Source of the DNA: an uncultured Alphaproteobacteria bacterium
GTDB lineage: Bacteria > Pseudomonadota > Alphaproteobacteria > HIMB59 > GCA-002718135
Reading direction: 5' to 3'
DNA: 64,000 nucleotides
Assembly: GCA_902627245.1 (NCBI GenBank)
Contig: CACOIH010000004.1
Location: 1-64,000, forward strand
Every line of letters begins with the position of its first letter. Within the stretch, counting starts at the first letter, position 1. Under the pieces are notes generated by a model. It ran no database searches and had not been told where the DNA came from. It saw only the letters and a list, made by a program, of their open reading frames with translations. Of this stretch, positions 1 through 64,000 are shown in pieces. The position numbers and the translations under genes are program-made.

Positions 1-1
1 C

Positions 2-109
2 GAAGAAGTTCTTGGGGAAAAAAGTTCTCTTCTAGAACCTTTTAGGTTTTCAAGATATGAAAAAGGTAATTTACATCCTACATCTAATAGTCCATTTCCA
101 TGGAGTTAA
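2..109 (+). CDS. C-terminal end of a FAD-dependent (DAO-family) oxidoreductase, truncated by window start
   Basis: Open frame from base 2 to TAA at 107-109: EEVLGEKSSLLEPFRFSRYEKGNLHPTSNSPFPWS*; resembles C-termini of DAO-family oxidoreductases; 5' part is outside the window. Confidence 0.5.
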   Translation, partial: EEVLGEKSSLLEPFRFSRYEKGNLHPTSNSPFPWS

Positions 110-131
110 GTAGGTTGAACGGGAGGAAGAA

Positions 132-1595
132 ATGACTGATTTAGAAAAATTCGTTAATGCGCCAGGGCGTGATAAACTTGTTAAGGATGTTAGAAAGAAA
201 ATAAACGAACTAAAAATTGAATATATTTACTATCAATTTATTTCTGTAACTGGAAGAATCGTAGGAAAAGGTGTTCCAGCTGACCATTGGGAGTCTGTTG
301 CAGAAAAAGGTTTTCAATTAGTTTATGGCGCAACCGCAAATTTATTTATTGATAGACACGGAGATTACATAGGTTATGGACCAGAAGCCTCCGAGCTTGT
401 AGGGATTCCTGAACCGGAAACATTTGTTCAACTTCCATGGGATAAAAGAATTGCAAGAGTATTTGTAACTTGCTTTAGAAATAGAGAAGAAGAGGTAAAT
501 CCGGGAGGTCATCTAACATCAGATTGCCGTGGTAATTTAAAAATTTTTCAAGATGAGTTTCAAAATAAACATGGAATGCAAATGAGAGCAGGTACAGAAC
601 CTGAAATGATGTGGCTAACTAAAAAAGATAATGGTGAACCTACAGGTGATGGATTTTCTAGACCATACTGCTATCATATTGATCAATTTGAGTCATTAAG
701 ACCAGTATACATGAAAGTTATTGAGTACTCTAGAGCTATGGGTTTAGATGTTATTCAAGGAGATCACGAAGATGCTCCAGGTCAATTAGAATTGAACTTC
801 ATGTATGATGAAGTTTTACGTAATGCAGATAGATTAAGTACTTACAGACAAATTTGTGCTCAAGTAGCAAGAGAATTTAATTTAATTGCTTGTTTTATGA
901 GTAAACCTTTCATGGGAGTATCAGCAAACGGTTGTCACACAAACGTTTCACTATGGAAAGGTGGAGAATTAAAACCAACTCCAGTAGGCGATGCAGGCAT
1001 GGAACAAGTTTTTACTCATATATCGGGTGGTGAAAATATGTTTATGCCAGATCCTAAAATAGACGAGGTAAAGCCAGGGCCTGTTGGATTACAGAGTATA
1101 GCCGGTCTTTTAGTGCATTTACCAGCATTAACATGTCTTGGATCTCCAACCGTTAATTCATATAGAAGACTTTGGGATACAGGTTTCTGGGCACCAGTTT
1201 ATGCAGATTGGGGTTATCAAAATAGAACTTGTAGTGTTAGAGTTTCAGCACCAGGCAGAGTAGAATACAGATCTGTAGACTCTACTCATAATCCTTATTT
1301 AATGGGAGCCGGTATGCTAAAAGCGTTTGATGATGGCTTAGAAAATAAGCTTGATCCAGGCGAACCTGAAAAGCAAAATATATATGAAGCAATGAAAGCA
1401 GGTAAACAAGTTGAGAAACTTCCTTTGACATTAGGTGAAGCTTTAGACAGACTTGAGAATGATGAAGTAATTAAATCAGCATTACCTGATGAAATGCTTA
1501 AGGTATTTATGCATTACAAAAGAGATGAATGGGAAAAATTCCTTTCAGCTGTAACGCAGTGGGATGTAGATACATATCTCGATATCTTACCATAA
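132..1595 (+). CDS. glutamine synthetase family protein (GlnT/GmaS-like)
   Basis: 487 aa; GS-family motifs (AGTEPE, GDHEDAPGQLELNF, NGCHTNVSLW, NRTCSVRV, EYRSVDSTHNPYL); adjacent to glxBCD. Substrate (ammonia or methylamine) not resolvable by eye. Confidence 0.85.
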   Translation: MTDLEKFVNAPGRDKLVKDVRKKINELKIEYIYYQFISVTGRIVGKGVPADHWESVAEKGFQLVYGATANLFIDRHGDYIGYGPEASELVGIPEPETFVQLPWDKRIARVFVTCFRNREEEVNPGGHLTSDCRGNLKIFQDEFQNKHGMQMRAGTEPEMMWLTKKDNGEPTGDGFSRPYCYHIDQFESLRPVYMKVIEYSRAMGLDVIQGDHEDAPGQLELNFMYDEVLRNADRLSTYRQICAQVAREFNLIACFMSKPFMGVSANGCHTNVSLWKGGELKPTPVGDAGMEQVFTHISGGENMFMPDPKIDEVKPGPVGLQSIAGLLVHLPALTCLGSPTVNSYRRLWDTGFWAPVYADWGYQNRTCSVRVSAPGRVEYRSVDSTHNPYLMGAGMLKAFDDGLENKLDPGEPEKQNIYEAMKAGKQVEKLPLTLGEALDRLENDEVIKSALPDEMLKVFMHYKRDEWEKFLSAVTQWDVDTYLDILP

Positions 1596-1613
1596 TTTTA
1601 TAAAGGAAGTAGT

Positions 1614-2555
1614 ATGTGTGGAATAGCAGGAATTATTCATAGAGGTAAATCAAACAACGTTGGTGGTGAGATGCAAAAGATGCTTCAATCATTGAAACAT
1701 CGCGGACCCGACTCAACTGGTTATGCTCTATATGGAGAAGGTGAATCTAATAACTACATACTTAGATTTAAAGTTGGTGAGAATGTTAAAGAGGGTACAA
1801 CTGCAGTTAAAGAAGACCCAGCTGTGTATGCAACAAGAAGAAAAGAAGTTGATAAAAACATCAGCGAAATAGGAGCAACTATTCATGCTGATGAAAAAAT
1901 AACTGATTATTCTTTTAGATATGTGATTTCTTATGATGGAGATTTATTAGATCTTGCAAAAAAAATTGAGTCAGTAGAAGAAACTGAAATTCAATCTTTA
2001 GGTAAGTCTTTAGAACTAATAAAGGATATTGGTGACGCATCAGTAGTAGCTGATCAATATAGCCTAAATAAGTTTCCTGGTACACATGGAATAGGTCATA
2101 CAAGAATGGCAACTGAATCTGGTGTTGATATTAGGTCCGCCCACCCATACTGGGCTTATCCCTTTAGCGATGTTTCAGTTGTTCATAATGGTCAATTAAC
2201 AAATTATTGGAATAACAGAAGAGCACTTGAAGCAAAAGGAATGCGCTTCTTGTCTTCATGTGATTCTGAACTAATTGCAGTATATCTAGCTGATAAAATT
2301 AGAGAAGGAATGGAACTTGAGGAAGCAATGAGAGGCTCATTGGAGCATTTAGATGGTGTTTTTACATATCTCGTAGCCACAAAGGATAAGCTTGGCATGG
2401 CTAAAGATACAATGGCTGCTAAACCAATGGTATTATATGAAAGTGATGACTTAGTAGCACTTGCATCTGAAGAGGTTGCAATTAGAAGTGTTATGCCAAC
2501 TGAAATTGATACTTACGATCCATATGAAGGGGAGGTTAAAGTATGGCAAGCATAA
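1614..2555 (+). CDS. glxB: class II glutamine amidotransferase domain protein (GlxB/MgsA-like)
   Basis: Starts MCGIAGIIHRG (Ntn Cys2), HRGPDSTGYALYG, GIGHTRMATES, VVHNGQLTNY motifs. Confidence 0.85.
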   Translation: MCGIAGIIHRGKSNNVGGEMQKMLQSLKHRGPDSTGYALYGEGESNNYILRFKVGENVKEGTTAVKEDPAVYATRRKEVDKNISEIGATIHADEKITDYSFRYVISYDGDLLDLAKKIESVEETEIQSLGKSLELIKDIGDASVVADQYSLNKFPGTHGIGHTRMATESGVDIRSAHPYWAYPFSDVSVVHNGQLTNYWNNRRALEAKGMRFLSSCDSELIAVYLADKIREGMELEEAMRGSLEHLDGVFTYLVATKDKLGMAKDTMAAKPMVLYESDDLVALASEEVAIRSVMPTEIDTYDPYEGEVKVWQA

Positions 2556-3385
2556 AAGGAAATAAATCTAGTGAGATGGGTCTACATGAAGAAGTACTAA
2601 CTGGGCGTACGCAACAAGTCTTCTTTAACCCAGAAGAGTCAGAAAATTTTTTTTATCATGATGCTTATGATGTTGACTTTAATAAAAGAACTGAAATTGA
2701 TGCATCTAATATTGAGTGTTTAGATATCAATAGAAAAATTAGAGAATTAATGGCAGAAGGATATGGGACTATTGTTATTAAAAATCCAGGATCAAAACAT
2801 AGTATTGGTGTAGGTATATTAAATAAACTTAATCTTATAATTGAGGGAAGTCTTGGATATTTTGGTATCGGTTCCACAGATGGTCCAAATGTGAGAATAT
2901 CAGGTAGAGTTGGATGGTCTTGTGCGGAAAATATGATGGCTGGAAAAGTTGTTGTAGAAAAAAATGCAGGATCCTGTTTTGGAGCCGCAATAAGAGGTGG
3001 AGATTTAATCTGCAAAGGAAGCGTTGGTGCAAGATCGGGGATAGACATGAAAGGCGGAACCATAATAGTAGGCGGAGATGCCGGAGCTTTTACTGGTTTT
3101 ATGATGCAACGTGGAAGAATTGTTATTTTAGGTGATGTTGGCCCAAATCTTGGAGACTCTCTTTATGATGGTACAATTTTTGTTGGTGGAAATATAAAAT
3201 CATTAGGTGCTGATGCAGTTGAATCTGAAATGACAGAACTTGATGTATCCTGGTTGAAAAGAAAACTTAAAGTGGCTGAAATTGATAAAAAAGTTGATTT
3301 TAAAAAAATGACAAAAATTGTGTCAGGTAAAAAATTATGGAACTATGATAATCTTGAACCTAGTGAACGAAAAGGAGCAATTTAA
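2543..3385 (+). CDS. glxC: GltB alpha-3 (GXGXG) domain protein (GlxC/MgsB-like)
   Basis: Repeated G-x-x-G-x-x-x-G beta-helix pattern (GGDLICKGSVGARSGIDMKGGTIIVGGDAGAFTGFMMQRGRIVILGDVG); overlaps end of glxB. Confidence 0.85.
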   Translation: MASIKGNKSSEMGLHEEVLTGRTQQVFFNPEESENFFYHDAYDVDFNKRTEIDASNIECLDINRKIRELMAEGYGTIVIKNPGSKHSIGVGILNKLNLIIEGSLGYFGIGSTDGPNVRISGRVGWSCAENMMAGKVVVEKNAGSCFGAAIRGGDLICKGSVGARSGIDMKGGTIIVGGDAGAFTGFMMQRGRIVILGDVGPNLGDSLYDGTIFVGGNIKSLGADAVESEMTELDVSWLKRKLKVAEIDKKVDFKKMTKIVSGKKLWNYDNLEPSERKGAI

Positions 3386-3407
3386 TTTTAATTGGAAGGA
3401 AGTAACA

Positions 3408-4757
3408 ATGGCAACTAGTAAGAAAAAGAAACAAGAAAAAAGTATTTTAGGTCGTAATGCTATATTTACACCTGATGTTATAAACGACATTCACATAAAA
3501 TCTCAATTAGGTAGATATAGAATGCGTGGTATGGCATTGATGAAAAAAATACCACATTGGGATGACCTTACTTTTCTTCCTGGAACCTTAACTAGATTTG
3601 TTATTGAGGGTTACAGAGAAAAATGTGAAACAAAAACTGTAATAGGTCCAAGATGTAAAAATCCAATTGAATTAGACATACCAGTTTACATTACATCAAT
3701 GAGTTTTGGAGCATTATCATATGAAGCAAAAACTGCTCTAGCTAGAGGTGCAACAATGGCAGGGAGTGCTACTTGTTCAGGAGAAGGTGGAATGATACCG
3801 GATGAAAGAAGATATTCCCACAAATGGTATTACCAATGTATTCAATCTAGATACGGATTTAACCCTCATCATGCACAGCTAGCAGATGGAATTGAAGTTT
3901 TTATAGGACAAGGTCAAAAAGTTGGAATGGGTGGACATTTAATGGGTCAAAAAGTTACCGATCAAGTAGCTGAAATGAGATCATTACCAGCAGGTATTGA
4001 TCAGCGTTCTCCAGCCAGACACCCTGATTGGCTTGGTCCAGATGATCTTGCACTAAAAGTACAAGAATTAAGAGAACTAACCGATAACCAAGTTCCAATT
4101 CAATTAAAGCTTGGAGCAGCGAAAGTTTATGATGATGTGCGTATGGCAGCAAAATGTGATCCAGACTCAATTTATTTAGATTGTATGGAAGGATCCACTG
4201 GTGCAGGACCCCACATTGCTGCAGCAAATACGGGTATTCCTGGTATAGCGGCAGTTAGGGAAGCAAGAAGAGCTTTAGATGATGTTGGAAAATCTGGCGA
4301 TGTTACACTAATTTTTGCAGGTGGACTAAGAGATGGTGCTGATATGGCTAAAGCTTTAGCACTTGGCGCTGATTGTATATCAGTTGGTACTGCAGCTCTA
4401 GTCGCGTTGAATTGTAACAAAGATATTCCAGAAGCAGATTTTGAGAAAGAGCTTGGAGTTGAAGCTGGAAATTGCTATCACTGTCATACTGGTCGTTGCC
4501 CTGTCGGCGTTGCTACGCAAGATCCCAAACTAAGAAAAAGATTAAACCCTGATGATGCCGCATTAAGAGTATATAATTTTTTACATTCAATGACACTTGA
4601 AGCACAATTGCTTGCAAGAGCTTGTGGTAAAACTAACATTCACTCTCTAGAGCCTGAAGATCTAGCAGCGTTAACTATGGAAGCATCGGCATTAGCTAAA
4701 GTACCATTAGCTGGAACTGATTATACAGTAGGCGTGGACAACTTCCATTCAATATAG
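3408..4757 (+). CDS. glxD: FMN-binding glutamate synthase-type protein (GlxD/MgsC-like)
   Basis: ORF track starts at 3318, but ATG at 3408 follows GGAAGGAAGT and gives MATSKKKKQEK; glutamate synthase central/FMN domain motifs and Cys cluster CYHCHTGRCPVGVATQ. Confidence 0.87.
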   Translation: MATSKKKKQEKSILGRNAIFTPDVINDIHIKSQLGRYRMRGMALMKKIPHWDDLTFLPGTLTRFVIEGYREKCETKTVIGPRCKNPIELDIPVYITSMSFGALSYEAKTALARGATMAGSATCSGEGGMIPDERRYSHKWYYQCIQSRYGFNPHHAQLADGIEVFIGQGQKVGMGGHLMGQKVTDQVAEMRSLPAGIDQRSPARHPDWLGPDDLALKVQELRELTDNQVPIQLKLGAAKVYDDVRMAAKCDPDSIYLDCMEGSTGAGPHIAAANTGIPGIAAVREARRALDDVGKSGDVTLIFAGGLRDGADMAKALALGADCISVGTAALVALNCNKDIPEADFEKELGVEAGNCYHCHTGRCPVGVATQDPKLRKRLNPDDAALRVYNFLHSMTLEAQLLARACGKTNIHSLEPEDLAALTMEASALAKVPLAGTDYTVGVDNFHSI

Positions 4758-4765
4758 GAGATAAA

Positions 4766-5176
4766 ATGGCTAAAAAGAAAAAAGCAAAAGTTAAAAAAAA
4801 ATCTTCTACTGCTAAAGTTAAAGACAAGGGGATTAAAACTGCCCGTGAAAAAATGATAGGCCAACATATTGGTTATCGATATGATGTCAATCTACTTCCT
4901 GATTATAACAGACTAACACCTTTTTTAAAAAAATATATAGAACATATGGGATGGGATGATCTAAATTGGCTCGAAGATGTACATATGGGTTATGAAGACG
5001 GTAAACCTGCTGTATTTGATAGAAATATAAATGGATGGGTCACTACTCCTTCTAATTTAAAGCTACCAAAAGATCAGCAAGATAGAGATATGATAGCAAG
5101 AGAATTATTAATAAAATTTCAAATGTCATCTAATCATCCTCTTGTGACTTTGAAGAAAGCTTATAAAAAAAACTAG
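4766..5176 (+). CDS. hypothetical basic protein co-encoded with glxBCD
   Basis: 136 aa, 8 nt after glxD with GGAG SD; Lys-rich N-terminus then a globular-looking body; family not recognised. Confidence 0.7.
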   Translation: MAKKKKAKVKKKSSTAKVKDKGIKTAREKMIGQHIGYRYDVNLLPDYNRLTPFLKKYIEHMGWDDLNWLEDVHMGYEDGKPAVFDRNINGWVTTPSNLKLPKDQQDRDMIARELLIKFQMSSNHPLVTLKKAYKKN

Positions 5177-5718
5177 CTTCTTGTTTTTAGTTCTGTCTTT
5201 ATAGGGGTGAACAATAATACTTCTATGTCGTCGTTCAATGATGGATTAAACATTAGATTGTGCCAAAAAGTGCATTGCCATTCACTATCTGATTTTTTAA
5301 GTTTTTTAATTTTAACTGGAAAATCAAACCCTGTATCTCTTTCAAAAAACTGTACGTTATATTTTTTGGATGGTTTTAAATTGATAACAAATTTATCATT
5401 CTTCATAAATGTTGCTGTAAAACGTCCATCAAAATTTTCAGGAGTATTAAAGTATTCAGATGAGAATAATTTTACAGCCTTTGAATATCTTTCTTCTGGA
5501 TCATAAGTTCTTCGATTCATATATTCAAACATTTTTGCAGCATCTTTGACTTGTTTTTCTAAAAGAACACAAAAAAAATTTTTGATTTCATTATTTGTTT
5601 TCTTATCGTATATTTGGCATATTACTCCATCTGAGGGTTTACCCTTAAACATTCTAAAATTTCTTTGTCTAAGACTACATTGCCAAACAATAAAATCTCT
5701 CCAACCAACTTTCGTCAT
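5173..5718 (-). CDS. hypothetical protein
   Basis: 181-aa ORF on minus strand, convergent with 4766-5176 (4-nt overlap), same strand as glnT; family not recognised. Confidence 0.6.
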   Translation of the reverse strand: MTKVGWRDFIVWQCSLRQRNFRMFKGKPSDGVICQIYDKKTNNEIKNFFCVLLEKQVKDAAKMFEYMNRRTYDPEERYSKAVKLFSSEYFNTPENFDGRFTATFMKNDKFVINLKPSKKYNVQFFERDTGFDFPVKIKKLKKSDSEWQCTFWHNLMFNPSLNDDIEVLLFTPIKTELKTRS

Positions 5719-5727
5719 TAAATTCTA

Positions 5728-7053
5728 TCAACAATCAAGAGTATTTTTCTTTTCCCAATTAGTAATACCCTTCTTTTTACTTTCATTTGATGATTTAAAT
5801 TGCTTTATCTCTTTTTTTCTTAACATTACATAGGAGTCAATTGTGCTTTTTGTAAACGCTTTCTGCATCATTTTACTATTAGATAAATTTGTTAATGCAA
5901 CATCCAAAGTCTTCGGGAGTTTTTTTGCATTTTTAACTTTATGTGATTCTTCATACATATTCACATGAACTGGTTTTCCTGGTTTCCTATTATTTTTTAT
6001 TCCATCAAGTCCTGCAGCAATTATACCTGCTTGAAGAAGATAAGGATTTACAGCTCCATCCATTAAACGAAGTTCAAATCTTCCTGATCCAGGCACTCTG
6101 ATCATGTGTGTCCTATTATTACCTGAGTATGTGATAGTATTAGGAGACCAAGTTGCTCCTGAGTCAGTAACTGGTGCATTAATTCTTTTAAAACTATTAA
6201 TTGTAGGATTGAACCATGCAGTTAAAGCTTCAGCAGAATTCATAATACCCCCAATAAAATTGTAAGCTACTCCTGATAAGCCTAATTTATCATTTTTATT
6301 TAAAAAAACATTTTGTCCTTTTTTATTCCATACTGATACATGAGCATGACAACCATTTCCTGTTTTATTTGAAAAAGGTTTAGGCATAAACGTTGCTCTT
6401 AAACCCCTTTTTTCAGCTAGTGCCTTCACCATAAATTTAAAAAAAACATGTCGATCAGCAGTTGTTAAGCAATCTGAGAAATCCCAATTCATTTCGAATT
6501 GACCATTAGCATCCTCATGATCATTCTGGTATGGCCCCCATCCAAGTTTAATCATACAATCACAGATTTCTTTTATTAAATCGTATTGCCTCATAAGAGC
6601 AGATTGATCATAACAAGGTTTAAATGCTTGATCTTTATCATCAGATATAGAATTGCCATCTTGAGAGATTAAAAAGTATTCACACTCTACTCCAGATTTT
6701 AAAAACATATTTTTTTTCTTTAATTCATTGATTTGGTTTCTGAGCATTACTCTTGGAGATGATTGAACAGGTTTTCCATCCATCCATAAATCACCTGCTA
6801 ACCAACCAACTTCAGGCTGCCATGGTAATTGAATCAAACTTGATGGATCTGGAATTGATACCATGTCGGGATCAGCTGGTGACATATCAAGGTATGTTGC
6901 AAAACCAGCAAAACCAGCACCTTCTTTTTGCATGTCTTTTATTGCTCTCGAGGGAACTAATTTGGACCGTAAAACACCAAAAAAATCAACATAGCTGATT
7001 AAGAAGTACTCAATTTTTTTTTGTTTAGCAATTTTGGATAGATCCTGTTTCAT
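5728..7053 (-). CDS. glnT: type III glutamine synthetase (GlnT)
   Basis: Start taken at MKQDLSKIAKQKK; EKRGLRATFMPKPF, YQNDHEDANGQFEMNW, GNGCHAHVSVW, RFELRLMDGAVNPYL motifs. Confidence 0.85.
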   Translation of the reverse strand: MKQDLSKIAKQKKIEYFLISYVDFFGVLRSKLVPSRAIKDMQKEGAGFAGFATYLDMSPADPDMVSIPDPSSLIQLPWQPEVGWLAGDLWMDGKPVQSSPRVMLRNQINELKKKNMFLKSGVECEYFLISQDGNSISDDKDQAFKPCYDQSALMRQYDLIKEICDCMIKLGWGPYQNDHEDANGQFEMNWDFSDCLTTADRHVFFKFMVKALAEKRGLRATFMPKPFSNKTGNGCHAHVSVWNKKGQNVFLNKNDKLGLSGVAYNFIGGIMNSAEALTAWFNPTINSFKRINAPVTDSGATWSPNTITYSGNNRTHMIRVPGSGRFELRLMDGAVNPYLLQAGIIAAGLDGIKNNRKPGKPVHVNMYEESHKVKNAKKLPKTLDVALTNLSNSKMMQKAFTKSTIDSYVMLRKKEIKQFKSSNESKKKGITNWEKKNTLDC

Positions 7054-7164
7054 GTATACCCCATTAGTTTTATAAAAATACAAGAAAAAAAGCCAATTTT
7101 CAATTAAATTTAAAATAATTTCAACTTGTTGAATCTGCTTAAAAAGATACAAAACAATACATAA

Positions 7165-7227
7165 TATCGTTCATCTCACTTAAAGGATACGGAAGTAGGT
7201 AACGGAAGATCAACTAAAGGAACGAAA
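7165..7227 (+). promoter_or_regulatory. glutamine riboswitch aptamer (glnA RNA motif)
   Basis: ATCGTTCATCTCACTTAAAGGATACGGAAGTAGGTAACGGAAGATCAACTAAAGGAACG: outer CGTTC/GAACG pairing and conserved CGTTCATC, ACGGAAGTAGG and AAGGAACG blocks as recalled for the glnA motif; directly upstream of amt. Confidence 0.75.
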
Positions 7228-7262
7228 CTTACATCCAGTCCAAAAAATGAGTGTCGTAAAAA

Positions 7263-7282
7263 TTTACTCGTAAGGAGGTAAA
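7263..7282 (+). promoter_or_regulatory. possible SD-sequestering hairpin of the amt leader
   Basis: TTTACTC (7263-7269) pairs with GAG-G-TAAA (7275-7282, one bulge), covering the GGAGG Shine-Dalgarno just before the amt ATG at 7283. Confidence 0.4.
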
Positions 7283-8605
7283 ATGACTACTGAACAATTA
7301 GCGACCATTGTACTTGGCCAGCAAAAAGTAGGTGCTGAGGCTTACTATTGGTGGTGTACAGGGTTTATGATTTTAATTCATGTAGGTTTCTTAATGTATG
7401 AAGTTGGAGCTACCAGAATGAAAAATGCTGTTTCATCTGGTGTTAAAAATCTCTTAGCTTTCGCATTTATGATTCCAACATTTTGGTTATTTGGATGGTA
7501 CGTGTATCTTGCTTTTCCAAATGGATTTATGCCTATAGACTTAGGCGGTTACGCTTCACCATGGAATGTTTCTATGGGCCCAATGTTATCAGATCAAGAA
7601 ACAGGAGTTTTTTGGGCGGCATTTACATTATTTGCTTGTACAACTGCATCAATTTTTTCAGGATCTGTTATTGAGAGAATAAGAATTAGTGCTTTTACTT
7701 TTTTAGCAGTTATCTTAGGATCATTCGTCTGGGTAATTGGTGCATCTTGGGGATGGCAATACAATGGATGGCTTGTAACTCAATGGGGTTTTCATGATAC
7801 AGCAGCTGCAGGAGTTGTGCATACTATCGCAGGATTTTTTGCATTTGGTGTACTATTAAACTTAGGACCAAGAATTGGTAAATACAATGAAGACGGTTCA
7901 GCAAATGAACTTGAAGGTCATAGTTTAGTTTCGTCTTTTGTCGGTCTATTACTTTTAATAGCAGGATTTTTTGGTTTCCTTGGTGCTTGTTTAATTTGGC
8001 CCGGTGTTTTAATTTATGATCCAGCTGACTTAGTAGGTCTGGGTTATGGTGAAGGTGGATGGACAAATATATATGGATCTCCAGCTACTTTATCTTCATT
8101 TGTTTATAACACTTTAATGGGACTTGCCGGTGGTATGATAGGTGCTTTCTGGTGGAGCAAAGGTAATCCATTCTGGATGATGTCAGGAGGTCTTGCAGGT
8201 ATATTTATTTGTGCAAGTGGACTTGATATCTGGTATCCAGGTTTTGCTTTCATCTTAGGTGTTTTTGCTGGTTGTGTAATTATTCCAGTAAATAATTGGC
8301 TACATAATACATTTAAAATTGATGATTGTGTTGGAGCAGTTACGATCCACGGAGTCTGTGGAGTCTTAGGTGTTCTTGTTGTAGGTATTTTTGCTTCAGG
8401 TTATCCTGCAGCTGGAGATATCCCGCCAACTTCTTTTGTAGGGCAATTAGTTGGTTGCATAGTTATGGTCTTAACAGGTTTCTTGCCTGGATATATTATA
8501 TCTTATGTAATGAATGCAATGGGTTGGCTAAGAGTTCCTGATTCAGTTCAAGCTGCAGGAATTGATAGTGCTGATTTAAATCTACGTGCTTACGCAGACA
8601 AATAA
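7283..8605 (+). CDS. amtB: ammonium transporter (Amt family)
   Basis: 440 aa polytopic; AmtB-like GFLMYEVGATRMKNAVSSGVKN, GVVHTIAGFFAFGVLLNLGPR, DDCVGAVTIHGVCGVLGVLVVG. Confidence 0.92.
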   Translation: MTTEQLATIVLGQQKVGAEAYYWWCTGFMILIHVGFLMYEVGATRMKNAVSSGVKNLLAFAFMIPTFWLFGWYVYLAFPNGFMPIDLGGYASPWNVSMGPMLSDQETGVFWAAFTLFACTTASIFSGSVIERIRISAFTFLAVILGSFVWVIGASWGWQYNGWLVTQWGFHDTAAAGVVHTIAGFFAFGVLLNLGPRIGKYNEDGSANELEGHSLVSSFVGLLLLIAGFFGFLGACLIWPGVLIYDPADLVGLGYGEGGWTNIYGSPATLSSFVYNTLMGLAGGMIGAFWWSKGNPFWMMSGGLAGIFICASGLDIWYPGFAFILGVFAGCVIIPVNNWLHNTFKIDDCVGAVTIHGVCGVLGVLVVGIFASGYPAAGDIPPTSFVGQLVGCIVMVLTGFLPGYIISYVMNAMGWLRVPDSVQAAGIDSADLNLRAYADK

Positions 8606-8620
8606 AGAAAGGAGTTAACT

Positions 8621-8794
8621 ATGAATTCATGGCCAGGACCAGAAAATAGTTGGGAAGGTGTTGATGCTTATTTTACATGGGCTAATAATGCCGGACTCCT
8701 AACTACATTTGTTATTATAGTTGCAGCAATTTGCATTGGTGTAATTTACGCTGCTGCAAGACACGAAAGTGAAATTGCAGATAAGCATAAATAA
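8621..8794 (+). CDS. 57-aa single-TM protein downstream of amt
   Basis: Not in the ORF track (too short). MNSWPGPENSWEGVDAYFTWANNAGLLTTFVIIVAAICIGVIYAAARHESEIADKHK*; AAAGGAG SD 15 nt after amt stop; followed by a hairpin. Confidence 0.75.
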   Translation: MNSWPGPENSWEGVDAYFTWANNAGLLTTFVIIVAAICIGVIYAAARHESEIADKHK

Positions 8795-8804
8795 AAATAA
8801 ATTA

Positions 8805-8830
8805 TTAAGGGCAGATAACTCTGCCCTTAA
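8805..8830 (+). terminator. stem-loop closing the amt unit
   Basis: TTAAGGGCAG-ATAACT-CTGCCCTTAA, perfect 10-bp stem; no clear U-tract. Confidence 0.65.
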
Positions 8831-8836
8831 AAAATC

Positions 8837-9004
8837 ATGAACTATTTAATTCTTGAGTCATTTTTCGATAAATTAATATTTTTTTTTATGGAGTATAAAA
8901 TTATATTTGCCATATTTTGGCTCATAATTCTTGGACTTGTTTTAAAAAGATTATCAAAAAAGGATAATGAATTATTTTTAAAAGATTTTTTTAAAAAAAA
9001 ATAA
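8837..9004 (+). CDS. possible 55-aa small membrane protein
   Basis: MNYLILESFFDKLIFFFMEYKIIFAIFWLIILGLVLKRLSKKDNELFLKDFFKKK*; no strong SD. Confidence 0.3.
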   Translation: MNYLILESFFDKLIFFFMEYKIIFAIFWLIILGLVLKRLSKKDNELFLKDFFKKK

Positions 9005-9005
9005 A

Positions 9006-9254
9006 TTATTTTTTACTTATTAAAGAAATTAATATTAAATAAATAATACTTAACAGACCTCCTGCAATTGAATAAAAAAAAATTACGGTTGCAGAAATAA
9101 AAAACATGAAAAAACTATCAATTTTGGAGAAAAAGAAAAATGGCTCATTTTGAGTTTGATCAAAAATACAGAGTAAAGAAACAATAAATAAAGATATCAA
9201 AAAGGTTCTTTTGTAATATTTGATCCAGTTATCTTCAAAAATTCTAAAATTCAT
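9006..9254 (-). CDS. hypothetical membrane protein
   Basis: 82 aa with two hydrophobic segments; no family recognised. Confidence 0.4.
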   Translation of the reverse strand: MNFRIFEDNWIKYYKRTFLISLFIVSLLCIFDQTQNEPFFFFSKIDSFFMFFISATVIFFYSIAGGLLSIIYLILISLISKK

Positions 9255-9305
9255 AGTTTTTTTATTTTACATGAAATTTAAATTTAATTAATAATTAATT
9301 AATAA

Positions 9306-10376
9306 ATGAGTTCACAATTTATTACAATTGAAGAAGGAAAATTAAAAGGAACTAAGCTCAATAGTTTATGGCTCCGTGAACGTTTGTCTGGAGAAATCTA
9401 TGTTGATCAAAATAATATGCAAAGATTATATGAGCCATCTTTACTAGATGAAGATCTATGTATTAAAGAATTCAGAATAGGTGATAATTTTATATCTATA
9501 ATTTTTAGTGACGGTGCTGAGGGTAAAATAAGTATTGATGAAATATATAATGAGATAAACTTTATAGATTGTATCCCACAAAAAAAAATATGGAACAAAA
9601 GTGATAAATTACAAGTATTTAACAACAACAAAATACATCAAGATAAAAATAGCTTAATTGAGATGCTTCGTTCTTTCTATGAATACGGATATGTAATTAT
9701 TGAAAATACTAAGGCAGAAGAAAATGAAGTCATAAATTTTGCTGAAAAAATAGGACCAGTTCGCACAACAAATTGGGGTAAATTATTTAATGTGGTATCA
9801 AAACCTAATCCAAATGATTTAGCTTATACTGCTCTTGAATTAAAATCACATTCTGATAATCCATATAGAAAGCCAGTTCCAGGTATTCAACTTCTGCATT
9901 GTATTGCAAATGAATCGACTGGAGGAGACTCTAGTTTGGTAGACGGGTTTAGTGTTTCTGAATATTTAAAAGAATATTATCATGATTTTTATGAAATTTT
10001 AACCCAAACGAATGTTAATTTTAAATTTACTGACGTAGATGTAATTTTAGAAAATAAATCTAAACTTATAGAACTTGATAGTGATGGAAATTTCAAACAA
10101 ATTAGTTTTAGTGGAAGACTTGATTATGTCCCTCTTTTAAAAGAGGAGAATTTAAAGATGTTCTATAAAGCCAGAAAATGTATGTATGAACTTTGTAATT
10201 CTGATCAATTTAAAATTAAATTTAGATTATCTAAAGGAATGATTGCTATGTTTGACAATCTTCGCACTTTGCACGGAAGGACAAAATTTGATCCTAATAC
10301 AGGGTTTCGACATTTACAAGGATGTTATATTGATCATGATGCCACTGAAGGTAAATTAAGAAGGTTATTAAAATAA
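9306..10376 (+). CDS. gamma-butyrobetaine/TauD-like Fe(II)/2-oxoglutarate dioxygenase
   Basis: N-terminal DUF971-like region (LNSLWLRERL) and TauD-like core (ELKSHSDNPYRKPVPGIQLLHC, MFDNLRTLHGRTKF). Confidence 0.8.
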   Translation: MSSQFITIEEGKLKGTKLNSLWLRERLSGEIYVDQNNMQRLYEPSLLDEDLCIKEFRIGDNFISIIFSDGAEGKISIDEIYNEINFIDCIPQKKIWNKSDKLQVFNNNKIHQDKNSLIEMLRSFYEYGYVIIENTKAEENEVINFAEKIGPVRTTNWGKLFNVVSKPNPNDLAYTALELKSHSDNPYRKPVPGIQLLHCIANESTGGDSSLVDGFSVSEYLKEYYHDFYEILTQTNVNFKFTDVDVILENKSKLIELDSDGNFKQISFSGRLDYVPLLKEENLKMFYKARKCMYELCNSDQFKIKFRLSKGMIAMFDNLRTLHGRTKFDPNTGFRHLQGCYIDHDATEGKLRRLLK

Positions 10377-10377
10377 T

Positions 10378-11445
10378 TTATACCTCAAATATTTTCTCTG
10401 CAGGATAATATTGATTAATTTTTTTATACCAATTTGAAAATTTATTTTTTTCTATTAGAGAAACAGTAAAGCCCCCAAATCCGCCACCTGTTAATCTTGC
10501 CCCTAAAGCTCCACATTGTATAGATCTTTCTACTATTTCATCAACATCATTTGTAGATGCTTCAAAATCTTTTGAGTATGAATTATGACTCTCAATCATT
10601 AATTTACCAAATTGTTTGATATCATCTTGTAATAAACATTCTTTGGCTTTCAAAACTCTGTTGTTTTCAGTCACAACATGTCTTGCTCTTTTAATAACTG
10701 TCGGACTTGATATTTTATCTGAGTCAAATTTATTTAACTCAACTCCACCTAAATATTCAACATCAAGTTCTTTTTCAGCTATCTTTAACTCATTAAAACG
10801 ATCATTGTATGAACTACTTCGTAAATTTCTTTGCACTTCAGAGTCAATAAGGCAAAATTTCCAATTCGATGGAAAATTTACAAGTTCATATTTTAGATTT
10901 AGGCAATCTAAAAAAAATGCTTTTCCATGAATTCCAATAGAAGATACCATTTGATCCATTATTCCACCTGATACTCCTATATAATCATGTTCAACTTTTT
11001 TAGCTAATATTGCAATGTGTTTCTCATCAATTTGAGTATGAAAATAGGAATTTAGAGCTTTAAGAGTAGAAACACACAATGCAGATGATGATGATATCCC
11101 TCTCTCTAGAGGTATTGAAGATGATATGTATACATTTAAGTGTTCTAATTTTATTTTTTTGTATTCATCAAAATATACAAATAAACAACCTTTTATATAA
11201 TCAGACCAATCATTGCTCTGAGACTTAATAAAATCATTAAATATTTTTTTTTCATTAAAATGCTCAGAAAATACTTCAAATTTACTCTCTTTATTCCTTG
11301 ATAACTCAATAGTATTTTTAAAACCAAGTAGAGTTGGCATTACATAACCCCCAGTGTAATCCGTGTGTTCTCCAATTAAATTTACACGAGCATTAGCACT
11401 TTCTTTTACAGCAGCTTTATGATTATATACATTTTCAAATCCCAT
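10378..11445 (-). CDS. galK: galactokinase (GHMP family)
   Basis: ARVNLIGEHTDYTGGYVMPT signature, LERGISSSSALCVS GHMP motif, GARLTGGGFGG. Confidence 0.85.
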   Translation of the reverse strand: MGFENVYNHKAAVKESANARVNLIGEHTDYTGGYVMPTLLGFKNTIELSRNKESKFEVFSEHFNEKKIFNDFIKSQSNDWSDYIKGCLFVYFDEYKKIKLEHLNVYISSSIPLERGISSSSALCVSTLKALNSYFHTQIDEKHIAILAKKVEHDYIGVSGGIMDQMVSSIGIHGKAFFLDCLNLKYELVNFPSNWKFCLIDSEVQRNLRSSSYNDRFNELKIAEKELDVEYLGGVELNKFDSDKISSPTVIKRARHVVTENNRVLKAKECLLQDDIKQFGKLMIESHNSYSKDFEASTNDVDEIVERSIQCGALGARLTGGGFGGFTVSLIEKNKFSNWYKKINQYYPAEKIFEV

Positions 11446-11456
11446 AAATTATAAAT

Positions 11457-13313
11457 ATGTTATTTCAGATAAATCCTTCATTTACAAAAAAAAATCAACT
11501 TAAATTAAATTTAAGTAAAAATTTAGTTAATCAAAATTTTAAATTATGTTTTTCTTTGGTTTATTCTATTCAATCTATAGACGGTGCTGAAATTGTAAAT
11601 CAAACTGGACGCTATTATGAACTTACTATCCAAAAAAATACAGTGTTGATTGATTTGCAAATACCTAGAATTGGTTCATATAACATGTCATGTGGTCCAG
11701 AGGGTACTTTCATTATAGATGATAAAAATAATTATATTAAGGTTGAGGTAAGTGATTTAAAATTTGAGAATAAAATTGCAGAAGTTAAGTATGATCAATC
11801 TATTGTAGATGATTATATCCCGATTGTTCCTGAACCATCAAAATGTATATTCAAGAAAGATTTTGTAGAAATAAATGATAAAACTTTCAAGCTAGTAAAT
11901 GATAATACAATTATTAAAAATATAATTAATTATACTGAAATACTAGAATTAACTTTTTCTAACGATAAAGGCTTCCCAATTCATTTTATCGAAAATAATT
12001 ATATAGAAGATGAGTACTCTCTTAAAATATCAAAAGACAAAATAGAAATATTTCATAAAAATTATGGTGGCAAGCTATATGGAATTATTTCATTAATTCA
12101 ATTGATAGATTTTTATAAAAATAAGCTTCCAATTGGCACAATACACGATAATCCAAAATATCAATGGAGAGGTATGCATCTCGATTGTGCAAGACAATTC
12201 TATACTATTGATGAAATCAAACGTTTGTTTGATTACATGGCATTATTTAAGCTTAATAGATTTCACTGGCATTTAACAGATAATGAAGCTTGGAGAATTG
12301 AAATTAAAAAATATCCAGATCTAGCATTAAATGGAGGATACAGAGGATATAATTTTAAAATACCACCATTGTATGGAAGTGGTTATGATAAATATGGAGG
12401 ATATTACTCTCAGGAAGATATCAAAGATTTAATTATATATGCAAAAAAATTAAATATTGAGATTATGCCTGAAATTGATTTACCAGCACATTCTTGGGCA
12501 TTACTAGAAATTATGCCAGAGCTTAGAGAACAGTCTTCAAATATAGTTAGTGAAGATGTTGGTTCATACAAGAATAATACAATTAATCCATCCTTAGAAA
12601 AAACTATAACTTTTTTAAAAGATATGTTGACCGAAGTAAGTTCTATATTCTCATACAGTATAATTCATGTAGGCGTGGATGAAAGACCAAGTAATGCGTG
12701 GGAAGGCTCTACAGCAATTATCGAGTTTATGAAAAAAAACAATATTAAGACACAAGAAGAATATCAAGATTACTATTTGAATTTTTTAATAGATTTTTTA
12801 AAATCAAAAAATAAAAGAACTGCTGCATGGAATGAGGCTGCAGTGTCACCTCATATTAATCATGGCGTAGGCGGAAGTGCTGGAAAAGTTGATAAAACAT
12901 GTTTAATCTTTTCATGGGAACATTCAGATGTTGCTAAAGAAACAACAGACAAAGGATTTGAAACAATACTTTGTCCTGGTCAAAAAACATATTTTGATAT
13001 GGCTTATAATAATTCAACTGAAGAAAGAGGTATTTGTTGGGCTGCTACCATAGAAGTAAAAGATATTTATGAATGGAATCCAATTAAAGACATAAAAAAG
13101 ACAGAGTTCATAAAAGGTTTGCAAGGTCAACTGTGGTCGGAGACAATTACAGATAAAAAATTTTTTGATCAAATGATTAACCCAAGATTAGCAACTTTAT
13201 CAGAAGTTGCATGGAAAGGAAAAATTTCTAGAAAATGGATAGTATTTCGTTCAGCTCTTTTAAATTCTATGCATTTATTAAAAAAATTAGGCTGGCGATA
13301 TCACAATTTTTAA
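11457..13313 (+). CDS. beta-N-acetylhexosaminidase (GH20), no evident signal peptide
   Basis: YQWRGMHLDCARQFY, NRFHWHLTDNEAWRIEIKKYP, MPEIDLPAHSWA, IHVGVDERP, LQGQLWSETI motifs. Confidence 0.88.
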   Translation: MLFQINPSFTKKNQLKLNLSKNLVNQNFKLCFSLVYSIQSIDGAEIVNQTGRYYELTIQKNTVLIDLQIPRIGSYNMSCGPEGTFIIDDKNNYIKVEVSDLKFENKIAEVKYDQSIVDDYIPIVPEPSKCIFKKDFVEINDKTFKLVNDNTIIKNIINYTEILELTFSNDKGFPIHFIENNYIEDEYSLKISKDKIEIFHKNYGGKLYGIISLIQLIDFYKNKLPIGTIHDNPKYQWRGMHLDCARQFYTIDEIKRLFDYMALFKLNRFHWHLTDNEAWRIEIKKYPDLALNGGYRGYNFKIPPLYGSGYDKYGGYYSQEDIKDLIIYAKKLNIEIMPEIDLPAHSWALLEIMPELREQSSNIVSEDVGSYKNNTINPSLEKTITFLKDMLTEVSSIFSYSIIHVGVDERPSNAWEGSTAIIEFMKKNNIKTQEEYQDYYLNFLIDFLKSKNKRTAAWNEAAVSPHINHGVGGSAGKVDKTCLIFSWEHSDVAKETTDKGFETILCPGQKTYFDMAYNNSTEERGICWAATIEVKDIYEWNPIKDIKKTEFIKGLQGQLWSETITDKKFFDQMINPRLATLSEVAWKGKISRKWIVFRSALLNSMHLLKKLGWRYHNF

Positions 13314-13331
13314 TGTTAAAGTAAGATAAAT

Positions 13332-14477
13332 ATGAAAATAGGTGCAGTAGGTTTTGGGAGTAGAATAGCAGGTGTTTACAATGAATTTTCTAAAATTAAT
13401 CCAAATTTTGAAATGGTTGCTTATGTAGATCCTCAGCCAATAGGTAAAGAATTTGCTGTGAAAAATAATTTTTTTCCAAATAAATCATATGAAAGTTTAA
13501 ACGAAATGTTAGATCAAGAAAAACTAGATATGTTAATGATTGGGTCTCCTAATCATTTACATTTAGATCACATTAAGCTTGGATTAAGAGCTGGATTACA
13601 AATATTTGCTGAAAAACCCATAGTAATAAGTGAACAAGAAACTTTTGAGTTAGCAAAACTAATTAAAGAATATGGCAAAGAAAAAATTATCGTTGGTTTA
13701 GTGCTAAGATATTCGCAACAAGCAAGATCTGTAAGAAAGTTGTTAAATCAAAACGCTATAGGTAATATAATATCGATTGAAGCTTCAGAACACATAGTGC
13801 CATCCCATGGTGCTTTCTTTATGAGAAATTGGAGAAGAAAGCAAAAATATTCAGGAGGTTTTATGCTTGAAAAATGTTGCCATGATATTGATTTTTATTC
13901 AATGATTACAGCAAGCAGGCCTATTAAAGTTGCTAGTTTTGGCTCAAGAAGATCTTTTATACCAGATAATCTACCGACAGGTTCTCACGAACAATATACA
14001 AAAGACAGACTGAAAGGTTGGGAGTCAAAATCAAATGTTTTTGATAGCGATGCTGATATTGTCGATCATCAAGTAGCAATAATAGAATACGAAAATAAAG
14101 CAGTATTATCTTTTCATACCAATATGAAAGTTCCAGATGAATTTAGAAGATTTGCAGTAATAGGGTCTTCAGGAATGATTGAGGGAGATTTTGTCAGAGG
14201 ATTTATGAAAGCTCATGATGAAAATAATAATGTACTTATTGACGAAGATTATGGAGCGGCTTTTGGAAAAGAAATAAAAGGTCACTATGGCGCAGATAGC
14301 ATGATGGCTAAAGATATTAATAATTATTTATTAAAAAATAACAAAGAATTACCAGTTGGTGTAATAGAGTGTATGGAGGCAGGAATTGTTGCTATGAAAA
14401 TAGACGAAGCTAGAAATACTGGTAAAGTAATTGACTTAACAAGCACTTGGGATAAATTTGATTCCTTATTAAGTTAG
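13332..14477 (+). CDS. Gfo/Idh/MocA family oxidoreductase
   Basis: N-terminal GAVGFGSRIAG fold, MLMIGSPNHLHLDHIKLGLRAGLQIFAEKP. Confidence 0.85.
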   Translation: MKIGAVGFGSRIAGVYNEFSKINPNFEMVAYVDPQPIGKEFAVKNNFFPNKSYESLNEMLDQEKLDMLMIGSPNHLHLDHIKLGLRAGLQIFAEKPIVISEQETFELAKLIKEYGKEKIIVGLVLRYSQQARSVRKLLNQNAIGNIISIEASEHIVPSHGAFFMRNWRRKQKYSGGFMLEKCCHDIDFYSMITASRPIKVASFGSRRSFIPDNLPTGSHEQYTKDRLKGWESKSNVFDSDADIVDHQVAIIEYENKAVLSFHTNMKVPDEFRRFAVIGSSGMIEGDFVRGFMKAHDENNNVLIDEDYGAAFGKEIKGHYGADSMMAKDINNYLLKNNKELPVGVIECMEAGIVAMKIDEARNTGKVIDLTSTWDKFDSLLS

Positions 14478-14482
14478 TAATT

Positions 14483-15382
14483 ATGAAACAAAAATTAAAA
14501 TCATATAATGCCCAAACATATATCGCATATGCACTAATTGCGCCTGCTGCCATTTATATAATTCTTATTGTTGCTTGGCCATTATTAGAAACAATTAGAT
14601 TATCTTTCACAAATTCTAGCTTAGCAGGTGAAGATTATGTTGGTTTAGAAAATTATCAAAAAATGTTTTCTAGTAAAAAATTTAATGGAATAGTTACCAG
14701 AACATTTGTTTGGATGTTTTTTTCAGTCTCTTTAAAACTTATTATTGGTTTAATTGGAGCTGTTTTACTTAATGCTAATTTAAAAGGAAGATCAATTTTC
14801 AGGGTACTTGTAATGCCTCCTTGGGTAGTTCCGATTGCAATTGGGATGCTTGGCTGGTTATGGTTATATAACGGTTATTTTGGAATTATTGCAGGTGTAG
14901 GTATGCGAACTGGTATATTGGATGGTCCTTTTGGATTTCTTGCTTACAAACAAAGTGCCTTTATTTCTACAATAATTGCAGATGTATGGGTTGGAACACC
15001 AATGGTAACAGTTTTCTTTTTAGCTGCAATGCAGGGCGTTCCAAGAGATTTATATGAAGCTGCTTATTGTGATGGTGCTTCGAGATGGGATAGATTTTTT
15101 AAAATTACATTACCTCAAATCACCCCTGTAATTATTACAATGTCATTGTTATCTGCTATTTGGACATTCAACTCATTTGAAATAATCTGGATACTAACTG
15201 AAGGTGGACCAAGAGGGGCTACAACTACATTAATTATCGATACCTATAAACAAGCATTAGGAAATTATAAATTTGGAAGAGGGGCTGCTAGAGCCGTTGT
15301 TGTAATGATTTTATTAATGTTATTTGCAGGTTTTTATCTAGCTTTACTTGCTAGAATTAATAAGAAAATTTCTCATGAATAA
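14483..15382 (+). CDS. CUT1 sugar ABC transporter permease (MalF-like)
   Basis: EAAYCDGASRWDRFFKITLPQITP EAA loop; polytopic. Confidence 0.88.
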   Translation: MKQKLKSYNAQTYIAYALIAPAAIYIILIVAWPLLETIRLSFTNSSLAGEDYVGLENYQKMFSSKKFNGIVTRTFVWMFFSVSLKLIIGLIGAVLLNANLKGRSIFRVLVMPPWVVPIAIGMLGWLWLYNGYFGIIAGVGMRTGILDGPFGFLAYKQSAFISTIIADVWVGTPMVTVFFLAAMQGVPRDLYEAAYCDGASRWDRFFKITLPQITPVIITMSLLSAIWTFNSFEIIWILTEGGPRGATTTLIIDTYKQALGNYKFGRGAARAVVVMILLMLFAGFYLALLARINKKISHE

Positions 15383-16214
15383 ATATAATCCTTTTGAAAA
15401 AATATTAATCTATTCAGGCATATTGGTCTTTATGACTTTTATTCTTTTACCTTTTATCGAAATGTTTTATGCATCGCTTCGACCTTTAAATCATTTATTT
15501 AGATCTCCTTATCAATTTTATTCTGATGATTTATCTTTTTGGGCTTATCGAGAAATGTGGAATACTGTGCCAATGCTTGGAAGATATATCTTTAATAGTT
15601 TTTTTCTGGCTTCTTGCGTTGCAATACTAACTCTTCTCTTTGTTATTCCTGCAGCTTACGCTTACGCACGTTTTAAATTTCCAGCTAAGAATACTAGCTT
15701 ATACTTACTTCTGGCAATTAATATGTTTTCTGGTGCAGTAATTTTAATACCACTATACAAACTCTTAAGGACTTTAGGTTTATTAAATAGTTATCAATCT
15801 ATGATTATTCCGGGAGTGGCTTTTCTAATTCCAACATCAATATGGTTACTTAAGTCTTACTTTGAAAAAATACCAATAGATCTAGAGGAGGCTGCTTTCG
15901 TTGATGGTGCATCAAGAGTACAAATACTTAGGCATATCATAGCTCCTTTAAGTACACCTGGATTAGTTGTAGTTGGTATCTATGCTTTCATCGGTGCGTA
16001 TGCTCAACAGTTTTTATTTGCGATAACTTTCAATCAGAAGAAAGAATATATGCCAATTCCAACAGGGTTATATGAATTTATAGGATATCAAAGTGTTAAA
16101 TGGAATGAAATGATGGCAGCTGCATTAGTAGGAATGTTACCTGTGTTATTATTATTTATTTTTTTACAAAAATATATTGTAGAGGGACTCACTGCGGGTG
16201 CAGTAAAAAACTAA
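15375..16214 (+). CDS. CUT1 sugar ABC transporter permease (MalG-like), copy A
   Basis: ATG at 15375 overlaps the preceding stop; LEEAAFVDGASRVQILRHIIAPL EAA loop; 279 aa. Confidence 0.88.
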   Translation: MNKYNPFEKILIYSGILVFMTFILLPFIEMFYASLRPLNHLFRSPYQFYSDDLSFWAYREMWNTVPMLGRYIFNSFFLASCVAILTLLFVIPAAYAYARFKFPAKNTSLYLLLAINMFSGAVILIPLYKLLRTLGLLNSYQSMIIPGVAFLIPTSIWLLKSYFEKIPIDLEEAAFVDGASRVQILRHIIAPLSTPGLVVVGIYAFIGAYAQQFLFAITFNQKKEYMPIPTGLYEFIGYQSVKWNEMMAAALVGMLPVLLLFIFLQKYIVEGLTAGAVKN

Positions 16215-16215
16215 A

Positions 16216-17055
16216 TTGGATAAATATAATATATACGAAAAGATATTATTATATTCAGGAATATTAGTCTTTATGATTTTTATTCTTTTGCCTTTTGTCG
16301 AAATGTTTTATGCATCGCTTCGACCTTTAGATCATTTATTTCGTTCACCATATCAATTTTACTCAGATGATTTATCTTTTTGGGCTTATCGAGAAATGTG
16401 GAATACTGTACCTATGCTTCCACGATATATTTTTAACAGTTTTTTTCTTGCCTCAGTAACTTCAATAATTACTTTGCTTTTTGTAATTCCTGCAGCTTAC
16501 TCTTACGCGCGTTTTAAATTTCCTTTTAAAAATTCTTCACTCTATATTTTATTAGCAATAAATATGTTTTCAGGTGCGGTTTTATTAATTCCTCTTTACA
16601 AAGTTTTAAGAACATTTGGTTTGCTAAATACATATCAAGCCATGATAGTTCCAGGAGTTGCTTTTTTGATCCCAACATCAATATGGTTACTGAAATCTTA
16701 TTTTGCTAAAATACCAATTGATTTGGAGGAGGCTGCCTTCGTTGATGGAGCTTCAAGAATTCAAATTTTAAGACATATAATTGCGCCTCTTAGTGCTCCT
16801 GGTCTTGTAGTTGTTGGGATATATGCTTTTATAGGATCTTATGCTCAGCAGTTTTTATTTGCAATAACTTTTAATCAAAAAAAAGAATACATGCCTATTC
16901 CCTCAGGTCTTTATGAATTTATTGGTTACACAACAGTTAAATGGAATGAAATGATGGCAGCTTCTCTCGTTGGTATAGCGCCTGTCTTAATTATTTTTCT
17001 TTTCCTGCAGAAGTATATTGTTGCTGGATTGACTTCTGGAGCTGTAAAAAACTAG
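16216..17055 (+). CDS. CUT1 sugar ABC transporter permease (MalG-like), copy B (tandem paralogue)
   Basis: TTG start 1 nt after copy A stop; also 279 aa and very similar to copy A along its full length. Confidence 0.85.
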   Translation: MDKYNIYEKILLYSGILVFMIFILLPFVEMFYASLRPLDHLFRSPYQFYSDDLSFWAYREMWNTVPMLPRYIFNSFFLASVTSIITLLFVIPAAYSYARFKFPFKNSSLYILLAINMFSGAVLLIPLYKVLRTFGLLNTYQAMIVPGVAFLIPTSIWLLKSYFAKIPIDLEEAAFVDGASRIQILRHIIAPLSAPGLVVVGIYAFIGSYAQQFLFAITFNQKKEYMPIPSGLYEFIGYTTVKWNEMMAASLVGIAPVLIIFLFLQKYIVAGLTSGAVKN

Positions 17056-17071
17056 AGAAATACTTAAAATC

Positions 17072-17095
17072 TAACTTGCTTCATAGAGCTAGTTA
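17072..17095 (+). other. intercistronic stem-loop between permease B and SBP
   Basis: TAACT(T)GCT-tcatag-AGC(T)AGTTA. Confidence 0.35.
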
Positions 17096-17130
17096 ATGTT
17101 ACTCTTTCTTATAATTTAAATGGAGGAAAT

Positions 17131-18342
17131 ATGACTTTTAAAAAACTATCTTCATTTCTTACGATTGCTATACTTTCACTAGTTGGTTTTAAAGCATATG
17201 CTGCCGATGTTCACGGTGTATTCTGTGGTGGTGAACTTCGACCTAATTATGTTGAAATAGCAGATGAGTACATGAAAAATAATCCTGGTGTAAATGTTAC
17301 TCTCGAGGCTGTTCCTTGGGGTACTTGTCAGGACAAAGTAATAAATCTTGCAATAGCTGGTGATCCAGTTGCATTTTCATATGTTGGATCAAGAACCCTA
17401 AAAGGTCTTGCAGAAAATGGACATATTTTAGAAACAAATATTCCAGCTGATCAAAAGGCGATGTATCAACCTGGTATATTAAACACAGTTACACATATGG
17501 GTAAGACATGGGGTTTCCCTCATGCGTTTTCAACTAAAGCACTCTTTATGAATTGTGGTCTTTTAGAAAAAGCAGGTGTTGCTTGTGAAGGTCCACAAAC
17601 TTGGGATGAATTATATTCAATGGCTGAAGCTGTAACAAAAAATGTTGATGGTGCGTCAGGAATGGGATTAGCTGGCAAAGATTTTGATAATACTATGCAT
17701 CAATTCTTAAACTACCTATACAGTAACGGAGGACAAGTTATTGATCCAATGACAAATGAAATAACTTTGAATTCATCTAACACTGTTGAGACATTAGAAT
17801 TTTATGGGAAGTTAGCAAATGTTTCTCAAGAAGGTCCTTTAGCTTGGGAGAGATCTCAATTAACAGAACTATTTAATGATGAAAAAATTGCTATGTATAT
17901 CAATGGACCTTGGGGAAGAGGTCAGCATAAGGAAGGTCTAGATGTTAAAACAGTTAGAATTCCTGCTGGACCACAAGGTAGCCAAGGTACACTTCTAATC
18001 ACTGATAGTATTGCGGTTTTCAATAATACAGGTGTTGAAGAGCATGCAATGGCATTGGCTAGTATTATTTCATCTGGTGACTCTCAGTACAGTCTAGATA
18101 CTGATTGGGGTTTAACTCCAATCATGCAATATCCTCAGATTGGAAAAGTAGCACCTTACAATGAAGATTACTGGATGATGTTTATTGATGCAATCGGTGA
18201 TGGTGGACCTGAGCCATTATTTGTTGATTACAAAGCATTCCAAACTGTAATGAACTCTATGATTCAAGGATCAATCCTTGGAGAAGGAGATGCAGCTGAT
18301 TTAGTTGCAGAAGCAGCTGAAGAATTGGAAGAATATAAATAA
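17131..18342 (+). CDS. sugar ABC transporter substrate-binding protein
   Basis: Signal peptide MTFKKLSSFLTIAILSLVGFKAYAA; family 1 SBP-like; GGAGG SD; adjacent to permeases. Confidence 0.85.
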   Translation: MTFKKLSSFLTIAILSLVGFKAYAADVHGVFCGGELRPNYVEIADEYMKNNPGVNVTLEAVPWGTCQDKVINLAIAGDPVAFSYVGSRTLKGLAENGHILETNIPADQKAMYQPGILNTVTHMGKTWGFPHAFSTKALFMNCGLLEKAGVACEGPQTWDELYSMAEAVTKNVDGASGMGLAGKDFDNTMHQFLNYLYSNGGQVIDPMTNEITLNSSNTVETLEFYGKLANVSQEGPLAWERSQLTELFNDEKIAMYINGPWGRGQHKEGLDVKTVRIPAGPQGSQGTLLITDSIAVFNNTGVEEHAMALASIISSGDSQYSLDTDWGLTPIMQYPQIGKVAPYNEDYWMMFIDAIGDGGPEPLFVDYKAFQTVMNSMIQGSILGEGDAADLVAEAAEELEEYK

Positions 18343-18356
18343 TATAAATTTTATAT

Positions 18357-18376
18357 CTGGGGCATTATTGCCCCAG
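18357..18376 (+). terminator. stem-loop after SBP gene
   Basis: CTGGGGCA-TTAT-TGCCCCAG followed by TTTATTTATT. Confidence 0.7.
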
Positions 18377-18386
18377 TTTATTTATT

Positions 18387-19118
18387 ATGAAAAAAGCACC
18401 TAACAAAGATTACTCATCAAAAATTAACTTAATATTAAAAAAAATATCTAAAGAAGAAAGTAAAAAATTTATTAAATGTGCGAAGTTAATAAAAAATTCA
18501 TATAAAAAAGGTGGTCAACTATTTATTTTTGGCACAGGTCATTCAAAGTTACTTGCTGAAGAATCTTTTCATAGAGCTGGTGGCTATGCTGCTGCATGTC
18601 CAATAAGAAGCGATGAAATAAATTTTTCTAAAGGTACAGACAAAGCCACGGCTTTAGAAAGAACTGCTAATGTTGCCAAAAGAGCTCTTGAAAAATATAA
18701 ATTAACATCAAAAGATATCTTGATGATAGTATCAAATTCAGGAGTAAATCATGCTCCAGTTGAAGCAGCATTAATTGCTAAGAAAAAGAAAATAAAAACT
18801 ATTGCTCTTACTTCTTATAAGTTTTCAAAACAGGCACCACTTTCTAAGTTAAAGAAAAGATTATATGAAATTTGTGACGTTTATATTGATAATAAAATTC
18901 CCCCAGGAGATGCTGTTGTTGGTGTAAACAAAATGATGGTGGGACCTGCTTCAACAATTACTGGATCATTTATATTAAATTCTATTCTTGTAGAGGTGGC
19001 AAATTTGTTGAAAAACGAAAAAATATTTCCATTTTACATAAGTGTAAATATGCCTGGGGCTAAAGAAAATAATGATAAGCTGGTAAAAAAGTATAAAAAA
19101 ATTAATCCTCATTTATAA
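18387..19118 (+). CDS. SIS domain protein (UPF0309-like)
   Basis: GGQLFIFGTGHSKLLAEESFHRAGG, DILMIVSNSGVNHAPVE SIS motifs. Confidence 0.78.
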   Translation: MKKAPNKDYSSKINLILKKISKEESKKFIKCAKLIKNSYKKGGQLFIFGTGHSKLLAEESFHRAGGYAAACPIRSDEINFSKGTDKATALERTANVAKRALEKYKLTSKDILMIVSNSGVNHAPVEAALIAKKKKIKTIALTSYKFSKQAPLSKLKKRLYEICDVYIDNKIPPGDAVVGVNKMMVGPASTITGSFILNSILVEVANLLKNEKIFPFYISVNMPGAKENNDKLVKKYKKINPHL

Positions 19119-19172
19119 TTAGTTGTCTTATCTCAAAATATTAAATATTTATATTATTTCTTATAAAAATTT

Positions 19173-20264
19173 ATGTCTAATATAAAAAAAATAACAGGAA
19201 AAATAGTTAATCATGACTCTTCATTCATTGGTAATTTAACTTTTGATAATAAAATTAAAGATATTGAAAAAATTTCAAGTGATCATTTTGATCAAATTAT
19301 AATACCTGGTTTCGTAGATTTACATTGTCATGGTGGAAATGGTTTTGATGTCATGGAAGGTGGTAAGTCAATTGAAAATATGGCTAATTATCATCTGAGC
19401 CATGGAACTACCTCTATTATGCCAACTACTTGGACTAATACATTTGAAGAAACAAATAAAGCATTAGAAGGATTTGATGATATTTTAAAATTTAATTCTA
19501 ATATTTTAGGTGTACATTTAGAAGGACCATTCATTAATCCAAACAAACTAGGAGCTCAACCAAATCTAACACAAAAACCTTCTGAAGAATTTATAAAAAA
19601 GGTATCTGAAAATAATTCTATAAAAATTATAACTATTGCTCCAGAAATGGAAGGTATGGAGGACTTTATTAATTTTCTATCGAAATCAAATATTAAAATA
19701 CAATTTGGCCATTCTCTTGCAGATTATGAGTGTTGTGAAAAGTATATGAATCAATATCAAATTGGCTTTACTCATTTATATAATGCAATGTCAGGTAATA
19801 ATCATCGCAAACCTGGAGTTTTGTCTGCTGCTTTAGAAAAAGGAAAATTTGCTGAAATAATATGTGATAATATTCATGTTAGTGAACAGTCAATAAAAAT
19901 AGCCAAAAAATGTATACCAGGACTGTATGCTATAACAGATGCAATTAATGCTAGCGGTCTTAAAGATGGAGAATATATTTTTGCAAAAAATAAAATAGTT
20001 AAACAATATAATTCAGTAAAAATAAAAAAAGACAATACTTTGGCAGGGAGTATAATCACAATGAATCAAACTTTTATTAATTTAATTAAAATGAATTTCT
20101 CCATTGAAGAAGCAGTTGAATTAACAAGTTATAATGCTTCTAGATATTTAAATTTATCAAATATTGGTGTGATTGAAAATGAATACAAGAGTAATTTTTT
20201 AGTTCTTGATAAAGATTATAATCTTAAAGATATTTATTTAGATGGAAATAAGATAAATGAATAA
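19173..20264 (+). CDS. nagA: N-acetylglucosamine-6-phosphate deacetylase
   Basis: PGFVDLHCHGGNGFDVMEG, GVHLEGPFINPNKLGAQ, FTHLYNAMSG, ITDAINASGLKDGEY. Confidence 0.9.
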   Translation: MSNIKKITGKIVNHDSSFIGNLTFDNKIKDIEKISSDHFDQIIIPGFVDLHCHGGNGFDVMEGGKSIENMANYHLSHGTTSIMPTTWTNTFEETNKALEGFDDILKFNSNILGVHLEGPFINPNKLGAQPNLTQKPSEEFIKKVSENNSIKIITIAPEMEGMEDFINFLSKSNIKIQFGHSLADYECCEKYMNQYQIGFTHLYNAMSGNNHRKPGVLSAALEKGKFAEIICDNIHVSEQSIKIAKKCIPGLYAITDAINASGLKDGEYIFAKNKIVKQYNSVKIKKDNTLAGSIITMNQTFINLIKMNFSIEEAVELTSYNASRYLNLSNIGVIENEYKSNFLVLDKDYNLKDIYLDGNKINE

Positions 20265-21276
20265 ATCTATTGTATTAAATGAAGCATTATCAATTCCTGA
20301 AAGGATCAATAATTTTGCATTAAATGATAAAAATAAATATGGAGAAATTTCTAGATTAATTTCAGATAAAAAAATTCAATATATTGTAACTGTTGGCAGA
20401 GGTACATCTGATTGTGTCGCACTATATGCCTCCTATATGTTTGCAAAATATTTGGGCTTACCCTCTTATAGTATGCCTCCTTCTATCATAACACTAGAAA
20501 AATCAAAGTTTGATTTTTCGAAAGCACTTGTAATTATTATTTCTCAATCCGGAATGAGTGAAGATTTAATAGAATGTGAGAATATGAGTAAGAAAATGGG
20601 AGCTACAACTATTCTAATCTCTAATAATGAAAAAAGTCCAATATTAAATTCTTGTGATTTTTTTTATAACATTAATGCTGGAAAAGAAAAAAGTGTTGCA
20701 GCAACAAAAACATTTGTATTATCATTATTAATAATATTAAAATTAATTTTTAAAACAAAAGAAGAAAATATTGATCATCATATAGAATTAGTTGGAAATT
20801 TTTTAATTGATGATATCAATAATCAGTGGGATCCAAAAATTTTAGATAAATCCACTAATGTTGGATTTATTATTAGTAGGGGAGTGGGTTATGCAATTTC
20901 TAATGAAATTTCATTAAAATTCAAAGAATTATGTCAAGAAATGATTGAGCCATTTAGTAGTGCAGAGGTAATGCATGGACCTAAAAGTTTAATACAAAAT
21001 TCGTTTAAGTTATTCACAATGTCATTAAGAGATAACAGTGGAAATGTTGTTAAAAAAGACTCTTCGGAAATTACTAAATTAACAGATTTACATTATGAAA
21101 TTTCATACAACAAAGAAAATAAAAAAACTTTATTTTATAAACCTTATGAATTTAAAGAATTAGATCCTATTATTATTTTATCAAAATTTTATCCATGGAT
21201 TATAAATTATTCAATTGAAAAAGATTTAGACCCTGATAATCCAAGATATTTAACCAAAGTAACAAGAACTTTTTAA
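20257..21276 (+). CDS. GlmS-isomerase-like SIS protein, possible glucosamine-6-P deaminase (NagB-II type)
   Basis: VGRGTSDCVALYASYMF, ISQSGMSEDLIE, KEKSVAATKTF, SAEVMHGPKSLI; overlaps nagA by 8 nt. Confidence 0.8.
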   Translation: MNKSIVLNEALSIPERINNFALNDKNKYGEISRLISDKKIQYIVTVGRGTSDCVALYASYMFAKYLGLPSYSMPPSIITLEKSKFDFSKALVIIISQSGMSEDLIECENMSKKMGATTILISNNEKSPILNSCDFFYNINAGKEKSVAATKTFVLSLLIILKLIFKTKEENIDHHIELVGNFLIDDINNQWDPKILDKSTNVGFIISRGVGYAISNEISLKFKELCQEMIEPFSSAEVMHGPKSLIQNSFKLFTMSLRDNSGNVVKKDSSEITKLTDLHYEISYNKENKKTLFYKPYEFKELDPIIILSKFYPWIINYSIEKDLDPDNPRYLTKVTRTF

Positions 21277-21278
21277 AA

Positions 21279-22892
21279 TTGAATAATATTGACTTAGTAA
21301 TTGTTGGTGCAGGTTCGGCAGGTTGTATTCTAGCTAATAAATTTATTAATAATACAAATTATAATATCTTGCTAATTGAAGCAGGACCAAAGGATAATAA
21401 TTTAATTATAGATGTTCCTCTTGGTTATGGAATGACTTTTTATAATAAAAAAATAAATTGGAATTTTTATTCAGAGAAACAAAATTATCTTAATGATAGG
21501 GAAATATATTATCCAAGAGGAAAAGTGCTAGGCGGTTCAAGCTCAATTAATGGGATGGTTTATGCAAGAGGTTTAGATACAGATTATTACGAATGGAACG
21601 ACAATGATGATTGGAGACTTACTAATATTAAAAATAGCTTTGAAGAAATAGAACAAAAAATTGATCAAAATATTAATATTCTCAAGAAAAATAAAATACC
21701 TGTAAATGATGTTAGTCATTTACATCATCCAATTTTGAAATATTTTTTTGATGGTTGTAATGAATTAGGTATTCAATTTAACAGAAATCTTAATACTCAT
21801 ATTTTTAATCAAGTAGGACATTATAATATAAACACCTTCAAAGGCATAAGACACTCATCTTCAAAAGTATTTTTAAAACCAATTATTAACAATAATCGAA
21901 TTAAATTAATGACAAATACTCAAGTAAAAAAACTAATAATCAAAGATAAAAAAATTACTTCTTTAGAACTAATATCTAATGGTAAAAATTTAACTATTAA
22001 ACCAAATATTGGCACAATTTTATCTGCAGGCTCAATTATGTCACCATACATTCTTATGCATTCTGGTGTTGGTGATCCAAGAAAGATCAAATCAATTGAT
22101 AAAGAGGTTGTTATTGAGAATTCAAACGTTGGAAAAAATTTACAAGATCACTTAGGTTTAGATTATTTATTTAAAACATTTCACCCCACATTAAATACTT
22201 CTCTCGGAACATGGCCGAGAAGAATAACGGAAATATTAAAATATTTATATAATAGGAAAGGGGCTTTTGCACTTAGTCTAAATCAAGCAGGAGGATATCT
22301 AAATTGGAATTCAAAACATAAGTATCCCAATTTGCAAATTTACTTTAATCCAATAACTTATTCCATTAGTCATAAAAACAAACGACCATTATTAAAAACA
22401 GATAAATTTGATGGTTTTATTATAGGTTATAACTCATGCCGACCAAAAAGCTTAGGTGAAATATCCCTCAAAAGTCCTGACAATAATGATAGCCCACTTA
22501 TAAATCCAAACTTTTTAAGTCATGAAGAAGATATACATGATGTCTTATGCGCAGTTGATTTTGCAAAAACATTATCGAATACCAAATCAATAACACATAT
22601 TAGAAAATCAACAGTAAATAATGATTTATTAAACGCTAAAGATCAGGAAATGCTTGATCATTTTAAAGATAATGCAGTTTCTGTATATCATCCATGTGGA
22701 ACATGTAGAATGTCAAAAAATATTAATGATGGAGTTGTATCTAAAAGATTAAAAGTTCATGGTGTTGAAAATTTATGGGTAGTTGATGCATCAATTTTCC
22801 CAAATATTACTTCTGGAAACATAAATGCTACTGTTATGATGTTAGCAAATTTAGGTAGTAAGTTAATAATTGAAGATATAAAGAATATTTAA
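21279..22892 (+). CDS. GMC family FAD oxidoreductase
   Basis: VIVGAGSAGCILANKF, PRGKVLGGSSSINGMVYARG, VYHPCGTCRM, WVVDASIFPNITSGNINATVMM; TTG start. Confidence 0.88.
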   Translation: MNNIDLVIVGAGSAGCILANKFINNTNYNILLIEAGPKDNNLIIDVPLGYGMTFYNKKINWNFYSEKQNYLNDREIYYPRGKVLGGSSSINGMVYARGLDTDYYEWNDNDDWRLTNIKNSFEEIEQKIDQNINILKKNKIPVNDVSHLHHPILKYFFDGCNELGIQFNRNLNTHIFNQVGHYNINTFKGIRHSSSKVFLKPIINNNRIKLMTNTQVKKLIIKDKKITSLELISNGKNLTIKPNIGTILSAGSIMSPYILMHSGVGDPRKIKSIDKEVVIENSNVGKNLQDHLGLDYLFKTFHPTLNTSLGTWPRRITEILKYLYNRKGAFALSLNQAGGYLNWNSKHKYPNLQIYFNPITYSISHKNKRPLLKTDKFDGFIIGYNSCRPKSLGEISLKSPDNNDSPLINPNFLSHEEDIHDVLCAVDFAKTLSNTKSITHIRKSTVNNDLLNAKDQEMLDHFKDNAVSVYHPCGTCRMSKNINDGVVSKRLKVHGVENLWVVDASIFPNITSGNINATVMMLANLGSKLIIEDIKNI

Positions 22893-23995
22893 TGAATATT
22901 GTTAAACTTGAAACTTTTACAAAACCTTATGTTAGTTTTGTTAAAATTACACTTGATGATGGATCAACAGGTTTTGGCCAGATGTCTACATATCATGCCG
23001 ATATCACTGCTCAGATTTTTCATAAACAAGTTGCACCGTGGGTTTTAGGAAAAGCATATTCTGATTTCGATGATTTAGAAGATTTTATTTTTGAAAGAGA
23101 ACACAAATTTCCTGGATCATATCTTTTAAGAGCTATTGCTGGCTTAGATACCGCGCTATGGGATCTAAAAGGAAAAATAGAAAGGAAACCTGTTGTATCT
23201 TTAATTGGAGGTAAACCAGGCAAACTTAGAATATATGGATCTTCAATGAAAAGAGATATAAAGCCACTTGATGAAGCTGATAGATTTAAAAAACTCTTTA
23301 ATGAAAAAGGAGTTAATGCCTTTAAGTTTCGAGTTGGTTCTGAGTGTGGAAGGGGAAAAGATGAATGGGAAGGAAGAACAGAAGACATAGTTAAAACAAT
23401 AAATAAATCTTTAGATAAAGATATTATTAAAATGGTTGATGCAAATAGTTGTTATTCACCAGCTCAAGCAATTGAAATTGGAAAATTATTAGAAGACAAT
23501 AATGTTACACATTTTGAAGAACCATGTCCATATTGGAAACCCGATCAAACAAAGTTAGTAACTGATGCTCTAAAAATTGATGTTACTGGTGGTGAACAAG
23601 ATTGTGATTTGAGAATTTGGAAAGATATGGTCAAAAGAAAAATTGTAAATATTTTTCAACCTGATGTAATGTATATGGGAGGATTGACAAAAGCTCTAAA
23701 AGTGGCAAAAATAATTGAGAAGGGGGGATTTATTTGTACACCACACACAGCAAATTTATCATTAGTTACTGTTTGCACTATGCATTTTTTAAAATCTATA
23801 AATAATGCCGGACCTTACCTAGAATTTTCAATTGAAGGAGAAGATTATTATCCATGGCAACAAAATTTATTTGTGAATAATCCTTTTAGTATAAATGAAG
23901 GAAAAGTTGAAATTCATGATATTCCCGGCTGGGGCGTTGAAATCAATCCAGACTGGTTAGAAAATTCTGAATATAATGTATCCACAATAGATTAA
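22892..23995 (+). CDS. mandelate racemase/muconate lactonizing enzyme family (enolase superfamily)
   Basis: AIAGLDTALWDLKGK, KFRVGSECGRG, FEEPCPYW, GGEQDCDLRIW, CTPHTAN. Confidence 0.85.
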   Translation: MNIVKLETFTKPYVSFVKITLDDGSTGFGQMSTYHADITAQIFHKQVAPWVLGKAYSDFDDLEDFIFEREHKFPGSYLLRAIAGLDTALWDLKGKIERKPVVSLIGGKPGKLRIYGSSMKRDIKPLDEADRFKKLFNEKGVNAFKFRVGSECGRGKDEWEGRTEDIVKTINKSLDKDIIKMVDANSCYSPAQAIEIGKLLEDNNVTHFEEPCPYWKPDQTKLVTDALKIDVTGGEQDCDLRIWKDMVKRKIVNIFQPDVMYMGGLTKALKVAKIIEKGGFICTPHTANLSLVTVCTMHFLKSINNAGPYLEFSIEGEDYYPWQQNLFVNNPFSINEGKVEIHDIPGWGVEINPDWLENSEYNVSTID

Positions 23996-24047
23996 TATTA
24001 CTTTTAATAAAATGAAACTAATACTATTAACTAATTTCCTTATATAA

Positions 24048-24707
24048 ATGATTAAAAATATAATATTTGATTTTGATGGAGTTATAGTTGATAGTGAAAT
24101 TCTAGCATCTAGAGCTTTTTCTAATTATTTTAATAATAAAGGTTATAATTTGAAAGAGGAAGACTTTTATAGTTATTCTGGTATGAAAACAGTTCAGGTT
24201 ATTGATATGTTGTCAATTAAATACAATATTGATGATAAGAAAAAATTTACTCATGATATTTTTGAATTAGTTTCTCAAGTTTACAGCAATGACTTAATGG
24301 CTGTAGAAGGTTTTGAAAATTTTATTTCAAATTCTAATAAAGATCATTTTATAGGATCAAACTCTAATAAAGATAGAATTATTGCAGGTTTAAAAAAGGT
24401 TGGATTATCAAAATATTTTACAAATGAAAAAATTTATTCATTTGATATGGTTAAAAGGGCAAAACCTGACCCAGATATATATTTAAAAGTAATTGAAGAA
24501 AATAATTTAAGATTAGAAGAAACTATTATTATCGAAGATAGCGGAATTGGCGCAAAGGCAGGCTACATGGCTGGACCAAAAGTTTATGGTTTAACTGCAG
24601 GGAAACATTGGTATTTAAATAGAGATAAAAAAGAACTATATAGCAATGGAGCAATAAATGTGTTTGATAGTTACCTTAACTTAAGTAAAGCAATTGAGGA
24701 AAAATAA
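24048..24707 (+). CDS. HAD hydrolase (beta-phosphoglucomutase-like)
   Basis: IIFDFDGVIVDSE, AKPDPDIYLKV, IIIEDSGIGAKAG. Confidence 0.85.
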   Translation: MIKNIIFDFDGVIVDSEILASRAFSNYFNNKGYNLKEEDFYSYSGMKTVQVIDMLSIKYNIDDKKKFTHDIFELVSQVYSNDLMAVEGFENFISNSNKDHFIGSNSNKDRIIAGLKKVGLSKYFTNEKIYSFDMVKRAKPDPDIYLKVIEENNLRLEETIIIEDSGIGAKAGYMAGPKVYGLTAGKHWYLNRDKKELYSNGAINVFDSYLNLSKAIEEK

Positions 24708-25166
24708 ATGGGCCCAAATGTAAAAGGAAATCCACTTTATATATCTGTATATTTACTAATCATTTCATATATTTTCGGTGAATTCATTTTACCTAAATAT
24801 CCTATAATTTATATTTTTAATCTTCTTGGTATATTTTTCATTATAATTTCTACAATTATTTTTTTTTCTTCAAGGAATGCATTTTATGCGCACGATGAAA
24901 ATCCATTACCACCTTCTGATACAGATAAAATAATTAAAACTGGTATTTATGCTTACTCTAGAAATCCAATTTATTTATCTTTTGTTTTATTTCATTTAGG
25001 TATGTTTCTAGCTTTTGAAAATATAATGTATTTTTTATGTTCTATAAGCTTATTTTTTTGGTTAAATAATTTTGTTATAGAAGAAGAAGAAAAATACTTA
25101 AAAAATAAATTTAAAGATGAATATATCAGATATTGTAACTCTGTTAAAAAATGGATTTTCTTTTAA
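24708..25166 (+). CDS. isoprenylcysteine carboxyl methyltransferase-like membrane protein
   Basis: IKTGIYAYSRNPIYLSFVLFHLG, VIEEEEKYLKNKFKDEYIRYCNSVKKWI. Confidence 0.75.
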   Translation: MGPNVKGNPLYISVYLLIISYIFGEFILPKYPIIYIFNLLGIFFIIISTIIFFSSRNAFYAHDENPLPPSDTDKIIKTGIYAYSRNPIYLSFVLFHLGMFLAFENIMYFLCSISLFFWLNNFVIEEEEKYLKNKFKDEYIRYCNSVKKWIFF

Positions 25167-26022
25167 AATTTTTTATTGAAACAATTCTCTGATTTTTATC
25201 TATATTGACAATTAAGTCAGCAGTATTTATATATTCTTTTAACATCCATCTTGTAATTTTTTCATAATATTGAATGAAAGTTTTTATTTCATTAAGATTC
25301 ATTTTATTTGAATTTTTAGATCTTGAAAAATTATTTAATTCTTGTTTATATCTCCACTCTAAAACATAATTAAATGATGGTGCTTTTAAAAATATTTTAT
25401 TTTCAAATAAATTAAATAGATCATTATATTCATTTTTAAGCATTGTATTAAAATAATTTCTCCATTTAAAATTCTTGTCAAATTTTCTTTCTAATGAATT
25501 TATATTTTTATGAAGATAATTATTATTTATTGGGTTGCATCCACAACACCAACCTTCTAGAAATAAAATATCTGATTTGTCTCTTATTATTTTTTTCTTT
25601 TTTAAAGTGTCGTCAGCCAACTTATCAAATAATGGAGTTTCTATTGGAAAAGTAGAACTATTATATTTTTTTATATCGCTTATTAATTTTTTTATCCTGT
25701 GTGTTCCAGGCACTCCTCGGGTAGCTAACAACTCATGTTCTTTTTTAGCTAATCTTATTCTGCTATTTTTTGATAAATAATAATCATCTAGACTAATTAC
25801 CAATATTTTTTTTTTATAAATTGTATTTAGTGTTCTTGAAATTATTTTTATCAAACTGGTTTTACCAACACCTTGTGATCCACTTATTAAAAAACTATTT
25901 TTTTTTGATGAAAGTATAAAATCTATGATAGGCAATATATTAGTTTTGATATAAATTTTTGAATACTTTTTTTTATATGTATTCAAAGTTTCATTCTGGA
26001 TAAAATCGATTGTTTTTTTCAT
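25144..26022 (-). CDS. D-glycerate 3-kinase-like P-loop kinase
   Basis: FLISGSQGVGKTSLIKII P-loop, VISLDDYYLSKNSR, LATRGVPGTHR, FLEGWCCGCNP. Confidence 0.75.
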   Translation of the reverse strand: MKKTIDFIQNETLNTYKKKYSKIYIKTNILPIIDFILSSKKNSFLISGSQGVGKTSLIKIISRTLNTIYKKKILVISLDDYYLSKNSRIRLAKKEHELLATRGVPGTHRIKKLISDIKKYNSSTFPIETPLFDKLADDTLKKKKIIRDKSDILFLEGWCCGCNPINNNYLHKNINSLERKFDKNFKWRNYFNTMLKNEYNDLFNLFENKIFLKAPSFNYVLEWRYKQELNNFSRSKNSNKMNLNEIKTFIQYYEKITRWMLKEYINTADLIVNIDKNQRIVSIKNFKRKSIF

Positions 26023-26069
26023 ATATTAAATGTAATTATAGATGTTTTTAAAAAAATTATTATACAAAC

Positions 26070-26663
26070 ATGAAATTTCTTTTTGATTTGGGAGGTGTAT
26101 TTTTTGACTGGGATCCAAATTATTTCTTTAAAAATATTTTTAATACAGATGAAGAACGAAATTATTTTTTAGATGAAGTTTGTAATGATGAATGGAATAT
26201 AAAACAAGATTGTGGAAGAAGTATTGAAGATGCTGAGTTGGAACTTATTTCCAAATTCCCTATTTATGAAAATCAGATAAAAATGTATTACAAAAATCAT
26301 AGAAAGATGATTCGTAAAACATTTGATACATCTATAGATGCTCTAAAAAATTTAAAATCACTTAAAATAAATTGTTATGTTTTATCAAATTGGTCTGCTG
26401 AAACTTTTGAGGGTATGATAGATGATTATCCATTTTTAAAATTATTTAATGGTCTAATAATATCTGGTGAACATAAGCTAATTAAGCCAGATAAAGCTAT
26501 ATATGAATTAGCAATAAGTCATTTTAATTTAATTCCAGAAAAAACAGTTTTTATAGATGATAAAATTGAAAACATCATAGCCGCAGAAAAATTAAATTTT
26601 AATACTATTCATCTTGTTGATCCACAAAAAATTCAAATAGAGATAAGAAAATTTTTAGTTTAA
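26070..26663 (+). CDS. HAD family hydrolase (YihX-like)
   Basis: FLFDLGGVFFDWDP, VLSNWSAETFE, KPDKAIYELA, FIDDKIENIIAAE. Confidence 0.78.
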   Translation: MKFLFDLGGVFFDWDPNYFFKNIFNTDEERNYFLDEVCNDEWNIKQDCGRSIEDAELELISKFPIYENQIKMYYKNHRKMIRKTFDTSIDALKNLKSLKINCYVLSNWSAETFEGMIDDYPFLKLFNGLIISGEHKLIKPDKAIYELAISHFNLIPEKTVFIDDKIENIIAAEKLNFNTIHLVDPQKIQIEIRKFLV

Positions 26664-26738
26664 TAATTTTTTAATTACTTTATGATCTGAATATTCTATT
26701 TATTAATAAATTTTTTTAATAGGGATTATTTTTCAAAA

Positions 26739-27890
26739 ATGACTAAGCTTTATGATTTATTTATTATAGGAGGTGGGATTAATGGAGCTGGAATAGCTAG
26801 AGACGCAAGTGGAAGAGGTTTTAGTGTTTATTTAGCTGATAAAGGAAAAGTTGGCTCTGCTACATCATCATGGTCCTCTAAATTAATTCATGGTGGTCTT
26901 CGCTACCTTGAGAATTATGAATTCAAACTTGTAAGACAGTCCTTAAAGGAAAGAGAAGTAATTACAAAAATTGCACCAAATATAACAAAACCATTACCAT
27001 TCGTAATTCCTCATTCGAAACAATCAAGATCTAAATTATTAATAAAATTGGGACTTTTTTTATACGATAATATTGGAGGTAAAACAAATATACCAAAATC
27101 CTCTAAAATAGATTTAAAAAAAAATTACATAAATATTTTAAAACCGCAATTTTCTTTTGGCTTTAAATACTACGATGTTCAGGTAGATGATAAAAAATTA
27201 GTGGAAATGAATATAGAAAATGCAAAAAATTTAGGCGCAGTTATTGCAGAAAATAAAAAGGTAATAAATGCAAAGATTGATAATGATAGCTGGAAAATTC
27301 TTTTTGAAGATAAAGAAACAGTTAGAGCAAAAATTTTAATAAATGCTTCAGGTCCATGGATTAATGAAACAATAAATAATGTAATTAATATAAGTATAAA
27401 TAAATCAATAAGACTTGTGAGAGGGAGCCATATTATAGTAAAAAAATTATATGATGAAGAGGTTGCTTTCACTTTACAGAATTATGATAATAGAATTGTT
27501 TTTGTTATTCCTCATAAAAAGGACTATACTTTAATTGGCACTACAGAGGTAGATGTGGATAATCCAGAAAATCCAACTATTTCAGATAGTGAAAAAAAAT
27601 ATTTAATAAATTCAGTTAATAATCATTTCATTAAAAATATAACAAACGAAGATATTGTTAAAACATATTCAGGAATTAGGCCTTTAATAGAAGATTTTAA
27701 AGAGGCTTCTAAAGTAACTAGAGATTATATATTTGATCTAAATCTACAAAATAAACAAGCGCCACTATTAAATATTTATGGTGGTAAACTTACTACATAT
27801 AGAAAATTATCTGAAAAAGTAATTGAGCAACTTGAGCCCTTTTTACCAATTAAAAACACAAGGAATTGGACTCATTTAAAAAAACTATAA
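26739..27890 (+). CDS. glpD: FAD-dependent glycerol-3-phosphate dehydrogenase, lacking the C-terminal domain
   Basis: LFIIGGGINGAGIARDASGRG, SSKLIHGGLRYLENYEFKLVRQSLKER, GPWINE, YGGKLTTYRKLSE; ends shortly after the last motif (383 aa; E. coli GlpD is about 500 aa). Confidence 0.82.
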   Translation: MTKLYDLFIIGGGINGAGIARDASGRGFSVYLADKGKVGSATSSWSSKLIHGGLRYLENYEFKLVRQSLKEREVITKIAPNITKPLPFVIPHSKQSRSKLLIKLGLFLYDNIGGKTNIPKSSKIDLKKNYINILKPQFSFGFKYYDVQVDDKKLVEMNIENAKNLGAVIAENKKVINAKIDNDSWKILFEDKETVRAKILINASGPWINETINNVINISINKSIRLVRGSHIIVKKLYDEEVAFTLQNYDNRIVFVIPHKKDYTLIGTTEVDVDNPENPTISDSEKKYLINSVNNHFIKNITNEDIVKTYSGIRPLIEDFKEASKVTRDYIFDLNLQNKQAPLLNIYGGKLTTYRKLSEKVIEQLEPFLPIKNTRNWTHLKKL

Positions 27891-27894
27891 TAAA

Positions 27895-27949
27895 TATTCC
27901 TCTTACACAACTTTTCATTATAGGGCAGAAAAGTTTTATAAGAGGAATA
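27895..27949 (+). ncRNA. orphan long hairpin with possible loop-to-downstream pseudoknot
   Basis: TATTCCTCTTA (27895-27905) pairs perfectly with TAAGAGGAATA (27939-27949); inner AACTTTTC (27909-27916) with GAAAAGTT (27928-27935); apical GGGCA complementary to TGCCC at 27983-27987. Confidence 0.5.
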
Positions 27950-27970
27950 CTTCTCATAGGAGGAAATAAT

Positions 27971-28000
27971 ATGAAAACCTTCTGCCCATTAGTATTATAA
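27971..28000 (+). CDS. 9-codon ORF MKTFCPLVL behind a near-consensus SD
   Basis: AGGAGG at 27958-27963, ATG at 27971, TAA at 27998; codons 4-6 lie in the sequence complementary to the upstream hairpin loop. Confidence 0.2.
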   Translation: MKTFCPLVL

Positions 28001-28030
28001 ATTATTATTTAATATTAACTAATTAAGCTC

Positions 28031-28044
28031 TCAAAACGCTTTGG
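28031..28044. promoter_or_regulatory. weak candidate LacI-family operator
   Basis: TCAAAACGCTTTGG, 12/14 identical to the CCAAAACGTTTTGG palindrome at 39774-39787. Confidence 0.3.
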
Positions 28045-28046
28045 AA

Positions 28047-28067
28047 ATGCCCCATTTTATGGGGCAT
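28047..28067. terminator. bidirectional stem-loop
   Basis: ATGCCCCA-TTTTA-TGGGGCAT. Confidence 0.65.
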
Positions 28068-28084
28068 ATTAATTAACGATTCTA

Positions 28085-29191
28085 CTATTTAAAAGCCTGT
28101 TGTGAACTATCAAATAGATGGCATCTATTAGATGGAAATCCAACTTTGACAGTATCACCGACTTTGATATTTGAATGTCCTTCAGTTTCAACAACTAAAG
28201 GTTCTCCTTCTTTTTCTAGATATAAGAAAGTTCCAGAACCTAATTTTTCAACAACGAACACTTTACTTTCCCATGTTCCATCGGAATCCTGATTCACTAA
28301 TAGATGCTCTGGCCTAATACCCAGCGTTACAGAGTCACCATCTGAAGAGGAAGCTGACATTTTTGGAACTGCAATTTTTGACGCACCCATTATATCGACT
28401 TCAGTTTTGTCACCACTTTTTGAAGTTATTTTAGATGAAATAAAATTCATTTTTGGTGAACCAATAAACCCTCCCACAAACATATTATTTGGTTTGTCGT
28501 AAAGTTCTAGAGGCGAACCTTTTTGTGATACGATACCTGTGTCTAATACTACAATATCATCTGCAAGTGTCATAGCTTCAGTTTGATCATGAGTAACGTA
28601 AATCATTGTTGCCTCAAGTTCATTATGAAGTTTTGCTAACTCAACCCTCATTTGAACTCTTAATGCAGCATCTAAATTTGATAGTGGTTCATCAAATAGA
28701 AAAACTTTAGGTTTTCTTGTAATGGCCCTTCCAATAGCAACTCTTTGTCTTTGACCACCTGACAATTGTTTTGGTTTTCTTTTTAAATAGTCTTCAATTT
28801 GTAATATTCTTGCGGCTTCATTTACTCTTTCATTAATTTCATCCTTTGACCTTTTTTCTAACTTTAAACCAAATGCCATATTATCAAAAACTGTCATATG
28901 TGGGTAAAGAGCATAAGATTGGAATACCATCGCTATGTTTCTTTGTTTAGGGGGCAAGTCGTTAACTACCTTACCATCTATTGAAATAGTCCCTGAGTTT
29001 ATATCTTCTAATCCCGCAATCATTCTAAGCATAGTTGATTTACCACAACCACTTGGTCCAACTAAAACTGTAAATGATTGACTTTTAATGTCTAGAGATA
29101 CGTCCTTAATAACGTGGACATCTCCAAAGTATTTATTAACAGTATTTATATTTATATCTGCCACTTCATCCTCCTTTGAGCGATCTTTCAA
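28085..29191 (-). CDS. CUT1-type ABC transporter ATP-binding protein (UgpC/MsmK/AglK-like)
   Basis: GPSGCGKSTMLRMIAGLE, LSGGQRQRVAIGRAI, LFDEPLSNLDA, YVTHDQTEAMTLADDI, C-terminal MalK-like TOBE region. Confidence 0.9.
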   Translation of the reverse strand: MKDRSKEDEVADININTVNKYFGDVHVIKDVSLDIKSQSFTVLVGPSGCGKSTMLRMIAGLEDINSGTISIDGKVVNDLPPKQRNIAMVFQSYALYPHMTVFDNMAFGLKLEKRSKDEINERVNEAARILQIEDYLKRKPKQLSGGQRQRVAIGRAITRKPKVFLFDEPLSNLDAALRVQMRVELAKLHNELEATMIYVTHDQTEAMTLADDIVVLDTGIVSQKGSPLELYDKPNNMFVGGFIGSPKMNFISSKITSKSGDKTEVDIMGASKIAVPKMSASSSDGDSVTLGIRPEHLLVNQDSDGTWESKVFVVEKLGSGTFLYLEKEGEPLVVETEGHSNIKVGDTVKVGFPSNRCHLFDSSQQAFK

Positions 29192-29235
29192 GTGTTAAAA
29201 TTCAATATTATATAATTAAAATTTTAGAGCAAGAA

Positions 29236-30555
29236 TTAATTTAAATAACTAAGATAATCTTTTTGAAACTCAATCATTGTGTCCACAAGTTTCTCAGCAG
29301 AATTGGTATTATCTACTATTGGATCAGCAAGAAGTGCTAAATAAACACTGTGTTTTGATTTATTAAGAATTGCCTCAGTTGTTAATTGTATTGTGCTAGC
29401 TTGATTATTTAATAATGATCCAAAATTGGAGGGATAATTTTCAAGTCTTTGACCGTGAACCCCCTCTTTATTAATCACTGCAGGAACTTCTACAACAATA
29501 TCTGTAGGTAAACTATCAATGAAATTATCATTAGGTATATTAACTGCATCCTCAACCATATTTTTATCTTGAATTATGGATTCAATAATTGGAACAATTC
29601 TCTCACGATTAGTATTATCCGATGGATCAAAAAAGTGTTCTTTTGATACTTTATCACTATGAAAAGATAAGCAATGATCTTTGTATCTATTATAAAAATG
29701 TGAAATAGCATCGTGATCGGCTACACTATAACCCCATTGTAAATATTCGCCTAGATGGCTGTCTGTTGTTATTGGTAAATAACCATATGTTTTATATAAT
29801 TCAAAAAAAACTCCTCTTTCTCCACCAGGTTTTGAACGGTGATAATCATCATGTTGATTAACAAGAGTTGAATAGTAATTATCAAAATTGTCTCTAATTT
29901 TTGGATAACCATCTTCATTTGTATCTTTGTACTTAGCTTCAAGTAAAATACTAAAATGATTTAGGCCTCCAGCTTTAATTTCAATATTTTCAAATTCTGT
30001 TTCCATTAAACTTGGAAGTTGTCTTTCCATAGAAGCAATCTCATGACAAAGTCCAATGAATTTCATTTTTGGAAATTTTGTTGTTACTGCATGGCAAATT
30101 CTTTGCATTGGGTTTGAGTAATTAAATATAAAAGCATCTGGACAAATCTCATTTATATCATCACATATATCAATTATTGCTGGAGTAATCCTTAAAGAAT
30201 GAAATAACCCTCCAGGACCACCATTTTCACCATATATTTGTTTAAAACCATATTGTAATGGAATTTTCCAATCTTGATCCCAAAGTTCAAACCTATTACC
30301 TACTTCAATTGAAATTAAACAGTAGTCAGCATTTTTTAAAGCCTCTTTTCTATTCGTTGTTGCCTCAATTGTACAATTTGCATTAAAATCTTTTTTATAT
30401 TTTTCTGCGGTGCTTCTAGTTTTTTCTAGAGATTTATGGTTAATATCATGTAAAGTAATGTTACAATCTTTTAGTACATTTGACTTAAAAATATCGCTTA
30501 CAGTACCTAAACCAAATTGAGAACTTCCAGCACCAATCAATACAATTTTAACCAT
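29236..30555 (-). CDS. glycoside hydrolase family 4 (alpha-galactosidase/alpha-glucosidase type)
   Basis: KIVLIGAGSSQFGLGTVSDIF, YGENGGPGGLFHSLRITP, NYSNPMQRICHAV, FIGLCHE, GGLNHF. Confidence 0.85.
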   Translation of the reverse strand: MVKIVLIGAGSSQFGLGTVSDIFKSNVLKDCNITLHDINHKSLEKTRSTAEKYKKDFNANCTIEATTNRKEALKNADYCLISIEVGNRFELWDQDWKIPLQYGFKQIYGENGGPGGLFHSLRITPAIIDICDDINEICPDAFIFNYSNPMQRICHAVTTKFPKMKFIGLCHEIASMERQLPSLMETEFENIEIKAGGLNHFSILLEAKYKDTNEDGYPKIRDNFDNYYSTLVNQHDDYHRSKPGGERGVFFELYKTYGYLPITTDSHLGEYLQWGYSVADHDAISHFYNRYKDHCLSFHSDKVSKEHFFDPSDNTNRERIVPIIESIIQDKNMVEDAVNIPNDNFIDSLPTDIVVEVPAVINKEGVHGQRLENYPSNFGSLLNNQASTIQLTTEAILNKSKHSVYLALLADPIVDNTNSAEKLVDTMIEFQKDYLSYLN

Positions 30556-30557
30556 TT

Positions 30558-31529
30558 TTATCTTACCCTTTCCCCATGCAATCTATGACCCAATAAAGCA
30601 AGTAATATTATCAAGCCATTAAAAAACTGTCTCCACTCACCACTCCAACCAATAGCAATGATACCAACTTCCATATAAGCAATTACACCTACACCAAAAA
30701 CAGCACCAACTATTGTTCCTAGGCCTCCCCAATAAGGTGTGCCACCTACAAAAACTGCGGCTAAAGCAAGTAATAAATATCCAAAGCCTTGCGTAGGAAA
30801 AAAGGTGTAAGTTATAAGAGTTGTAAATATTCCTCCAAGTGCGGCACCAATCCCAACAAACATAAATGCTTTAATCTTAACAGCATTAACATTTATACCC
30901 ATTTGTTCGGCGCTTACTGAGTTATCTCCAACATGCTGTATATGAATACCAAAAACATGTTTGTTAAAAAAATAGTAACAAAAAATAATAAATATTGCCG
31001 CCCAAAAAATTTGCATTGGAAATCCATAAAATTTGCCAACAAGTAGTGGATAAATCCAATGATTTTCTACTTCCATAATAGTGATTGATCTACTTTTTGT
31101 TAAAAGTAAAATTACACCTCTTAATAAAAATAATACACCGAGAGAAGCAACTAATGATGACAGTCGAAAGACTACAATTAATGTTCCAACAAGCGCTCCT
31201 ATAGCTGCACCAGTCAAAACACCCGCAACAAAACAAATTGCAGGATCTACACCATTTTTAACTAACAAAGCAAATACGTATGCTGCAACAGCATATGTTG
31301 ATGCAAATGATAAATCAATTTCTCCCGATGCTACTAAAAAAACAAGTGGAATAGTTAAAAAAATTAATGTTGGCATCATTACAAATACAGATTGATGTAA
31401 ATTTGGTCTTATCCAAGCTTCTGGCGCACCTATAAAAAATATTGCCATTAGTAAAATAAAATAACCAATACTACCAAGTGCTCTTCCATTTTTGTGAAAC
31501 ATATTATTTATGAATGATTTGATACTCAT
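30558..31529 (-). CDS. CUT2 sugar ABC transporter permease (RbsC-like)
   Basis: Polytopic; GEIDLSFASTYAVAAYVFA, GGTPYWGGLGTIVGAVFGV. Confidence 0.87.
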   Translation of the reverse strand: MSIKSFINNMFHKNGRALGSIGYFILLMAIFFIGAPEAWIRPNLHQSVFVMMPTLIFLTIPLVFLVASGEIDLSFASTYAVAAYVFALLVKNGVDPAICFVAGVLTGAAIGALVGTLIVVFRLSSLVASLGVLFLLRGVILLLTKSRSITIMEVENHWIYPLLVGKFYGFPMQIFWAAIFIIFCYYFFNKHVFGIHIQHVGDNSVSAEQMGINVNAVKIKAFMFVGIGAALGGIFTTLITYTFFPTQGFGYLLLALAAVFVGGTPYWGGLGTIVGAVFGVGVIAYMEVGIIAIGWSGEWRQFFNGLIILLALLGHRLHGERVR

Positions 31530-31530
31530 T

Positions 31531-32277
31531 TTAATGTTTTATTATTGTTTCTCTCATTATTTTCATTAACTCCTCTGGCGTAGAAATATCTTCTTTGTTT
31601 AGCTCATGTACAACTTCTCCTCTATCCAATATTACAAACCTGTCTGAAATATCATAAACATGATAAATGTTATGGCCAATAAATAATACAGATCTATTTG
31701 ACTTCTTAACATTTAATACAAAATCAAAAACTTTTTGAGTCTCATTTAAAGATAAATTATTTGTTGGTTCATCAAGTACTATTAGTTCTGCATTGTTATA
31801 TATAGCTCTTGCTATCGCTACACCTTGTCTTTCACCTCCAGATAAATTTCCAACAGGTGACTCTGCATTTATTAATTTTGATGTAAAACCTATTTCTCTA
31901 ATCAATCTATTTGCTTCATTAATTTGTTCCTTTTCTTTTATAAAGCCAAATGGATATTTTAGTTCTTTTCCCATAAAAATATTTTTAACTATAGATTGTT
32001 GAGGGGTTAAAGCCCGGTCCTGAAAGACTGTTTCTATTCCTGCTTCCCTTGCCTTTAGTGCATTCCAACTATTTATCTTATTACCTCTAATTAGAATTTC
32101 ACCTTCATCTGGGCTATAAACACCAACTAATGTTTTTATTAATGTTGATTTACCAGCTCCATTATCTCCAATTAACCCGACAACCTCTCCCTTTTTTACA
32201 TGAAGAGATGCTTTATTTAATGCTGTAATACCGCCAAATTTTTTTGTTACTTGATTTAGTTTAATTATATTTTCCAT
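31531..32277 (-). CDS. CUT2-type ABC transporter ATP-binding protein (single domain)
   Basis: IGDNGAGKSTLIKTLVG, LSGGERQGVAIARAI, VLDEPTNNLSLNE. Confidence 0.88.
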   Translation of the reverse strand: MENIIKLNQVTKKFGGITALNKASLHVKKGEVVGLIGDNGAGKSTLIKTLVGVYSPDEGEILIRGNKINSWNALKAREAGIETVFQDRALTPQQSIVKNIFMGKELKYPFGFIKEKEQINEANRLIREIGFTSKLINAESPVGNLSGGERQGVAIARAIYNNAELIVLDEPTNNLSLNETQKVFDFVLNVKKSNRSVLFIGHNIYHVYDISDRFVILDRGEVVHELNKEDISTPEELMKIMRETIIKH

Positions 32278-32290
32278 ATTTATTTAAAAA

Positions 32291-32317
32291 AACTGACTCA
32301 TATTAAATGAGTCAGTT
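32291..32317 (-). terminator. intercistronic stem-loop after SBP gene
   Basis: AACTGACTCAT-ATTAA-ATGAGTCAGTT, perfect 11-bp stem. Confidence 0.7.
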
Positions 32318-32333
32318 AATATTAATTTTAATA

Positions 32334-33329
32334 TTATCTTAAACCTGCGTCTGCAAGTGCTTTTACAGCTTGATAATTATTTGTATCTACAAAACCTGCA
32401 CCAGTGTCTTGATTAATGGCACCAGTTCCAAGTACAGCTGTTTGACATAAAGACAACACAGGTAAATATCCTTGTAAAAATGGTTGCTGATCAGAGGTTA
32501 AGTGAACATAACCTTTCTCAAATGATGACATTATTTGTGGACTTGTATCAAAACCAATTTGAAGTAATTCATTTGGTCCATAACCAGCGGCTTTAGCGAT
32601 ACCTTCTGCAACATTCATAATATCACTTCCAGAATGAACAATTACTTTAGTCTCAGGATTAGCATTTAATGCTGCTGAAAAAATTGGAATGGTCATATTA
32701 GGATCTGAAGCATATTTTGGGTCTCCATCTAATACGGTTACTGTCATACCATGTTCTTCAAAGATAATTCTTGCGCCATCTTCTCTCTGTGCTCTTGCGT
32801 AGTCACCTATTGGCACCATAACTATTGCATGATCTCCAGCTTGAAAACCAAATTGTCTAATTGCTTCTCTAGCTAATGCTTTACCTTGAGTAGCTAGATT
32901 AGCACCAACGTAACCACCACCATACTTAGCTCTAACACCCGATGGATCAACATTTTGATAAGTCATTAAAATTCCATTTTCTGCAGCTTGTCTTGCCAAG
33001 GGCATTAAAGCTTCATCGCCTGGATGTCCCATCATTGCGATAGCATCAACTCCTAGTCCTACAGACTCTCTTAATTGACGAACCATTTTTTCAAAATCCC
33101 ATTCTGAATAAATAATTTCTGCATCCGCACCAGTATCTCTAATTGCATTCATTGCTCCAGCCGCAACAATTCCTGCAAATCCCCCGGCTTCAGGTCCCCC
33201 AGCATAAAAATGCATTTTTACATCTGAACACCATTTTTCACCTAAATCTTGCCCAGTAGGAGCTGCTATTGATTGATACGAAATTGGTACAAAAAAAATA
33301 GAAGCCAAAATAATTTTTAAAATTTTCAT
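32334..33329 (-). CDS. CUT2 sugar ABC transporter substrate-binding protein (RbsB-like)
   Basis: Signal peptide; periplasmic-binding motifs (GVDAIAMMGHPGDEALMPLARQAAENGI); first of an SBP-ATPase-permease operon. Confidence 0.85.
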   Translation of the reverse strand: MKILKIILASIFFVPISYQSIAAPTGQDLGEKWCSDVKMHFYAGGPEAGGFAGIVAAGAMNAIRDTGADAEIIYSEWDFEKMVRQLRESVGLGVDAIAMMGHPGDEALMPLARQAAENGILMTYQNVDPSGVRAKYGGGYVGANLATQGKALAREAIRQFGFQAGDHAIVMVPIGDYARAQREDGARIIFEEHGMTVTVLDGDPKYASDPNMTIPIFSAALNANPETKVIVHSGSDIMNVAEGIAKAAGYGPNELLQIGFDTSPQIMSSFEKGYVHLTSDQQPFLQGYLPVLSLCQTAVLGTGAINQDTGAGFVDTNNYQAVKALADAGLR

Positions 33330-33373
33330 TTTTCCTCCCAGAATTTAATAATTTTAATAATAATAAATTAAAT

Positions 33374-33387
33374 CCGAAACGTTTTGG
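33374..33387. promoter_or_regulatory. candidate LacI-family operator
   Basis: CCGAAACGTTTTGG, 13/14 identical to the palindrome at 39774-39787; about 45 nt upstream of the SBP start. Confidence 0.6.
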
Positions 33388-33439
33388 AAGTCAAGTAAAA
33401 GAATATTTAAAATTCAATAAATTCTAGATTTATTAAATA

Positions 33440-34228
33440 CTAGCTCTTATTATTGTTAGCAAATATGCTAAATTCTGAATCAGATATTTTAATATCGTGC
33501 TCATTGGATGGATATTTCTTTTTATCTACATCTTTTTTAAAATCTTTAAATGCCTCAATAGACTTTGCTTTTATTCTTCTATAATCTTCACCAACATCAG
33601 AGTAAACTTTAGCATGTCTCGGAATGTGACCCTTATTGTAACCTAAGATATCTTCAGCAAACAAATATTGAGCATCACAACCTAAGCCACTTCCCATACC
33701 TATCATAAAAACATCTATCTTGTTTGAAATAAATTCTGCAACTTTATGTGGAACTATTTCTATTTCTATTGCAAACACTCCTGCTTCTTGTAATTTTAAA
33801 CATTGATCGTAAATTTTCTGTGCTTCAAAAGATGTTTTTCCATAGGCTTTAAAACCACCATACAAGGTTGATTTATAAGGTATAAAACCAGAATGACCTA
33901 CAACAGGAATTCCTTCGTCAGTTATAGATTTAATAAGATTTAAACTTTGTGGACAATAAATTGCATCAGCACCAAGCTTAAGAAGTTCAAATGATCTTTT
34001 TAAAATATCGTCTTTATTAATATATTTTCCATATGGAAGTCCTACTGTTAAAAAAGTATTTTGAGCTGCGTTTCTTATGCCTTCTATATTATTTAACTCT
34101 GACGAAACAATCATGTCTATTCCTGCAAGCTCACAAGACTCCGCTTCTAAGGGATTATGAGTGTAAACTTCAGTAAGTTTTTTAACTCCTTTACATTCAA
34201 TTATTTCTTTAATTGTTAATTTTTTCAC
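33440..34228 (-). CDS. PanB-like protein with degenerate active site
   Basis: Overall PanB pattern (GIPVVGHSGFIPYKSTLYGGFKAYGKT, LQEAGVFAIEIEIVPHKVAEFI, GMGSGLGCDAQYLFAEDILG), but canonical metal-ligand segments are replaced. Confidence 0.65.
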   Translation of the reverse strand: MKKLTIKEIIECKGVKKLTEVYTHNPLEAESCELAGIDMIVSSELNNIEGIRNAAQNTFLTVGLPYGKYINKDDILKRSFELLKLGADAIYCPQSLNLIKSITDEGIPVVGHSGFIPYKSTLYGGFKAYGKTSFEAQKIYDQCLKLQEAGVFAIEIEIVPHKVAEFISNKIDVFMIGMGSGLGCDAQYLFAEDILGYNKGHIPRHAKVYSDVGEDYRRIKAKSIEAFKDFKKDVDKKKYPSNEHDIKISDSEFSIFANNNKS

Positions 34229-34235
34229 AATTCAA

Positions 34236-35672
34236 TCAGTACAGTCTTTTACTTACTCTTTTTGTTTGACCATGGCTATATATTCCATCCATTCCACCGT
34301 CTCTACCATACCCAGATTTTTTATAACCTCCACCTGGTAAGTTTGTACCGTCTACAAACCAGTCATTGTGCCAAATTACACCAGCTTGAATTCTTTCCGC
34401 AGTCCATTTTGCTTTTTGATCATCAGAAGTGAATACACCTGAGGCCAGGCCATAATTTGTTGAGTTTGCAATATCAATTGCCTCTTCTTCATCTTTGAAA
34501 TCAAATATTGACGTGACTGGCCCAAATATTTCTTCTTGAGCTATTGTAGAATCAGTTTTTACATTATTAAAAATTGTAGGTTGGTAAAAATTACCTTCCT
34601 TGTTTTCACTTTCCTTACCTCCAATAGTTAATTCTGCTCCAGATTGAATCCCAGATTTGACGTAATTAGATACTCTTTGCATTTGATCCTTCGATATTAG
34701 AGGAGTAACATCAGTATTATCATCTGCACCTGATCCAACCTTAAGTTTTTTTGTTTTAGATATCAATTTTGACATGTATTCGTCTTTAACTTTAGGATGA
34801 ATAATTACTCTCGACATAGCAACACATATTTGACCAGCATTAGGCTTAAAGATTCCTTTTACAGTACTATCAACTGCTTTATCAATATCAGCATCAGAGT
34901 AAATTATGGCAGCAGACTTTCCACCTAATTCAAAATGACAAGGTATAATTCTATCTGCAGTCTCTTTGAGTATCTCAGAAGCTACCTCTGGTGAACCTGT
35001 AAAAACAATATAGTTTATATCATTATGTTTTACTAATTTTCTTCCAGTAACTTCTCCACGACCATGAACAATATTTATTATTCCTTCAGGAACACCAACT
35101 TCCTTAAAGATACTTCCATAAAAATTTGAAGAAAGAGGACACAATTCTGGTGGCTTGATAACTATTGTATTCCCCACAATTAAATTTTGAGCAACCATTC
35201 CAGAAAATATAGATACAGGATAATTCCATGGAACAATTTGCAAACTAACGCCAAATGGCTCTAAAACTACGTAGTTAAAAGTATCTGTGCCAGAAGGTAT
35301 AAGTTTGTTTTCAATTTTATCAGTCATACCTGCATAAAAATCAAAAGTATTAGCAGCACCTTTAAATTCTCCTATACATTGACTTATTGTTTTTCCATTT
35401 TCTTGACTTAAAAGTTTTCCTCCAATTTCACTATACTCTCTAAGTTTACTTGCAATAGATCGCATCATATCTGATTTTACTTTTGCGTCCATGTCCTGAA
35501 GAATTCTTTTTTCAAATGCTCTTTTTGCTGCATCTACGGCTAAGCCAATCTCTTCGTCCATTGCCTCATTGATACTACCAACCAAAGTTTGATTTGCAGG
35601 ATTTATTACATCAACATACTTATTTGATATTGAGTCAACAAAGCTACCATTAATAAAGTTTCTATTTTCCAT
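34236..35672 (-). CDS. aldehyde dehydrogenase family protein
   Basis: IVPWNYPVSIF, FTGSPEVASEI, FELGGKSAAI, GQICVAMSRV, EEIFGPV. Confidence 0.9.
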   Translation of the reverse strand: MENRNFINGSFVDSISNKYVDVINPANQTLVGSINEAMDEEIGLAVDAAKRAFEKRILQDMDAKVKSDMMRSIASKLREYSEIGGKLLSQENGKTISQCIGEFKGAANTFDFYAGMTDKIENKLIPSGTDTFNYVVLEPFGVSLQIVPWNYPVSIFSGMVAQNLIVGNTIVIKPPELCPLSSNFYGSIFKEVGVPEGIINIVHGRGEVTGRKLVKHNDINYIVFTGSPEVASEILKETADRIIPCHFELGGKSAAIIYSDADIDKAVDSTVKGIFKPNAGQICVAMSRVIIHPKVKDEYMSKLISKTKKLKVGSGADDNTDVTPLISKDQMQRVSNYVKSGIQSGAELTIGGKESENKEGNFYQPTIFNNVKTDSTIAQEEIFGPVTSIFDFKDEEEAIDIANSTNYGLASGVFTSDDQKAKWTAERIQAGVIWHNDWFVDGTNLPGGGYKKSGYGRDGGMDGIYSHGQTKRVSKRLY

Positions 35673-35801
35673 TTATATTAAAAATAGGTAATGTTTTAAT
35701 GAATTTTAATCAATAAAATCTTGATTATTATTGTAAATTTATTGAAAGACTAGTGCCAACATACTACTTGAAATATTAAAATTACTATTATTTATTAAAA
35801 T

Positions 35802-36239
35802 ATGTCTAATATTTTGCACATTGCATATGGAACCCAAACAGGTACTGCTGAAGAATTAGCCTTTGATATAGAAAAACAATCTAAAGAAAAAGGTGTTGAT
35901 TGCCAAGTATTTGAACTTGATGACATTACGATGGATAAGCTTCAAAATATTAATAAATTAATGATTGTAACATCAACCACTGGCGATGGAGAAGTTCCAG
36001 ATAATGGAATATCATTTTGGGAAAATTTATCAGCATCTACTGAACTGAGTATCTCTAACTTAAATTATGGTGTTCTAGCACTTGGTGATTCGTCCCATTA
36101 TGACTTTTGTAATGCTGGAAAAATAATTGATGAAAAATTAAAAGATCTTGGAGCAAATAGAATCATAGATAGACAGGAATGTGATTTTGATACTGAAGGA
36201 TCAATGGAATGGTCTGAAAAATTTTTAACTTTAATATAA
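35802..36239 (+). CDS. flavodoxin domain protein (MioC-like)
   Basis: YGTQTGTAEELAFDIE, TSTTGDGEVPDNG, LALGDSSHYDFCNAGK. Confidence 0.83.
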   Translation: MSNILHIAYGTQTGTAEELAFDIEKQSKEKGVDCQVFELDDITMDKLQNINKLMIVTSTTGDGEVPDNGISFWENLSASTELSISNLNYGVLALGDSSHYDFCNAGKIIDEKLKDLGANRIIDRQECDFDTEGSMEWSEKFLTLI

Positions 36240-36240
36240 T

Positions 36241-37380
36241 TTAACCTTTTACAGAACCTGCTACTAAACCTCTTATAAAATACCTTTGTAAAGCAAAGAA
36301 TATAAATAGGGGCACTGTCATTGAAACAAATGCACCAGTAGTTAAAATTTCCCAATTTTCTCCTCTTGAACCAAGCAATTCTTTTAATTTTGCTGTAAGG
36401 ATTATTTCACTAGGAACCTGATCTAAAAAAACCAAACCAACCAATAAGTCATTCCAACACCATAAAAATTGCAAAATAAAAATAGAAGCAAATGCGGGTA
36501 TGGATAGAGGAATTATTATTCTAATAAAAATATCATAGTGTGAAGCCCCATCGACTTTTGCTGCTTCCATCATCTCGTTAGGAAGTGACTTTATAAAATT
36601 TCTCAACAAAAAAGTTGTAGAAGCAAGTCCAAATCCTGTATGAGCCATCCAAACTCCAGGATAAGATTTTGATGCTACACCAAATAAGGCCCCAAAATCA
36701 TTGTAGATAGTTAATATCGGTATTAAAGACATTTGCAATGGAACTACAAGAGAAGCAATTATAATAGCCAAAAGAGTATCTCTTCCAAAAAATTTCATCC
36801 AGGTAAGTGCATATGCAAAAAATGAACATATTATTAGTGGAATAAGTGTTGAAGGTAATGCTACAGCAGTTGTATTCAAAAAGGCTTGGCCTATTCCTTC
36901 TTTAAATAAAACTTCTTTATAGTTATCAAGTGTAAATGAAGGAGGGCTAAGAGAAGTTATAAAAAGCCTTTTCCCCTTTTTCTTTGTAAACTCATTATTT
37001 GATTTCCATATATACTCCCCACTTTCATTTACTGTTACTTGAGTATCATCTTTAAAAGTTGCAATTTCGCCTACTATAAATTCATTTATTTTTTTTGAAG
37101 TAATTCCGAATGATTCTATTTTTTTTCCTGAGTTATGATCAAATAATTTTCCTTTAATAACAAAATAGTCGTTTTCTTTAATTTGTGACTCCATTCCAGA
37201 CATTCTATAGATTTCATTTACCTTAGTAGTTGTTAAAGACGTCCACCACCCACTAATAGCTAGGAGATCTTTATCTCTTAATGAGCTAATAAAAAGACCA
37301 AATGTAGGCATGATCCAAACAATTACAAAGAGTAATAATAAAAACTGAGATAAAATTGATGTTATAGAAAACTTTTTCAT
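36241..37380 (-). CDS. CUT1 ABC permease with long periplasmic insert (AglG-like)
   Basis: EAAKVDGASHYDIFIRIIIPLSIP EAA loop; long hydrophilic segment after first TM, as in AglG proteins. Confidence 0.82.
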   Translation of the reverse strand: MKKFSITSILSQFLLLLFVIVWIMPTFGLFISSLRDKDLLAISGWWTSLTTTKVNEIYRMSGMESQIKENDYFVIKGKLFDHNSGKKIESFGITSKKINEFIVGEIATFKDDTQVTVNESGEYIWKSNNEFTKKKGKRLFITSLSPPSFTLDNYKEVLFKEGIGQAFLNTTAVALPSTLIPLIICSFFAYALTWMKFFGRDTLLAIIIASLVVPLQMSLIPILTIYNDFGALFGVASKSYPGVWMAHTGFGLASTTFLLRNFIKSLPNEMMEAAKVDGASHYDIFIRIIIPLSIPAFASIFILQFLWCWNDLLVGLVFLDQVPSEIILTAKLKELLGSRGENWEILTTGAFVSMTVPLFIFFALQRYFIRGLVAGSVKG

Positions 37381-38363
37381 TAAATTTTTTGCTCTTGCTT
37401 ATGTTTATATAAATTCCAGGCTAAAATAGGAATTACGCCAATCATAATGACAAATGCTAACACACTTCCCCTTCCTGAGTCACCGCCACCTCTAAACATC
37501 CAGTCATACATTAAATTTGCTAATACACCTGTTTGCCATTCCCCATTAGTCATAGCAAAAATAATATCAAAGATCTTTAGAACAAGTATTGTGATTATGG
37601 TCCAAATGACTAAGATTGTTTGTTCTAGATATGGTATTATTATTGAAAAAAAAATTCTAACTTCACTGGCACCATCAATTCTTGCTGCCTCTAACATTTC
37701 CTTTGGTATACCTCGAAGAGCAGCACTAAATATTACAAGTGCTAATCCAGTTTGAATCCAAATCATTATAGCCATTAAGAATATATTATTCCAAACTGGT
37801 ATTGTTAACCACGCTTGAGGTTCATATCCTAAATATACAATTACAGCATTTAATAATCCAATTTGTGTATCCCCTGGCCCTCTATACTCGTAAATAAATT
37901 TCCAAATCACACCAGCTCCAACAAAAGAAATTGCCATCGGCATAAATATTATTGATTTTGCAATAGATCCCCACCAAATTCTGTCAGCTAGATTAGCAAT
38001 TACTAATCCAAAAAAGGTACTGAATGTTGGAACAATCAACAGCCAACCAATATTATTTAAAATACTTCTTCTAAATTCAGGATCATTTACAGCCCATTTA
38101 TAATTGTAAAATCCAACAAATTCTCTTCCAAACTTATCGTAAAAACTTAGTCTTATTGTTTCAAAGACTGGATATAAAATAAAAATAAATAAGATTATAA
38201 ATGCAGGAGCAATAAATATTATAACTCTTACTGAATTTTCAAAACCATATTGTTTATTTGTTTTTTTTCCATAGTAATCTAAAAAAGAATTTGAAATGTG
38301 AAAGTATAAAATAAAAACTATAATTCCCAAAAAAACAATAAAGAATAAATTAATTAAACTCAT
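37380..38363 (-). CDS. CUT1 ABC permease (AglF-like)
   Basis: LEAARIDGASEVRIFFSIIIPYLEQ EAA loop; adjacent to AglG-like. Confidence 0.83.
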   Translation of the reverse strand: MSLINLFFIVFLGIIVFILYFHISNSFLDYYGKKTNKQYGFENSVRVIIFIAPAFIILFIFILYPVFETIRLSFYDKFGREFVGFYNYKWAVNDPEFRRSILNNIGWLLIVPTFSTFFGLVIANLADRIWWGSIAKSIIFMPMAISFVGAGVIWKFIYEYRGPGDTQIGLLNAVIVYLGYEPQAWLTIPVWNNIFLMAIMIWIQTGLALVIFSAALRGIPKEMLEAARIDGASEVRIFFSIIIPYLEQTILVIWTIITILVLKIFDIIFAMTNGEWQTGVLANLMYDWMFRGGGDSGRGSVLAFVIMIGVIPILAWNLYKHKQEQKI

Positions 38364-38384
38364 CCTATGGTAAATATATAAAAA

Positions 38385-38417
38385 AAACAGGCGAACAAGT
38401 TAATTGTCCGCCTGTTT
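38385..38417 (-). terminator. intercistronic stem-loop after SBP gene
   Basis: AAACAGGCG/CGCCTGTTT 9-bp stem extended by ACAA/TTGT across one mismatch. Confidence 0.65.
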
Positions 38418-38428
38418 ATAGAGGAATA

Positions 38429-39736
38429 TTATTTAATTGCGTCCCAACTATCTTGGATCGCATCAGCTACATCTTGAGCAGACTTTCCATTAGTATAGTC
38501 AACCATACCTGTCCAGAAAGTGCCAGCTCCAATTGCACCTGGCATTAAATCTGAAGCATCAAATCTAAAAGTTGTTGCTCCAGTTAAGATTTCTCCTAAT
38601 TTTCTAAAAGTATCACTAGCATATTTGCTTCCATCGACACCTTTATGAGGAGTTAAGAAGCCACCTTTAGCCATCCAATACTCATGAGCTTCAGGATGCA
38701 TTAAGAACTTAATAAACTCAATAGTTGCAGCATTATCGTTTGTTGCAGCTACTAAAGTTCCAGCACCAAGTACCGGAGTACCAAGATCTTTTGTTGCATA
38801 TGCAGGGAAGTAGAAGAAATCATAATCTACACCAGCTTCAACACCTTCAGGAAAGAAAGCTGGTATAAAACTTGCTTGTCTGTGCATCATGCATTCAGCA
38901 GGGGATGTAAATAAACCATTTGGTGCATCTCTAAAATCAGTAGTTGCAACAGCTTTAGATCCACCATTTACAAATTTGTCATTCAATGCGAACGTTCCAA
39001 AGAAATTCATAGCTTCAATAACTCTAGGATCATTAAATGGCATTTCGTTAGATACCCACATGTCATAAACATCAGGAGTATGTGTTCTTAACATAATATC
39101 TTCCATCCAGTCAGTTGCAGGCCAACCAGTTGCGGCACCTGAACCTAGGCCAATACACCACGGTGTATTTCCATCTGAAGCCATTTTTCTTGTTAAAGCA
39201 ATTAATTCTTCCATTGTTTCAGGAACTTCATAGCCATTATCTTCAAAGTTATCTGGTGAATACCAAACTAAACTTTTTACATTTGTTCTAAAGAAAATAG
39301 CATTAAATTGATCATTTCCATTTTCATCTGCATATGTAGAAAGATCAATCCAAGATTGACCTGCAGCATAGTTATCTAATACCATCTGTCTAATATCATC
39401 TCCAAGTGGCACAAGACCACCCATAGCAGCAGCATTCGCAGCTAAACCAGGTTGTGGAAATACAACTAAATCAGCAGCACTACCTGCTTTTAGATCGATC
39501 ATTACTTGTTGTTCAAAACTATCTGAACCCCCATATTCAAATGTAGCTCCAGTAGCTTTTTCAAAAATAGCTCCAACTTCTCTCATAATTTCTTGCTCAG
39601 GTGATAACCAAGGGCCAAACATTACAACTTTTTGACCGCTTAGATCTGGGCCCGTATAATGTCCTCCTGCAAAAGCAGAAAAGCTAATAAAAAATGATGA
39701 GAAAGCAGCTAATATTAATTTAAATAAATTTTTCAT
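38429..39736 (-). CDS. CUT1 ABC substrate-binding protein (AglE-like)
   Basis: Signal peptide MKNLFKLILAAFSSFFISFSAFA; family 1 SBP pattern; upstream of AglF/G-like permeases. Confidence 0.83.
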   Translation of the reverse strand: MKNLFKLILAAFSSFFISFSAFAGGHYTGPDLSGQKVVMFGPWLSPEQEIMREVGAIFEKATGATFEYGGSDSFEQQVMIDLKAGSAADLVVFPQPGLAANAAAMGGLVPLGDDIRQMVLDNYAAGQSWIDLSTYADENGNDQFNAIFFRTNVKSLVWYSPDNFEDNGYEVPETMEELIALTRKMASDGNTPWCIGLGSGAATGWPATDWMEDIMLRTHTPDVYDMWVSNEMPFNDPRVIEAMNFFGTFALNDKFVNGGSKAVATTDFRDAPNGLFTSPAECMMHRQASFIPAFFPEGVEAGVDYDFFYFPAYATKDLGTPVLGAGTLVAATNDNAATIEFIKFLMHPEAHEYWMAKGGFLTPHKGVDGSKYASDTFRKLGEILTGATTFRFDASDLMPGAIGAGTFWTGMVDYTNGKSAQDVADAIQDSWDAIK

Positions 39737-39773
39737 TGCTCCTCCATATTTATAAATATGATTATATATTTTA

Positions 39774-39787
39774 CCAAAACGTTTTGG
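39774..39787. promoter_or_regulatory. candidate LacI-family operator
   Basis: CCAAAACGTTTTGG perfect palindrome (ACCAAAACGTTTTGGT 39773-39788) in the divergent SBP/LacI intergenic region. Confidence 0.75.
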
Positions 39788-39837
39788 TTGTCAATTTTTC
39801 TTTATAATCAATGGTTAATAAGTTATGCATAAAATTC

Positions 39838-40857
39838 ATGAATATAAAGCAATTGGCTAAAAAACTAGATTTATCAATAACCACTGTTTCAAGGGCTTTA
39901 GGTGGTTATTCAGATGTTAGCGAAAAAACTAGAAAAAGAGTAAAAAAATTTGCATTAAAATACAGTTATAGTCCCAATCCTTATGCAAGTGTTCTAGCTT
40001 CTGGGAAAACAAAGACTGTAGGGTATGTCCTTCCGATATACGGACTAAATACTAGCACATTGAACCAAGCTAACTTTTTCCAATTTATTTCAGGTATGTC
40101 TGATGCGCTATTATCCGAAAGTATTCAATTACAGATTTTATTTGCAAAAAGTGAAAATGAGGAAATTGAGTCTTATAAAAAATTAATTTTAGAACAAAAA
40201 ATCGAAAATATTGTCCTACAAAATATTAAAACTAAAGATAGACGTATTAATTTACTTAATAAATATAAAGTTAATTATGTGGCTTGGGGAAAAACTAAAT
40301 CTAATAACAATTTTTCATGGGTAGATTTAGATAATGCAGGTGCTATTGAAACTATAGTAAATTATTTAATTAAAAAAAAACACAAACATATTTCTTATAT
40401 TAACATTTCTGAAAAATATAACTTTGCCAGTGAACGAAAAAATTCTTTTTTAGAAGTATTAAAAAAAAATCATATAATCTTTAATAAAAATTATTATGCT
40501 TCTGTAAGATTAGAGGAACCTGAGAAAAGTTTTGAGGTAATTAAAGAAATGTTGTTAAAAAATAAAAAAATATCAGCAATAATATGTTCTACTGAGTTTT
40601 CAGCACTAAGCGCGATTAAGGCGTGTAATTCTTTAAATTTAAAAATAGGACATGATATTTCAATAATAACATTCGATGGTCCCTTGGTTAGAGATTTAAG
40701 TACACCACCATTGACCGCTGTATCATTTCCGGTCAAAGAGCTTGGTAAAAAAGCAATTAATATACTTTTAAATAGGGATAAAAATCAAAATAAAATGGAA
40801 AATTTTCTCGCTAATGTTGAAATTATAGAAAGAGGATCAGTACATACATGCAAATAA
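39838..40857 (+). CDS. LacI family transcriptional regulator
   Basis: NIKQLAKKLDLSITTVSRALGGYSDVSEKTRKRV HTH plus LacI C-terminal domain; ORF track starts upstream at 39811, MNIKQ at 39838 preferred. Confidence 0.88.
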   Translation: MNIKQLAKKLDLSITTVSRALGGYSDVSEKTRKRVKKFALKYSYSPNPYASVLASGKTKTVGYVLPIYGLNTSTLNQANFFQFISGMSDALLSESIQLQILFAKSENEEIESYKKLILEQKIENIVLQNIKTKDRRINLLNKYKVNYVAWGKTKSNNNFSWVDLDNAGAIETIVNYLIKKKHKHISYINISEKYNFASERKNSFLEVLKKNHIIFNKNYYASVRLEEPEKSFEVIKEMLLKNKKISAIICSTEFSALSAIKACNSLNLKIGHDISIITFDGPLVRDLSTPPLTAVSFPVKELGKKAINILLNRDKNQNKMENFLANVEIIERGSVHTCK

Positions 40858-40923
40858 TTAAATATTTAATTTTTATTGATAATTCCCATTTAATACTGCA
40901 GTAATCAGGTTTATAGGATCACA

Positions 40924-42219
40924 ATGAAATTAGCTATTGTTGGTACAGGTTATGTAGGATTAGTCTCCGGTGCATGCTTTGCTGAGTTTGGGTATCAAAC
41001 TGTTTGTATAGATAAAGATAAATCCAGAATAGAAAGTCTAAAATCAGGTAAATGCCCCTTTTATGAACCAGGTATGGATAATTTGTTATCAAAACATCTA
41101 AATATTACAAAACGGCTATCTTTTTCTACGTCCTTAAGTAATACTCTTAAAGATGCGGACTTAGTTTTTATTACTGTGGGAACACCAAGTAAAAGAATAG
41201 ACGATGATGCAGATCTAAGCTACGTATGGTCAGTCGCAAACGATATTGGTAAAAATATAAAAAAATATTCTGTAATAGTTACAAAGTCAACAGTACCTGT
41301 TGGAACATCAAAAGAAATAAAAAAAATTATTAGCAATTATGTATCAGAAGAACTTTTTGATGTTGTATCAAATCCTGAATTTTTAAGAGAAGGTTCGGCT
41401 ATTGATGATTTCATGAGACCCGATAGGGTTGTTGTGGGTACTGAAAATAAAATATCAGAAAAGATTATGAAAGAACTTTACAGACCTTTATTTCTTAAGG
41501 AAACACCTGTATTTTCTACATCAATTGAAACTGCTGAGATTATAAAATATGCATCAAATAGTTTTTTAGCTACAAAAATTGGTTTTATAAATGAAGTTGC
41601 AGATTTATGTGAAGCTGTCGGAGCAAATGTTCAAGACGTATCAAAGGCTATGGGAATTGATCAAAGAATTGGTTCTAAATTTCTAAATGCTGGCCCTGGA
41701 TACGGAGGCTCTTGTTTTCCAAAAGATGTAAAGGCTTTTTCATCTACTGCTAAAAAATTTAAAGTGAATTTATCTATTATAAATGCCGTTCATGAATCTA
41801 ATGAGAATAGAATAAAAAACATTGTTGAGAAAATAATAATTAATGTTGATAATAAATGTACAATATCTTTTTTGGGTTTAAGCTTTAAACCTAATACTGA
41901 TGATATTAGAGAATCATCATCTTTAAAGCTAGCTAATAAATTATCAGAAAAAGGTTATACAATAAATTGCTTTGATCCAGTTGCTATGGATAATGCAAAA
42001 AAGGAGTTTTATAATTTAAATTATTTTAATTCAGCATATGAAGCTTGTGCTAATGTTGACGCTATAGTCATTGGAACAGAATGGAATGAGTTTAGAGCAC
42101 TTAATTTCTCTAAAATTAGCAAAATAGTAAAAACAAAAAAAATTTTTGACCTACGAAATATCTACGATGGATCAGAATTAGAAAGAATTGGTTTTGAGTA
42201 TTATGGTACAGGAAAATAA
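40924..42219 (+). CDS. ugd: UDP-glucose/UDP-sugar 6-dehydrogenase
   Basis: MKLAIVGTGYVGLVSGACFAEFG, GPGYGGSCFPKDVKAF, SFKPNTDDIRESSSL. Confidence 0.9.
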   Translation: MKLAIVGTGYVGLVSGACFAEFGYQTVCIDKDKSRIESLKSGKCPFYEPGMDNLLSKHLNITKRLSFSTSLSNTLKDADLVFITVGTPSKRIDDDADLSYVWSVANDIGKNIKKYSVIVTKSTVPVGTSKEIKKIISNYVSEELFDVVSNPEFLREGSAIDDFMRPDRVVVGTENKISEKIMKELYRPLFLKETPVFSTSIETAEIIKYASNSFLATKIGFINEVADLCEAVGANVQDVSKAMGIDQRIGSKFLNAGPGYGGSCFPKDVKAFSSTAKKFKVNLSIINAVHESNENRIKNIVEKIIINVDNKCTISFLGLSFKPNTDDIRESSSLKLANKLSEKGYTINCFDPVAMDNAKKEFYNLNYFNSAYEACANVDAIVIGTEWNEFRALNFSKISKIVKTKKIFDLRNIYDGSELERIGFEYYGTGK

Positions 42220-43609
42220 ATATCAAATTGAAGAGTTTGATCCTGAAGTTTTAAGAGAATATGATATCAGAGGCATTGTAGGTAAAAATATTACAGAAAA
42301 TACTGCATACACTATAGGTAGAATTTTTGGAAATGTTGTTTATGAAGAGCTTCAGTCTAATAAAATATCTCTTGGTTATGATGGTCGCTTAACATCTCCT
42401 AAATTATATAAAGCTTTAAGTACTGGATTAATTGACTCTGGTGCTAGTGTAATGAGCATAGGTATTTGTCCTACACCAATGTTGTATTTTGCCGACTATC
42501 ATCTGGATACAGATGCAGCATTAATGATAACTGGATCTCATAATCCGTCTGAATACAATGGCTTTAAAATGGTATTAAACAAACATAGTTTTTTTAGTGA
42601 AAATATTCAAAAATTTAAATACTTAGTTAAAAGTATAAACCCCAAAAAGAAAAAAGGCACAATTAAAAAAGTTAATGTTAAAGATGCTTACATTGAAAGA
42701 ATTCTCAAAAATATATCTATAAAAGAAAATTTAAAAATAAGTTGGGATATTGGTAATGGCGCAATGGGTGTAATCATCAATAAACTAATTAAAAATCTTA
42801 AAAATACAGAAAATATATTATTAAATGAAGAAGTAGATGGTAATTTCCCTAATCATCATCCCGATCCTACTGTACCAAAAAATATGGCACAACTGATTGA
42901 TTCAGTTAAAAGAAATAAATGTGATATCGGTTTAGCTTTTGATGGTGATGGTGACAGACTTGGTGTTGTAGATAATATTGGAAATATTGTATGGGCAGAT
43001 CAATATATGTTAGTTTTGTGCTCAGAAATATCTAAATTATATGAGAAACCTAAAGTTATAATGGATGTTAAATGTAGCAAAGTATTTTTTGATGAAGCAA
43101 AAAAAATAGGTTGTGAGCCATTAATGGAAAGAACAGGGCATTCACCTATAAAAGAAAAAATGAGGGAAATCAAATCACCCTTATCTGGGGAAATGAGTGG
43201 TCATGTTTGTTATGGTGATGATTTTTACGGATATGACGATGCAATGTACGTTGGATTGAGATTGTTAAGAATTTTGAGTAAAGATAATCTAAATTTAAAC
43301 CAAATAATAAGTAAATATCCCAAAACCTTTTCTACACCAGAAACCCGCTTTGATGTCGATGAAACAAGAAAATTTAAAATAATTGAAGATATAAAAGAAA
43401 GACTTCTAAATTTTAAAGGTAACATAATAGATATAGACGGTATTAGAGTTGAAACAGAAGAGGGATGGTTCTTAATGCGTGCGAGTAATACTCAAAATCA
43501 ACTAACATGTAGAGTTGAGTCAATTTCTATGGAAGGATTAAAAAAGCTAATTAATGTTGTAGAGAGTCAACTTGCTTTAAGTAATGTAGATTTTAAATTT
43601 ACAATCTAA
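42188..43609 (+). CDS. phosphomannomutase/phosphoglucomutase
   Basis: REYDIRGIVG, LMITGSHNPSEYNGFKM, AFDGDGDRLGVVD, GEMSGHV, RASNTQNQLTCRVES. Confidence 0.9.
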   Translation: MVLSIMVQENKYQIEEFDPEVLREYDIRGIVGKNITENTAYTIGRIFGNVVYEELQSNKISLGYDGRLTSPKLYKALSTGLIDSGASVMSIGICPTPMLYFADYHLDTDAALMITGSHNPSEYNGFKMVLNKHSFFSENIQKFKYLVKSINPKKKKGTIKKVNVKDAYIERILKNISIKENLKISWDIGNGAMGVIINKLIKNLKNTENILLNEEVDGNFPNHHPDPTVPKNMAQLIDSVKRNKCDIGLAFDGDGDRLGVVDNIGNIVWADQYMLVLCSEISKLYEKPKVIMDVKCSKVFFDEAKKIGCEPLMERTGHSPIKEKMREIKSPLSGEMSGHVCYGDDFYGYDDAMYVGLRLLRILSKDNLNLNQIISKYPKTFSTPETRFDVDETRKFKIIEDIKERLLNFKGNIIDIDGIRVETEEGWFLMRASNTQNQLTCRVESISMEGLKKLINVVESQLALSNVDFKFTI

Positions 43610-44717
43610 CAAAACAATCCCTACCATATTTAGCCAATCTTCTACAAGCTTGATAAGCATCTTTTTTATTAAAATCAGTGAACCTTGACTCATAAAGTTT
43701 TTTTCCCGATACCTCTATAAACACTACCTTTGCTTCTTTACCATTGGTACTAACTGGGTATTTTTTTTGAATTAATTTGATTTGTTTTTCAGCATTTTTT
43801 CTATATTTAAATGTGCCTACTACAATTGAATATTTATTTTGATTTACTAGTTTTTGTTTTTTTGTATCGTTTGTATTTTTGACTCTTTTTATTGTTGAAT
43901 TTTCAATATTTAATTTTTTAAACGCACTATTCATATAAAATTCAAGACGATCATTTCGCTGTTTACCTGTATCGCCACCAAAATACACTCCTATTACTCT
44001 TTTATTATTTCTTACTGCTGAAAAAGCTAATTGAAACCCAGATGCTTTTATGTATCCAGTTTTTATTCCATCAGCACCAACATATTTTAACATTAATTTA
44101 TTATGAGTTTTATAAACCTTGCCTTTCCATTTAAATGAAGTTTGACTGAATAATTCATACTCCTCAGGAAAGTTAGTTATTAGAGCATTTGATAATTTAT
44201 AAATATCTCTTGCTGTAGTCAATTGCGCTCTATTCGGAAGTCCTGAAGCATTTTTAAATGTCGTATTATTCATGCCAATATTTCTTGCATACTTAGTCAT
44301 TAACTTTGCAAATTCTCTTTCTGTGCCACTAATCTTTTCAGACACAACTGTGGCAACATCATTTGCAGATTTAATAATAAGAGCATTGATGGCATCTTTA
44401 ACTTTAATGGTACTGCCTTGTTCTAAATATAACTTACTTGGTGATCTTGAAGCAGCAGTTGATGAAACTATCATTTCATCTTCATAATTTAATTTACCTT
44501 TTTTAATATAATCAAATACAATGTATAACGTCATTATTTTTGTAAGTGACGCAGGGTAATTTTTCGTATCTGCATTTTTTTCAAATAAAACTTCACTTGT
44601 CTCAAAATCAACCACTATAGCAGCTTTTTTAGCAAGTAAATCAATTGAAAAAGTTGTTAAAATAATAATAATTAAAAATATCTTATTTATGAGAAGTTTT
44701 TTCACTGTTATTTCCAT
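43599..44717 (-). CDS. D-alanyl-D-alanine carboxypeptidase with C-terminal SPOR-like domain
   Basis: [18 protein letters not shown] (SxxK), [32 protein letters not shown]-terminal SPOR-like repeat. Confidence 0.87.
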
Positions 44718-44789
44718 AACATATCCATTTCGCTCCTTACAAACATAAAAAATGCTTTAAAATATAAAAAAAGATATTATTTAATTACT

Positions 44790-45122
44790 ATGAATTCGGA
44801 CCAAAATAATAACGATAATCAAGATAAAATTCAAAGAGGGCTTTTATTAGAAACTAAGCCTAAAACAAAAAAGCCATCCATGTATAATGTATTGCTTATG
44901 AATGATGATTATACCCCTATGGAGTTTGTAGTTATGGTCTTAGAAAAAATATTTAATAAAAAATCTGAAGAAGCAACTCAAATAATGTTACATGTTCATA
45001 AGAATGGGTTAGGTGTATGTGGTACATTTACTTATGAAGTTGCTGAATCTAAATGTAAAGCTGTGATGGATCTAGCAAAAAAAAATGAGCATCCATTACA
45101 ATGCACTATGGAGAAATCATAA
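44790..45122 (+). CDS. clpS: ClpS adaptor
   Basis: [24 protein letters not shown]; directly upstream of clpA. Confidence 0.92.
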
Positions 45123-47395
45123 TGCTCTCTCCAAATTTAGAAAAAACTTTAAGAGACGCTTACCAGTTAGCAACTAATAATAAACATGAATATGTCACAC
45201 TAGAACACTTACTCTTATCTCTGTTAGAGGATCAAGATGCATTAAGCGTACTTAAAGCATGTGCTGTAGATACTAACTCACTAAAAGTAAATATTGAAAA
45301 TTTTATTTCAAAAGATTTAGAAAATCTTAAAGAAAATTTTACAGGTGAGCCTAAACTCACTAATGGCTTTCAGAGAGTTCTTCAACGTGCAGCAATTCAT
45401 GTTCAATCTAGTGGTCGTGAAAATGTTACAGGTGCAAATATGATCGTAGCTTTATTTTCTGAAAAAGAAAGTCATGCTGTATACTTCTTACATCAACAAA
45501 ATATGACCAGACTTGATGCAGTACAATATATCTCTCATGGAATATCTAAAGCAAATGAAAACCTTGAAACTGAGGATATTTTGGATAACGGTTTAAATGA
45601 AAATGGCCAGTCTAAGAATTCTAAAAGAGCTCTTGATCAATTTTGTATCAATTTGAATGAAAAATCAAAAAGTGGTAAAATTGATAAGTTAATTGGTAGA
45701 TCTTTAGAGCTTGATAGAACTATTCAAATTTTATGCAGAAGACAAAAAAATAACCCCCTTTTTGTTGGAGATCCTGGTGTTGGCAAGACAGCTATTGCCG
45801 AGGGCTTAGCTAAAAGAATAGTAGAAAAAATGGTTCCTGAAATAATGGAAGATGCAAAAATTTACTCTCTTGATATGGGAGCTTTGCTTGCCGGAACCCG
45901 TTATCGAGGAGATTTTGAAGAAAGATTAAAAGCTGTGCTTAAAGATCTTCAAAAAGAAGATAAAGCTATATTATTTATTGATGAGATTCACACAGTAATT
46001 GGTGCGGGTGCAACAAGTGGTGGATCAATGGATGCAAGTAATTTATTAAAACCATCTTTAGGAAATGGTAGTTTAAGATGTATTGGCAGTACTACTTACA
46101 AAGAATTTAAAAACTACTTTGAGAAAGACAGGGCTTTAGTAAGAAGGTTCCAAAAAATTGATATAAAAGAACCTTCTAAAGATGAAACTATTAAAATTTT
46201 AGATGGATTGAAGACGTATTATGAAGATCATCATAAAATAAAATATTCTCCTGAAGCAATTATAAGTGCAGTAGAATTATCAAATAAATATATAGGGGAT
46301 AGAAAGTTGCCTGATAAAGCAATAGATGTAATTGACGAAGCTGGAGCTTCACAATATTTACTACCTGAAAATAAGAGAAAAAAAATTATACTTTCAAAAG
46401 ATATAGAAGCTGTTGTTGCTCTTATGGCTAGAATACCTACAAAATCAGTTAATCAAAGTGACAAAAATAATCTTAAAAATTTAGATAGAGATCTTAAAAA
46501 TTTTGTTTTTGGACAGGACAAAGCAATTCAAGAATTATCATCATCAATTAAGCTAGCAAGAGCAGGATTAAGAGAAGATGGTAAGCCAATTGGTTCATAT
46601 TTATTTTCTGGACCAACTGGTGTTGGAAAGACTGAAGTAGCGAGACAACTAAGTAAAACTTTAGGAATTAAATTATTAAGATTTGATATGTCTGAATATA
46701 TGGAGCGTCATACAGTAAGCAGATTAATTGGAGCACCTCCTGGATATGTTGGTTTTGATCAAGGGGGCCTATTAACAGACGGCGTAGATCAAAATCCGCA
46801 TTGCGTACTTCTATTAGATGAAATTGAAAAAGCTCACTTTGATCTTTTTAATATACTTTTACAAGTAATGGATTATGGTAAACTAACAGATCATAACGGT
46901 AAATCAGTAGATTTTAGAAATGTTATTCTAATAATGACAACAAATGCCGGAGCAATTGATGTATCAAAAAAAAGGATTGGATTTAATTCAGTTAGATCTA
47001 GTGATGATAGTAGTGATGCAATAAATAGACTATTTTCTCCAGAGTTTAGAAATAGAATTGACTCAATAATTCACTTTAATCATTTATCTAAAAAAATTGT
47101 TTTATCTATTGTAGATAAATTTATAATTGAGATCGAAGCTCAATTAGAAGATAAAGGAGTATCTCTTTCAATTGATAAGGAAGCTAGAGAATATTTAGCA
47201 GATGAGGGATATGACGAAGTATATGGCGCAAGAGAATTAGGAAGAGTAATTCAAGATAAAGTAAAAAAACCTATGGCTGAGGAATTAATCTTTGGTAAAT
47301 TAGCCAAAGGTGGTCATGTTGAGATATCCCTTAAAGATAAAGAAATTTTATTTAATTTTACTAATAAACAGGAAGAAAAAAAAGAATTAGCTTAA
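45122..47395 (+). CDS. clpA: ATP-dependent Clp protease ATPase subunit ClpA
   Basis: Two AAA modules ([31 protein letters not shown]); start MLSPNLEK at ATAATG overlapping the clpS stop. Confidence 0.93.
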
Positions 47396-48525
47396 TTTTT
47401 ATAGGGGGATAACGTATCAAGTTTTTCTTTTTCATTATTAATTAGCTGAACTTCTTTATTTAAAAAATTTTCAATCGCAGTACTAAATTCTTTATCTTTA
47501 ATCCAATGCGCACTCCACGTTTTTGTCGGTATGTATCCTCTTTGTAATTTATGCTCTCCTTGAGCACCAGCTTCTACAATTTTTATATTATTTTTAATTG
47601 CATAATCGATTGCCTGATAATAGCATAACTCGAAATGTAAAAATGGAATTTCATATTTTGCTCCCCATAACCGTCCATATAAATGTGTTTTACTTAAAAA
47701 ATTAATCGCTGAGGCTATTTTTTGATTCTCATGAAAGGCCATAATTAACAAGATTTTATCTTTGAAATTTATTAGCAAATCAAAAAAGAAATCTTTAGAC
47801 AAATAAGTAGATCCCCATTTTCTTCCTGTGGTATCTAGATAACAATCATAGAAAAATTGTATGTGCTCCTCTTTAATTAAGTCACCATTTAACAATTCTA
47901 CCCTTAAATCATTATTTTTTATACATTGACGTTCTCTTTTAATTATCTTTCTTTTTCTTGAAGATAAACTTTCAAGAAATTTATCAAAATTTTTATAATC
48001 ATTATTTTTCCAGTGATATTGGATACCAGATCTAAGCATTATTTCTTTATTATTTTTCCCAAAGGATTTATTTTTTATGAAATTAAAATGTAATGAAGAA
48101 ACATTTATTCTTTCAGCTTCATTAATAATATTTTTAATTATTTCAGTTTCTTTTTCTTTAATATTCTTAATCTTTTTACTTATAATAATTCTTTCTCCAG
48201 TTACAGGAGTAAACGGAATTGCAGATTGTAATTTTGGATAATAATTTAACCCATATCTATGATATGCATCTGCCCAAGAGTGATCAAAAATATATTCTCC
48301 AAAAGAATGACTTTTAATATAAAGGGGACACATAGCAATTATCTCTTCATTATCTTTTTCAATATAGTGATAGGGTTGCCAACCAGTTTTAATTGTTGCG
48401 CTTCCACTTTTTTCTAATGCACTTAAAAATTCATATTGAAGGAATGGATGATCATTGCCAATACAATTATTCCAGCTATTTTTATTAATTAAATCTAAAG
48501 AAGAGCAAAAAAAAAATTCACTCAT
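47392..48525 (-). CDS. FemAB/GNAT-like protein (DUF482-type)
   Basis: HPFLQYEFLSALEKSGS, GWQPYHY, HFNFI, FEAGAQGEHKLQRGY-like motif (VEAGAQGEHKLQRGYIPTKTWSAHWI). Confidence 0.8.
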   Translation of the reverse strand: MSEFFFCSSLDLINKNSWNNCIGNDHPFLQYEFLSALEKSGSATIKTGWQPYHYIEKDNEEIIAMCPLYIKSHSFGEYIFDHSWADAYHRYGLNYYPKLQSAIPFTPVTGERIIISKKIKNIKEKETEIIKNIINEAERINVSSLHFNFIKNKSFGKNNKEIMLRSGIQYHWKNNDYKNFDKFLESLSSRKRKIIKRERQCIKNNDLRVELLNGDLIKEEHIQFFYDCYLDTTGRKWGSTYLSKDFFFDLLINFKDKILLIMAFHENQKIASAINFLSKTHLYGRLWGAKYEIPFLHFELCYYQAIDYAIKNNIKIVEAGAQGEHKLQRGYIPTKTWSAHWIKDKEFSTAIENFLNKEVQLINNEKEKLDTLSPYKN

Positions 48526-48532
48526 AAATTAT

Positions 48533-48997
48533 TTATTTTATTTTAATTATTGCATCAATTTCAACAGATATGTTCATCGGTAAAGAGTTTGATCCTACAG
48601 CAAATCTAGCGTGTTTTCCTTGATCACCAAATATTTTTACTAACAAGTCGGATGCACCATTGATAATTCTTGGTTGATCGTAAAAATTATTATTACAATT
48701 CACAAATCCTCCAAGTTTTAAAAAACTGTCCAATCTGTTCCAATCTCCATTAATACTTTTTTTTAGAGCAGATATTATATTAACACAGCACAATTCAGCA
48801 GCTTTTATCCCGTCATCTACTGTTACATCTTCGCCAACTTTACCTTTGTAGATTAGCTCTCCATTCTTTACTGGAGCTTGACCTGATACATAAACAATAC
48901 TATCTGATACTTTAAACGGTACATAGTTTGCTAAAGCAGCTGGCATGTCAGGTATCTCTATACCTAATTGCTTGATATTTTCCTCAAACATGTGCAT
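48533..48997 (-). CDS. RidA family protein
   Basis: YVPFKVSDSIVYVSGQAP, SLPMNISVEIDAIIKIK. Confidence 0.85.
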   Translation of the reverse strand: MHMFEENIKQLGIEIPDMPAALANYVPFKVSDSIVYVSGQAPVKNGELIYKGKVGEDVTVDDGIKAAELCCVNIISALKKSINGDWNRLDSFLKLGGFVNCNNNFYDQPRIINGASDLLVKIFGDQGKHARFAVGSNSLPMNISVEIDAIIKIK

Positions 48998-49042
48998 TAG
49001 TATATATATAAAACAAATTAAGCTAAGGTAAAGAAAACAAAT

Positions 49043-49609
49043 ATGATTAAACTAAATAAAATTATTATTTTGAGCCTATTTGTATCAACATTATTTTTAG
49101 GGGGAAAATCCATGGCAGATGATAAAAAAGATAAAATTCAAATGACACTCAAAGATGGTGTTGTTGTAATAGAAACAAGACCAGATGTAGCGCCAAAACA
49201 TGTTGATCAAATAAAAACATTAATAAAAGAAGGTCAATACGATGGCGTTGTTTTTCATAGGGTCATTGATGGTTTCATGGCACAGACTGGTGATGTAGAA
49301 TTTGGCAACTCTACAAATGATAAGTTTAATTTGTCTAGAGCTGGCACAGGTGGATCTACTTTATCAAACATAGAAGCTGAATTTTCAGATGTTAATCATG
49401 GTCGCGGTGCTGTATCAATGGCAAGGGCCCAAGATCCAAACAGTGCAAATAGTCAATTTTTCATCTGTTTTAACGACTGTTCTTTTTTAGATGGACAATA
49501 CAGTGTCTGGGGACAAGTTATAGAAGGAATGGAGTTTGTTGACAACATTACTAGAGGAGAGCCACCTGCTGATCCTGATAAGATTATCAAAATGGAAATT
49601 ATTGATTAA
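49043..49609 (+). CDS. cyclophilin-type peptidyl-prolyl isomerase, exported
   Basis: Signal-peptide-like N-terminus; GVVFHRVIDGFMAQTGD, SMARAQDPNSANSQFFIC. Confidence 0.9.
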   Translation: MIKLNKIIILSLFVSTLFLGGKSMADDKKDKIQMTLKDGVVVIETRPDVAPKHVDQIKTLIKEGQYDGVVFHRVIDGFMAQTGDVEFGNSTNDKFNLSRAGTGGSTLSNIEAEFSDVNHGRGAVSMARAQDPNSANSQFFICFNDCSFLDGQYSVWGQVIEGMEFVDNITRGEPPADPDKIIKMEIID

Positions 49610-49613
49610 TTAA

Positions 49614-50696
49614 ATGTTTGTCGCAGATTTGCACAATGATCTTGTGCAAAGAATAATTGAAGGTGAAGATGTTACAAAAGAAACACCTCACGGACACACT
49701 GATATACCTAGGCTAAGAGAGTCTTGCATCAATCTTCAGATATTAATAATTTGGGTATCAAGTAAATCAGCAGAACCAAATTTCTTTAATAAAGCAAATA
49801 GGATGTTCGATGATATTGAAAAATTATTACAAGAAGAGGATGTTGTAATTCCTAAAAATCTTCAAGATATATTAGAAGGCATCAATAGTAATAAACTTCT
49901 TCTACCTTTATCAATGGAAGGTGGTGAAGCTATAGAAAATAACATAGAAAACTTGTACCATTTTATTAATAGAGGTCTAATTTACTTAGGGCCAACATGG
50001 AACCATTCACTTGATTGGGTCTCATCGAATTATGACGAAAAATATAATAAGGATAAAATTAAAACTATTGGACTAAATGATTTTGGAAAAGAAGTTATTA
50101 ATATTTGTCAAGAAAACAAAGTATTAATAGATGTTTCTCATATTGGAGAAAAAAGTTTCTGGGATATAGAAAATATTTCCCAAAAACCATTTATTGCATC
50201 TCATTCGAGTGTTCATAAGCTTTGTCCGCATTTTAGAAATTTACATGATGATCAAATAATAGCAATTAAAAATAAAAATGGACTCATTGGTATTAACCCT
50301 TATCCTTTTTTTATTGATCCAACTTTCAAAGAAAGAGAGTCAAAAGTAAGAAATCAGCATAAAGAAAAGATCAAATCAATTGAAATAGAACATTCTACAA
50401 AATCATCTCAATGGTTAGCTAAGCAACATTTTTTTCAAAAAGAATTGTCCAACGTATGTCCTGATATAGATGTATTTCTTGATCATATCGAATATATAAT
50501 CAAGCTTGCTGGTATTGATTACGTTGGAGTTGGAAGTGATTATGACGGACTTGATTGTTTACCTAAAGGTTGGAATGATTGCAGAGATCATATTAAAATA
50601 GCTCAAAGATTAGAAAGTAGAGGATATAATCACAAAGAAATTGAAAAAGTAATGGGTAAAAATATTTTAAGAGTATTAGAAGATATTAATTATTAG
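49614..50696 (+). CDS. membrane dipeptidase (M19 family)
   Basis: VADLHNDLVQRI, GPTWNHSLDWV, LIDVSHIGEKSFWDI, ASHSSVHKLCPHFRNLHDDQI, VGVGSDYDGLD. Confidence 0.87.
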   Translation: MFVADLHNDLVQRIIEGEDVTKETPHGHTDIPRLRESCINLQILIIWVSSKSAEPNFFNKANRMFDDIEKLLQEEDVVIPKNLQDILEGINSNKLLLPLSMEGGEAIENNIENLYHFINRGLIYLGPTWNHSLDWVSSNYDEKYNKDKIKTIGLNDFGKEVINICQENKVLIDVSHIGEKSFWDIENISQKPFIASHSSVHKLCPHFRNLHDDQIIAIKNKNGLIGINPYPFFIDPTFKERESKVRNQHKEKIKSIEIEHSTKSSQWLAKQHFFQKELSNVCPDIDVFLDHIEYIIKLAGIDYVGVGSDYDGLDCLPKGWNDCRDHIKIAQRLESRGYNHKEIEKVMGKNILRVLEDINY

Positions 50697-51284
50697 TAAA
50701 ATCGAAATTATAACAAGAACTGTTCCCGATATTTTTTGAATTGCATTTATTCTTTTTTGAAAAAAATCTTTTAAGCCATAGCTAGTTACTATTAATGCTA
50801 CTAAAATATACCAAATACAATCAATTGCAGAAGCAGTTACAACTAGAATTGAATTGGTTAAAAGCGTAGAATCAGTTTTAACAAATTGAGAAAAAACTGC
50901 AGAAAACCAAATTAAAATCTTAGGATTAAGTATAGATATTGAGAAACCTTGTAAAAAAGAATTCAGCTTATTTTGAGAGTTATCAATATCAATTTTTTCA
51001 TTTTTTTGAAAAATAAATAAAATACCAAATACAAATAGAAAAACTATACCAACTATTTGAATTGACTTGAAAACATAAATATTAGTCAAAATAATAATGC
51101 TTAAACCAGTAACAGCAAAAATTGCATACACACCCATGCCTAATCCATGGCCTACAGCACTCATAATTCCCCCAAGCCTATTATATTTAGTACTATTTCT
51201 AATAATTAATGCTAAACTAGGACCAGGCGACATAGCCCCAGCAATACATACAGCAGCAAATTGAAACCAAAAAATTAAAGTCAT
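50676..51284 (-). CDS. LysE family transporter
   Basis: AAVCIAGAMSPGPSLALIIRNS, LNPKILIWFSAVFSQF. Confidence 0.85.
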   Translation of the reverse strand: MTLIFWFQFAAVCIAGAMSPGPSLALIIRNSTKYNRLGGIMSAVGHGLGMGVYAIFAVTGLSIIILTNIYVFKSIQIVGIVFLFVFGILFIFQKNEKIDIDNSQNKLNSFLQGFSISILNPKILIWFSAVFSQFVKTDSTLLTNSILVVTASAIDCIWYILVALIVTSYGLKDFFQKRINAIQKISGTVLVIISILLIINIF

Positions 51285-52018
51285 TACTTAGATGTTATTT
51301 CTAAATATTTTTTTATTGTTTTTTCTAGTCCAAATTCAAAAGTATCACAAATTAATGCATGTCCAATTGATACTTCTTTAATATTTGTGATTGATTCTAA
51401 AAAAAAGTTCAAATTCTCTAAGTTTAGGTCATGTCCAGCGTTAAATTCTATTTCTGGAAACTCACTTTGTATAAATTGAGACACTTCAACATAAGATTTA
51501 ATTGCTTCAGATTTATTTTTTAAAAAATTATGAGCGTAGTCGTACGTGTAAAGCTCTACTCTATCTGTTTCAATAATATCTAGATTCTCTAATGTCTCTT
51601 TAGATGGGTTTACAAATAATGAAACTCTTATTTTATTATTATGAAATTCTTTAACAACATCAGTCAAAAAAATTTTATTCTTTTGACAATCCCATCCAAA
51701 AGATGATGTTAATGCACCTGGAGGATCAGGAACAAGTGTAACTTGGTGAGGTTTTACACTTATTACTTTTTCAATAAAATTTTCAGAAGGGTATCCTTCA
51801 ATATTGAATTCTTTATTTTCATATTCTGAAACTAGCTTTTTCAAAGGTAACAAATCAGAGAATTTAGCATGTCTTTCATCAGGTCTTGGATGTACAGTTA
51901 TTCCATCTGCCCCATATCGAAGGCACTTCTTACTAATATTAATTATATCAGGCACATTAGCGCCTCTAGCATTTCGTACTAAAGCAAATTTATTAATATT
52001 TACACTTAATGCTGTCAT
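51284..52018 (-). CDS. pdxJ: pyridoxine 5'-phosphate synthase
   Basis: LSVNINKFALVRNARGANVPD, ADGITVHPRPDERH, VTLVPDPPGALTSSFGWD, NAGHDLNLENL; start moved to MTALSVN. Confidence 0.88.
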   Translation of the reverse strand: MTALSVNINKFALVRNARGANVPDIINISKKCLRYGADGITVHPRPDERHAKFSDLLPLKKLVSEYENKEFNIEGYPSENFIEKVISVKPHQVTLVPDPPGALTSSFGWDCQKNKIFLTDVVKEFHNNKIRVSLFVNPSKETLENLDIIETDRVELYTYDYAHNFLKNKSEAIKSYVEVSQFIQSEFPEIEFNAGHDLNLENLNFFLESITNIKEVSIGHALICDTFEFGLEKTIKKYLEITSK

Positions 52019-52022
52019 GTTG

Positions 52023-52679
52023 TTAAATAGTTTTGCCGTATACCTCATCCATCCATTTTATAACTTTTGGATTTTTATAAATTTCTTGTCTCAATTTATT
52101 AAGATGATCGTATTCATCTAATATGTTTGTAGGAACTCCATCTAGCATTCCTGATTTAAGCCAACCAAGCAATCTCCATATAGCTAAGTCAGCTATAGTT
52201 AAATCACTATCTACAAAATATATTGATTTAGTATTTTGCTTTAAGAGATTTTCCAAAAATTGGAACCATTTAGGAAGATGTCTCATTGCAAGTATATTTC
52301 TAGCAATTTTTTTTCTCTCAGTATCTTTATCTCTACCAGATAGGGTTACAAGATAATTTATATCTTGAGCTCCTTCAATAATTTGATCAATCAAAGCAGC
52401 TTTATAGTCATCATTTTTAGGATATAATCCTGATAGTTTACCACAAAATCTTGCAATAGCTCCAGTTTGTGCAAAAATTTTGCCATCAACATCTAAAACT
52501 GGCAATTGTTTAAAAGGAGCGATTTTTTTATTTGGTAATTCACCTGTTTGCTTAAATTTATCGTAATCGTCACCTTCAATTCTAAAATCTTCAAAAGGAA
52601 TATTACCGATATATAAAGATAGTCGGGTAACTTCTGCTCTCCAAAATGGTATTTTAAAATAATATAGAGTTATTTTCAT
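52023..52679 (-). CDS. glutathione S-transferase-like protein
   Basis: Thioredoxin-like N-domain (ITLYYFKIPFWRAEVTRLSLYIG, PFKQLPVLDVDG) and LTIADLAIW. Confidence 0.82.
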   Translation of the reverse strand: MKITLYYFKIPFWRAEVTRLSLYIGNIPFEDFRIEGDDYDKFKQTGELPNKKIAPFKQLPVLDVDGKIFAQTGAIARFCGKLSGLYPKNDDYKAALIDQIIEGAQDINYLVTLSGRDKDTERKKIARNILAMRHLPKWFQFLENLLKQNTKSIYFVDSDLTIADLAIWRLLGWLKSGMLDGVPTNILDEYDHLNKLRQEIYKNPKVIKWMDEVYGKTI

Positions 52680-52715
52680 GTTACGAATGATTAATAAATG
52701 TTACCATATATAAAA

Positions 52716-53114
52716 ATGACTAAAAAAATAGACATATTAATTATCATTATGAATATATTTTTTTTTAGTTATTATTCAATTCAACTTCTAGTTTTTACAG
52801 ATGAATTTGCACTTGCAAATCTTGGTTTTTTTAATCATGCTATAGCAGGTTTATCTGAAATATTAGGAATAATATTTTTAACTTTTGTTATTGGATTAAT
52901 AATAATTTTAGTTAGAAACATTGAAAAACAATTACCAATTTTTCTATCAATTTTTGTTTTTCAAATAGCTTGTGCTATCAATTTTTGGAGGTATGTTATT
53001 ACAGATAGTCCAGGGGAAACAAATATTGAAATTATTTCAACGAACGCATATTTTTTTACCATCATTGCATTTTTTACGAGTATATTAATTTTTAAGAGTT
53101 ATAATAAATTGTAA
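52716..53114 (+). CDS. hypothetical membrane protein
   Basis: About four hydrophobic segments; start at MTKKIDIL. Confidence 0.55.
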   Translation: MTKKIDILIIIMNIFFFSYYSIQLLVFTDEFALANLGFFNHAIAGLSEILGIIFLTFVIGLIIILVRNIEKQLPIFLSIFVFQIACAINFWRYVITDSPGETNIEIISTNAYFFTIIAFFTSILIFKSYNKL

Positions 53115-53115
53115 T

Positions 53116-53514
53116 ATGAGAAAGAAATCTTCCTCTAAAATTGCCAAATGTCTTTGTGGAGGAATCAAAATTAAAATTATTGGTAAACTTCGACACGTAA
53201 TTAATTGTCATTGTTCCCAATGTATGAAAACACATGGTAATTTTGCTGCTTATACTAACAGCTTAGAAGATAATATTACATACATAAGTAAAAGTACTTT
53301 AAAGTGGTATAATTCTTCAAACTTTGCAAAGAGAGGTTTTTGCTCTAAATGTGGTGCTAGTATATTTTATAAGATCAAAAAAAGTGATACTATAAGTATT
53401 TCAGCAGGCATGTTTAGTAATCCAACTAAACTGAAAACACATTCAAATATTTTTACTAAAAATAAATTAGATTACTATAAGCTAGATCCAAAATTACCTA
53501 AGTTTAGTAAATAA
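53116..53514 (+). CDS. GFA/CENP-V family zinc-binding protein
   Basis: CLCGGIKI, NCHCSQCMKTHG, FCSKCGASIFY Cys motifs. Confidence 0.85.
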   Translation: MRKKSSSKIAKCLCGGIKIKIIGKLRHVINCHCSQCMKTHGNFAAYTNSLEDNITYISKSTLKWYNSSNFAKRGFCSKCGASIFYKIKKSDTISISAGMFSNPTKLKTHSNIFTKNKLDYYKLDPKLPKFSK

Positions 53515-53550
53515 TTAGTTATAAAAAAAAATAATAATTTAAATAGTTTG

Positions 53551-53625
53551 TGGTGCTGATACCGAGAATCGAACTTGGATCTGACCGTTACCAACGGCCT
53601 GTAATAACCATTATACTATATCAGC
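53551..53625 (-). tRNA. tRNA-Thr (anticodon GGT), CCA encoded
   Basis: GCTGATA...TATCAGC-A-CCA acceptor; anticodon loop TTGGTAA in stem GGCCG/CGGTC; T-loop TTCGATT; hand-folded, 75 nt. Confidence 0.88.
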
Positions 53626-53631
53626 TAATAT

Positions 53632-55059
53632 TTATTCAATATTAACCATTACATGTCTGATATTGGTGTAATCTTCTAAAGCATATGAAGATAAATCTTT
53701 TCCGTATCCTGAAGCTTTAACACCACCATGTGGCATTTCAGATGCTAACATAAAATGTGTATTTACCCATGTGCATCCATATTGAAGTCTTGATGCTGTA
53801 TTCATTCCTTTCTTTATATCCTTTGTCCAAACAGATGAAGCTAATCCATATTTTGTATCATTTGCCCAATTTACTGCATCATCAACTTCACTAAAGGGAG
53901 TAACAGAAACTACAGGACCAAATACTTCATTTTTTGCAATTTCATCATCATGATTAGCTCCAGCAATGACAGTTGGTTTATAAAAGTTACCTTTATCACC
54001 AACTGAGCTTCCTCCAGTTGTGATTTCAACATGTTTTAAAGATTTAGCAGTTTCAACAAATGATGAAACTCTATTTAAATGCTCAGCTGTGATTAATGGA
54101 GGAATTTCATTTTTATCATCTTCATCATTTGCAAATTCAATTGTTGAGACGGCTGAGGTTAAATCAGCTACTACATTGTCATAAACTTTTTTGTCTGCAA
54201 ATATTCTGCAAGCTGCTGTGCAATCTTGGCCTGCATTGTAATAACCAAAGGCTCTTATGCCTTCTATTAGTTGATTTATATCAGCATCATCGTAAACAAT
54301 TACGGGAGCTTTCCCGCCAAGTTCAAGATGAGTTTTTTTAATACTTTTACTTGCTGCTTCTAAAACCTTTGATCCAGTTGCAATATCTCCAGTTAATGAA
54401 ATCATATTCACATTCGAGTGATTAATTAATGTAGAACCTACTGTCTCACCAATTCCAAAAACAATGTTTACTACGCCTTTAGGAAATACTTCAGCTAGAA
54501 GATCACAAATAAACATCGTAGTTAGTGGAGTTTGTTCAGAAGGCTTTAAAACTATCGTATTGCCTGCTGCAAGTGCAGGTGCAAGTTTCCAAGCAGCCAT
54601 CATTAAAGGATAGTTCCAAGGAGCAATTGATGCTACTACTCCAACTGGATCTCTTCGAATCATACTTGTAAACCCTTGCATATATTCTCCCGCTAAGGCA
54701 CCAGTCATATTTCTGCATGCGCCAGCATAAAATCTAAAAACATCAGATATTGCAGGAAGCTCATCATTCAATGCTAAATGATAAGGCTTACCTGTATTCA
54801 TTGATTCAATTTTAGCTATTTCTTCTGCATTCTTATCTATTAAATCAGCAAATTTTAAAAGCATACCAGATCTATCTGCTGGGGTTGATCTAGACCATTC
54901 AACAAATGCTTTTTGAGCCGATTCAACAGCTTTATTAACTTGTTCATTACTAGATTGAGGGATTTCAACAATAACTTCAGAATTGACCGGATTAATTATT
55001 TTTTCAATCTCAGAATCTCCTTTTACCAACTCATTATTTATTAAAATATTAGTTTTCAC
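53632..55059 (-). CDS. aldehyde dehydrogenase, possibly gamma-aminobutyraldehyde dehydrogenase
   Basis: [60 protein letters not shown]; same strand as polyamine ABC genes. Confidence 0.85.
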
Positions 55060-55070
55060 TTAATCCTCCC

Positions 55071-55916
55071 TTATTTTGATGAACCTTCAGTATCAGTTGT
55101 ATTCCTGGTAATATAACTTGCATATAAAATTGGGATGAAGGTAATACAAATTATAAAAACTGCAACAACATTCGTAATTGGCCTTTGTCTAGGTCTAATA
55201 AGTTCAGATAACATCCAGATAGGCAAAGTGGTTTGTTGACCAGCTGTAAATGTTGTTACAATTACTTCGTCAAATGATAAAGCAAATGCAAGCATTCCAC
55301 CTGCTAATATTGCAGTACCTAAATTTGGTAAAATAACATAAAAAAAAGTTTGAAAGTTATTTGCTCCTAAATCCATTGAAGCCTGAATTAAATTTGGTGA
55401 ACTTCTTCTTAATCTTGCAACTACATTGTTGTAAACAACAACCATACAAAAAGTAGCATGGCCAATTATAATTGTCCATGTACTAAATGGTATTCCAACA
55501 ACACCAAATGCACTACGCAATGAAATACCAGTAATAATACCTGGAAGCGCTATTGGTAATATTATTAAAAGTGTTATTGAGTCTCTTCCAAAGAAACTTG
55601 CTTTATAAAGTGCAGCTGCAGCTAGAGTGCCTAAAACTATAGCTGCCATTGTTGAAATAATTGCAACTTGTAAGGATAACGAGACCGCATTCCAAATATC
55701 TTGTCTTGATAAAACTATTGAAAACCACTTCAAGGTGTATCCTGGTGGAGGAAATTGATATGATTTATCTTCTGTGGTAAAAGCATATAGAATTATTAAA
55801 AATAATGGAACATGTAGAAATAAAATTCCTAAAATTGCACCAAGTTTCAAACCAAAAGAAGCTTTATTTAAATTATTTTTTTTAAAGAGCATTGAAAGCC
55901 CCAAGTTTTTTTGCAA
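55071..55916 (-). CDS. polyamine-type ABC permease (PotC-like)
   Basis: ASMDLGANNFQTFFYVILPNLGTAI, FALSFDEVIVTTF. Confidence 0.87.
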   Translation of the reverse strand: MQKNLGLSMLFKKNNLNKASFGLKLGAILGILFLHVPLFLIILYAFTTEDKSYQFPPPGYTLKWFSIVLSRQDIWNAVSLSLQVAIISTMAAIVLGTLAAAALYKASFFGRDSITLLIILPIALPGIITGISLRSAFGVVGIPFSTWTIIIGHATFCMVVVYNNVVARLRRSSPNLIQASMDLGANNFQTFFYVILPNLGTAILAGGMLAFALSFDEVIVTTFTAGQQTTLPIWMLSELIRPRQRPITNVVAVFIICITFIPILYASYITRNTTDTEGSSK

Positions 55917-56799
55917 AATAAATATATATTGCCATCACTCCTATTGGCACCAAAGAAAAAGCAGCGGCAAGTGGAATATTTCCTGCAGTTCCCTGGTGAG
56001 TATAGACAGCTTGTCCAATAAAAAATTTTGATGTCCCAATTATATAAGGAATTATATAATCTCCCAAAGTAAGAGAAAATGTAAATATTGAACCAGCTGC
56101 AATACCAGGTAAAGCTAGTGGTAAAACAACCTTATAGAATGTTTGTCTTCTTGTAGCACCTAGATCATAACTAGCATTTAAAAGAGAATTTGGAACTCTT
56201 TCTAAGGATGCTTGAATTGGTAATATCATAAAAGGTAGCCAAATATAGGTAAAAACTAAAAACATACCTAAGTAAGAAATTGATAGTGAAGGCCCTCCTA
56301 CAACTGGTAATGATAGAATAGCATCTAGTAACCACGTAAGATGTAATTTAGCCAGAACCCAATTTATAATACCCTCTTTAGCAAGTATTAACTTCCAAGA
56401 ATATACTCTTACTAAGTAACTGGACCATAAAGGAAGCATAATTGCTAAATAAAAAAAAATTTTTATTTTTGGGCTTGTAAATTTTGCCATATAAAAAGCT
56501 ATTGGAAAGCCAATAACTGCAGCACCAATAGAAACAGCTAAAGCCAAGACGACAGTTCTAATTAATATATCTATATTTGCCGGCGAACTAAATAATTCAG
56601 CAATTGTACTAAATGAAATTTGGTAAACAACTTTTCCAGTAAAACCATCTAAATAAAAAAGAGAATGAAATAAGAAAACAACTAAAGATCCTAAATAAAT
56701 AATACCTAACCATAGCAAAGGAGGTAATAAGAAGATTAAAAGTAATATATGTTTATTTTTATATAAATAGTTAGAAAAGTTATCTAAGGAACTAATCAT
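55882..56799 (-). CDS. polyamine-type ABC permease (PotB-like)
   Basis: ASYDLGATRRQTFYKVVLPLALPGI, FSLTLGDYIIPYIIG. Confidence 0.87.
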   Translation of the reverse strand: MISSLDNFSNYLYKNKHILLLIFLLPPLLWLGIIYLGSLVVFLFHSLFYLDGFTGKVVYQISFSTIAELFSSPANIDILIRTVVLALAVSIGAAVIGFPIAFYMAKFTSPKIKIFFYLAIMLPLWSSYLVRVYSWKLILAKEGIINWVLAKLHLTWLLDAILSLPVVGGPSLSISYLGMFLVFTYIWLPFMILPIQASLERVPNSLLNASYDLGATRRQTFYKVVLPLALPGIAAGSIFTFSLTLGDYIIPYIIGTSKFFIGQAVYTHQGTAGNIPLAAAFSLVPIGVMAIYIYFAKKLGAFNAL

Positions 56800-57799
56800 C
56801 TAAATTTGTAATATCCATTTTGTTCCATGAAAGTTGAATATTATCTCCAATTTTAATATTTAGAGGATTTTTCATATCTAAATAATGTAAAGCTGTTAAA
56901 TTTATATTCTCTGTTTGGCATAAAATTTTATAATAGGAGCCTTGAAATTGGATATCATTAATAGAAGCATTAATTGAAAAGTCATATTCAGCTATATTAG
57001 AATTAATATTTATATTTTCAGGCCTAATTGAAAATCCATAATTATATTTTAGTGACTTTTTGGCAAAATCTTTTGGAATGATTGAAGTTGTTCCTATAAA
57101 ATCTGCAACGAATGCTGTTTTAGGTTTAAGATAAATATTATTTGGAGTATCTATTTGTTCGATCTTACCTTCATTGAAAATTGCAATTCTATCGCTCATA
57201 CTTAGTGCTTCTTGCTGGTCATGTGTTACATAAATAAAGGTTATTTGAAATTGACGTTGTAAATTTTTAAGTTCAAATTGCATTTGTTCCCTAAGTTTTA
57301 AATCTAAGGCACCAAGTGGCTCATCCAAAAGTAATATTTTTGGTCTATTAATCAAAGATCTTGCAAGAGCTACTCTTTGCCTTTGACCTCCTGAAAGTTC
57401 ACTTGGCTTTCTTTTTTCATAACCATTTAATTTTACAATTGATAATATTTCATCAACTTTACTTTTTTGTTCATTTTTTGGTATTTTTTTTATTTTAAGA
57501 CTATAACTTACATTTTCTTCAACATTCATATGTGGGAAAAGTGCATAATCTTGAAAAACGGTATTTACATTTCTTTTAAAAGGAGGAGTGTAAGTTACAT
57601 CTTCATTAAATAGTGTCACATCTCCAGTATCAGGCTCTTCAAAACCTCCAATTACTTTTAAACATGTTGTTTTTCCTGAACCAGATGGACCAAGTAAAGA
57701 AAAAAATTCTCCATCTTCAATATCTAAATTGATATCACTTAATGCAACTGTTTCATTATATCTTTTATTAATATTTCTTAAGTTTAAAGCTTTTATCAT
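56792..57799 (-). CDS. potA: polyamine-type ABC ATPase (PotA-like)
   Basis: LGPSGSGKTTCLKVIGGFE, VFQDYALFPHMNV, LSGGQRQRVALARSL, LLDEPLGALDLKLR. Confidence 0.88.
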   Translation of the reverse strand: MIKALNLRNINKRYNETVALSDINLDIEDGEFFSLLGPSGSGKTTCLKVIGGFEEPDTGDVTLFNEDVTYTPPFKRNVNTVFQDYALFPHMNVEENVSYSLKIKKIPKNEQKSKVDEILSIVKLNGYEKRKPSELSGGQRQRVALARSLINRPKILLLDEPLGALDLKLREQMQFELKNLQRQFQITFIYVTHDQQEALSMSDRIAIFNEGKIEQIDTPNNIYLKPKTAFVADFIGTTSIIPKDFAKKSLKYNYGFSIRPENININSNIAEYDFSINASINDIQFQGSYYKILCQTENINLTALHYLDMKNPLNIKIGDNIQLSWNKMDITNLDD

Positions 57800-57808
57800 A
57801 AAATAAGA

Positions 57809-57835
57809 TTGGGGGGATAATTATTATCCCCCCAA
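57809..57835 (-). terminator. strong intercistronic stem-loop after SBP gene
   Basis: TTGGGGGGATAA-TTA-TTATCCCCCCAA, perfect 12-bp stem. Confidence 0.72.
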
Positions 57836-57851
57836 AAGTAAAATTATATTT

Positions 57852-59021
57852 TTATCTGCCACCTAATACAGCAATATAATCTGTAACCCATTTGTAGTAA
57901 GGTACACAACTTTCTTGTGTTTCGCACTTAGATACAGGAGTTTTCCAAAAATAAATTTTATCAAAATTATCAATACCATTTATTTGGCATGCATTTTGAC
58001 CTTCTTGATAAATACCTGCAGCAGGATCCATTAAACCAGTTCCACATTTTGATGGTACTGAAGGTACTGCTCCAAACCATACGCCCAAATCACTTTGTAA
58101 GTTTGAGCTTAGTTGGTGTTCCATCCACATATATGCACAATTTATATTTTCTGAATCAGAATGTACCATGGTAGTATCAGCCCATCCAGTTGCTCCTTCT
58201 TGTGGAATAGTACTCGCAATAGGTTGCTCAGCGCCAACTAGAAGATTAACTTGGAATGGCCAAGAAGCAGATAAAACAAATCCTTCATTTGTAAAATCAT
58301 CAATTTGCATAAATGCATCATGCCAATATCTACCTACTAATTCTCTTTGCTGTCTTAGTAAGTCAAGAGATGCTTGGTATTGATCATTAGTCAATTCATA
58401 TGGATCTTTAATTCCTAGTTCAGGTTGATGATACATAAGATACATAGCTGCATCAGCAATATGAATTGGTCCGTCAAATGCTTGAACTCTGCCTTTGTTT
58501 GATTTTCCATCAGACAAAGTTTTTTCTTCAAATACCACATCCCAACTTGTAGGAGCTTCACTTACAGCATTTGTATTATACATTAATACGTTTGATCCCC
58601 ACATGTATGGTGTTCCATAATGTTTTCCATCAACCGTATGCCATTCAGCATTTTGTAATCTTGGGTCAATTGTATCCCAACTAGGTATTAGATCGATATT
58701 GATTTCTTGAACAGTTCCACCTGCAATTAGTCTTAGACTAGCATCACCGGATGCAGTTACAATATCAAAACCACCTTCATTCATAAGTGCCACCATTTCA
58801 TCTGATGTGCCAGCAGTTTTAATATTAACTTTACAACCAGTGTTATCTTCATATCCAGTAACCCAGTCGAAGGCCTCAACTGTTTCTCCTCTTTCTAAAT
58901 ATCCAGCCCAGGCAACTACATTTAATTCACCCTCACCACTTCCTAAAGATTGGAGTGGCGCTGCAAATAATGGCAATGATACAAAAGAAAAAAGGATTGC
59001 TATTATACTTACTTTTTTCAT
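57852..59021 (-). CDS. polyamine-type ABC substrate-binding protein (PotD-like)
   Basis: Signal peptide; GELNVVAWAGYLERG, YGTPYMWGSNVLMYNT. Confidence 0.85.
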   Translation of the reverse strand: MKKVSIIAILFSFVSLPLFAAPLQSLGSGEGELNVVAWAGYLERGETVEAFDWVTGYEDNTGCKVNIKTAGTSDEMVALMNEGGFDIVTASGDASLRLIAGGTVQEINIDLIPSWDTIDPRLQNAEWHTVDGKHYGTPYMWGSNVLMYNTNAVSEAPTSWDVVFEEKTLSDGKSNKGRVQAFDGPIHIADAAMYLMYHQPELGIKDPYELTNDQYQASLDLLRQQRELVGRYWHDAFMQIDDFTNEGFVLSASWPFQVNLLVGAEQPIASTIPQEGATGWADTTMVHSDSENINCAYMWMEHQLSSNLQSDLGVWFGAVPSVPSKCGTGLMDPAAGIYQEGQNACQINGIDNFDKIYFWKTPVSKCETQESCVPYYKWVTDYIAVLGGR

Positions 59022-59121
59022 ATTTTCTCCCTATTGATTTATGATGATATTTTAATAATATTTTAAGATAAATTACCAGATAATAATATTATATTAAGAT
59101 AAATTTTATTAATTTTTAATA

Positions 59122-60285
59122 TTAATTTGAGAGTTTGCCTTTGTCGGTGTTGGTTCTCATTAAATATAATAATAGAATACCATTAATTGCCCAAATTATT
59201 GAAAGAATATACATATTAAAAGTTAAACCAAAATATTCCGCCATATATCCAACAATCACAGGTCCAAAAATAAAACCAGCAAAACCAAGTGTGGCTAAAT
59301 TTGATACAGTAAGATTTATTGGCTCATTAGAACTTTTAATAGCTTGTCTATATACAACTGCAACAAAGTTAGCAGTACCAAAACCAAATAAAATCATCCC
59401 AGGAATAATGAAATTAAGGTCCATCGTAAGAATTGACAGTCCTAAAACTATACAAGATAATAAACTAAAATATCCTCCAACTATTTCTTCATTAAATAAA
59501 TGTATTAATTTACTAGCCAATAATCTTGCAAATATTTCTCCAAAATTAAAAAATAAAATAATCATCCCTCCTAAAAATAAAGGTGCCCCAAGATCTTTAG
59601 TAAGCCAGACAGGTGACCAATCTATAATAATTCCTAAAGTTGCAAAATTCATCATTAATAAGAAACCATAAATAAAAATATTTCCAGAAGGTAATTTAAA
59701 TTTTGTATTATTTTGAATATGTTCCATTTCATTTCTCATTCCAAATACTAATATTACTGAAACATAAAGTAAAAAAATTGTTCCAATTAAAAAAAAAGTA
59801 ATTCGTGGATCAGGAAAATTTTTAATAAAAAAAGCTGCACATAAAGCACCAAATAGTGATCCAGCACTAAAACATGCTTGAAATAAAGGAGTAACAATTT
59901 TTGATGTTTTTTCTTCAATTATTGAGATTTGTGTTTGCATTGTTGGGAATAATAAACCAATCGCAATACCAAATGGTATCCAAGAAATTAAAAATGAACT
60001 GTAATTTGGAACACTTATTAGTAGAAGTGGACAAAATGCAAATATTATTATTCCTAAAATAATTGTATTTGTTGTTCCAATTTTAGGTACTATTAATCTA
60101 CCGGAAATTTGATTAGAAAAGAAATTAAAAATACCAAAAATAAATATTCCAAATCCTAGTTGAGATTCAGATATATTTAGTCTGTCCATGTTCCATGGAA
60201 TATGTACAAAATATGTTCCAATTATAAACATCAATAAAAATGCTACACCGAAACATGCATTTTTTTCTTTATTAAAACTTATCAT
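59122..60285 (-). CDS. MFS transporter
   Basis: About 12 hydrophobic segments, 387 aa. Confidence 0.8.
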   Translation of the reverse strand: MISFNKEKNACFGVAFLLMFIIGTYFVHIPWNMDRLNISESQLGFGIFIFGIFNFFSNQISGRLIVPKIGTTNTIILGIIIFAFCPLLLISVPNYSSFLISWIPFGIAIGLLFPTMQTQISIIEEKTSKIVTPLFQACFSAGSLFGALCAAFFIKNFPDPRITFFLIGTIFLLYVSVILVFGMRNEMEHIQNNTKFKLPSGNIFIYGFLLMMNFATLGIIIDWSPVWLTKDLGAPLFLGGMIILFFNFGEIFARLLASKLIHLFNEEIVGGYFSLLSCIVLGLSILTMDLNFIIPGMILFGFGTANFVAVVYRQAIKSSNEPINLTVSNLATLGFAGFIFGPVIVGYMAEYFGLTFNMYILSIIWAINGILLLYLMRTNTDKGKLSN

Positions 60286-60368
60286 TTTAGAATTTTTAAA
60301 TTTAAAAATTTTTAGATTTTATAAATAAAATTCTATAGTATATTGTGAAAAATTATAAAGTTTAAATT

Positions 60369-60965
60369 ATGAGTGAAATAGATTTTTGGTTTTCAATAGG
60401 CAGTACATATACATATCTTTCTGTAAATAGGATTGCTGAAGTAGCAAAAAAAGAAAATTTATCAATTAATTGGAAACCATTTAGTGTAAGAAAAATAATG
60501 ATGGATATGGATAATATACCTTTTACACCTCCATCAAAAAAAGTTAAATCTGATTACATGTGGAGAGACATTGAAAGAAGGGCAAAGTTTTATGGTTTTG
60601 AAGCTAAAGTACCTGCGCCTTATCCTCTAAAGGAATTTGATCTAGCTAATCAAATTGCGATTTTAGGTATTAACGAAGGTTGGGGAGTGGACTACGTTAC
60701 CACTACCTATAAAAGATGGTTTCAGGAAGGTAAGGAACCTGCAACTGAACCAAATCTCTCTGAAATATTGACTAATCTTAATTTAAATAAAGATGAAATT
60801 TTAAAAAATGCAAATTCAGAAGAAATTAAAAGTCAATATTTGCAAAATACAGATAATGCATACAAACTAGGCGTTTTTGGAAGTCCTACTTTTATTTATA
60901 AAGGCGAGGTCTTTTGGGGTGATGATAGACTTGAAGATTGTATTAAATGGATTAATTTTCAATAG
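60369..60965 (+). CDS. 2-hydroxychromene-2-carboxylate isomerase/DsbA-like family
   Basis: IDFWFSIGSTYTYLSVNRIAEVAKKENLSINWKPF, GVFGSPTFIYKGEVFWGDDRLED. Confidence 0.85.
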   Translation: MSEIDFWFSIGSTYTYLSVNRIAEVAKKENLSINWKPFSVRKIMMDMDNIPFTPPSKKVKSDYMWRDIERRAKFYGFEAKVPAPYPLKEFDLANQIAILGINEGWGVDYVTTTYKRWFQEGKEPATEPNLSEILTNLNLNKDEILKNANSEEIKSQYLQNTDNAYKLGVFGSPTFIYKGEVFWGDDRLEDCIKWINFQ

Positions 60966-61031
60966 TTATTGTTTCAATAAGTCTTTTGTTAGAATCTAAA
61001 TAATTAAATAAATAGTATTTAGGAGAAATAT

Positions 61032-61394
61032 ATGAATCTTAGAACAATTTTTAAAGCACAAGCAATAATTCTTTTAATAAATGGATTAGGAAGCTTGTTC
61101 TTAACTTCAGTTTTTATTCAACAAGCTGGTTGGACACCAACCGCTGATTTAATTACCATTGGTCAATTTCTTGGAGTGGTTTTCATAGTTAATGGTATTT
61201 GGAGTTGGAGATTTCCAGACATTGCCGCAGAAAATCTAAAGTCAATAGGGATGCTGTTCGCTCTTGGTGGTTTACTATTTACAATAATAATTTTATTTCA
61301 CATTGTAACTGGTGCTGTGGCTGGTGCCACTGCTTATGTAAATATTATTTTAACCGCATTATTTGCAATAGGATTTTATATTTATAGTAAGTAA
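61032..61394 (+). CDS. small membrane protein (about 4 TM)
   Basis: 120 aa hydrophobic; AGGAGA SD; followed by a hairpin. Confidence 0.65.
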   Translation: MNLRTIFKAQAIILLINGLGSLFLTSVFIQQAGWTPTADLITIGQFLGVVFIVNGIWSWRFPDIAAENLKSIGMLFALGGLLFTIIILFHIVTGAVAGATAYVNIILTALFAIGFYIYSK

Positions 61395-61400
61395 TTTATT

Positions 61401-61423
61401 TAGCGGGTTCAAATGGCCCGCTA
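61401..61423 (+). terminator. stem-loop
   Basis: TAGCGGG-TTCAAATGG-CCCGCTA. Confidence 0.6.
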
Positions 61424-61469
61424 TTATAAAATGTATTGAAACTCACATTTTTAATATTATTTATAAATT

Positions 61470-61589
61470 ATGAAATATTTTAATTTAATTTTCCCTAAAG
61501 GTCAGTGGTCAATAACAAGAATTGTAATCATCTTAATTTTGTTTGCTATTCTTGATTTGATTGTTATTTATTATAAGTATTACAACTAG
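61470..61589 (+). CDS. possible 39-aa membrane peptide upstream of ABC-F
   Basis: MKYFNLIFPKGQWSITRIVIILILFAILDLIVIYYKYYN*; stop overlaps the GTG start of the ABC-F gene. Confidence 0.4.
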   Translation: MKYFNLIFPKGQWSITRIVIILILFAILDLIVIYYKYYN

Positions 61590-63397
61590 TGCCCAGCGAC
61601 CTTATTTTTTCTCTAAGAGAAGTAGAGATAAAATTCGGTAAAAAAGTCATTTTTCAAAACTTAGATCTAAATCTTCACAAAAAAGATATGATTGCCTTAG
61701 TTGGCAAAAACGGAGTAGGCAAAAGTACTCTAATGAAAACTATCTGTGGTGAACAAGATGTAGATAATGGAATAATTTGGAATTTTCCCAACTTAAAAGT
61801 CAGTTATTTTAATCAAAAATTTGAAAATATTAATGACACCACAATATTAGAAAGTCTCAAAGATTTATTAAATGAAAAAAATAAGCATTATGTTGATATT
61901 TTTTGTGAAAGATTAAATTTAAATAAACATTCAGATATTAATAGTTTATCTGGTGGTCAGATAAGAAAAGTATACTTAATCAGATCTTTATTAAAGGAGT
62001 CTGATGTTCTTCTTCTAGACGAGCCAACAAATCACTTAGATTTAGAATGTATCCAGTGGTTAGAAAATTATCTTAGAGATTTAAATAAAACAATCTTATG
62101 TGTGAGTCATGATAGAGCCTTTTTAAGTAATTTTACGAATAAAGTATTTTGGTTAGATAGAGGAAGGTTGAGAGTAAGCCCAAATGGTTTCAAAAAATTT
62201 GATAAATGGTCTGAGGAGCTTTTAGATCAGGAATATCGAGAATTAAGAAACAGAAAACAATTTGTCAATATTGAACTAGAATGGGCAAACAAAGGAGTTA
62301 AAGCTAGAGTAAAGAGAAATGAAAAAAGATTAAGAAGGGCAAAAGAGTTAAAAACGCAATTAGAAAAAGATGAGGCATCATATAGAAGTGCAATCAAATC
62401 TTTAAAACCTCAAATTGCAAAAAAATCAGTCGATCAATCAAAATTTATTGCAGAATATATGAATGTTGATGTTAAATACCCAAATCAAAAATTTAAAGTA
62501 TTTGAAAAACTTTCTATTAAAATAGCAAAAAATGATCGAATAGGGTTACTTGGGAAAAATGGAACAGGAAAATCTACATTTCTAAAGACTCTATTAAACG
62601 AAGTTAAAATTACAGGGGGAAAATTAAAATTAAAAAAGAATCTAGAATTTTCATATTTTGACCAAATGAGAAATGATTTAAATGGAAGAAAGTCAGTAAA
62701 AGATATTTTGGTTCCATCTGGTGGTGATTATTTAAAAGTTCAAGGTAGAGACAGGCATGTTTGCAGTTATGTGAAAGATTTTCAGTTTGACCCTAAAAAT
62801 GTTAATCATACAATTCAAACACTATCAGGTGGTGAACAAAATAGACTCCTTCTTGCTAAAGTATTAGCAAACCCTAAAACAGGTTTAATCTTAGATGAAC
62901 CAACTAATGATCTTGATTTAGAAACATTAGATTTACTAACAGAAATGCTATCAAATTATAAGGGTACATTATTAATAGTATCTCATGATAGAGATTTTTT
63001 AGATCAAACAGTTAATAAGATTCTTTATTTTGATACTGATGGTAAAGTTTCATTGTTTTTAGGTGGATATAGTGATTTTTTAAAATCACAGACTAAAAAA
63101 AATATTAATAAAAATACAAAAAAAAATAAAAACTTGAATGATAAGACAACTAAATCTTTAAAGTTATCATATAAATATAAATTCGAACTAGAAAATATTC
63201 CAAAAGAGATAAATTTAATTCAAGAAGAACTAAATACAATGACTAATGAATTAAAAGAAACGAATATATACTTGCAAAACCATAATAGATATTTAGAAAT
63301 AACAAAAAAAATGGAATTCCTTAATAAAGAACTAAAAATAAAAGAAGATAGATGGCTAGAGATTCTAGAAATTGAGGAAAAATTAAAAAATGAATGA
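61589..63397 (+). CDS. ABC-F family ATPase (Uup-like)
   Basis: Two ABC domains (GKNGVGKSTLMKTI, GKNGTGKSTFLKTL; LSGGQIRKVYLIR, LSGGEQNRLLLAK), C-terminal coiled coil; GTG start. Confidence 0.88.
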   Translation: MPSDLIFSLREVEIKFGKKVIFQNLDLNLHKKDMIALVGKNGVGKSTLMKTICGEQDVDNGIIWNFPNLKVSYFNQKFENINDTTILESLKDLLNEKNKHYVDIFCERLNLNKHSDINSLSGGQIRKVYLIRSLLKESDVLLLDEPTNHLDLECIQWLENYLRDLNKTILCVSHDRAFLSNFTNKVFWLDRGRLRVSPNGFKKFDKWSEELLDQEYRELRNRKQFVNIELEWANKGVKARVKRNEKRLRRAKELKTQLEKDEASYRSAIKSLKPQIAKKSVDQSKFIAEYMNVDVKYPNQKFKVFEKLSIKIAKNDRIGLLGKNGTGKSTFLKTLLNEVKITGGKLKLKKNLEFSYFDQMRNDLNGRKSVKDILVPSGGDYLKVQGRDRHVCSYVKDFQFDPKNVNHTIQTLSGGEQNRLLLAKVLANPKTGLILDEPTNDLDLETLDLLTEMLSNYKGTLLIVSHDRDFLDQTVNKILYFDTDGKVSLFLGGYSDFLKSQTKKNINKNTKKNKNLNDKTTKSLKLSYKYKFELENIPKEINLIQEELNTMTNELKETNIYLQNHNRYLEITKKMEFLNKELKIKEDRWLEILEIEEKLKNE

Positions 63398-63554
63398 TAA
63401 ATTATTAAATTTTGTTGGTTGGATACTTTTTGTAATATCCTCACTCTGTTTTATTGTATCAAGTATTGGAGACTTCTGGGCTATGTGTGGGAGTATATTT
63501 TTTTTCTTAGCTTGTATTATATTTCTAATACCATATTTTAAAAAAAGAAATTAA
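63390..63554 (+). CDS. possible 54-aa membrane protein
   Basis: MNDKLLNFVGWILFVISSLCFIVSSIGDFWAMCGSIFFFLACIIFLIPYFKKRN*; overlaps ABC-F stop by 8 nt. Confidence 0.45.
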   Translation: MNDKLLNFVGWILFVISSLCFIVSSIGDFWAMCGSIFFFLACIIFLIPYFKKRN

Positions 63555-64000
63555 TAAGAGCTTGAAGAAGATTTATCAGAGCTTTGACTTTTCATTTCAT
63601 CAACTATTTTTTGAGAATTTGAGCTCATAACTCTAAAGTCTGATAAGATAGTTACAAATTTATATCCTAACCCAATCATTTCTTTCGCATAACTAGTAGT
63701 TCCATTATGAATTCCTGCTATTTTACCATACTCTTTTGCTTTTTGAGCGATAAGCTTAATATTAGAAAATACTGGATCTTCTCTTACGTCAAATTTTGGA
63801 GGTAAACCATATGAAGAGCTCATATCTGCTGGGCCGATATAAACACCTGTTAAATTAGGCACTGACATAATTTCATCTAAATTTTCAACTGCTTGTTTTG
63901 TTTCAATCATCGCAAAACTCATTATATTTTCATTTGCTTTATTGAAGTAATCTTGGCCATAAATTAATTGAGCTCTCATTGGGCCAAAACTTCTTTGACC
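63551..64000 (-). CDS. HpcH/HpaI aldolase family protein, truncated by window end
   Basis: AMIETKQAVENLDEIMSVPNLTGVYIGPADMSSSYG; frame continues upstream (GQRSFGPMRAQ) past the window edge. Confidence 0.85.
   Translation of the reverse strand, partial: GQRSFGPMRAQLIYGQDYFNKANENIMSFAMIETKQAVENLDEIMSVPNLTGVYIGPADMSSSYGLPPKFDVREDPVFSNIKLIAQKAKEYGKIAGIHNGTTSYAKEMIGLGYKFVTILSDFRVMSSNSQKIVDEMKSQSSDKSSSSSY

Follow-up and report, generated by a model that had tools for sequence, protein, structure and literature searches.

In oligotrophic bacterioplankton, few proteins are typically more abundant than the substrate-binding proteins (SBPs) of ABC transporters, and regulation is generally considered sparse in streamlined genomes. 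In enterobacteria, a global repressor of the mRNAs of such proteins is GcvB, a Hfq-dependent RNA of about 200 nt encoded beside gcvA, which acts via one single-stranded, G/U-rich stretch. The LhrC RNAs of Listeria (Firmicutes), which are multicopy and of a different structure, pair through pyrimidine-rich UCCC motifs with ribosome-binding sites (RBSs), including that of oppA. In the Rhizobiales, AbcR1 and AbcR2 (alpha-r15) are trans-acting sRNAs of 114-121 nt with two anti-Shine-Dalgarno (anti-SD) motifs, CUCCUCCC and UUCCCCUC, and these motifs pair with the ribosome-binding sites of periplasmic SBP mRNAs (PMC8844928, PMC3712013). NfeR1 of S. meliloti is an sRNA of 115 nt whose anti-SD motifs are directed at SBP mRNAs, and in contrast to AbcR1/2 it has been described as an RNA that does not interact with Hfq (PMC8844928).

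The window analysed here is the whole 64,000-nt stretch of DNA from an uncultured alphaproteobacterium. Judged from sequence comparison, its minus strand between positions 27987 and 27878 very probably harbours the gene of a trans-acting sRNA, about 110 nt long, that has a promoter and an intrinsic terminator of its own and would repress the translation of SBP mRNAs. A preliminary description had placed an orphan riboswitch- or sRNA-like element on the plus strand at 27891-28067, behind a truncated glpD. Its hairpins were all confirmed, as were its AGGAGG site and the complementarity of the loop: an outer 11-bp stem (27895-27905/27939-27949), an inner 8-bp stem (27909-27916/27928-27935) with the loop GGGCA, AGGAGG at 27958-27963, ATG at 27971 and TTCTGCCC at 27980-27987. 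For the plus strand the folding energy is -45 kcal/mol; 200 dinucleotide shuffles average -28 (sd 3.55), and none of them was as low (z -4.79).

Its assignment to glpD did not hold, since the association is with ugpC, on the opposite strand. Using 27885-28075 as a BLASTN query, the element was found in 44 of the 61 genomes of the genus, many of which are single-cell genomes only 55-75% complete. Scanning the GTDB genomes for the pattern gave 73 records, partly repeating the same genomes and titled uncultured Alphaproteobacteria or Pelagibacteraceae, and nearly all of them carry the element between glpD and ugpC. By BLASTN or covariance model, the RNA is present in about 80 genomes of the genus (g1) and, within the same family, in the genera g3, g4, g5 and, more weakly, g7. 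It always lies about 100 nt behind ugpC, which encodes a sugar ABC transporter ATPase (28085-29191, minus strand), and on the strand of this gene. The plus-strand glpD (26739-27890), which is convergent with the sRNA gene and overlaps its 3' end, is not a conserved neighbour. In g3, g4, g5, g7 and divergent g1 genomes, the glpD side is taken by a HAD-type hydrolase gene, a dehydrogenase-like gene or others, while ugpC remains about 100 nt away; in one genome (locus L050, G032) glpD is inverted beside the sRNA. Because ugpC is kept while the glpD side changes, the element goes with ugpC and its direction is that of the minus strand. The gene glpD is not truncated either: relatives align end to end over the same 383 codons, and since this short form of 383 aa is of constant length across the genus, no local truncation has taken place. 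Beyond these genomes, the RNA is absent beside ugpC in the sister family f2, no other true member came up outside the genus when the core model was run on 386 alphaproteobacterial genomes, and the pattern is absent from the viral contigs scanned. Weak covariance-model matches in f2, among them one (L224) that is antisense to an SBP start, were rejected, as were class-wide weak matches in G169 and G400 (E 0.002-0.009), which lie inside a coding frame that is ribD-like by motifs.

The predicted sRNA gene starts at G 27987 and ends in the U-tract UUUUUUU (27878-27884), the plus strand of which forms the last glpD codons. Covariance model R1 matches 27878-27987 with 114.7 bits, the sequence itself being among the building set of the model. 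From its 5' end, the RNA consists of G(G/A)GCAGA, the near-invariant UUCAUAUUAUUUCCUCC and a long hairpin ending in U's. The putative binding site UUUUCAUAUUAUUUCCUCCU (27958-27977) would be complementary to the SD sequence, the spacer and the start codon of its targets, and this stretch is invariant in 41 distinct g1 sequences. A second conserved pyrimidine motif, GUAUUCCUCUUAU (27937-27950), with UUCCUC, lies inside the hairpin and is a possible second anti-SD. Folds and pair counts delimit the long terminator hairpin, CUAUGA...GUAUUCCUCUUAUAAAACUUUUC/GAAAAGUUGUGUAAGAGGAAUAU...UUAUAG (27885-27959), which in the 110-nt minus transcript is extended by CUAUAA/UUAUAG straight into the U-tract, although the latter is interrupted in several relatives. 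In 68 of 71 relatives the 110-nt minus transcript has a lower fold than its complement; contrary to the minus-strand reading, the plus strand has the slightly lower fold in 64 of the 71 if the 68-nt core is taken alone.

A TATAAT -10 box (27994-27999, minus strand) precedes the sRNA start by 6 nt, and this 6-nt spacer is variable in sequence between the box and the invariant G. Positions T-12, A-11, A-8 and T-7 of the box (TAnnAT) are conserved in 55-57 of 59 relatives, and at least five of the six bases of TATAAT are matched in 70 of 71 relatives, compared with 12 of 71 in a control stretch. Conservation of the -35 box is poor, and nothing was called at the sRNA locus by generic scans for promoters and terminators. 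Further upstream, 44-57 nt before the sRNA start, is an operator-like palindrome, TCAAAACGCTTTGG (28031-28044), close to CCAAAACGTTTTGG. The window contains 4 matches to such a palindrome where 0.48 would be expected, with copies at 28031-28044, at 33374-33387, preceding a ribose-type SBP gene, and at 39774-39787, flanked by a sugar SBP gene and the gene of a LacI-type regulator (39811-40857). It can hardly serve ugpC because it is sited between the ugpC stop and the sRNA. The three palindromes likely constitute a small sugar regulon, which may include the sRNA, so that in the window genome and one subclade sRNA transcription may follow sugar supply via a LacI-type operator. The feature is not universal: 20 of 117 records, as well as g5 genomes, have it within the 100 nt before the sRNA. 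In locus L051 (G015), the CCAAAACGTTTTGG palindrome is found on the 3' side of the sRNA, right behind the stem, instead of upstream.

The conserved codirectional position 3' of ugpC, together with the weak -35 box, would also be expected if an RNA of the same function were a processed 3' fragment of the ugpC mRNA and had no promoter of its own. Such processing is unlikely, since a terminator-like hairpin (28048-28066) separates ugpC from the RNA, as a clear and strong terminator does in L240, the operator-like palindrome also lies between the two, and the conserved -10 box stands exactly 6 nt ahead of the 5' end.

The presumed targets of an independently transcribed sRNA are found at SBP gene starts. 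If no more than one mismatch is allowed, 67 of 101 relatives contain the sequence GGAGGAAATAATATGAA, and its reversed control has 0 matches in the 101 genomes. All 110 site records examined, which leave out the sRNA locus and correspond to about 105 distinct places as a few were counted twice, are starts of ABC transporter SBP genes. They belong to the families SBP_bac_5, SBP_bac_3, OpuAC, Peripla_BP_5, Peripla_BP_4 and SBP_bac_1, as assigned by Pfam for representatives and by BLASTP to those for the remaining sites. In the genome that the window comes from, the start of an SBP_bac_5 (OppA-type) gene is a perfect 19-nt complement of the sRNA, giving 19 consecutive pairs. For three SBP mRNAs of this genome, the predicted interaction energies, unfolding costs included, are -19.9, -18.6 and -15.3 kcal/mol (z below -5), and those for the glpD, ugpC, clpA and ugd mRNAs are at background level. 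When the 62 ORFs of the window are ordered by duplex energy, four SBP-like genes take ranks 2, 5, 11 and 15, with start codons picked automatically and SBP labels given by eye. The first rank of the 62 is taken by the RBS of an ammonium transporter gene (7283), and 55 nt before this gene there is an Rfam glutamine riboswitch (RF01739, 7166-7228, plus strand, 39.9 bits); the transporter might be under double control by riboswitch and sRNA.

In the sRNA of g3 and g7, AUAAUUUCCUCC stands in place of AUUAUUUCCUCC, and in the genomes of each an SBP-type start reads GGAGGAAATTAT, namely that of an OppA-type SBP in G101 and that of an exported SBP-like protein, TRAP-type by sequence, in G149. Seed and target have both changed, in two genera only. 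Near-matching SBP start sites are also found in 9 of 40 genomes of f2. Since this family has them without the RNA, conservation of this RBS sequence does not have to depend on the sRNA; the SBP start consensus may be older than the sRNA, which may have adapted to it.

According to the proposed mechanism, the sRNA would pair with the SD sequence, spacer and start codon of SBP mRNAs over up to 19 consecutive bp, and this pairing would block 30S binding and lower SBP synthesis. In these bacteria, which are streamlined and probably marine, the sRNA would probably reduce nutrient uptake. It is improbable that the effect of the RNA on SBP mRNAs is instead activation or stabilisation, or that these mRNAs titrate the RNA. 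The same pairing data would fit these effects, as a sequence cannot give the sign of regulation, but both the SD sequence and the start codon would be covered, and AbcR1/2 and NfeR1 act by repression (PMC8844928); by analogy, we infer repression for the new sRNA.

The strand of the RNA can further be read from its closing pairing, in which GGGCAGA (27981-27987, minus strand) at the 5' end pairs with UCUGCCC (27923-27929) in the loop of the long hairpin. The preliminary description had noted the complementarity between the loop and TTCTGCCC and had proposed a search for homologues with covarying pairs; the closing stem does covary in relatives, and compensatory changes that preserve the pairing place the complementarity beyond chance. 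One pair shows 18 G-C, 16 A-U and 1 G-U, 97.8% of cells are paired, two-sided changes occupy 20 cells compared with 6.7 +/- 4.6 after shuffling, and the covariation score was reached by 0 of 500 shuffles. These counts were taken from alignment A4, since alignment A3 also contains mirror matches on the plus strand and, in the GAGC subclade, puts the inner helix in the wrong place. Variant pairs include GAGC/GCUC and GGUAGAGA/UCUCUACC, the latter read by eye in L218, which is misaligned in A4. Wobbles, counted from the stem-A line, amount to 13 G-U on the minus strand and 0 on the plus strand. In G032 the sRNA is without the 3' arm of the long hairpin and the closing stem runs directly into UUUUUUU. 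With the GGGCAGA/UCUGCCC pairing formed, the binding stretch would be left accessible. The fold of lowest energy has the 5' end of the sRNA paired partly with the anti-SD instead of UCUGCCC, and such alternative contacts could gate access to the binding stretch.

In the preliminary description, the same elements were taken for a plus-strand translational switch or leader, in which the loop GGGCA and TTCTGCCC compete over the SD-ATG behind glpD. The plus strand does fold well and the SD-ATG is invariant, but this conservation is explained by its being the complement of the binding site, and the wobble pairs, the -10 box and the U-tract belong to the minus strand. Furthermore, glpD is absent or inverted at the element in some relatives, and no larger plus-strand gene follows, as the description itself had stated, so that a same-strand gene downstream, as expected of a riboswitch or cis-leader, is missing; the 3' neighbour of the minus-strand RNA varies and is often convergent. 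The mini-ORF is read in three different frames (MNPLP..., MKLSA..., MKTLCP...) because the distance from ATG to CTGC is 6, 7 or 8 nt depending on the subclade, and in one genome it is reduced to ATG-TAA. Judging from these sequences, the "SD + 9-codon ORF" is the mirror image of the minus-strand binding site, conserved as the complement of a ribosome-binding site and not as a peptide. The plus-strand leader or mini-ORF was rejected on this evidence from frame, neighbourhood and strand, and we consider it very improbable. What stands of the preliminary description is a conserved structured regulatory RNA outside Rfam, with a standalone sRNA among the alternatives that it offered; its plus-strand orientation does not. 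That the element only terminates convergent transcription or read-through from ugpC, and does nothing in trans, is hardly credible: the long hairpin and U-tract are terminator-like on the minus strand, but the 5' stretch and closing stem are the most conserved parts and are kept in genera without the long hairpin arm, and the complement of the 5' stretch is found at SBP starts only.

The minus-strand sRNA was compared with known families. The preliminary description had recognised no named RNA family, and no Rfam model matches the RNA: cmscan of both strands of the whole window at the gathering threshold gave no family at the sRNA locus, and cmscan of 27600-28300 with E up to 5 gave no AbcR/alpha-r15-type sRNA match, the only Rfam matches at the locus being sub-threshold ones rejected as chance. 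No description of the sRNA was met with in a search of the open-access literature on HIMB59 and small RNA, which is weak evidence of novelty. A search for Hfq (PF17209) found none in 21 genomes of the order (G000-G012 and G061-G068), 8 of them at least 90% complete and one a 99%-complete single-contig genome; the control search found Hfq in Caulobacter and others, and most genomes of the sRNA's own genus are incomplete. Tentatively, one could imagine that in this streamlined lineage without detectable Hfq a single sRNA, under a sugar-responsive LacI-type operator, sets many SBPs at once as a carbon-supply switch, with pairing over 17-19 nt taking the place of an RNA chaperone; the substrates of these SBPs would be peptides, amino acids, glycine betaine, urea/amide and sugars. 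If a conserved sRNA acts at SBP starts, nutrient uptake in an abundant group would be subject to control at one global point.

The new sRNA resembles AbcR1/2 in its similar length, its predicted intrinsic terminator, its exposed anti-SD motif (the invariant UUUCCUCC, which lies beyond the long hairpin) and its SBP mRNA targets at the RBS, as read from sequence. It differs in that it has no Rfam covariance-model match, is located behind ugpC and not beside lsrB, occurs as a single copy and not in tandem, and has a binding stretch extending over the spacer and start codon. Moreover, AbcR binds Hfq, whereas no Hfq gene was found in the 21 genomes of the order. For an anti-SD sRNA acting on SBP mRNAs without Hfq, NfeR1 provides a precedent (PMC8844928); it has three identical anti-SD motifs, and the comparison with it is one of published descriptions. 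With LhrC, the new sRNA shares pyrimidine-rich motifs directed at RBSs and differs in copy number, host phylum and structure. The likeness to GcvB would lie in SBP repression via a single stretch, and no Rfam match links the two. By the tests made, the new sRNA is not a member of the AbcR family, although it would work like AbcR1/2, NfeR1 or GcvB. An sRNA of this kind would suggest that control of the AbcR/GcvB type has arisen again independently, probably without Hfq.
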